From the IMG/VR virus record IMGVR_UViG_3300029286_002900, positions 1-31,539 of that record: 31,539 nt of DNA. One strand, given 5' to 3'. Shown piece by piece: positions 1 through 31,539 of the stretch (positions are counted from its first letter, which is position 1; each line of letters starts with the position of its first letter). The notes under the pieces are model-generated. The model worked only from the letters and a program-made list of their open reading frames with translations. It did not search any database and was not told the origin of the DNA. The translations under genes were made by a program, and so were the position numbers. The stretch is from a virus.

Positions 1-21
1 CATTTTCGGTTTATAATCGCA

Positions 22-65
22 AAATCGAATTGTGCACAAATATAAATCGAATTGTTCAAAAAAAT
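22..65. repeat. Two 22-bp direct repeats, candidate transposase-binding end sites
   Basis: Two adjacent copies (22-43 and 44-65) match at 19 of 22 positions. Both begin AAATCGAATTGT. They lie outside the last gene and its terminator. Transposable phages of the Mu group carry 22-bp transposase-binding repeats at their ends, with two in direct tandem at the Mu right end, so position and period both fit. The exact phage terminus (TG...CA) is not visible and may lie before position 1. Repressor operators are the alternative. Confidence 0.45.
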
Positions 66-78
66 CCGCACACACTAT

Positions 79-105
79 AAAGGCGAGGCCATCAGCCCCG
101 CCTTT
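79..105 (-). terminator. Hairpin terminator after the formyltransferase-like gene
   Basis: On the minus strand a stem begins AAAGGCG and closes with CGCCTTT. The inner GGC/GGCC pairs extend it, with one G-T pair. It starts 5 bases after the stop codon at 110-112. The T-tract after it is short, so termination strength is uncertain, but it is the only hairpin after the last gene of the leftward transcript. Confidence 0.6.
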
Positions 106-109
106 ATTA

Positions 110-589
110 TTATAGCTTCTTGTCATAAGTCGCATACTCATGCACTTGAGGTATGCGCCGGATATAACCACGTTCTATCTCCTCCAGCACCCGGTCAAGT
201 GTCCTGACCATTGCCGGGATAATGTGCTGGTCATAAAACTCACGCGGCCTTTGTGTATGATTAATACCAATAATCTCCTGCTCACAAATGTCACCGCTAT
301 CAATTCCGGAGCTGGCCCAAAACCAGGTAGCCGCGGTAATTGGCTCTTTGCGATTGTAGGCAAACTTAATGGCGCTAGCTCCTTGCCCATATGGCAGCGG
401 CGACGGGTGGAAAATAAGCGTTCCAAGTTCTGGCTCATTTATTTCTGAAAGTGCCAAAATTCGATGTAAAAGCGGTGCAATTGCAAGATGTGGCCTGTCA
501 GTAGTTACATAGTGATTACGTTCTACAATCAGATAGTGGCATGCCACATAAGCGGGTGTGCCAGGCTCTCCTAATATATTTATTCTCAT
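110..589 (-). CDS. Short formyltransferase-like protein (formyl_trans_N family)
   Basis: This 159-residue protein resembles the catalytic core of folate-dependent formyltransferases (Fmt, PurN). Residues 60-70 contain HPSPLPYGQG, matching the family HxSLLP loop. Residues 94-100 contain GIDSGD, matching GLDTGD. His61 and Asp97 correspond to the catalytic His and Asp. The usual catalytic Asn two residues before the His is Ile59 here. The protein is half the length of Fmt and has no tRNA-binding C-terminal domain, so housekeeping Met-tRNA formylation is unlikely. Its ATG overlaps the stop of the ABC-GNAT gene by 4 bases (ATGA), and a GGAGG lies 6 bases upstream. It ends the leftward operon at the phage end. 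I infer a role in making a modified base or small-molecule group together with the GNAT protein. Substrate and donor are unknown. Confidence 0.75.
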   Translation of the reverse strand: MRINILGEPGTPAYVACHYLIVERNHYVTTDRPHLAIAPLLHRILALSEINEPELGTLIFHPSPLPYGQGASAIKFAYNRKEPITAATWFWASSGIDSGDICEQEIIGINHTQRPREFYDQHIIPAMVRTLDRVLEEIERGYIRRIPQVHEYATYDKKL

Positions 590-1713
590 GGTACACCTCC
601 TATATATTTAAAGCCCTGCACCGCCCTAAAATGGCCACCGTATCCCGCACCCCTAACTACCTCTCCCTTTCGTTTAGCTGACCGGCCGAGCGATGAATGG
701 CTCCTGGTCTTATTATCTCCATATAGCTTCGCGCTAACCTGAACCCATTTTTTTGAATGCCTAAGCGCCCCACACAATTGGGGGTGGCTTGTATGAAAGA
801 ATGTTGGAAGCTCTTTCCCACATCTTCCACGTCCGCGAAGGTGATACTCACAAACAGCATTTAGAAATTTAGTACCAACACCGATTCCCTGCCACTCCGG
901 CATTACAACCAGGCGTGTGGCTCTGTAGGCATTGGCCGTGAATAAAGGGCATACTGCTAAATGAGCGACCGGCTCACCATCAATAATACCAACGAAGTAC
1001 TCACCGGCGACTGGGAGTGGCAAATCTAAATAATAATGCGGCTTAAAATGTCGGAATACACTTCCCGAGACTTTATAAATCTGAAGGTCGAGTCTTGAGC
1101 GTTGCCAAAGACATCCGCGAGCGAATCGCGCCTCATCCGTTAGGTAGATCCAGTCTGGCTGAAGCCACTCGATAATATCATGATGGCACGATAATAGCAC
1201 TACCTGTCCCGATCCCTTACGCCATGACTTGGCAAAAGCCTCGGCACCTACTTTTGCGATCTGCCTGTCAATAACACTGGTGAATTCATCAATCACCACA
1301 TACTCCGGACGATCACAAATTAGCCTGGCTAAACCGGCTCGAAACTTTTCTCCATTGCTCAACACATGAAACGGCCTGAGCCATGCCGGAACGTCTCCCA
1401 GGCCTACGGCTGATAAGGCACCTGTCACCTGGTTAAAATCCCCGCTGGGAGCGATACAATCAACAATGGGCTTTGCCCCGTCCCACCCTGCGTAAAGGTC
1501 ATGAATAGGCTCGTTAAAAATCTTTGACCCGAGGCTCGTTTTACCTGAGCCGGATGGGCCAACGATTAGACCAACCTTCCAATCCATTTCCTCTATTGGA
1601 AGCTCGGCAACATGTTCCCAGTTACATCCATTCTCCGCGTTGAACAGGCTTTTCACCCGCATTGCTCTGTAGCTATCATAGTCACTACACCTGTGTTTTA
1701 CCTCAATTCTCAT
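586..1713 (-). CDS. ABC-type ATPase fused to GNAT acyltransferase domain
   Basis: The protein has 375 residues from the ATG at 1713. Residues 1-210 are an ABC-type ATPase: Walker A GPSGSGKTS at 52-60, signature-like LSNGE at 118-122, Walker B YVVIDEFTS at 138-146, H-loop histidines 177-178. Residues about 220-335 form a GNAT fold, with the acyl-CoA loop QGIGVG at 275-280 after RLVVMPEW. No membrane segment is present, so it is not a transporter. This order matches the known ABC ATPase/acetyltransferase fusion group (COG2401-like). The ATG overlaps the stop of the 42-residue gene (GTATGA). An in-frame TTG at 1719 is less likely as start. Mu Mom is also GNAT-related and sits at the same genome end, so I infer nucleic-acid modification. 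The ATPase may power base access or regulate the transferase. Confidence 0.85.
   Translation of the reverse strand: MRIEVKHRCSDYDSYRAMRVKSLFNAENGCNWEHVAELPIEEMDWKVGLIVGPSGSGKTSLGSKIFNEPIHDLYAGWDGAKPIVDCIAPSGDFNQVTGALSAVGLGDVPAWLRPFHVLSNGEKFRAGLARLICDRPEYVVIDEFTSVIDRQIAKVGAEAFAKSWRKGSGQVVLLSCHHDIIEWLQPDWIYLTDEARFARGCLWQRSRLDLQIYKVSGSVFRHFKPHYYLDLPLPVAGEYFVGIIDGEPVAHLAVCPLFTANAYRATRLVVMPEWQGIGVGTKFLNAVCEYHLRGRGRCGKELPTFFHTSHPQLCGALRHSKKWVQVSAKLYGDNKTRSHSSLGRSAKRKGEVVRGAGYGGHFRAVQGFKYIGGVP
596..600 (-). promoter_or_regulatory. Strong Shine-Dalgarno for the formyltransferase-like gene
   Basis: The minus strand reads GGAGGTGTACC directly before the ATG at 589. This is notable because most genes in the window have A/T-rich leaders with no such site, as is usual in Bacteroidota. 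It lies inside the end of the upstream ABC-GNAT gene. Confidence 0.55.
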
Positions 1714-1838
1714 ACACAAACAATTTTACATTTAAAGCCCTCCGAGCGGAGGCGCTCATAAACAGCCTCCTGCTCTGCCTCATCCATGCAGATTACAATA
1801 ACGCCGTACTGCTGACGGTAATTGAACTTTTTTTCCAT
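1710..1838 (-). CDS. Small conserved-looking protein leading the modification operon
   Basis: The 42-residue ORF starts MEKKFNYRQQYG and ends FKCKIVCV. It is compact, with a VIVIC beta-strand, an acidic helix (MDEAEQEAVYERL) and a second strand, which suggests a small alpha/beta fold, not noise. The stop overlaps the ABC-GNAT start by 4 bases, so the two are translationally coupled. The ATG follows an A/T-rich leader (ATTGGTTTTTAAA) with no Shine-Dalgarno. It holds the position that the translational activator Com has before mom in Mu, but its cysteines (residues 18, 38, 41) do not form a Com-like zinc finger. Function unknown. It could be a regulator or a partner of the ATPase. Confidence 0.7.
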   Translation of the reverse strand: MEKKFNYRQQYGVIVICMDEAEQEAVYERLRSEGFKCKIVCV

Positions 1839-1881
1839 TTTAAAAACCAATTAATTAATAATTAAACTCTATTTTTACAGC

Positions 1882-1974
1882 CTCACATAGTACAAAATGA
1901 AATGCGGCTCAGCACACTGAAGACATTAAGCCTCCGGTTTGCGCTGAACCGCATTTTTGTTAGTACTATGTGAG
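1882..1974. other. 93-nt long imperfect hairpin upstream of the modification operon
   Basis: Outer arms CTCACATAGTAC (1882-1893) and GTACTATGTGAG (1963-1974) are perfect complements. Inner arms at 1900-1913 and 1943-1956 (GCTGAACCGCATTT) pair with one G-T type mismatch. The central loop is 29 nt. On the minus strand the loop holds GGAGG, then ATG and five codons (MSSVC) ending in TGA (1926-1909). The hairpin lies 43 bases before the 42-residue gene, in the only sizeable non-coding gap at this end (1839-2027). It could be a leader regulating the operon, a terminator of the tail transcript, or a protein-binding cruciform. Confidence 0.7.
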
Positions 1975-2027
1975 AATTCTACTAACTGCCGGGGGCTTTT
2001 TTATCTCCCCCCTTATTGGACTTTTTT

Positions 2028-2363
2028 TTATTTTTTCGACTTCTCCTGACTTTTTGCCTCTCTGATTTTAAGGGCCAGATTCACGTTGGTGGCGTTAATC
2101 TTTTTATCCTTATCCTTCTGGAGAAAATCCGAATAAAGAAGCTCAAACTCTTCGTTCGAAAGCTCAATCTCTTTTTCGAATTCGGTTTCGGGATCAATTT
2201 TGCCTTGATAAATCGGGTCGAAACGTAGGTCTTTGCGATCGTCTTTGGTTACAAATGTTTTGTCGAGGACCGCCTTCCCGATAATCTGTTCCGACAAACT
2301 TCCCTCTTTGGGTAAAAACTGCGCGATGCTCAAACGCTCTTCGATGTTCAATTTCAAATTCAT
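2028..2363 (-). CDS. Hypothetical protein after the tail fibre genes
   Basis: This 111-residue, highly charged protein has no recognised domain. It begins MNLKLNIEERLSIAQFLPKE. Its C-terminus is Lys-rich (REAKSQEKSKK). Predicted helical segments around residues 55-95 contain the acidic stretch EFEKEIELSNEEFELLY. It is the last gene of the structural transcript, after the fibre genes, a position often held by fibre assembly chaperones. That role is only a positional guess. The start is preceded by AATTTAAGTT, a leader shared with several tail genes here. After the stop a GGGGG...CCCCC hairpin (1991-2011) may help end transcription. Confidence 0.65.
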   Translation of the reverse strand: MNLKLNIEERLSIAQFLPKEGSLSEQIIGKAVLDKTFVTKDDRKDLRFDPIYQGKIDPETEFEKEIELSNEEFELLYSDFLQKDKDKKINATNVNLALKIREAKSQEKSKK

Positions 2364-2387
2364 AACTTAAATTTTTGAGATAAATGA

Positions 2388-2708
2388 TTAAACTGGATTA
2401 ATAATTAATTCGATTTCGGTTTCAATCTCCGAAACAATGTCCTGTACATCTGCCAGGCTTTTGCTCCCCGAGATGTTAATGTTCTTGCCGCCGGAAGCAT
2501 TGTAATTCATATTCACGCTTGCCACCGGCATGGCTGGCAAAGTAACCCCCTCCGCTGTGGTTGCGGTCGTACTCATAAACTGAGCCGAAGCGTTTACATT
2601 TGTCGGATTTTGGCCAACGGCAGCTTCGTAATTGATGTTTACGTTTGCGCCCCCAATCTTCCCCGTAATTTCGGTGCGAAGAGTTTCTTTTTTAACTCGA
2701 TTTTCCAT
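2388..2708 (-). CDS. Small structural-looking protein of the fibre region
   Basis: The start was set at the ATG at 2708 (MENRVKKETLRTEITGKIGG), because the extension to 2771 runs through the AT-rich gap and overlaps the upstream gene. The resulting 106 residues are rich in Asn, Ala, Val and Thr. They contain an imperfect internal repeat: GANVNINYEAAVGQNPTNV near residue 20 and VASVNMNYNASGGKNINI near residue 65. The pattern suggests beta-strand structure. The base composition returns to the phage backbone here, unlike the AT-rich genes immediately upstream. Function is unknown. A minor tail or virion decoration role is possible from location. Confidence 0.6.
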   Translation of the reverse strand: MENRVKKETLRTEITGKIGGANVNINYEAAVGQNPTNVNASAQFMSTTATTAEGVTLPAMPVASVNMNYNASGGKNINISGSKSLADVQDIVSEIETEIELIINPV

Positions 2709-2733
2709 AACTAAAAATTTAAAATATTGATAA

Positions 2734-3141
2734 TTAATAATATTGCTTTTCTTCAAATACAATAATTCCATCTATAACCTGATAAATAATTGGCAAACCA
2801 TCTAAACTACCCATATATACATAGTAACCATCTGGTACAACTGTTTCACCTAATGAATCAGCATATATAACATCATCTACTTCCCATGTAAGTCCATAAC
2901 CAGTTAAATTATTTGTTTCCCAACGTGCACTATCTGTATAGAAATTAAATGCGGCTTCTACTGCCAATTCATATGTAGTAAGTACTGTACTATTTTCTGC
3001 GTTCCATAATAGACGAAATGTCTTAGCGGGATTAGTAGCTTTCTCCCAAACAAGAGTACTACCTAAATATACTTTTGCCATCTTAACACCACCAACATTT
3101 ACTTCCGATTGATTATTACCACTTCCAATTCGTATAGGCAT
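2734..3141 (-). CDS. Putative tail-tip / fibre-associated protein
   Basis: The ATG at 3141 (MPIRIGSGNNQSEVNVGG) lies one base after the stop of the large fibre gene (TAATATG), so a 135-residue product is favoured over a longer ORF that overlaps the fibre. Residues about 17-32 contain VGGVKMAKVYLGSTLVWE, a motif I associate with short phage and prophage tail-tip proteins of Bacteroidota. The rest is a beta-rich, aromatic, acidic domain that may bind a surface ligand. The gene is AT-rich like the fibre gene and appears to have been exchanged with it as one block. Receptor binding is an inference. Confidence 0.6.
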   Translation of the reverse strand: MPIRIGSGNNQSEVNVGGVKMAKVYLGSTLVWEKATNPAKTFRLLWNAENSTVLTTYELAVEAAFNFYTDSARWETNNLTGYGLTWEVDDVIYADSLGETVVPDGYYVYMGSLDGLPIIYQVIDGIIVFEEKQYY

Positions 3142-3142
3142 A

Positions 3143-6100
3143 TTATTCAGGTATAAAGTAAAGTGTGTTTGAATCATAACTGCCAAGAGCATCATAAGCC
3201 GCTTGTGTACCAGACCAGAACGACTTAGTAGCAATACTGCCTAAACCTAAAGACGTTCTACCTGTTGCAGCAGTTAATCCAGTGCTACCACCGTCCCATT
3301 TATTTCTATCAGTATAAGCCGTATTCCAATTAGCAGAATTATCGGTAATTGATGTACCCCAAGCACTTCCAGTTGAAATGGCAATACCTGCTGTAGATGG
3401 AACAGAACCTCCACCAGAAGCAGTAACTACTCCATTAGCATCAATACTTAAACCTGTTCCAATTTTGATACCGCCCAGTACAGTACTCGAAGCTGTTGGG
3501 AGATTATATGTAGAAGGTATATCATTTATACAAGCAAGTGTTTGACCACTTTTATTGAGCGGTAAATAAAGTATTTGCGGTCCTGATATAGTACCTGAAT
3601 TATATAAAGCGACATAATTAGAAGTACTTAAATTACCAATATACAACATTGCTGCACCTACATAATATGCAGACAAACCGTCCATACCGGCACTATAATA
3701 ACTATGACCATGATTACCATAAGCAGCAGTTGTCCCACTAGTACCAAATCCAGGAAATGAAGTTAATCCGTTCCATGTTGAAATATTGGCAGTAGTAGGT
3801 ATAGCATAGCCGGTTGTCAGACTAATTGCAAAAGTACCTGATGTAGTAATCGGAGAACCTGTTACAGATAATCCAGTTGGAACTGATAAAGCAACCGATG
3901 TAACTGTTCCGGTATTGGATGTATATCCATTAGGATTAGTCGCATTATAAGGAGTAAACCCTAAAGCAGTTGTAACCATACCACTGGTAATACCTGTGAT
4001 GTATCCCTGAGAAGTCCACGGAGTACCAGTTACAGGTGTAAAACCTAAAGCAGTTGTAACTTGTGCAGAAGTAATGCCTGTTAAATACCCTAGCGATGTC
4101 CATGGAGTTCCAGTAACAAATGAACCATAATTGCCCAAGTCGTTTGTAAATTGACTTAATGCAGTGGGTTTATTAGCAATACTTGAACCGCCTGATGTAA
4201 CGTTCCAATCAATATACTGAGCTGAAAGTCCGGTAGCAGTTCCTGCTGATATTGCCGCCCATGCGCCTGAACCATCAGAGGATGTACATTTCCAAAAATA
4301 TCCATCAGTTGCTCCCGTGGTAAGTTTTGCCGTTGTTGCTGAAAGAGTGCCGTAAACTCCAAATCCTCCACTACCTAAAGAAGTTACTATATTTCCTCCA
4401 ATGTATGAAAATACAGCTGATTCTGACATTATAACTAAAGGTGCATTATAACTACGAAGATAATTATAATCTGCTGAATATGATTCAAGTGCTAGAATAC
4501 GTGTACCTCCAATAGTTTTAATTATTCCGGTTGATTCACCACCAGCAGAAACAATACCATTAAAATATCCTGAACCATTAACAGCAAGTTTATTGTTGGT
4601 AATTTCAGTGCCAGAAGCATATCCAACACCCACATTACCAGTGTCAAATATGAAACCGCTTACACCATTATTTGCTTTAAAGTGCAAATGACCATCATTA
4701 TAACTTCTACCAATATCAAATGATGAAGTACCAACTCCAGAGCCAATCCTAAATTGATATAATCCATCATTAGCAACTTCCAAAGTAGTTTGGGGTGTAA
4801 TTGAGCCAATTCCAACATTACCATTATACATTGCAGTTATTGAATTAACCCAAGTATGTGAACCTATTACAGTTTTATCTGCAACCTGTAATCTAAAATC
4901 ACCAACCCCTGTAATAAACCTCGTTCCAAAATAATCAGTAGAAACTCCTGACCATCTGTATTGGTCAAATATAGGATTGTAAGAACCATTATCACCAAAA
5001 ACATTTCTCCCACCATAGGAAGTATCACTATTCCCACGTATGTCAAGTTTATTTACAGGACCAACTCCAATACCTAAATTGATAAAGTCACCAACAGTTA
5101 AATTAGTCCCATCATCGTATAGTTTGCTATTACCTAAACTTGCACCTCCTGTCAACCATTTAGGTAGATATCCGGCAGTACCTGTACCAGTTATGGGATT
5201 AGTAAGATTACCAGAATGATATACTTTATTCCATGTTGTTGAATTATAAACTCTTGAATAAATATCTCCATCTGCATTAAATCCAAGTTGAGCAGTACTT
5301 ATTACTTCAGGATAAGAATCTAAACTAATAGTAAACACTGCATTATGGTTGTTACCATGTGGAAACATATTTGTTGATGCTGATAAAACAGGAATAACAG
5401 AAAATTCCCCAGCTGCACCTAGTGTGTTCAAATCACGTGTCTGATACATAGTAGCTTCCTTTAATGAAGCATGAGTATGACTTGTAATATTTCCACTTAA
5501 TGCAGTTTGATAATTACTAGGTGTAAAATTACCACTATGCCACATACGTCTAGCTGTATTCCAAGTGGACATACCGGTTCTGAAATACAATTCATCACCA
5601 CTATAATTTATGTGTGCATCACTTATTAACTGCCACGCATTAAGAGAATTATCCAAACCTTTAACAGTTAAAGCTGTCTGCATCCAACCTAACAGTATTG
5701 GAATTCCAGCACCATCTATAGCAGAAACTGTATTAGGTAAAAAAGACGTTGGCTGTAAATCCACAGTATCAGATACTCTAGTTATCCCTAAATAATTAGC
5801 ATTAAGATTACTGACTAAAGTACTACTAGAAACTGTCAAGGGAGCTGTTCCGGTTGCTACAGTTGATTGAAGTGTCGCTCCATATGTCATACCAGAAGAA
5901 CCTGAATTAGCGTAAGAGTGTATATTACCTAGTGCTTCAATAGCTCCTGAAAACCTAACAGAGTTATTTGGGACAACTTCTCTCAACCATTGAGAACCTA
6001 TATAAAATTCTGGTGCTGTAACAGTTGAAGAAAAAGTGGCTGTATTGTCAATCTGATTAAGTAAAAGTATATCTGCACCTCCGACTCCATTATAAAAATG

Positions 6101-7516
6101 CAGTTTATTACTCCCGTAATATAAACCTATTCCAGTACCGTTCCCGTCAAAATAAATATCTGAACCGTTATAAACATTCGATTGAGAACACTGAGCATTT
6201 CCAATTGAAAATCTATTAAATGCAGCAGAACCAGTAATATACATATTACCTGTTTGAGCAACGGCATTCTGATTTAAGATAGCAGTAGTACTAACATCTT
6301 TGTAGCTTAATAATCCACTTGCATCAGATACAAGTATTTTATCTAAACCCGCACCGGTCGTAACTTTAAGAGTGTTAACTTGGATTTGAGATGCTGAAAC
6401 ATTACCACCAAAATTGATATCCCTAGTGAGTTGATTAATATTAAAAACATAACCACTTGCAGAATACATTTGAAAATCAGTAGCACCATTTGCACCCCAT
6501 GAAGGTTGTCCCATCCACCAATTTTGAGTGCTATTTGTAGCCCAGGTAATAAGTCCATGGTCTGTATTGCTGAGTCTATTATTGGTAAATCTAGGGGCTG
6601 AAACAGTTCTTAATGATTCAAGACCATTACCATTAAAAGAAATAGGTGTAGAAGTTGCACCAAATATCCTTACTCCTCCTGCAAGTTCATTATACTGTAA
6701 TTCAATATATGCACTTGCTCTATTAATTTGTGCAAGTGCGTGTGTTATATATCCATCTGTAAGAGTTTGAGCTTTTACCTGTCCATCAATCCACATATTA
6801 GCAGATACTTGAGCACCTACATTCTGATTTTGTATATAATTGCCACTACCAGATGAAGTTGCATAAACCATAGTATCCAATCCAATAACACCATTTGCAT
6901 CTGTCCGAAGTAACCCTGCACCATATTTCGGAAACCGGATATAAGCATTACCAACATTTGCAGCAATACCATCACCCAATATAATATCAGTGGTAAAAGT
7001 ACTTCGACCAAGTAAAGTCTGATATCCTTGTGTCCCTTCAATTCCATGAAAGTCCGGACGTGTTAAATCTAAGCTTCCATCATTACGACTAAATGCAGAA
7101 CGTAAAGATGTTATGCCATAGAACTGTGCACCAATAGTTGTGCCATCAGCAAATATAGGATAGGCAACACTGCCAACTGTAACCTCCCCAAGTGTCAGCG
7201 TTGCCACTCCCCCGGCTTCCGAGTATTTCAGTTTCCCGGTACTACTGGGGATGTATTTCTTTGCCGTATTGTCCCAGTATGGCATCTGGCCGTTGGCTGT
7301 TCCAGGGTCGAGCATGGCCCATTTGGTCTGGTCGATCGATAGTTTCACATCACCGGTTCCTGAGTCGGCCCCTGTACTTTCCGTGATCTTAATCCCCGAA
7401 TTGGCAACCTCAATAATACGGGTAATCACCGCCTGACCAGACGTGGCCACATTCAGGTCAACCCTGCAGATTGACCCGTCGCGAACATCATAACCCCTTA
7501 ATTGTGTGGCTCCCAT
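3143..7516 (-). CDS. Large tail fibre protein
   Basis: The protein has 1457 residues, low-complexity and rich in Gly, Ser, Thr and Asn, with recurrent phage-fibre phrases (GTAGYLPKWLTGG, NVGIGSITPQTTLEV, MWHSGNFTPSNYQ). It contains a 28-residue tandem repeat (VTGTPWTS.GY.TGITS...TTALGFTP) near residues 1130-1190. The C-terminus ends QAAYDALGSYDSNTLYFIPE, a common fibre ending in gut Bacteroidota phages. I see no S74-type self-cleaving chaperone. Residues 1 to about 110 are encoded by GC-balanced DNA like the rest of the phage, and the remainder is sharply AT-rich. This fits a conserved virion-attachment end joined to an exchanged distal fibre. Probable role: host adsorption. Confidence 0.8.
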   Translation of the reverse strand: MGATQLRGYDVRDGSICRVDLNVATSGQAVITRIIEVANSGIKITESTGADSGTGDVKLSIDQTKWAMLDPGTANGQMPYWDNTAKKYIPSSTGKLKYSEAGGVATLTLGEVTVGSVAYPIFADGTTIGAQFYGITSLRSAFSRNDGSLDLTRPDFHGIEGTQGYQTLLGRSTFTTDIILGDGIAANVGNAYIRFPKYGAGLLRTDANGVIGLDTMVYATSSGSGNYIQNQNVGAQVSANMWIDGQVKAQTLTDGYITHALAQINRASAYIELQYNELAGGVRIFGATSTPISFNGNGLESLRTVSAPRFTNNRLSNTDHGLITWATNSTQNWWMGQPSWGANGATDFQMYSASGYVFNINQLTRDINFGGNVSASQIQVNTLKVTTGAGLDKILVSDASGLLSYKDVSTTAILNQNAVAQTGNMYITGSAAFNRFSIGNAQCSQSNVYNGSDIYFDGNGTGIGLYYGSNKLHFYNGVGGADILLLNQIDNTATFSSTVTAPEFYIGSQWLREVVPNNSVRFSGAIEALGNIHSYANSGSSGMTYGATLQSTVATGTAPLTVSSSTLVSNLNANYLGITRVSDTVDLQPTSFLPNTVSAIDGAGIPILLGWMQTALTVKGLDNSLNAWQLISDAHINYSGDELYFRTGMSTWNTARRMWHSGNFTPSNYQTALSGNITSHTHASLKEATMYQTRDLNTLGAAGEFSVIPVLSASTNMFPHGNNHNAVFTISLDSYPEVISTAQLGFNADGDIYSRVYNSTTWNKVYHSGNLTNPITGTGTAGYLPKWLTGGASLGNSKLYDDGTNLTVGDFINLGIGVGPVNKLDIRGNSDTSYGGRNVFGDNGSYNPIFDQYRWSGVSTDYFGTRFITGVGDFRLQVADKTVIGSHTWVNSITAMYNGNVGIGSITPQTTLEVANDGLYQFRIGSGVGTSSFDIGRSYNDGHLHFKANNGVSGFIFDTGNVGVGYASGTEITNNKLAVNGSGYFNGIVSAGGESTGIIKTIGGTRILALESYSADYNYLRSYNAPLVIMSESAVFSYIGGNIVTSLGSGGFGVYGTLSATTAKLTTGATDGYFWKCTSSDGSGAWAAISAGTATGLSAQYIDWNVTSGGSSIANKPTALSQFTNDLGNYGSFVTGTPWTSLGYLTGITSAQVTTALGFTPVTGTPWTSQGYITGITSGMVTTALGFTPYNATNPNGYTSNTGTVTSVALSVPTGLSVTGSPITTSGTFAISLTTGYAIPTTANISTWNGLTSFPGFGTSGTTAAYGNHGHSYYSAGMDGLSAYYVGAAMLYIGNLSTSNYVALYNSGTISGPQILYLPLNKSGQTLACINDIPSTYNLPTASSTVLGGIKIGTGLSIDANGVVTASGGGSVPSTAGIAISTGSAWGTSITDNSANWNTAYTDRNKWDGGSTGLTAATGRTSLGLGSIATKSFWSGTQAAYDALGSYDSNTLYFIPE
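3951..4118. repeat. 84-bp tandem repeat in the tail fibre gene
   Basis: Two in-frame copies (3951-4034 and 4035-4118) encode near-identical 28-residue units that contain TTALGFTP and VTGTPWTS. Copies differ mainly at third positions and a few codons. A partial third match follows in the protein (ALGFTPYNATNPNGYTS). Such repeats can expand or contract the fibre shaft. Confidence 0.8.
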
Positions 7517-7525
7517 AACTTAAAA

Positions 7526-8878
7526 TTAAACTGAGTAACTGACTAAAACTTTATCGGTAATACCTCCTGCGTTCGAGGGTGCGGTAAGAAATTGTATGGT
7601 TGTGTTTCCGGCTGATGGTGTAGCTGCCAAAAACAGGTAATCCTCACCAGCTCCTGCGTTGCGCAACAAGCCGTTCAGATACACTTCCTCCGTGCCTGGG
7701 ATTACCGTTGCTGCAATCACAAAATCGGTATTCGATCCGTTAATATTTCCTGTAGGCGTTGCCCGATAGAATCGTTGTGATTGATTATTACTATTTAATC
7801 CAAGCAGGGTTTTAACGTCAGCAACCGATAATATCTCAGGCACACCTGCAGCTGCCGTTTTACGCCCGATAAATGATGCTGTTGCCATATCATTCATCTT
7901 AGCAAGCGTCACCGCTTTGTTTCGTATGATTATATCTCCATCAGTGGATGATGAAGCATCACCGTTTCCAGAACGACCATGGTCAGGATGGCTGTAATTA
8001 TTAGCCCCATCTGCAACGTTAAGCATTGCTCTTACCTGTGCTGCCGATAAATCCTCTGGATCACCGGATGCTGCTGTTGTGCGACCTTTAATGGTCTGAG
8101 TAGCCATATTGGCCAGTTTCGCATTGGTTACAGCATCGTTCCTGATAGTGATATCATTATCAGCCGAAGATGTTGCATCGCCTGTCCCGGAACGACCGTG
8201 ATCGGGATGCACATACTTATTATACAGCGTATCAAAGTATGTTTTTAAAAACGCTTTTAGTGCCGTCAAGGTTGTTTTAAACAGGGTAGTGCCAGTCACC
8301 ATCCCTATTGCATCCGTATCGGCCAACTGTGCATCGGTTTTGGCAGTTGTCCCTCCAATTGCAGCGCCAACATTCCCGGCATCGGTCACATCGGCCCCGG
8401 CTTCAATGCCTCCAAGTTTATCCACTTCATCCTGCGATACGTGGAGAAATTGATTGTCAGCTATTGCGTTGGCCGAACGATCAACCCCTGACATAGCATT
8501 ATGCGCGGTGAGGTTTACGCTCATTTTCAACCACCTCCCGGCTGTTGCATCATTGGAAATATGCGTAGGACGGATTACCGTATTGTCATTGCTGGCAGCT
8601 GTGCTTTGCAAATCGTATTGATACAATCCAAGCGACTCTACCAAAACCATTGTCTTATCCTGTATTTCCACTGCCGGGATGGCTTTCGCTCCTGCCAAAT
8701 CAGCCACCGCCGGGTGCAGGTCTTTCGACCCAAGCGTTACCGCATTGGTAAGCTGATTCATTGTTACCGCATCCTGAGGATCAATACCGTCAGCAAGGCC
8801 AACACCCCTTTTACTGTTGTGCTGTAAATTGTCGTCAATGTGCAACTGTTGACTCGACCTGATTTTTGTTAGTGCCAT
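7526..8878 (-). CDS. Tail fibre / baseplate protein with internal duplication
   Basis: The protein has 450 residues. Residues about 1-110 (MALTKIRSSQQLHIDDNL, then VTMNQLTNAV) look like a phage-attachment region. Residues 224-296 and 297 to about 365 are two copies of a 73-residue unit starting HPDHGRSG.GDA, with the common phrase AVT.AK...MAT. The C-terminal 80 residues (RATPTGNINGSNTDFVI, VYLNGLLRNAGAGEDYLF) form a beta-domain also seen, diverged, at the end of the upstream hub protein. It lies 9 bases before the large fibre gene and 12 after the hub, so it probably links baseplate and fibre. The start follows AATAGTAAGTTATG. Confidence 0.75.
   Translation of the reverse strand: MALTKIRSSQQLHIDDNLQHNSKRGVGLADGIDPQDAVTMNQLTNAVTLGSKDLHPAVADLAGAKAIPAVEIQDKTMVLVESLGLYQYDLQSTAASNDNTVIRPTHISNDATAGRWLKMSVNLTAHNAMSGVDRSANAIADNQFLHVSQDEVDKLGGIEAGADVTDAGNVGAAIGGTTAKTDAQLADTDAIGMVTGTTLFKTTLTALKAFLKTYFDTLYNKYVHPDHGRSGTGDATSSADNDITIRNDAVTNAKLANMATQTIKGRTTAASGDPEDLSAAQVRAMLNVADGANNYSHPDHGRSGNGDASSSTDGDIIIRNKAVTLAKMNDMATASFIGRKTAAAGVPEILSVADVKTLLGLNSNNQSQRFYRATPTGNINGSNTDFVIAATVIPGTEEVYLNGLLRNAGAGEDYLFLAATPSAGNTTIQFLTAPSNAGGITDKVLVSYSV
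7772..8209. repeat. 219-bp duplicated unit in the fibre/baseplate gene
   Basis: The HPDHGRSG codons start at 8209 and again at 7990, so the period is 219 bases or 73 residues. DNA similarity has drifted but the protein match is strong (for example DITIRNDAVTNAK against DIIIRNKAVTLAK). The lower boundary of the second copy is approximate. Confidence 0.7.
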
Positions 8879-8890
8879 AACTTACTATTT

Positions 8891-11800
8891 TTAAATTGTT
8901 TTATAAGTGCAAATGAACTTTTCATAGTATAAAGGAGCATAGTTCAAGAGTATCTTTCCGTTGCTCTCTGTATAATCTGCAGACGCGCCGATAAATTGTC
9001 TTACACCGTTTCTGGTTAACTGCGTTGTTCCTGGCTTGTAAGGCTTGGAGGTAGTGAATTCAGTGCGAACACCATCGTAATCCTCATTAAATCGGTAATC
9101 TGTGATTGTCTCACTCTCTTTTTTCAGTTCTATTTTACTGAACTGATACCTGATCACGTCAATCCCAAAATCAATTTTGTTTGTCCAGCTTCCGACCAGG
9201 CTAATTTTAAAGCAATCGAGGGTATCACGACTTGAATTGAAATTTGTCATCTGGATGGCAATCAACTGCCATTGATCATCCTCCGATTTGTACCCGTATT
9301 TGTTTGTCGAAGGGGAAACCACACAACTACCGGTTTTTGTTGCCCCGAGGTACGACTCAATAAGCAGCATCGAATTCACCTTCCAGGCTAATGTACTCTT
9401 GACAAATAATGACAGCACGCCATCTTTTACACCGACAGGAGTGTCAGTTGCAAAAGTCATCCGGGTATTAAGCGGGGTAAGTGTCGCGACCGGCTTGTTA
9501 TTCGTAAGAGAGTTATCATCAAAGGAGCGGATTGCCCTGACGCAATAACGGTTATTTTTGTCGCGGGTATAGGCTACACCGTTTGAAAAACTGATACATC
9601 TTGCTTTATTCCACCCTGCCTCAGTCGAACTCCAGTAAGTCTTTGTACCAAGGTTGCCAATCTTAAACCGGTGGAAATAAATTAAGGCAAGCTCCAATTC
9701 GGAGGGAAGATACCAGTCTGTGTAGTCAGTATCAACTATCAGATCGGCGCAGTATTTTGCAGCAAAATCCTTTGCTGCATCGTTGGCAAGCATCAGGTCG
9801 GTATTTGCCTGTCCTGAACCAATTGCGGCATTTGTTGCACCGGTCGTGTAGTTGCTTACCCCTGATAATTTGGAATAAAAAACATCTGCTGCCGTATCAT
9901 TCTCAGCAACTATTAGCCCTGATTTCCCGGAGGGACTAAGGTGGATAATGATTCCACCACCGTACTTTTCGCCGGGGAAATGAAGAGGCGAGGCTACAAC
10001 TGTATTAGGTACATTGATGCTCACTTTAATGCGCTTGTCTCCAATCCGGGGACTGTCAGCGGAGTTGAAGGCAACAGAAACGTAAGGGTCAACAGAGGCT
10101 GAGTTTACCCATTCTTCAATTACATTTTCATCATATATCCTGGCAATGTTCAAGTCTGAAGGTTCGGTGGATCCGGGACCAACTAGTACTGTCATCACCT
10201 CAAGTTGTACTGAATTGAGAATTGTGCTTGTCGGATTAACTGCCGGTATTCCTGTCGCCACGTTCAGATTTCCGAACATGTCAACATAGAAGGTGTCGAT
10301 CCTTGACAAATTTGGATCAGCAGCCGAAAGGGTAATTTCCTGCGCCTTGGAGGTGTAGGGAACCCCTAATATTTTATATTCAATCTCCGTCGCCTGGTAA
10401 GTCAGATCATGATCCCATACAATAGCACCGGAATTAATTTCAGACTTCGCATCAGGGAAAGCATTGAGGTATTTACTGAGCGCGTCATTGTTGGTTGGCA
10501 GTCCGGTAAGGTTGCTAAAATCGGAAGGTGAGTTAGCCCCCTTAATCAACGCAAGCAGCTCCAGTGTTGTCTGCCAGTTTAATTTTTGCGTCGACGCGAC
10601 CGCTGAAGCCGTATTCGTAAGGTCTGTTGAAAGTTTTTCAATTTTGCCGGTCGAAGGTTTTTCGCCAAATTCGATATCATACTTAAACGGCTCATTGATA
10701 GTTTGAACAAAACCCAGCACCCGAATTTCGCGATCGACGTTCAATATTGTTGATTGAATTCTTATAACCTGGGCAATTTCAAGTGCAATATGATTATTTT
10801 TGAAATAAAGTATATCACACTCCGAATTGAAGGAGTCCCTAATTTTTGAAACTTCTGCCAGATATTCAACTGCTTTCTCTGCGAGCTCCAGTTCCGCCCT
10901 GGTTACGTAGGCCTCCGGCATTTTAATGTTGATCAATACGTATTTGTCACCAACAGCCGCGCAAATATTTGCAGTTGGTAGTGTCATCCCATCATATTCG
11001 GTAGCAATTATGGTATAAGTCTTGGTCGCTGCATCGTACGTTTGAACTTCAAATTCGTAACCCGCCAGCTCGCCAGTATTAAATACAACCTTGGCTGTTT
11101 CGGCTGTAAGCGTGTCATTCACATCAAAATCAAGGTTGGCATCTGAAAATTTGAGTGCCCCTGATACAGCAGTAACAATGCCAGGATCATTGGAGCTACC
11201 CGCATTGAGTCTGGGATATACCTCTTCAAATATTTTATCACCTTCACGGACTCCGTAAAGAGATACATTTTGCAATAGATATTCCCCATCAGGCAGCATT
11301 AACCTGGTTGCACCGTTGCGATAGCCATAGGGTATATTTTTGTTTGCTCCGTAGGCAAAAAGGCAGGTAACCACTGGGTCAGTATCACGGTTAATCCGGC
11401 GAATCCATTTCAGGCCATTACCCATTCCGTAAGACAGCGCGATTACTTCTCCGTCAAAGCCTTTTTTACAAAGGCTGATCGTTTTGGTACTTGATATGAA
11501 ATATTCGGTTTCAAATTCGGTAGCCAACCGCTGAAGTACACCAAAACAGTTTTCTCCGGAAAAATCAAGCGTCTTGAGTTCAGTATCGATTACATTGCCT
11601 ACTGTCCAATCCTCGCCGTTCCTGTTAAGATTATCCACAATTAGCCGAACAAAGGTCAACGCTTTACCCGATAGTGAAAATTCAGTATTAAGTGGGATTG
11701 AAGTGTTATCAAAAAGCTTGTACCCTGTTTTTGGTAGCTCGTAATCGATTCCCTGAAATTCGCAATTATACTCTACCTCCCGGGAGGACACCTCCCTGAT

Positions 11801-11989
11801 GACAGGTTGTGTATTGAGGGTGAAGATTTGTCCTGTCCATAAAATGTGATCGCCAATACGAAGGTCTATTGCCGCTGTAAGTCTGAAATTCAGGCGAACA
11901 ATGTTATCCCCCATCAGCTTGCAGCTGTAGGCGCTGTCGTCTGAAGGATGGACCGTAGCAATAACCGTATTTAAGCGATAAATATTCAT
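8891..11989 (-). CDS. Baseplate hub / tail-tip protein with embedded DUF1566 domain
   Basis: The protein has 1032 residues. Residues 1 to about 450 resemble phage tail hub proteins (gp27/gp44 or tail-endopeptidase type): MNIYRLNTVIATVHPSDDSA, then GDHILWTGQIF, EYNCEFQGIDYEL and a long helical part. Residues about 672-820 contain a DUF1566-like domain (WYLPSELELA near 758, YWSSTEAGWNKARC near 785, RYCVRAIRSF near 818), a C-type-lectin-like fold. The C-terminal 60 residues (DGVRTEFTTSKPYKPGTT, QLTRNGVRQF) end with the beta-module shared with the next gene. It follows tape measure, a Dit-like protein and an 88-89-residue protein, the normal order for a siphovirus tail tip. The lectin-like insertion suggests surface contact. 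Confidence 0.75.
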   Translation of the reverse strand: MNIYRLNTVIATVHPSDDSAYSCKLMGDNIVRLNFRLTAAIDLRIGDHILWTGQIFTLNTQPVIREVSSREVEYNCEFQGIDYELPKTGYKLFDNTSIPLNTEFSLSGKALTFVRLIVDNLNRNGEDWTVGNVIDTELKTLDFSGENCFGVLQRLATEFETEYFISSTKTISLCKKGFDGEVIALSYGMGNGLKWIRRINRDTDPVVTCLFAYGANKNIPYGYRNGATRLMLPDGEYLLQNVSLYGVREGDKIFEEVYPRLNAGSSNDPGIVTAVSGALKFSDANLDFDVNDTLTAETAKVVFNTGELAGYEFEVQTYDAATKTYTIIATEYDGMTLPTANICAAVGDKYVLINIKMPEAYVTRAELELAEKAVEYLAEVSKIRDSFNSECDILYFKNNHIALEIAQVIRIQSTILNVDREIRVLGFVQTINEPFKYDIEFGEKPSTGKIEKLSTDLTNTASAVASTQKLNWQTTLELLALIKGANSPSDFSNLTGLPTNNDALSKYLNAFPDAKSEINSGAIVWDHDLTYQATEIEYKILGVPYTSKAQEITLSAADPNLSRIDTFYVDMFGNLNVATGIPAVNPTSTILNSVQLEVMTVLVGPGSTEPSDLNIARIYDENVIEEWVNSASVDPYVSVAFNSADSPRIGDKRIKVSINVPNTVVASPLHFPGEKYGGGIIIHLSPSGKSGLIVAENDTAADVFYSKLSGVSNYTTGATNAAIGSGQANTDLMLANDAAKDFAAKYCADLIVDTDYTDWYLPSELELALIYFHRFKIGNLGTKTYWSSTEAGWNKARCISFSNGVAYTRDKNNRYCVRAIRSFDDNSLTNNKPVATLTPLNTRMTFATDTPVGVKDGVLSLFVKSTLAWKVNSMLLIESYLGATKTGSCVVSPSTNKYGYKSEDDQWQLIAIQMTNFNSSRDTLDCFKISLVGSWTNKIDFGIDVIRYQFSKIELKKESETITDYRFNEDYDGVRTEFTTSKPYKPGTTQLTRNGVRQFIGASADYTESNGKILLNYAPLYYEKFICTYKTI

Positions 11990-11990
11990 T

Positions 11991-12260
11991 TTATAATAAA
12001 TCTAATTCATTGTGATTGCTGGTAATTTCAATATCGATACGCTTCAAATATTCCTCGAGAAGTTCCCCTACAGGAAAAATTTGCTTATCAATAATCGAGT
12101 CGTTGTTAAACGAGCTTGAGTCGTGTGTTCCAAATCCTGCAATACTGCTCGAGTTAAGTCTTTCATTACTCAAATACCAATTGATCCTATCTTTTTTAGC
12201 TTGTAACTGTTTAATTCGTCCAACAAGACTATTTGCTTTTGCTAATGTTTCAGTATCCAT
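11991..12260 (-). CDS. Small helical tail-region protein
   Basis: This 89-residue protein starts MDTETLAKANSLVGRIKQLQ. Both termini look helical and charged (residues 1-28 and 65-89), with a Ser/Asn-rich middle (HDSSSFNNDSIID). It has no recognised domain. Its stop lies one base before the ATG of the hub gene, and it sits 22 bases after the Dit-like gene, so it is probably a tail assembly or tip component. That is positional inference only. Confidence 0.65.
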   Translation of the reverse strand: MDTETLAKANSLVGRIKQLQAKKDRINWYLSNERLNSSSIAGFGTHDSSSFNNDSIIDKQIFPVGELLEEYLKRIDIEITSNHNELDLL

Positions 12261-12282
12261 TTAATTGATGTTTAAACTTTAT

Positions 12283-12708
12283 TTAAAAAGCAGGATTTGC
12301 TATCCCAAACTTGACGGTGAAACGTGCAACCACCTTATTGACTCCCTTTACTTTTGTGATCTGATCATACGCTGACACCTCCTTATAATAAACCGACAGT
12401 GTTTTTTCAAGCTCTTTCACGTATAGCGTTCTCTCACCAGCCGCCTTGAGTAAGGTGAAAAAGGCATTGTGTCTTACCCACCATTCGGTTTCATTCGAGG
12501 CAGAAAGGATAAAACTGATATCAGCGTCCTTGGCCTCAAATTTTGGAGCTGCAAGGTCTATCTCAAGACCATTCTGCTCGGGCCAGTTATTATTAAGCGA
12601 TGCTTTGCGCTTTGGCGGCTGCAACAATTCGTTATAACTTTCCTTGAGCATAAACGCGCCGTAGGTTGTCCAGATATCAATCGTATCAATCTTCACTTCT
12701 CCTGTCAT
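12283..12708 (-). CDS. Putative distal tail (Dit-like) protein
   Basis: The protein has 141 residues and begins MTGEVKIDTIDIWTTYGAFM. The mixed alpha/beta pattern and its place directly after the tape measure and before the hub fit distal-tail adaptor proteins. The phrase IDIWTTYGAFM is one I associate with Bacteroidota prophage tails. No enzymatic motif is visible. The gene starts 2 bases after the tape measure stop. Family assignment is weak. Tail-tip location is fairly safe. Confidence 0.55.
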   Translation of the reverse strand: MTGEVKIDTIDIWTTYGAFMLKESYNELLQPPKRKASLNNNWPEQNGLEIDLAAPKFEAKDADISFILSASNETEWWVRHNAFFTLLKAAGERTLYVKELEKTLSVYYKEVSAYDQITKVKGVNKVVARFTVKFGIANPAF

Positions 12709-12710
12709 AG

Positions 12711-15389
12711 CTATTTCACTTTTATACCGTCGTTTTCAAACCTACCCAACCGGCTGTCAATATTTCCCAAAGTTTTATTCATGGCGTCGGTATTGTCAGC
12801 TGTGCGAAGCTGATACTCCAGGCTCTTTTGCATCATGGTCATACTGGTTGTATTACTTTCAATGAGCCTGGCCATGTTAATCCGGATAGCCGAAATATTA
12901 CCACCAAGAGCTGAGGCTGTTTCTTCAGTAACACTCTTGATATTTGCGGTCATCCCCTTTGCCGAATTGTCGGAGCTAAACATTTCCGGGAAGGATGAGG
13001 TAAGTGCATCCCATTGGCTTTTTGCTGAGTCGGATGCTAACTGCATTGCTGTTTTTATGTCTGCAATTTCCTTTGGATTAAGGTTTCCGTCAGAAAACGC
13101 GTCAGCAATTTGTTGCTGAGCGTTTGTTAAAGTATCTCCCAGAATATTGGCTTTAAATGCTGACAATACAGCATCCCTTAGAATCTGATTGGTGTATTCC
13201 CCAAAGTCCTTAACAGAACCCTTACCATCCTGAAAAGCCTGGGCAATTGAATCCGCCAGTACATTTTGAGTCTGTCCCTGGGAATTAAAATCAAGGAGCT
13301 CCTGTTTGGCCTGTTTAATGAGTTCCTTCGTTGCCTCAATTTCCTTTTCAGCTTCAGAAATTTCATCCCTTAGCTTTCCCTTATTTGCGAATATTTGTGC
13401 CGCAAGATTCCACCATTGACTTTTGATTTTATCTAAATCGAATTGAGCTTCCGCCTTATTTTTTTCAACCGCAGCAAGCTTTTCCTGTAGGATGTCAATT
13501 TCTTTTTGCCGGGTGTTTGCCTCTCCTCCTTGCCGCGCCGCATCCTGGATTATTTTAGCTTGTTTTTCGAGCAGGGTGTTTACTTTTTCAATGCTTTTTG
13601 CACGGTCTGAAGCTCCGAAATCACCCCCTATTGTTTGAAAAATTGCCATAAGCGATATGGCCGAAGCTAATATAGCAGCAGGATCACCCTTCATTACCCC
13701 TTTAAAACTTCCGGCCAATTGGGATACATTGCCTAATATTTCTGACAACTCTTTGTTCGAGTCTTTAAAAATATCGGATAGTAAACCGGCAGCATCGGCA
13801 ACCCGGTAGAATTTTTCGGCTAATTCATCTGCCTTTTTCTTTTCTTCGTCGATTAATTTTTTAATGCGCTCATTTGTTGCCACTACACTTCTCTTCGAGG
13901 TGTCGACTAAGTCCTGTGGAGACCTTTTAGTTGGTTTTGAAGTTGTAACTAATTGACCAGTTTTGGAAGACATCGAAACGTTTAGCTTTCCGTCATATTC
14001 CTGCCCGTATTTTGCCTGGAGTAATGCCAGGTCAATAATTGCGTCTCTTAATTTTTTCTCAGCCTCAAGCGCAACTAATTTCCGGGCCAAACCTTTTAGT
14101 TCCTCCCCCTGGGCGCCCTTAAGTAACTCTTGAGTGGCTTTAATGCGGTTGTCTAATTCAGCATCCTCCTTCGCCTTTTGGGCAGCTGCTATTGTATCCT
14201 GCTCAATTTTATTTTCAAGCGACTCCAAAGACCTTTTTGTAAATGCATTACCTTGCTGTTTTTGAGCCTCCAGCTCTATTTTTTTGGATATCGATTCTGC
14301 GAGAGCATCCCGAATAGGGAAAATTATTTTACTAATATTAAATGCCTTTTCCCCTGCCAGTCGCCCATCTTCACCCATTGCCTTTATTTCTTTCTGGGCC
14401 TTGTCATAAATCTCTTTAGTTTTACCTGAGGGGGCCTGCAGACTATTTCGGAGCGCTTCTTTTATCGTTTTTTTAAGTTCATTATATCGCTCACCTTCCT
14501 CAATCATATCCTTAACAGAGCGATAATTACTTATAAAGGATTCAATCTCTGAAGCGGATGTTTTTCCACCTGTGTCAGTGCTTGCCTTATCTAATAATGC
14601 TTTAACTTTCTTAGTTTGAGTTTCAATTAAATTATCATATTTCTGTTTACTTAAGGAAATCATTGACTCATAACCCAGCTTTCTTTCAGAATTGTTATCC
14701 TTACCCTTATCGTATGTTTTTTCGCGTGCTTCAGCAATTTTTTTATCAAACGCGGCAGATAATACTTTATCCTGATTCGTCAGGTTATTAACCTCTTCCA
14801 TTGCATTTACAAAATCCACTGCTCCCTTTACAGCCGTAGACATTCCATCGTTAAAATTGCTCCAGTCTCCAGATGCAATAGTCTGAAAAAGATAGTGGGT
14901 TGCTGAGGTTACAGCAGTAATTGCCTGTTCGAAGGCATGAGCTGTTGCCTCTGTTGATTCAATGATTTTTTTGCCGATTTCCATTGCACCCGCTACAGAT
15001 GCCAATCCGATCGCCCATTTACCCAGCGAGGCAATAAGTCCCCCTTGCGACGCAACTTCTCCTGCATTGGCCGCCATTTGCTGCCGCTGCATCCCGATCA
15101 TTGTGGCCTGCTCTTCAGCCAGTGCCCTCTTTGCTCCGCGTAAGTCGCCCAATATCTCTGCCTTTTTCCCTGGGTCGGTAGCCTCTTTTGCTGCCTGGGT
15201 AAGATTTTTAATGTCGCCGGTAATCTCCCTGATCAGCTGGCGCTGCTGGGCAATTTGTTCTTTCAGATTATTGGTGCTTGCCTTAACGCCAGAGTCAAGA
15301 CCTTTAACAGCAGCCATGGCCTCTTCAATGCCTTTAGCTATTGTCTCGCGTAACAGTATCTCAATTTTAACCGGCTCAAGGTTTGACAT
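12711..15389 (-). CDS. Tail tape measure protein
   Basis: The protein has 892 residues. Long heptad-rich helices dominate (residues 40-110, 200-560, 600-720). A hydrophobic segment lies near residues 118-140 (LIASLGKWAIGLASVAGAME), typical of tape measures that insert in the host membrane. Length, coiled-coil content and place directly after the chaperone genes identify it. At roughly 1.5 angstrom per residue, a common rule, the tail would be about 130 nm. The start is set by AGGAG at 15396-15400, 6 bases upstream of the ATG, and by overlap with the end of the frameshifted chaperone reading frame. Confidence 0.9.
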   Translation of the reverse strand: MSNLEPVKIEILLRETIAKGIEEAMAAVKGLDSGVKASTNNLKEQIAQQRQLIREITGDIKNLTQAAKEATDPGKKAEILGDLRGAKRALAEEQATMIGMQRQQMAANAGEVASQGGLIASLGKWAIGLASVAGAMEIGKKIIESTEATAHAFEQAITAVTSATHYLFQTIASGDWSNFNDGMSTAVKGAVDFVNAMEEVNNLTNQDKVLSAAFDKKIAEAREKTYDKGKDNNSERKLGYESMISLSKQKYDNLIETQTKKVKALLDKASTDTGGKTSASEIESFISNYRSVKDMIEEGERYNELKKTIKEALRNSLQAPSGKTKEIYDKAQKEIKAMGEDGRLAGEKAFNISKIIFPIRDALAESISKKIELEAQKQQGNAFTKRSLESLENKIEQDTIAAAQKAKEDAELDNRIKATQELLKGAQGEELKGLARKLVALEAEKKLRDAIIDLALLQAKYGQEYDGKLNVSMSSKTGQLVTTSKPTKRSPQDLVDTSKRSVVATNERIKKLIDEEKKKADELAEKFYRVADAAGLLSDIFKDSNKELSEILGNVSQLAGSFKGVMKGDPAAILASAISLMAIFQTIGGDFGASDRAKSIEKVNTLLEKQAKIIQDAARQGGEANTRQKEIDILQEKLAAVEKNKAEAQFDLDKIKSQWWNLAAQIFANKGKLRDEISEAEKEIEATKELIKQAKQELLDFNSQGQTQNVLADSIAQAFQDGKGSVKDFGEYTNQILRDAVLSAFKANILGDTLTNAQQQIADAFSDGNLNPKEIADIKTAMQLASDSAKSQWDALTSSFPEMFSSDNSAKGMTANIKSVTEETASALGGNISAIRINMARLIESNTTSMTMMQKSLEYQLRTADNTDAMNKTLGNIDSRLGRFENDGIKVK

Positions 15390-16076
15390 TTTTGGCTCCT
15401 ATGTAATCGAGGAACTCCTCCTCGGTTGTTTTTTTCTTTATCTTCACGTATCGTGGTTGGTCAGCAAGCATCAGCTGGAGCGCCTGCCAACTCACCCCCC
15501 ACATTATCTTTTTCATGCTCCAGCCGTTTGTTGCCTGGATAATTTGTAGTAAAATTCCAAAGGGGCTATGGCTACCTACATAGTGGCCGCTTGACTCCCC
15601 TTTACCTGTGGACTCAGACTCCTGGTTACATTCATTGTTCCGATCAATCTGATAGTATTGGTAAAATCCTCGACTCTGCTCAGCGTGACAAGCCTGAAGG
15701 CGGACTCAACAAGGATGATTGGCGACGCTCTCCAGAGCAAATATCTCCCGAGCAATGGGGCAAACAGTCCGCTGAACCACCCGCGAAGGAAACCATAAGC
15801 TACAATTGTCGCCACTGTTTTTCCATGTGCCTGGATAAGCAATAAATCATCCTCCAGCGTATTTTTCGCAATCGTTTTTGAGTCGACTCCTATTGATAGC
15901 CAGGCCCTGCTTACCCTCACCATTGTTCCCCAGTAAGGGCGGCGGATTGTGAGCCTGATTTGTTTTTTACCAAATAATCGAAACAACCAGGGCGCGGTCA
16001 TCGGAATGCTCACGCCCTGGTCTAAGAGGATATTGGCTGCTTCGCGCTGAGCGTCCGTTGCGCTGATACTACCCAT
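15376..16076 (-). CDS. Tail assembly chaperone gpGT, predicted -1 frameshift product
   Basis: Translation of the upstream chaperone frame would switch at A-AAG-GGG (15603-15597) into the -1 frame, which stays open for 73 codons to a TGA at 15376-15378. The product is about 233 residues. The extension reads ESSGHYVGSHSPFGILLQ, later GWSMKKIMWGVSWQ and LMLADQPRYVKI. It has no other plausible start and fills the whole 187-base gap before the tape measure, overlapping its start by 14 bases. This matches the G/GT arrangement conserved in long-tailed phages, in which GT bridges the tape measure and tail tube subunits. The coordinates cover a joined CDS with one base read twice. Confidence 0.75.
15576..16076 (-). 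CDS. Tail assembly chaperone gpG-like (zero-frame product)
   Basis: The protein has 166 residues and starts MGSISATDAQREAANILLDQ. Its position between tail tube and tape measure, and an open -1 extension downstream, identify it as the short chaperone of the G/GT pair, by analogy with lambda. A hydrophobic helical middle (residues about 95-125) and the tail RVEDFTNTIRLIGTMNVTRS precede the slippery site at codons 158-160. Its ATG overlaps the tail tube stop by one base (TAATG). Sequence alone does not show homology to lambda G, so the assignment rests on arrangement. Confidence 0.7.
   Translation of the reverse strand: MGSISATDAQREAANILLDQGVSIPMTAPWLFRLFGKKQIRLTIRRPYWGTMVRVSRAWLSIGVDSKTIAKNTLEDDLLLIQAHGKTVATIVAYGFLRGWFSGLFAPLLGRYLLWRASPIILVESAFRLVTLSRVEDFTNTIRLIGTMNVTRSLSPQVKGSQAATM
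15597..15603 (-). promoter_or_regulatory. Slippery heptamer A AAG GGG for -1 ribosomal frameshifting
   Basis: The minus strand reads GTA AAG GGG AGT in the zero frame. The heptamer fits the X XXY YYZ rule. It lies 7 codons before the zero-frame stop. A short inverted repeat (CTATG...CATAG) about 15-35 bases downstream might act as a stimulatory stem. That part is weak. Confidence 0.7.
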
Positions 16077-16567
16077 TACACTTCACGAGCGATAGTATAG
16101 GGCATATCTGTATCAAGGTCGGGCAGTTCAATGGTAATCACCACAGCAATCTGCGAGATGGCAGTACGTGAAATATCCCAGTTAAAATTAGCTGCAAGGT
16201 GCGCCTTTGGAATGGTGATTTTCAAACCACTTTCAGAGATTAGCTCTGCTGAACCATGAATATCCGCCGATTCTCTTGCAGCTGTATAGGTTTTGTTTGG
16301 TGCAACTCCGGTGGCTGCGCCGCCAAACAATTTAACCAGGATATCAGCATCAATTTCCATCAGGGTTAATTCAATTTTGGTGAGTCCCGCCTTTTCCTTT
16401 AACGATAGTGCCGGAAAGTCGGGGTTCTGGGCAGCATAAAACTGCTGAAGACTTGGAGCTTCCGATGTGAATTTCGGAGTTCCTACCAGGATTTTACCAA
16501 GGCTTTCGAGGGCCAATCCTCCGACAGCCTTCCACTTAAACGATTTTAATCCGTATTCAATAGCCAT
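16076..16567 (-). CDS. Probable major tail tube protein
   Basis: The protein has 163 residues and starts MAIEYGLKSFKWKAVGGLAL. It is beta-rich with alternating hydrophobic strands near the C-terminus (AISQIAVVITIELPDLDTDM). Length, beta-content and position immediately upstream of the chaperones and tape measure match tail tube proteins. No tail sheath gene is found, so the tail is non-contractile. The next gene overlaps its stop by one base, implying coupled translation. Confidence 0.7.
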   Translation of the reverse strand: MAIEYGLKSFKWKAVGGLALESLGKILVGTPKFTSEAPSLQQFYAAQNPDFPALSLKEKAGLTKIELTLMEIDADILVKLFGGAATGVAPNKTYTAARESADIHGSAELISESGLKITIPKAHLAANFNWDISRTAISQIAVVITIELPDLDTDMPYTIAREV

Positions 16568-16569
16568 GA

Positions 16570-16734
16570 CTATGATTTTTTAGAAGTTTTTTTAATTTTT
16601 TTTATTCCCCCGGAGAGATCTCTTAACCGGGAATGTAGTTCAGCATCGTGCTCATTAAAATGTACCATGCCATCAGGCGACTGCCAGCACTCATTCAGAT
16701 GAGGGTATTTGGCGAAAAACGTCAGTGAGTCCAT
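16570..16734 (-). CDS. Small 54-residue phage protein
   Basis: This short ORF starts MDSLTFFAKYPHLNECWQSP and ends with a Lys-rich tail (GGIKKIKKTSKKS). The middle, DGMVHFNEHDAELHSRL, matches a pattern I have seen in short Bacteroidota phage proteins near the tail genes (a target-like DG.. F.. .DA..H). It starts 2 bases after the spanin stop and ends 2 bases before the tail tube ATG, so it fills the gap exactly. Function unknown. Confidence 0.65.
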   Translation of the reverse strand: MDSLTFFAKYPHLNECWQSPDGMVHFNEHDAELHSRLRDLSGGIKKIKKTSKKS

Positions 16735-16736
16735 TG

Positions 16737-17210
16737 TTAGAATATTTTAGATTTAACGAGGGCAACAACAACTGCAATTACAGACAGCCCTGCAACCCCC
16801 TTCCCAATGTTTATCCACAACTTTTGCCACCAGGTTAAATAATTCACCTTTACCTCTACCGGCACCCTGATGGGGACCTCGCGGTAAACAATCGAATCTC
16901 GTACTTTCGCAAAGCTGATATCTGGAGCAGTCGTAACCTTATATTTTAACACCCCGGCATTGAATGAAAATTGGCTCTCAGTATGTTTGCTTTTTTGCTC
17001 ATCGAGATTTTTCATAATTACCCGGTTCAAACTATCGCACTCAAACAGCGCAGCAATATTGGCCGAATCAGCCGGAGCTTGTACCGGCACCAGGCGCTCA
17101 ACAATTTTCTCTCTGTACTGGATGGGTACAATTGCATTGTTTTGCGTCTCTTTGGTTGACCGGCAACCAATCACCAGGATAAAACTAAGCAGTACGATCG
17201 TGTATCTCAT
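16737..17210 (-). CDS. Probable unimolecular spanin (lipoprotein with C-terminal TM)
   Basis: The protein has 157 residues. A lipoprotein signal with lipobox VIGC puts the mature N-terminus at Cys16. The C-terminal residues about 135-153 (GKGVAGLSVIAVVVALV) form a transmembrane helix followed by KSKIF. An outer-membrane lipid anchor plus an inner-membrane helix in one chain is the layout of u-spanins such as T1 gp11, which fuse the two membranes in the last step of lysis. The gene overlaps the holin-like gene by 26 bases and follows the amidase, completing a three-gene lysis cassette. Confidence 0.75.
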   Translation of the reverse strand: MRYTIVLLSFILVIGCRSTKETQNNAIVPIQYREKIVERLVPVQAPADSANIAALFECDSLNRVIMKNLDEQKSKHTESQFSFNAGVLKYKVTTAPDISFAKVRDSIVYREVPIRVPVEVKVNYLTWWQKLWINIGKGVAGLSVIAVVVALVKSKIF

Positions 17211-17550
17211 TGCGTATTTCAGTTATTGTCGATTCAAGATTGTCGGGAGTAATTTTGTCGAGTAGTTTTAATACCCTGGTAGTGGCTGTGGTCAGCTTGG
17301 CGACTTCTTTTCTTAACGCATCAATCTGTTTTGTAATCTCACAGTTATCCGCTTTGGCGGCTTCGAACTGAGCTTTAAAACATTCGGCAGTTTCTCGCCA
17401 AATCTTAACAGCCTCCTGCACATTGTCGAGTTCATTTGATTTGGCTGCTGCATTCGCCTTTTTGCGCGTTGCCTGAAGCGTAACCAGGGTGCTGATGAAG
17501 CTCAGCATTGCGCCACCTAGAAGAAACTGACCAATCTGACCCCATTCCAT
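17185..17550 (-). CDS. Holin-like / lysis-cassette membrane protein
   Basis: The ATG at 17550 forms TGATG with the amidase stop. A GTG at 17553 is possible. The 121-residue product has one N-terminal membrane helix (residues about 6-25, IGQFLLGGAMLSFISTLVTL) and then a long coiled coil with a basic start (ATRKKANAAAK). The place between amidase and spanin suggests a holin or a holin accessory. One membrane helix plus coiled coil would also suit an inner-membrane spanin, but the next gene already has both anchors. Confidence 0.6.
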   Translation of the reverse strand: MEWGQIGQFLLGGAMLSFISTLVTLQATRKKANAAAKSNELDNVQEAVKIWRETAECFKAQFEAAKADNCEITKQIDALRKEVAKLTTATTRVLKLLDKITPDNLESTITEIRNEIHDRTA

Positions 17551-18008
17551 CACCTTATTGTATTAAGCCACTGTTCAACATCGAAAGAAGGGCACGCTTT
17601 ACCTCTGTCAAGGTCTCTGTGTCCCACAATTTTTGCATTGGGGAATTTCCGGGCGAAAGCCAGCACGTATTTTTTCATTGCCTCTTTCTGCATTTGCGTG
17701 CGGGTATCCTTGGGCGAGGAGTTGTCAGAGTTCATTCCACCGGCATAGACAATATGACGGCTGACAGAATTAAACCCGGCGGCACCATTGGTGATTTCCC
17801 AGGGGTCAATAATGTCGTCTTCATTATTATCAACCATCCGCTCAACACCGCCATTGATATGGAACAAATCCGTGTACCCAATCTGGTTCCATCCCCGTCC
17901 CTGGGGAGGAGGTGCGGTGTGCCACCGGCGTATATCTTCCGAAGTCACCTCACGCCCTTCGGGGGTAGCGGTGCAGTGGATAACAAGGTATTCTATTTCA
18001 CGACTCAT
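17550..18008 (-). CDS. N-acetylmuramoyl-L-alanine amidase (endolysin)
   Basis: This 152-residue protein is a single amidase_2 (T7-lysozyme-like) domain. The zinc ligands are His11 (YLVIHCTAT), His130 (VGHRDLD) and Cys139 (GKACPSFD). Lys137 corresponds to the catalytic lysine of T7 lysozyme. It cleaves the amide bond between MurNAc and L-Ala of peptidoglycan. There is no signal peptide, so it needs the holin for release. The length is normal for the family. It is followed with a one-base overlap by the holin-like gene. Confidence 0.93.
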   Translation of the reverse strand: MSREIEYLVIHCTATPEGREVTSEDIRRWHTAPPPQGRGWNQIGYTDLFHINGGVERMVDNNEDDIIDPWEITNGAAGFNSVSRHIVYAGGMNSDNSSPKDTRTQMQKEAMKKYVLAFARKFPNAKIVGHRDLDRGKACPSFDVEQWLNTIR

Positions 18009-18020
18009 CCTTTGTGTTTT

Positions 18021-18058
18021 TTAATCACCTCAGGAGCTAAAACCCCTGAGGTGGTTAA
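18021..18058. other. Hairpin between capsid and lysis genes
   Basis: CACCTCAGG (18026-18034) pairs with CCTGAGGTG (18045-18053), and flanking TTAA/TTAA with a G-T pair extends it to 14 bp with a 10-nt loop. On the minus-strand transcript it falls 10 bases after the capsid stop and 12 bases before the amidase ATG. There is no U-tract after it on that strand. It may limit read-through into the lysis genes or stabilise the capsid mRNA. Confidence 0.65.
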
Positions 18059-18068
18059 TGAATATAAA

Positions 18069-19130
18069 CTAAGCTGAAGCGTCCTGGACGATGGCCAGCA
18101 ATCCCTGAACTCCGGTTCTCATCGGACGTCCACCGGCGCGAACCAGGAACGAATAAATATCACCGTAGTAGAGTGGGTCTTTAATGCTTTCAAACATTTC
18201 GGTCTGACCGAGCGCACGGCAAACACTATTCTCGTGCCATGCAATTACAGCCGAATTGTCAGCGGCAGCACCGGCAGCTGTCCATAGTTTTGGAGCAACA
18301 GCAGTGGTGTAAAGCCCCGCTTTCGAACGCATCATGATATTGAACGTGTAGAGTTTGCCCAACACACCGTTTTTAATGTCGACCAGGTTGTGAAAGGCCA
18401 TGGCCTCCTGTGTTGTAAGGCTGTCCATAAGTTGGCCGTACATCTCAGCGTCAACAATCATATACCGGCCTTCCTGGGGAACATCCTTCGCATTAAATTT
18501 TCCCATCGCGGCTCTGACATCTGCCTTAGTAAACAGCTTTCGGTTACCGGTAGCATCTGTGGTGTGAGCTGCAACGGCAGCGCCTGTAGTTCTAATCGTA
18601 TAGGCCAGGGCGGGCGACCAGTTAAATAGCATGTCGTTCGATACACTCTCAATCAAAATGGCCTTGTCAGTTTTAATAACAGACTCACGTTTATTATACG
18701 AAAGTTCCACCTGATCAGCATAAGGAATCTTAATTGGGTCGGTTGTAAACTCATCGAGGTTAAACGTTAAATCATTATCGGTGCGAGCTCCAACAGCAGC
18801 AGGGTAAACAGTTCTGTTTTTTGTCACACTCGACCCGGTACCCGCATTAGGAATATGAACGGTTTTTCCCGCATTGACAAACTCATCCGCATTAAACGCT
18901 TTACTTAAAAAGCTATTATCGGCGAATAGCCCCTCGACAATAGAGTTCATCCAGATTTCCTTTTGAACAGCCATACCAAATGAACCGGCAGGGGTTAGCG
19001 GCATAAGGCTCATCACCGATCCGACCCCCATCACCGCGATAGGATTAAAACCCGTGGCTACGGAAACGGCAGAGGCAACAACAACATTAAACATCAGCGC
19101 ACACAGCGCAATCAAAATTTTTGGTCTCAT
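18069..19130 (-). CDS. Major capsid protein
   Basis: The protein has 353 residues. The body (GMAVQKEIWMNSIVEGLFAD, then FVNAGKTVHIPNAG, YPAAVGARTDNDLTFNLDEF and C-terminal KDPLYYGDIYSFLVRAGGRP) has the pattern of HK97-fold coat proteins in Bacteroidota phages. It sits after the protease/scaffold gene, as in Mu. Oddly, residues 1-50 are strongly hydrophobic and look like a signal peptide (MRPKILIALCALMFNVVVAS) followed by a second hydrophobic stretch. This arm may be removed by the protease during maturation, or act in assembly. A start at Met34 or later is possible. Confidence 0.82.
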   Translation of the reverse strand: MRPKILIALCALMFNVVVASAVSVATGFNPIAVMGVGSVMSLMPLTPAGSFGMAVQKEIWMNSIVEGLFADNSFLSKAFNADEFVNAGKTVHIPNAGTGSSVTKNRTVYPAAVGARTDNDLTFNLDEFTTDPIKIPYADQVELSYNKRESVIKTDKAILIESVSNDMLFNWSPALAYTIRTTGAAVAAHTTDATGNRKLFTKADVRAAMGKFNAKDVPQEGRYMIVDAEMYGQLMDSLTTQEAMAFHNLVDIKNGVLGKLYTFNIMMRSKAGLYTTAVAPKLWTAAGAAADNSAVIAWHENSVCRALGQTEMFESIKDPLYYGDIYSFLVRAGGRPMRTGVQGLLAIVQDASA

Positions 19131-19158
19131 AACAGAGTAAAATAAAAATGGTTAATAA

Positions 19159-20130
19159 TTACACTTGTGGTTCACAGCCAAACCTTGCCTTGAACTTCTC
19201 CTTGTAGAGGTCTACATACTTGTCTTTCAACAATACCAGCTTTCCCTCTTTGTCGAGTGTATTCCAGTCCTTTTTCTGAAGGTCTGCAAGTTCAATAACA
19301 CTACTGCCGCCAGCACCGGTTTCGATAAGTCCGGTAATGCTTTGTCTGGCCGGAATTGCTTCAATTGTAGATTTTGCAGCATCAAAATCTGTGTCGAAAA
19401 GCTTAATGTAGCTGTCCTTTGCGGAGGCGTTCACACGGCCCTCCTTAATAGCAGCGTCAACCAATGCTACAGCCTCAGCCCTTTGTTTGGCCTTTGCTGA
19501 AGTGTTCAGTTCATCAATGCGGCCTGATAGGGTCACATTTTCGGTTTTCAGTCGGTCACGATCACTGATGACCATCCGAATTGCGGCAATTTGCTCCTCC
19601 TGAGAAGCATTGTCCGCGAGTTGAAGGATTTTTTTAAACGGCATATTTTGAAAATTATTTGTGTCAACCAGCTTTATAACCGTGCTGGCATCGGTCAAAT
19701 CAATAGTTTTCCCATCTGAATCGTAAAAGGCCAGGGCATTGTGATTGCCGCCAATGGTTACGATTGAGGCTTCACGAACTTTCCACTTCGTTACAGTAGG
19801 AAGCGTTTGGCAGGGTAGTTTTAACAAGGCATCGTCTGAAACCTCTTCGGGTGGCCAGGCTCCGATTGAAGCCATGCGTACAAAGTCGCGATCTACCTTT
19901 CCCGATACTTCCGCTCCACGCTCATCTTTCATATCAAATACCGGATCACCAAGAATCTTTCCACCCTCGATACGGATATTCTCCCACCGTCCAATTGGCA
20001 AGGACCAGTCATTGTGGTTAAGCAACATTACCGGGTTCTTTCTGAACTCGGTAAGATCAGCGCCGGAGGTGAGCATCCGGAAGCCGTAAGTATTGATTGT
20101 TTCGTCATGCAGAACAAACGATTTTTTCAT
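19159..20130 (-). CDS. Prohead protease fused to scaffold
   Basis: The protein has 323 residues. Residues about 1-165 resemble the HK97/Mu-I type prohead serine protease, with His39 in LLNHNDW and Ser88 in VRMASIGAW as likely catalytic residues. Residues about 185-250 are a helical coiled coil (EEQIAAIRMVISDRDRLKTE), followed by a region with VALVDAAIKEGRVNASAKDS that resembles the scaffold part of Mu gpI. It organises capsid subunits and then cleaves scaffold and possibly the capsid N-terminus. It is the first leftward late gene, opening on the divergent control region. Confidence 0.82.
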   Translation of the reverse strand: MKKSFVLHDETINTYGFRMLTSGADLTEFRKNPVMLLNHNDWSLPIGRWENIRIEGGKILGDPVFDMKDERGAEVSGKVDRDFVRMASIGAWPPEEVSDDALLKLPCQTLPTVTKWKVREASIVTIGGNHNALAFYDSDGKTIDLTDASTVIKLVDTNNFQNMPFKKILQLADNASQEEQIAAIRMVISDRDRLKTENVTLSGRIDELNTSAKAKQRAEAVALVDAAIKEGRVNASAKDSYIKLFDTDFDAAKSTIEAIPARQSITGLIETGAGGSSVIELADLQKKDWNTLDKEGKLVLLKDKYVDLYKEKFKARFGCEPQV

Positions 20131-20191
20131 TGCAGTTCGTGTCTTTTCGGCTAAATAAATACCTCCATAGATAGGTCACAAATAATTCAGG

Positions 20192-20219
20192 AACAGTTGG
20201 AGTGATTACTCCAACCGTT
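20192..20219. promoter_or_regulatory. 28-bp dyad in the divergent late control region
   Basis: GTTGGAGT and ACTCCAAC are perfect complements around GATT. The flanking AAC and GTT extend each arm to 12 bases with one mismatch. It lies between the leftward protease gene (ATG 20130) and the rightward small terminase gene (ATG 20277), the only divergent gap in the window. A dimeric late activator, as Mor or C in Mu, or a repressor could bind here and control both arms. No clear -7/-33 promoter was found. The rest of 20131-20276 holds no gene. Confidence 0.55.
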
Positions 20220-20276
20220 AGAATGTTTTTCTGATTTCTGGATGCCTTCAATTAGCTTCGCTGAAAACAGAAAGGT

Positions 20277-20723
20277 ATGGCAACGAAAAAGGAGATGCAG
20301 GATAAGCGCGATCATGCGAAACTGCTGTTCATTCATGAGCAATTGAATCAAAAAGAGATTGCGGCAAGAATCAAAGTCTCAGAGGTAACCGTCTCTAAGT
20401 GGGCCAATGCCGATGCCTGGGAAAGCCATAAAGTATCCATAACCATCACAAAGGAAGAGCAGCTTAAAAACCTATACCGGCAACTGGGGGAAATGAACAA
20501 AACGATTGCCGGGCGCGACGGGCAAAAATATGCATCTGCGTCAGAGGCCGATGCAATCAGCAAACTGGCCGGAGCGATAGAAAAGATGGAGAGCGATGTT
20601 GGAATAGCCGATATCGTTTCAGTATCTAAAAAATTCCTGACCTGGCTGCGAAAGTTCGACCTTTCGAAAGCCCAGGATATCACACCGCTATTTGATGCAT
20701 TTGTAAAAGATAACCTCCGGTAA
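20277..20723 (+). CDS. Terminase small subunit-like HTH protein
   Basis: The protein has 148 residues. An N-terminal helix-turn-helix at about 18-50 (FIHEQLNQKEIAARIKVSEV, then VSKWANADAW) resembles small terminases and DUF1804-type DNA-binding proteins. The C-terminal half is helical with oligomerisation potential. It begins the rightward late arm and is followed after one base by the large terminase, as expected for DNA recognition during packaging. Confidence 0.8.
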   Translation: MATKKEMQDKRDHAKLLFIHEQLNQKEIAARIKVSEVTVSKWANADAWESHKVSITITKEEQLKNLYRQLGEMNKTIAGRDGQKYASASEADAISKLAGAIEKMESDVGIADIVSVSKKFLTWLRKFDLSKAQDITPLFDAFVKDNLR

Positions 20724-20724
20724 T

Positions 20725-22260
20725 ATGACCAGAAAACGATTAAAATCGGATGATAAGTTTGCCCTGACCGACTGGGAAGGTTTCCGTAAGGATATGATGG
20801 AGCTCTCGCTGATTGATAACAACGAGAGCCATGCCGATCAGCTTAAAAGAGTTGCCAGGCTCGAGGCTGATACCGAAGCCTGGTTTGCCTTTTATTTCCC
20901 GACCTATTATAAATCCAAACCCGCCAAATTTCACACCAGGGCAACAAAACGTCTGTTCGAAAACCGCCGGTGGTATGAAGTCAGGGCATGGAGCCGCGAG
21001 CTTGCCAAATCGGCCCGCTCGATGATGGAGGTCGTTTACCTGGCTATGACCGGCAAAATCAAAAACGTTCTGCTGATATCCAACTCACAGGATAATGCTG
21101 AAAGGTTACTTATGCCGGTGATGATCATTTGTGAAAGCAACAAACGATTGATCAACGATTACGGGTTACAGGAAAAGCCCGGAAACTGGGAGGTAGGTGA
21201 ATTTGTAACACTGTCGGGTTGCGCCTTCAGGGCGCTGGGAGCCGGGCAGTCACCGCGTGGTACCCGCAATGAAAGCTTCCGTCCTGATTTCATATGGGTT
21301 GACGATATCGACACCGATGAGGAGTGCCGCAATCCTGACCGGATCAACAAAAAATGGGACTGGATCGAACAGGCGCTTATTCCCACCGTATCGGTAAGCG
21401 GAAACTATCGCATTCTATTTAATGGCAATATCATTGCACGCGACTGTTGTATTACCAGGGCATTCAAAAAAGCGGATCATGTTGATGTGATAAACATCCG
21501 CGATAAAAACGGAAAGTCGGCGTGGCCGGAGAAGAACAGTGAACAGGATATTGATAAAATCCTATCGATGATCAGCACCGCCAGTGCGCAAAAGGAGTAT
21601 TTCAATAATCCGCTCAGCGAGGGAGATGTATTTAAGGAATTAACCTGGGGAAAAGTACCACCGCTCAATAAATTTCGTTTCCTGATTGCCTATGGCGACC
21701 CGGCACCAAGCAACAGCACTAACGGGAAAGGCTCTTATAAGTCAATCTTCCTTGTGGGTAATTGCGACGGAAAATACTATGTGATCACGGGCTATCTCGA
21801 CCATGTGACCAACGATGAGTACGTGAACTGGTATTTTTACCTGAAGGACTTCACCGGCGACAAGACCGTTGTTTACAACCTGATTGAAAATAATAAACTT
21901 CAGGACCCATTCTACGGACAGGTGTTTATCCCGCTGTTTGCCACAAAAGGAAAGGAGAAAGGGTTTGTGGGGATAATACCCGATACCAGGGCAAAACCCG
22001 ACAAATTCAGCCGCATCGAGGGAAACCTTGAACCGTTAAACCGTCTGGGAAAATTGGTCTTTAATGAGGCCGAAAAAGCCAACCCTCACATGAAACGCCT
22101 CGAAGAACAATTCTTACTGGTAAGCGCTCAGTTGAAAGCTCCAGCCGATGGACCCGACTGTATTGAAGGAGCGGTATGGATCATCAACCAAAAGATGGCC
22201 CAGCTCGAGCCGGGAAGTTATACGATAGGTGCAAAAAAAGGCAATTCTAAACGTTTTTAA
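20725..22260 (+). CDS. Terminase large subunit
   Basis: The protein has 511 residues. The ATPase part has a divergent Walker A (SRELAKSARS, 90-99), Walker B FIWVDDI (189-195) and coupling motif LFNGN (231-235). The RNase-H-like nuclease has Asp325 in AYGDPAP, a conserved IIPDTRAKPDKFSRIEG (417-433) and Asp478 in GPDCIEG. It packages DNA into the prohead and cuts it. In Mu-like phages it packages integrated DNA headful by headful, starting near one end. The length is typical. Confidence 0.93.
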   Translation: MTRKRLKSDDKFALTDWEGFRKDMMELSLIDNNESHADQLKRVARLEADTEAWFAFYFPTYYKSKPAKFHTRATKRLFENRRWYEVRAWSRELAKSARSMMEVVYLAMTGKIKNVLLISNSQDNAERLLMPVMIICESNKRLINDYGLQEKPGNWEVGEFVTLSGCAFRALGAGQSPRGTRNESFRPDFIWVDDIDTDEECRNPDRINKKWDWIEQALIPTVSVSGNYRILFNGNIIARDCCITRAFKKADHVDVINIRDKNGKSAWPEKNSEQDIDKILSMISTASAQKEYFNNPLSEGDVFKELTWGKVPPLNKFRFLIAYGDPAPSNSTNGKGSYKSIFLVGNCDGKYYVITGYLDHVTNDEYVNWYFYLKDFTGDKTVVYNLIENNKLQDPFYGQVFIPLFATKGKEKGFVGIIPDTRAKPDKFSRIEGNLEPLNRLGKLVFNEAEKANPHMKRLEEQFLLVSAQLKAPADGPDCIEGAVWIINQKMAQLEPGSYTIGAKKGNSKRF

Positions 22261-22273
22261 ATAGTTTTTAATC

Positions 22274-22546
22274 ATGACTAAATTTCAAATCTTATTACTC
22301 AAGTTCCGGATGCGGCCAGCCGCGCTTAACCGTGCCAAACGGAAAGCCGACATGCTGCACCGGAAGACGGGTAACCGCTTCAGGGTATTCTTCTTTGGTA
22401 AAAAATACCATGTATGGACCCGCGACGAGATACGCAGCCGTAAAAAATCAGGCCTCTTTAAATTCGACAAAAAGGCCGGGGCCGATTTTGACACAATCGC
22501 ATTTTACGATACCAATAACATATCACTTACAACGCATCATTCATAA
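22274..22546 (+). CDS. Small basic protein between terminase and gp36-like gene
   Basis: The protein has 90 residues, strongly basic, starting MTKFQILLLKFRMRPAALNR. Arg/Lys-rich segments (AKRKADMLHRKTGNRFRVFF and RSRKKSGLFKFDKKAG) suggest nucleic-acid or capsid contact. The phrase KADMLHRKTGNRFRV resembles a short protein I have seen in this position in Bacteroidota phages, but I cannot name a family. It lies 13 bases after the terminase and 6 before the next gene. Confidence 0.65.
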   Translation: MTKFQILLLKFRMRPAALNRAKRKADMLHRKTGNRFRVFFFGKKYHVWTRDEIRSRKKSGLFKFDKKAGADFDTIAFYDTNNISLTTHHS

Positions 22547-22552
22547 TCTATC

Positions 22553-22969
22553 ATGTATTTATCAAAATTCGAAATAGGGACACACCTGTATCTTGATAAT
22601 ATCGATGTTATTACAAGAGGTGATGACACCCTTGTTACAGCTGCTATTGATGCAGCGATAAGTGAGGCAAAAGGATACCTGAGCGCCTTCGACCGTGCTG
22701 CTATTTTTGCAGCTGTAGAGGCTGCCCGCAATGCGCTGTTATTGACCTTTATCAAAGATATTGCCGCCTGGCATTTACTCAACCTTTGTAATGCCGGCAG
22801 TGATATGAAATTGCGGCAGGATCGTTACGACCGGGCGGTGGAGTGGCTTAAGCAGGTTCAGAAGGGCAATGTGTCGCCGGATCTGCCGGTGATTACCCAG
22901 GCGGATGGTACAACAGCTGTTCCAGGGACAACCTATGGCAGCAATACCAGGCGCGAGCAGCATTTTTAA
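22553..22969 (+). CDS. DUF1320 (Mu gp36-like) head-completion protein
   Basis: The protein has 138 residues and starts MYLSKFEIGTHLYLDNIDVI. The pattern of repeated helices (AIDAAISEAKGYLSAF, then FIKDIAAWHLLNLCN and DRYDRAVEWLKQVQKGNVSP) is typical of DUF1320, which in Mu is gp36. It probably acts at the head-tail connector. It sits between the terminase and portal genes. The family is a good match. The detailed role is known only by analogy. Confidence 0.8.
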   Translation: MYLSKFEIGTHLYLDNIDVITRGDDTLVTAAIDAAISEAKGYLSAFDRAAIFAAVEAARNALLLTFIKDIAAWHLLNLCNAGSDMKLRQDRYDRAVEWLKQVQKGNVSPDLPVITQADGTTAVPGTTYGSNTRREQHF

Positions 22970-23004
22970 TTATTTCCCTCTTTAATTCTTTTATTTTTTC
23001 CGAT

Positions 23005-25620
23005 ATGCCAACAAAAAAGAAAAAACAGCCGGTAAAGCAAACCGCCAGGGCAATCCCAGGCGCTCAAAAACTGGTGATGAATCAGATCATTATACGTCCT
23101 CAGACGCGTCAGAAAAGCGATATCGGCGACTGGAGAAATGGGCTTCAGGCGGCAGATATGGGACGGACAAAAAAACTGTTCGACCTTATCGAAGATCTGC
23201 TCATCGATGGTGTTCTGAGCGATGCCGTCGATAAACGGATTAGTGCCGTCACCAATTCTGAACTGACATTTCAGGACGCTGATGGTACGGAGGTCCCGGA
23301 AATCTCCCAGCTCATGGATGCTCCAGCCTGGGAAGAGCTGTTGACAGCCATTATGCAGGTGAGATTCTGGGGAAGGGCAGGTATTGAGTTCGATTTCTCA
23401 ACTGGCTTCGATGCCAGGCCAATTCCGCTCAAGCACATCAACCTGGAGAGACATCAAATATTGCTCAACGAGTATGATGATTCTGGAATTCCCTATGAGG
23501 GCGACGATCACCTGCTTGTTTTAGGTAAACCCCGGGATTTTGGTCTACTGTTAAAGGCTGCGCCTTTTGCCATTTATAAGCGGGGCGCTTATGGCGACTA
23601 TGCACAGTGGCTTGAGATTTTTGGAATGCCTCAGCGTGTTGGAAAATATTCATCCTATGATCCCGAAAGCCGGAAATTACTGGAGGAGGCATTTGAGCGC
23701 TCAGGCTCGGCTCCGTGGTTGGTGATACCGAAGGAGAGCGATGTTGAAACGACTGCCGTAACTGGTAAGGGAGGCGGAACCTCTCCGTACGACGAGTTCC
23801 GTAAGGCCTGTAATGAGGAAATGCTAATCACTATCCTGGGACAGACCATGACAACCGTACAGGGTGACAAGGGAGCCCGCTCACTGGGCGAAGTACACAA
23901 GGAGGTTGAAGAGGGTAAGAACCGGGCTGACATGCGTTTTGTGCAGCGGGTATTGAATCACTTTGTTCTGCCAATGCTCGAAAAAAGAGGATTCCCGGTC
24001 GCAGGTGGTAAGTTTATATTTCCTAAAGCAGCTGAAGTATTATCCGTAACCGACATGGTACAACTTGCAGGAATAATGGATATCCCGGTAAGCTATCTTC
24101 ACGATAAATACAGCATACCCGTTCCCACCGGTGGCGAGGCAGTTGCGGGTGCAAATAAAGCAGCTGCTCCCGGAGCGGATAACCCGGCAAACCCTGATGA
24201 TCCGAAACCTGACGACCCGCTTCCGGATAAGATAGAAAAGGTCAAATCGAAGAACATAAAAAACTCGGACGAGGGATTTTTCAGGAGGATGCAGGATTTT
24301 TTCGTCAACGCCCCGGCAGTGATGACCGGGGCTATCAGAACCCTTTTTTTAAGTGATTCGGGGAATAATGTCAGCCAGTTAATCGATGTTTCAACATTAT
24401 TTAACCGGGCTGTAAAAGACATCTACAGGCACAAGGGAAGTACCGGTAACGGGGCTGGGATTAACGAACACTTATTCGCAATCACCGACAATGTTCTTCA
24501 GCAGGCTGTGGGAAAAACTTTCGGCAGTGCCGGAGCCGAATGGAACCGCACGAACTCCGGCTTTGTGAATCAGTTTAAAGAGAACACCGCTGTGTTTTCG
24601 GCTTTTAAAAACCATCAGCAAACCGATGAAATTGTCAAGCAGCTCTATCGTGAGGATGGATCAATCCGGAGCTTTTCAGAGTTTAAAAAAGAAGCGCTAA
24701 AAATCAGCGAGGGTTATAATAAAAAATACCTCCAAACCGAATACAACACAGCTGTAAGAGCCGCGCGTATGGCAGTCAACTGGAAAAAGTTTCAGGAGAC
24801 CAGGCATTTGTACCCCAACCTTGAATATATGCCCAGCCGGGCTGCTAATCCGCGCGATTCGCATAAGGAGTACTGGAATAAGGTTTGGGCAATGGATGAC
24901 CCCATATGGAACAGCATTATGCCACCATCCGACTGGAACTGCCTGTGCGGGGTCAGGGCAGTCGACACCCCGGTAACCGTTCTTCCATACGACTGGAACC
25001 CACCTGCCACCGACCCGGTATTTAGGAATAATCCTGGCGTTTCGGCCAGTATAGTTAACACTGAGGCTACCGATTATTACAAGGGTGTACCGGAGCGGCT
25101 TCGCACAGGTGTCGAACAATTTGCACGATCTGTCGTAGAGACAAGGCATGCCTTGTCTCTACCAGAGCGATATGTTGGCAAATCAGGGGGGTATGTTGAT
25201 ATCGTCAAACAAAATCCCAATGAGGCGACGAAGAACATAGCGACCTATAAGACGCTGGCCGATAATGGCGGAAAATACACCCTTTTAGAGCCAACATCCA
25301 CAGGGAAAAGCCCGGATGCATTAAACGAATTGACAGGCATGTTCTCTGATGCAAAACACCCACACACCAATAATGGTAAAAACGCGATGCAAAATTCAAT
25401 TAAAGATGCAAGTAAACAGAAGGTTGGTGAGGTTGTAATCAATTTGGCAGAGTCGTATACTTCGAACGAGATCTTTGCCGGATTACTTACGGCGTTCCAG
25501 GGAAACCGGGCGCAGACTATTGAAACGGTAATATTAGTGAGGGAGGGTAAAAAGCCGTTAAGCTTTAAGGTTGCAAATATACGCGAGTACCTTAAAAAAC
25601 GAATGGCAACTAAAAAATAG
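23005..25620 (+). CDS. Portal (DUF935) - MuF minor head - CdiA-like nuclease fusion
   Basis: The protein has 871 residues. Residues about 20-380 are a DUF935 portal (QKSDIGDWRNGLQAADMG, LINLERH-type core, VQGDKGARSLGEVHKEV). A Pro/Asp linker spans about 385-412. Residues about 540-660 form the MuF (SPP1 gp7-like) domain, with the hallmark DDPIWNSIMPPSDWNCLCG near 630-648. Residues about 725-871 resemble CdiA C-terminal tRNA-nuclease toxins: GGYVDIVKQNPNEATKNI, LADNGGKYTLLEP, SPDALNE, then DAKHPHTNNGKNA, with Asp and DxK residues like PD-(D/E)xK enzymes. Fusing portal and minor head proteins is unusual compared with Mu (gp29 and gp30 separate). No immunity gene follows. The nuclease could be delivered with DNA at infection. 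Confidence 0.88.
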   Translation: MPTKKKKQPVKQTARAIPGAQKLVMNQIIIRPQTRQKSDIGDWRNGLQAADMGRTKKLFDLIEDLLIDGVLSDAVDKRISAVTNSELTFQDADGTEVPEISQLMDAPAWEELLTAIMQVRFWGRAGIEFDFSTGFDARPIPLKHINLERHQILLNEYDDSGIPYEGDDHLLVLGKPRDFGLLLKAAPFAIYKRGAYGDYAQWLEIFGMPQRVGKYSSYDPESRKLLEEAFERSGSAPWLVIPKESDVETTAVTGKGGGTSPYDEFRKACNEEMLITILGQTMTTVQGDKGARSLGEVHKEVEEGKNRADMRFVQRVLNHFVLPMLEKRGFPVAGGKFIFPKAAEVLSVTDMVQLAGIMDIPVSYLHDKYSIPVPTGGEAVAGANKAAAPGADNPANPDDPKPDDPLPDKIEKVKSKNIKNSDEGFFRRMQDFFVNAPAVMTGAIRTLFLSDSGNNVSQLIDVSTLFNRAVKDIYRHKGSTGNGAGINEHLFAITDNVLQQAVGKTFGSAGAEWNRTNSGFVNQFKENTAVFSAFKNHQQTDEIVKQLYREDGSIRSFSEFKKEALKISEGYNKKYLQTEYNTAVRAARMAVNWKKFQETRHLYPNLEYMPSRAANPRDSHKEYWNKVWAMDDPIWNSIMPPSDWNCLCGVRAVDTPVTVLPYDWNPPATDPVFRNNPGVSASIVNTEATDYYKGVPERLRTGVEQFARSVVETRHALSLPERYVGKSGGYVDIVKQNPNEATKNIATYKTLADNGGKYTLLEPTSTGKSPDALNELTGMFSDAKHPHTNNGKNAMQNSIKDASKQKVGEVVINLAESYTSNEIFAGLLTAFQGNRAQTIETVILVREGKKPLSFKVANIREYLKKRMATKK

Positions 25621-25709
25621 CTGCCATCCGGGGGGGCGCGATCCGCTGCATAACAGCGATATCTCACCAGGCACAAATATAATATCTTTTTAACCGAAAT
25701 GCAAATAAA

Positions 25710-26186
25710 ATGACACTCGAAGGTTTGGAACGATATCTCGAAAACCTGCAACAGAACATTGAGCAGGGAATTGCAGCCGATCTGCCCGATATTGTTGGCC
25801 GCGAGGCGGTCAATCATTTTCAGGAAGGTTTCCAGAAAGAGGGCTTTACTGATCAAGGGTTCGTAAAATGGCAGGAGGTAAAACGCAGGCAGGGAAAGGC
25901 AAAAGGGGCTGATGCCATGCGCAAGATCCTCACCGGACGAACAGGGGCATTACACGACAGCATCTCGTATGTGATCGAACCCGGCAAGGTGGTGATATCG
26001 GCCAACCCGATGAATACCGGCGCAGGCACAAACTATGCTGTAGTGCATAATTTTGGGGCCAATAACGCCGGACGTGCAGGTAATACCGTCATTCCCCAAC
26101 GACAATTCATTGGCAACAGCGAAGCAATGAACCAACGCATTGTCGAAAAAATAGAGCGTTGGTTAAGCGAAAAATTAAACCGATAA
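25710..26186 (+). CDS. Phage virion morphogenesis protein (Mu gpG-like)
   Basis: The protein has 158 residues. The pattern GFTDQGFVKWQEVKRRQGK, ILTGRTGALHDSISY, TNYAVVHNFGANN and VIPQRQFIGNSEAMNQRI matches the gpG/tail-completion family. It probably joins head and tail. The 89-base gap before it (25621-25709) holds a run of seven G and a small CGCTG/CAGCG hairpin (25644-25658), but no gene. It ends before the gp37-like gene after a short AT-rich gap. Confidence 0.85.
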   Translation: MTLEGLERYLENLQQNIEQGIAADLPDIVGREAVNHFQEGFQKEGFTDQGFVKWQEVKRRQGKAKGADAMRKILTGRTGALHDSISYVIEPGKVVISANPMNTGAGTNYAVVHNFGANNAGRAGNTVIPQRQFIGNSEAMNQRIVEKIERWLSEKLNR

Positions 26187-26224
26187 TCCTAAAATTCTTT
26201 AATTCTTTAATCTTAATTCAGACA

Positions 26225-26674
26225 ATGGACAAACAAATTTACCTCACAATTTCTGCCCGTCTAAATACCGAGGTTGCAGATCTTAAATGGATCGATTACG
26301 ACTGGGGACAACTCAATGATGAACGTCCGGCCATTGCATACCCATGCGCATTGATAGATATTGCCTGGTCTGATTGCAAAAACCTTGCTGAAGGGATTGG
26401 GGCCTTAGAGCAAATGGTGACCGTTGTAATAACGGTTAAACTCGCCTTTCAGCCGTTGGGTGAAAGCCAGGTAACAGCTCCCGACGAAGCCCGCGCAAAT
26501 GCCCTTAAACCGCTTGACACTATTGCCTCACTTCACTCTGCTTTGCAGGGTTGGAATGGCGGGGGTATAATGGCCGGATTGGCCCGGCGCCGGGGTGCAG
26601 CAATCCCCAGGCGCGACAGGCTCAAGGTTTACAACCTGATTTACGAAACAAGGGTGATTAACATACCCGACTAA
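26225..26674 (+). CDS. gp37-like / tail terminator-type protein
   Basis: The start was chosen at the ATG at 26225 (MDKQIYLTISARLNTEVADL), giving 149 residues. Upstream in-frame codons overlap the gpG-like gene in another frame. The layout (short helix, then YPCALIDIAWSDCKNLAEG and strands VTVVITVKLAF) fits DUF1834-type or tail-terminator proteins that follow gpG in Mu-like phages. The family match is moderate. It is the last rightward gene, followed by a strong terminator. Confidence 0.65.
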   Translation: MDKQIYLTISARLNTEVADLKWIDYDWGQLNDERPAIAYPCALIDIAWSDCKNLAEGIGALEQMVTVVITVKLAFQPLGESQVTAPDEARANALKPLDTIASLHSALQGWNGGGIMAGLARRRGAAIPRRDRLKVYNLIYETRVINIPD

Positions 26675-26681
26675 ACGCAGA

Positions 26682-26714
26682 AAACCCGTCAGGTTTCAAA
26701 AACCTGACGGGTTT
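26682..26714. terminator. Strong hairpin terminator after the rightward late genes
   Basis: A perfect 15-bp stem, AAACCCGTCAGGTTT with AAACCTGACGGGTTT, has a 3-nt loop. It lies 8 bases after the gp37-like stop. The stem begins and ends with A/T runs, so it could work from either strand. Confidence 0.85.
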
Positions 26715-26785
26715 AACTACCAACAGTCTAAAAATGTACAACATAATCGACGAGACCCGGTATATCAATTCTCAGGATTAACGAA

Positions 26786-26809
26786 AAATGCGACTTTATA
26801 GTCGCATTT
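26786..26809. terminator. Bidirectional terminator between convergent genes
   Basis: AAATGCGACT pairs with AGTCGCATTT around TTAT, with A-run and T-run flanks on both sides. It lies 3 bases after the stop (minus strand) of the lipoprotein gene and separates it from the rightward late transcript. The stretch 26715-26785 holds only a 15-codon ORF of no clear significance. Confidence 0.85.
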
Positions 26810-26812
26810 CTT

Positions 26813-27241
26813 TTAAAAGGGAGGTGTTGTAGTAACCATTGTTTTATCCGTAAGTTCAATTCTATTAATTGTTTGCGGTTTTATTGCAAATTTTATTATA
26901 GTATATTTTCGATTGTTAGACGGAAGAGAATAAGCAGGCGACTTGGGAGACGCTACTTTAAAGGAAACTACTAATTTTACAATGTTATCTGTCAGCTCTT
27001 TTGGTGCAGTTGAACAGCCTCCTGGAGAGACATCTCCGCAGATGTCTTCTCTAACAACATCCCCCTTATCATCATAGCAAAAAATTATGGTTTCCCAAAT
27101 TGTACCATTAATGTAATCTAAAGATGATCCCAGTATAGATGTGGAATTTGTCAGAACATAAGTAGTTGGGGCTGGAGGTTCATCTTTTTTACATGTCAAT
27201 AGAGAAACCGAAATAAGTGCAATAAACAGTAATTTTTTCAT
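26813..27241 (-). CDS. Lipoprotein, probable lysogenic-conversion (moron) gene
   Basis: The protein has 142 residues. A signal peptide (MKKLLFIALISVSLLTC) has its lipobox Cys at 17, followed by KKDE, a charge pattern that in Bacteroidota directs lipoproteins to the cell surface. The mature part is beta-rich, with two further cysteines near 68 and 75. No named domain is recognised. It is AT-rich compared with neighbours and flanked by its own terminator, so it looks independently transcribed. It sits between early and late blocks, where prophage-expressed cargo is common. Surface exclusion of other phages is a hypothesis. Confidence 0.75.
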   Translation of the reverse strand: MKKLLFIALISVSLLTCKKDEPPAPTTYVLTNSTSILGSSLDYINGTIWETIIFCYDDKGDVVREDICGDVSPGGCSTAPKELTDNIVKLVVSFKVASPKSPAYSLPSNNRKYTIIKFAIKPQTINRIELTDKTMVTTTPPF

Positions 27242-27301
27242 TTTGATTGGATTTAAATTATTCGTTAAAAGTAATAATTATTGTTTAGTTACGGGGCAGA
27301 C

Positions 27302-27526
27302 TTATCGCTTTACCTTTCTTTCCCTCCAATAGGCTTCAGCTGCCGATCGCTCAGCCAGCCGGATAATATTTATGCCTAAGTCGTTTGTCTGGCTCCGGTA
27401 ACCGTTCAGAACCGCGCTGACCAAACCGCGGGAGCACCCGCATATCCTTGCAATATATTTCTGCGTTCCGTGGGGCATACTGTTGATCAGGTCGAGGCGG
27501 CGCGATCGGGGGATTTGTAGTTTCAT
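27302..27526 (-). CDS. Small HTH DNA-binding protein
   Basis: The protein has 74 residues, basic (MKLQIPRSRRLDLINSMPHG). A helix-turn-helix-like segment covers about 22-48 (KYIARICGCSRGLVSAVLNG), and a second helix carries RLAERSAAEAYWRERK. It is the last gene of the early operon and overlaps the stop of the preceding gene by one base (TAATG). Possible roles are late activation (as Mor/C in Mu) or repression. The sequence does not show which. Confidence 0.65.
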   Translation of the reverse strand: MKLQIPRSRRLDLINSMPHGTQKYIARICGCSRGLVSAVLNGYRSQTNDLGINIIRLAERSAAEAYWRERKVKR

Positions 27527-27759
27527 TAAAATAGTGTTAATTGTTTACTTCTTTTTTCGCATTCCTTCTCATAATCCTTGAGCTTTGTTTTAGCGTTAAT
27601 GCTCAGGTAATTGTAGTAAGTACTGATACTAATCACAAACCTGGGGAAAATAACATGTTCGTAAACCCACACTTGAGTGACTCCTCTTGAGGTATGCTCA
27701 AGTGTGAGGTTTTGAATCTCAACAATTCTTTTTAATATGTTACGTTGGTTATAGGCCAT
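27526..27759 (-). CDS. Small early protein of Bacteroidota mobile-element type
   Basis: The start is the ATG at 27759 (MAYNQRNILKRIVEIQN), with a TTG two codons earlier also in frame. The product has 77 residues. The phrase VWVYEHVIFPRFVISISTYYNYLSI resembles a short conserved protein common in Bacteroidota mobile elements, but I know no function. The aromatic pattern and Lys-rich C-terminus (KTKLKDYEKECEKRSKQL) suggest a DNA-binding or regulatory role. It is translationally coupled to the HTH gene. Confidence 0.65.
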   Translation of the reverse strand: MAYNQRNILKRIVEIQNLTLEHTSRGVTQVWVYEHVIFPRFVISISTYYNYLSINAKTKLKDYEKECEKRSKQLTLF

Positions 27760-27832
27760 TTGCAAACTTTAAATTATCTTTACCAGGTCGAGAAGTAAAG
27801 GGGTTTCTGTTTGCGCAGAGCCTCTTTTTTTA

Positions 27833-28030
27833 TTACCGGAACAGGACGTTATCTTCTTCCGTAAAGTATAGGCAATCATTTCCGCAATCAGGCTCGTTCG
27901 TCGCATCCATATCCTCCGCTAAACGGGCAAAATAGACCATTCCCCAAAATATGATTATAATTATCACGATCAGGACTATTGCACCAATAATTGCAACTAC
28001 AGTAAAGGGAGTAATTTCAGGTGTATTCAT
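27833..28030 (-). CDS. Small single-span membrane protein
   Basis: The protein has 65 residues. One membrane helix spans about 9-31 (FTVVAIIGAIVLIVIIIIIF) and is followed by an acidic cytoplasmic or periplasmic tail with two Cys (EPDCGNDCLYFTEED). No family is recognised. It is part of the early operon, between the DUF4406 gene and the small regulator genes. The gap to the next gene (27760-27832) has a small hairpin (GGGG...CCTC) but no gene. Confidence 0.55.
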   Translation of the reverse strand: MNTPEITPFTVVAIIGAIVLIVIIIIIFWGMVYFARLAEDMDATNEPDCGNDCLYFTEEDNVLFR

Positions 28031-28052
28031 AAGGTTTTGATTTAAGTTCAGT

Positions 28053-28352
28053 TTACAGTGATGAAAAATAGAGCCTTGGTATTTTTAGCCATCCGGCAAT
28101 CGTATATTCAACCAACCCTCCTGCCGTAGTATTAACGTCATCAATTGCCGTAATGTAATCGCACGATAGCATTAGGGGGATGCAGATCCGCATAGCAGTA
28201 ACCCAATCGCTCCCCTGGGGAACATGGTCAACGGGAGAAACCGGATAGTGTCCCGATTCGCGAATTATGGATTTCGCCTTCTCGTACTTTTCCATCACCT
28301 CCGATATAGGCAGCCCGGTCACCTTTGCGATAATATATACCCGCTTTTTCAT
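28053..28352 (-). CDS. DUF4406 (nucleoside 2-deoxyribosyltransferase-like) protein
   Basis: The start was placed at MKKRVYIIAKVTGLP (ATG 28352), where homology to DUF4406 begins. An upstream in-frame ATG at 28412 would add 20 basic residues. The 99-residue core has KYEKAKSIIRESGHYPVSP, GSDWVTAMRI and a C-terminal TTAGGLVEYTIAGWLKIPRL. This is a Rossmann-like fold related to nucleoside deoxyribosyltransferases. It may act on nucleotides or nucleotide derivatives, but the catalytic role of the family is unclear. Confidence 0.8.
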   Translation of the reverse strand: MKKRVYIIAKVTGLPISEVMEKYEKAKSIIRESGHYPVSPVDHVPQGSDWVTAMRICIPLMLSCDYITAIDDVNTTAGGLVEYTIAGWLKIPRLYFSSL

Positions 28353-28404
28353 GCTGCTTTTAAATATTCGTTCAAGACGAAAGTGAATGTGCCGTTGTGC
28401 TGCT

Positions 28405-28578
28405 TTATCCATTCGATTCCGGAATTAGCAAGGCCTGAGCGTCGAGAATTTCATAGATAATTACATGTTTTGGCTTGTTAAGCGTATCGACCTTAAACCA
28501 AAGTGCGATATTGTAGATATCGGCGAGCTCCATTTTTTGAAGCTCAAGTACATCGTAGTAAAGTTTTTCTGTTGCCAT
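28405..28578 (-). CDS. Small Rho-N / SAP-like domain protein
   Basis: This 57-residue ORF starts MATEKLYYDVLELQKMELAD. The helix-extended-helix pattern with LQKMELADIYNIALWF and HVIIYEILDAQALLI matches the Rho N-terminal/SAP fold (eLkkm.laeL..iA and eLIyaILd.Qa). It probably binds nucleic acid. The ATG overlaps the preceding gene's stop (TAATG), so it is translated with its neighbour. Confidence 0.7.
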   Translation of the reverse strand: MATEKLYYDVLELQKMELADIYNIALWFKVDTLNKPKHVIIYEILDAQALLIPESNG

Positions 28579-28751
28579 TAGAATAGTGATTTTTGTGCGT
28601 TTTTTTCTTGTTCTGCTTCCTTGAGGTGTTGGTCAATCAGTTTTTCAACCGACTTGCACCGCTGTAGTACGAGACTGTCGCGGTGCTTGAAGTATTCCTT
28701 CTGGAGGCTGCGCATCGTCTGCACAGCCTCCCTGAATTGTTTGGCATCCAT
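28578..28751 (-). CDS. Small helical early protein
   Basis: This 57-residue ORF starts MDAKQFREAVQTMRSLQKEY. It is almost entirely helical and charged, with a likely coiled coil (KSVEKLIDQHLKEAEQEKNA). Its stop overlaps the next start by one base (TAATG), and its own start is 3 bases after the preceding gene. No family is recognised. Confidence 0.6.
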   Translation of the reverse strand: MDAKQFREAVQTMRSLQKEYFKHRDSLVLQRCKSVEKLIDQHLKEAEQEKNAQKSLF

Positions 28752-28754
28752 GGG

Positions 28755-29144
28755 TTATTTCGCCTTTGATGTAATAATCAAAAAATAAGTCGTTCCATTC
28801 ACAGATATCGGCTCCTTCGATATTTTGAGCGAAGCGCTTTTAAATTCTCCTACTGCGTCTAACAGGTTTTTTGCAATCTTCGAGCAGTTAAACATTGCAC
28901 CAATCGGAGCCGTTTTATACCTAATCTTAAAGGCCGGTTCATATGATGTAGTGATACAGACGTACCAATCGCGCGGTGAATCTTCATCATTCGATACCAC
29001 CGCTGCACTATTATTACCAATACCCATCAGGTCAATAGCACCCTTACTAAAGCTAATGGTTCCGCTTTTTCTTACAACCCTGATATATGGCGCACCAACA
29101 ACTATGTTCTTACTATTCTCCGCGTTATATTCCTTTAATTTCAT
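28755..29144 (-). CDS. Hypothetical early protein
   Basis: The protein has 129 residues and starts MKLKEYNAENSKNIVVGAPY. It is mixed alpha/beta, with strands such as YIRVVRKSGTISFSKGAI and TYFLIITSKAK and a helix IAKNLLDAVGEFK. I do not recognise the family. It is downstream of the DUF3164 gene in the same operon, with a 14-base gap. A single-strand DNA binding or recombination accessory role is possible but has no motif support. Confidence 0.65.
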   Translation of the reverse strand: MKLKEYNAENSKNIVVGAPYIRVVRKSGTISFSKGAIDLMGIGNNSAAVVSNDEDSPRDWYVCITTSYEPAFKIRYKTAPIGAMFNCSKIAKNLLDAVGEFKSASLKISKEPISVNGTTYFLIITSKAK

Positions 29145-29158
29145 AACCTGTGTGTTAA

Positions 29159-29854
29159 TTATTTGAATACTTTAAAATTCGGTTCGTAACCTTCCGGAAA
29201 CGGTGCTGAAGTGATAGAGAGCGCAACGGATTGCTTAGCTCCCTGAGGTGTCTTTGTATCAGCCTCGACAAAGATGACTGAGCGGGCAGGCCTATAAGAC
29301 TGGAGAACGATTTCAACCCCCTTGGTTAATTGTTCATTACTAATTTTTTCGGCCAGGTTACGAAGGTCCAGTATCCTATTCGGCTTTAGGTTGCCTTTTG
29401 CATCCTTCTTAAGCAGACGGTTGATCATCTCAACCAGGTTAGCGCTGTTGTCATCCACCGCCAGCGTGCCAATGTACTCGCTGATGAGCGCGATACCCAT
29501 ATCCAGCGTATCATCAAATTTGTCTATCTGCCGCCATCCGATGGTGATGCTCCGGCCATTGTCATCGGTAAAGGTATGGCTCATTTGGCCGCTCTTTGCA
29601 CCGTATAACTCCTGTTTGAGTTCGATAATCGCTGCAAACTGACGGTAGATATCGGCCTTAGCCAGACTAAACATACTACTCAGCTGCTCGAGCTTGATAA
29701 ACTGCTCGGCTACGGTAGTATTCACGATTGTTTTGTAGTTCTCGCGTTCGGCTTTTTCGCGGTTCTTTTTCTCCGCATTCTCATGCTTCAGCTGATCCAT
29801 TAGTTCGGCTTTTTGTTCGGGGGTGAGCTGTTTAAGATCGATTGTTTTGTTCAT
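29159..29854 (-). CDS. DUF3164 family early protein of Mu-like phages
   Basis: The protein has 231 residues. Residues 1-60 are helical and charged (PEQKAELMDQLKHENAEKK). The core has LYGAKSGQMSHTFTDDNG, DMGIALISEYIG and the C-terminal signature YRPARSVIFVEADTKT, all typical of DUF3164, found in the early region of transposable phages near the transposase and MuB genes. Some databases call it sulfate transporter, which is wrong. Function unknown. The family is strong evidence for a transposable phage. Confidence 0.88.
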   Translation of the reverse strand: MNKTIDLKQLTPEQKAELMDQLKHENAEKKNREKAERENYKTIVNTTVAEQFIKLEQLSSMFSLAKADIYRQFAAIIELKQELYGAKSGQMSHTFTDDNGRSITIGWRQIDKFDDTLDMGIALISEYIGTLAVDDNSANLVEMINRLLKKDAKGNLKPNRILDLRNLAEKISNEQLTKGVEIVLQSYRPARSVIFVEADTKTPQGAKQSVALSITSAPFPEGYEPNFKVFK

Positions 29855-29881
29855 TTTAAAAATTGTTTAAATGCTGATTAA

Positions 29882-30151
29882 TTAATATGTTATAGATATA
29901 ATATCCATGAGTAGGCGGTCGGGGTCGCCACTTGTGTTTTTGTGCCAAATCTGTAATTTCTCGCCGTCAGGGATTGCGGAATAACTCTCTTTAAACTTTT
30001 CTCCAAGCCCAACTTCACGCTCAAGGTCATGTTTAAATCTAGATTTAAATTGCTCAAGTGTATCGCACTTACAGATAACCTTGAAGACGATTGAGCGTAC
30101 CTTGCGGTCGAACAACGTGGGACTATTTGATTTCAGGATTGAATTCAGCAT
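29882..30151 (-). CDS. Hypothetical early protein
   Basis: The start is the ATG at 30151 (MLNSILKSNSPTLFDRKVRS), with GAGGT 3 bases upstream, directly after the stop of the preceding gene. A longer ORF from 30235 would overlap that gene. The 89-residue product is alpha-rich, with FKSRFKHDLEREVGLGEKFK and a C-terminal strand RLLMDIISITY. No family recognised. Confidence 0.6.
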   Translation of the reverse strand: MLNSILKSNSPTLFDRKVRSIVFKVICKCDTLEQFKSRFKHDLEREVGLGEKFKESYSAIPDGEKLQIWHKNTSGDPDRLLMDIISITY

Positions 30152-30152
30152 G

Positions 30153-30410
30153 TTACCTCGATTTAGATAATTCCGGAAGAGTTGGAAAACTACCGTAAAG
30201 CCATTCTCCCCTGAGTCGACTAGCTGTAACTTCAATATGGTGATTAATAATATTTAGCTTTCTGAATTCATCATCACTAAATTTCACCATCAGCTTATCC
30301 GTCAATTCCTCTTGTACCATAAATAGCTGCTCCAGCTTCTCTTTCATCTCCCTTCTGATTTCGGTCTTCATGGCACCGTTAAACCTGTCGCGCGAGCAAA
30401 TGTTTCCCAT
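30153..30410 (-). CDS. Hypothetical early protein
   Basis: The protein has 85 residues and starts MGNICSRDRFNGAMKTEIRR. It is mostly helical (EIRREMKEKLEQLFMVQEEL). The ATG overlaps the previous stop (TAATG), which supports this start over the internal Met14. Function unknown. Confidence 0.6.
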   Translation of the reverse strand: MGNICSRDRFNGAMKTEIRREMKEKLEQLFMVQEELTDKLMVKFSDDEFRKLNIINHHIEVTASRLRGEWLYGSFPTLPELSKSR

Positions 30411-30610
30411 TAGTCCTGTATGTTATGTGCACAACACTCCAATAGTTCCTTTAGCCTTCTATCTCTTGCCGCTTTGGATTCAAACTTCTCCATAGTGGCC
30501 CACTCGTGCCGCTCATTTGATTTGTACTTTATCCGTGGTGAAGGCTGGTCATCGGGACGAAGTATTAAAAAACCCGCCTCTATAACCTTTAATTGTGATT
30601 TTGCATCCAT
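30410..30610 (-). CDS. Hypothetical early protein
   Basis: The protein has 66 residues and starts MDAKSQLKVIEAGFLILRPD. A helical C-terminus carries EKFESKAARDRRLKELLECC. The N-terminal half has a strand with LKVIEAGFLILRPDDQPSP. It lies 3 bases after the zinc-ribbon gene and overlaps the next gene. No family recognised. Confidence 0.6.
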   Translation of the reverse strand: MDAKSQLKVIEAGFLILRPDDQPSPRIKYKSNERHEWATMEKFESKAARDRRLKELLECCAHNIQD

Positions 30611-30613
30611 GAT

Positions 30614-30838
30614 TTATTGCTGGTTAATTTTTGAAAGATGTGGCATAATTGTAATTGTGATATTCCTGGTTACTTTCACCATGCCTGAGCCGGTGCAGGT
30701 CGGACAGTTGATATAATGTCCGATTTCGTAGTCGGATGACCCGTGTCGGGCGGGTTCGGTCTGTTTCCAAACCTTACCCTCGCCCGTACACTCGCCACAG
30801 ACCTGCACCTCTGATTTATTGTATTTCTTCGTCGTCAT
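30614..30838 (-). CDS. DnaJ-type zinc ribbon protein
   Basis: The start is the ATG at 30838 (MTTKKYNKSEVQVCGECTG), overlapping the DUF4494 gene by 23 bases. The product has 74 residues. Two CxxCxGxG motifs, CGECTGEG and CPTCTGSG, form a zinc site as in DnaJ central domains. The linker has ARHGSSDYEIGHYINCP. Zinc ribbons of this kind are common in small phage proteins and may bind DNA or protein partners. Confidence 0.7.
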   Translation of the reverse strand: MTTKKYNKSEVQVCGECTGEGKVWKQTEPARHGSSDYEIGHYINCPTCTGSGMVKVTRNITITIMPHLSKINQQ

Positions 30839-31334
30839 CGTCTTCCGGATTTTCCTCTGATAAAAACTCCTCAAGGGGCTTCAGATTCTTTGGTAATCTT
30901 TTATCAGATTCACTGTATGGAAATACGTCGAGTATGTTGCTCTCCGCAATAGAGGTGTTTTCAAAGTCGGCCATCATACCTTGCATGGCTTCAATGATTT
31001 GGTCGTATGCCTCTTTCAGGCTGGTTGAAAAGACAAGAATAAGCTGCGATATCCGCTTTTCCTTACCACTTTCCTCGTCAACTGTGATGAAGGTAACCTT
31101 CGCCTTATACCAACGATCGCCATTTTCTGAAGGGATAATCTCTGAAATTTTTGTTTTTGCAATACTGGACACAATGAACTCACCGCTCACCCGAGTCTGG
31201 AGCTCTCTGTAAATCAGCTCTTCAGCCTCTGAAAAGCTGATTGCATCAAGTAAATAAGTCTCGCTTACTTTTCTTTCCCTGCCGTTTTCGTCAACCTTGA
31301 CGTACTTTGCTTTAATTTCAAACCAGGTATTCAT
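30816..31334 (-). CDS. DUF4494 family protein
   Basis: The protein has 172 residues. It starts MNTWFEIKAKYVKVDENGRE and contains SFSEAEELIYRELQT, GDRWYKAKVTFITVDEESGK and MADFENTSIAESNILDVFPY, all hallmarks of DUF4494, a family confined largely to Bacteroidota and their phages. The C-terminus is an acidic tail (NPEDDDDEEIQ). Function unknown. Confidence 0.9.
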   Translation of the reverse strand: MNTWFEIKAKYVKVDENGRERKVSETYLLDAISFSEAEELIYRELQTRVSGEFIVSSIAKTKISEIIPSENGDRWYKAKVTFITVDEESGKEKRISQLILVFSTSLKEAYDQIIEAMQGMMADFENTSIAESNILDVFPYSESDKRLPKNLKPLEEFLSEENPEDDDDEEIQ

Positions 31335-31369
31335 TTAATTTTAGTTTTAATTTCTGGCTTATGCCATTG

Positions 31370-31409
31370 AACCGGAGGGGGAGTCGAACCCCCGGAGCCG
31401 TTTCCGGTT
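31370..31409 (-). other. tRNA-like acceptor/T-arm hairpin
   Basis: On the minus strand a 7-bp stem AACCGGA/TCCGGTT encloses a 9-nt single-stranded linker and a 5-bp stem GGGGG/CCCCC with loop TTCGACT, the T-loop consensus. The D-arm, anticodon arm and CCA are absent, so it is not a functional tRNA. It overlaps the stop of the upstream partial gene. It could be a terminator, a tRNA mimic or a relic of an attachment site. Confidence 0.6.
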
Positions 31410-31539
31410 AGTTTAAATAGGTTAATGTTTCAAGCTCCTCTTTAGTAATGCCATCTACCGCTTTAAAATCCTTTTGTTTTTGACGAAATAGATAGTAGAC
31501 ATTCACCAGGCGTTCTTTGGGGATCTCGTTGAATGAAAC
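31408..31539 (-). CDS. Early protein, C-terminal fragment cut by window edge
   Basis: The open frame runs from the window edge to a TAA at 31408-31410, giving the last 43 residues, VSFNEIPKERLVNVYYLFRQ up to LEELTYL-type end ...ELETLTYLN. The start is outside the window. Helical and charged. No family recognised from the fragment. It is likely the preceding gene of the early operon. Confidence 0.65.
   Translation of the reverse strand, partial: VSFNEIPKERLVNVYYLFRQKQKDFKAVDGITKEELETLTYLN

Follow-up and report, generated by a model that had tools for sequence, protein, structure and literature searches.

A formyltransferase-like protein linked to phage ABC-GNAT enzymes suggests a possible formyl modification of phage DNA

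It has earlier been predicted that enzymes in which a GNAT domain is coupled with an ABC ATPase place an acyl group of uncharacterised kind on a DNA base; the passage on these proteins in a 2021 jumbo-phage paper (PMC7824862, its reference 136) gives Tenacibaculum phage pT24 and QAX98348.1 as examples. In the amine formyltransferases an asparagine is crucial, and an Ile104Asn substitution in FDH lowers the hydrolase activity to less than 10 %; the hydrolase domain of FDH alone hydrolyses 10-formyl-tetrahydrofolate (10-formyl-THF), with a thiol in the proposed mechanism (PMC4388273). FDH delivers the formyl group to the thiol of phosphopantetheine; for HypX, the transfer to CoA, and with it the formyl-CoA step, is a proposal (PMC6802093). 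The locus described here joins a member of the first group of enzymes to a relative of the second.

The window, that is the whole stretch of DNA analysed, comprises 31,539 nucleotides of the IMG/VR virus record IMGVR_UViG_3300029286_002900. Three overlapping genes are found on its minus strand, transcribed in the order SP, ABC-GNAT and FT, and the coordinates and overlaps given in the earlier note are borne out, with matches in Pfam and PHROG. SP (1710..1838, ATG at 1838) has 42 amino acids, matches phrog_28816 and is a homologue of the C-terminal tail of a ParB-like partner; it is presumed to be an adaptor of ABC-GNAT. ABC-GNAT (586..1713, ATG at 1713, with a TTG at 1719 as a mechanical earlier start) has 375 amino acids, approximately 1-205 forming a soluble ABC ATPase and 205-375 the GNAT half. 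It matches phrog_11143 over its full length (7.5e-141), which like phrog_28816 is a PHROG family of unknown function. FT (110..589) has 159 amino acids, shows the formyltransferase fold, matches phrog_9240 and is preceded by a GGAGG-like ribosome site. The SP stop overlaps the ABC-GNAT start in the sequence ATGA (1710..1713, minus strand), as does the ABC-GNAT stop with the FT start (586..589, minus strand); the two four-base overlaps are a sign of translational coupling across both junctions. A G+C-rich inverted repeat read from the sequence right after the FT stop (76..104, AAAGGCGGGGCTGATGGCCTCGCCTTT) is a likely operon terminator.

The FT stop is situated about 98 bp from the end of a Mu-like phage. 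The end motif (...TTTTGCGATTATA) is found at 12-29 of the window and its core is repeated immediately on the inner side, so that the right end of the phage carries an A+T-rich repeat in two copies (12..57, plus strand, TATAATCGCAAAATCGAATTG...AAATCGAATTG). The same end was found 63-248 bp past the FT stop in 36 related loci, and the DNA beyond it varies between loci. Because of this conserved end and the differing flanks, bases 1-11 of the window are probably host DNA and the module, which adjoins the terminal repeats, forms the final operon in these Bacteroidota Mu-like phages. The location at the phage end proposed from the window is therefore correct for this group, but it is not a general rule, since in Gordonia phages and in many FT-less relatives, with a ParB-like partner, the genes are found near the terminase or elsewhere. 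In the Gordonia phage Axumite the module is placed just before the terminase and in the Pseudomonas phage Komp_PAO1_1 after the tail fibre assembly gene; the position varies among phages and the gene set is constant. Since the record runs to position 31539 without a second end motif, the window probably represents only part of a phage genome. The early-region ORFs that were tested in the window gave no transposase. A separate ORF of 119 amino acids (28053-28412, minus strand) matches phrog_355, nucleoside 2-deoxyribosyltransferase (4.2e-14), and is possibly a second base or nucleotide modification enzyme of the same phage.

The trio is present in the same order in more than 100 loci, far beyond what is expected by chance. 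Scans with patterns derived from the family, each taking the best 80 loci, several of them near-copies, gave proportions that describe near relatives: among genome contigs scanned for ABC-GNAT, FT was present in 75/80 loci and SP in 78/80, alone in 64 and as the tail of a ParB-size protein in 14. Among viral contigs scanned for FT relatives, ABC-GNAT was found beside FT in 78 of the 79 testable loci, a figure valid for this FT subfamily only, the scan sequences having been taken from ABC-GNAT neighbours. The pairing with a formyltransferase-like protein is thus recurrent, and the outcome that would have spoken against the interpretation of the earlier note, homologues mostly with other partners, did not appear; the set of partners is retained among the homologues. 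In the five genome loci without FT, a search for a hidden copy found none. By eye, the adjacent DNA at loci lacking FT was terminase-like in two cases (L099 and L100) and contained apparent host genes in two (L103 and L122).

By the titles of the records, the hosts of the module loci represent at least seven phyla (Bacteroidota, Bacillota, Pseudomonadota, Verrucomicrobiota, Planctomycetota, Acidobacteriota, Thermodesulfobacteriota and Treponema), and cultured phages that carry the module are Komp_PAO1_1 (Pseudomonas) and Axumite (Gordonia). In many loci of the FT clade (L155-L179) two separate genes encode ABC and GNAT. In one contig binned as Oscillospiraceae (L056), ABC-GNAT and FT share a single open frame of 534 amino acids; given the usual four-base overlap of the genes, this fusion is possibly a frameshift error. 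In the family to which the genome of locus L050 (Parabacteroides massiliensis) belongs, an FT of the phage type (>220 bits) was found in 3 of 125 genomes, and the other FT matches in these genomes (74 bits or less, most of them with open frames near 330 amino acids) are as expected for the housekeeping Fmt. Gene 3 of Axumite (L031, 1805-2452) is labelled tRNA-methyltransferase, yet it is homologous to FT and shares its catalytic residues.

In Gordonia phages, Clostridia loci, Pseudoalteromonas phages and others, the gene directly upstream of ABC-GNAT encodes a ParB-like protein whose C-terminus is the SP sequence; in the trio of the window the tail alone is left and the ParB part is absent. 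An SP match was found in 24 phage records, and in every one of them it immediately precedes ABC-GNAT. The ParB part is similar to the N-terminal region of phage DNA methyltransferases (PADLOC MTase_II, 7.6e-27), and Mom-like enzymes with ParB_N proteins upstream are found in the phages Appa and Martha. The SP tail was looked for on these Mom-linked proteins and not found. Because they carry a Cys-rich tail instead, the tail goes with the enzyme, and the SP tail may accordingly be the part that docks ABC-GNAT. SP is, judging from its sequence, a homologue of the tail of the ParB-like partner and probably not Com. The ParB-like proteins with Cys-rich tails that adjoin Mom-like enzymes (L318, 1969-3121; L319, 1693-3061) show an apparent partner swap between DNA-modification enzymes.

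The SP homologue of Porphyromonas phage BK068092 (L030, 3876-4004) is labelled 'acr candidate'; an anti-CRISPR function is disfavoured, SP being the tail of a ParB partner, and the protein is more likely a subunit of the module. In Oenococcus phage Vinitor-27 (L032, 4348-5031) a ParB-like protein of 227 amino acids with an SP tail is labelled adenine-specific methyltransferase, probably a misannotation, as the ParB domain occurs in methyltransferases too.

The support for DNA as the target of the module comes from this context. The role in DNA or nucleotide modification suggested in the earlier note agrees with the likeness of the ParB partner to the N-terminal domain of DNA methyltransferases and with the methylase neighbours: an N4/N6 DNA methylase-like gene is present at most 4 kb from the module in six loci of the FT clade. 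In one of these (L057, 7578-8597) the N6_N4_Mtase DNA methylase, confirmed with Pfam, overlaps the end of FT, and the next gene looks like host dnaX. TmcA is a helicase-GNAT enzyme acting on tRNA, and the module might likewise modify RNA or protein (e.g. tRNA or host RNA polymerase) instead of DNA. This is considered unlikely: GNATs have many targets, and a phage GNAT that acetylates the host RNA polymerase is known (PMC7824862), but the ParB partner is of a kind common to DNA methyltransferases, a similar protein adjoins Mom-like enzymes, DNA methylase genes are among the neighbours, and many members have a position at the phage end or near the terminase.

The formyltransferase domain Formyl_trans_N (PF00551) was found above the Pfam cut-off in FT. 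In the PDB profile search the closest relative was the hydrolase domain of FDH (1.5e-39), with sugar N-formyltransferases, Fmt, HypX, ArnA and PurN well behind, and with an AF2 model of FT (pLDDT 90) the top ranks in Foldseek were FDH, followed by HypX. The His, Ser and Asp of the FDH triad (His61, Ser63 and Asp97 in the window) are invariant in 176/176 FT homologues. The residue two positions before His is Gly, Ile, Val or Ala and in 0/176 cases Asn; in the window Ile59 replaces Asn. At the same site FDH has Ile and HypX Val, whereas E. coli Fmt, ArnA and PurN have Asn. The catalytic Asn that defines the PurN/Fmt/ArnA amine formyltransferases is consequently missing throughout, while the His, the Asp, the non-Asn residue and the closest fold are those of the FDH-hydrolase/HypX type. 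The Ser of FDH is also invariant in FT, and HypX has Gly at this site.

In the phylogenetic tree, whose deep branches are weak and long, the phage FTs lie towards FDH/HypX and apart from Fmt, ArnA and PurN. Two subgroups of FT were found, with Ile and Gly, respectively, at the Asn site; to our knowledge there is no parallel for the Gly form. A role of FT in purine metabolism of the PurN type was rejected on residues (Asn in none of the 176) and relatives. In sequence, fold and residues, FT resembles the enzymes in which a thiol receives the formyl group of 10-formyl-THF, and not PurN or Fmt, and a formyltransferase that is FDH/HypX-like rather than PurN-like therefore points to formyl-thioester chemistry.

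PurN formylates glycinamide ribonucleotide and Fmt formylates methionyl-tRNA. In a Mom-like aminoacyl route the GNAT would acylate a base amine with a glycyl-type group, whose free alpha-amine would then be formylated by FT. Two enzymes in series on a nucleotide would thereby be accounted for, with an FT that does match PF00551, and nucleobase acyl transfer is the expectation for such GNATs in the passage of the jumbo-phage paper concerned (PMC7824862). The Asn needed by amine formyltransferases is, however, the one missing in all 176 homologues, and FT groups with thiol-transfer enzymes, which makes this route improbable.

In ABC-GNAT the domains ABC_tran (PF00005) and Acetyltransf_1 (PF00583) were found above the Pfam cut-off. 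The ATPase motifs are intact (Walker A G52-K58, signature L118-G121, Walker B D142-E143 and H-loop H177) and the GNAT half has the CoA loop Q275-G-x-G-x-G280; all of these are kept in both clades described below. The protein thus has the motifs of the ABC-GNAT DNA acyl-modification family, is homologous to QAX98348.1 and can on these grounds be predicted to make an acyl modification of a DNA base. When the whole AF2 model (pLDDT 78) was used in Foldseek, the best 50 structures were all ABC ATPases, so that the second half is assigned to the GNATs from Pfam and the CoA-loop motif. No gene for a membrane partner is present within the module. Among the defence-system models only weak partial matches were obtained for ABC-GNAT and no match for FT. 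Homology of the GNAT half to Mom was not detectable and was rejected, as hhalign gave a probability of 0.1-0.2 % with a shallow Mom profile, and ABC-GNAT does not match PF25680, which Mu Mom itself does.

The tree of 119 dereplicated ABC-GNATs separates 72 rows of an FT clade from 47 FT-less sequences (SH-aLRT 100, branch 1.68). Among the 72 rows, 66 have FT, two are cut by contig ends and four are without FT. FT was absent from all 80 loci found with FT-less queries, 74 of which were testable downstream. In the GNAT half, residues H251, H307, G359-G360-H361 and Q366 distinguish the FT clade. Most simply read, FT became linked on a single occasion to an enzyme that already existed, and the acyltransferase half of this enzyme changed afterwards. 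If ABC-GNAT instead performed an ordinary acetylation or other acyl transfer on DNA, FT would supply or remove something else, for example by editing or regenerating the CoA thiol. FT-less ABC-GNATs do exist, presumably using another acyl-CoA, but the enzymes with and without FT are split by the long branch and by these GNAT residues, as expected if the donor changed, and this explanation is given a low probability. It is very unlikely that FT is a stand-alone folate enzyme (a 10-formyl-THF hydrolase or purine-pathway helper) raising the nucleotide supply beside an unrelated neighbour, for although phage annotations say phosphoribosylglycinamide formyltransferase and the FDH hydrolase domain by itself hydrolyses 10-formyl-THF (PMC4388273), the one-to-one linkage, the ATGA coupling, the clade-wide co-inheritance and the single joint frame of L056 speak against it, as does the missing catalytic Asn of PurN.

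The reading preferred here is that FT loads formyl on CoA and that the GNAT half N-formylates a DNA base, which would protect the phage DNA. It is favoured because FT and ABC-GNAT co-occur, the ABC-GNATs with FT form one clade, FT is of the FDH/HypX type and the context of the module points to DNA; as a whole it is held with slightly less than even confidence. The module would be a DNA base-modification system, probably expressed late. FT would take formyl from 10-formyl-tetrahydrofolate and load it on a thiol, most likely that of free or GNAT-bound CoA, giving formyl-CoA, from which the GNAT half would place an N-formyl group on an exocyclic base amine (adenine N6, cytosine N4 or guanine N2). 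Formyl-CoA is proposed as the donor because HypX is proposed to make it and because GNATs use acyl-CoA; we know of no GNAT that uses formyl-CoA. Considering the intact motifs and the absence of a membrane partner, a dimer of the ABC ATPase may bind, clamp or distort DNA in an ATP-driven cycle. SP, or ParB-SP elsewhere, would dock on ABC-GNAT and the ParB part, where present, would direct the enzyme to DNA. The expected outcome is phage DNA shielded from restriction. A point against this reading is the possible chemical lability of base amines that carry an N-formyl group.

A more tentative proposal is that the folate one-carbon pool supplies formyl-CoA with which a GNAT N-formylates the bases of duplex phage DNA, giving a new mark, a new GNAT donor and a route independent of S-adenosylmethionine. 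If true, phages mark their DNA via formyl-CoA, a base modification that is undescribed and likely to have effects on restriction and DNA sequencing, folate metabolism is connected to DNA modification without S-adenosylmethionine, and GNATs have one more acyl donor. In any case the linked FT offers a specific, testable guess at the acyl group for one clade of ABC-GNATs, and the predicted modification can be tested in the cultured phages Axumite and Komp_PAO1_1.

The literature search gave nothing that joins phage formyltransferases to ABC-GNAT and nothing on formylated phage DNA bases, within a coverage that excludes the original prediction paper from 2013. Reference 136 of the jumbo-phage paper is presumably Iyer et al. 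2013. The novelty attributed to the system from the window is thus reduced in one part, the idea of ABC-GNAT as a DNA acyl-modifier being already published according to the passage mentioned (PMC7824862). As far as we found, the FT partner, the relation of SP to the ParB tail and the formyl hypothesis are new.

The parallel with com/mom of Mu stands in position and proposed role and fails in the homology of the GNAT half. Both are the last operon at a phage end, with a small gene overlapping upstream of a GNAT enzyme and with a protective DNA modification, proposed in the present case. The module differs in that SP is homologous to the tail of a ParB partner, in the additional ABC ATPase and FT, and in the lack of detectable homology to Mom. 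The published ABC-GNATs with predicted acyl modification belong to the same superfamily, and QAX98348.1 (our homologue H30) and the pT24 genes were recovered as ABC-GNAT homologues. ParB-like partners are found in many FT-less members; no FT was found beside QAX98348.1 and the pT24 genes, whereas the window belongs to a separate, FT-linked clade. The same three-gene module is found in Mu-like phages of Porphyromonas gingivalis (e.g. BK068092) and in Komp_PAO1_1, in whose records the genes are labelled hypothetical protein, acr candidate and phosphoribosylglycinamide formyltransferase, with no joint role proposed there. The hydrolase domain of ALDH1L1/FDH is the best match of FT in sequence and fold and has the same Ile-aromatic-His-Pro-Ser motif and Asp, but FT is a short separate protein without an aldehyde dehydrogenase or carrier domain, and the FT of the window is without part of the N-terminal half. 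The N-terminal domain of HypX matches FT in fold with 26-27 % identity, has a similarly short N-terminal half and also has no catalytic Asn; HypX adds a domain proposed to decarbonylate formyl-CoA to CO, whereas FT works beside a GNAT enzyme.
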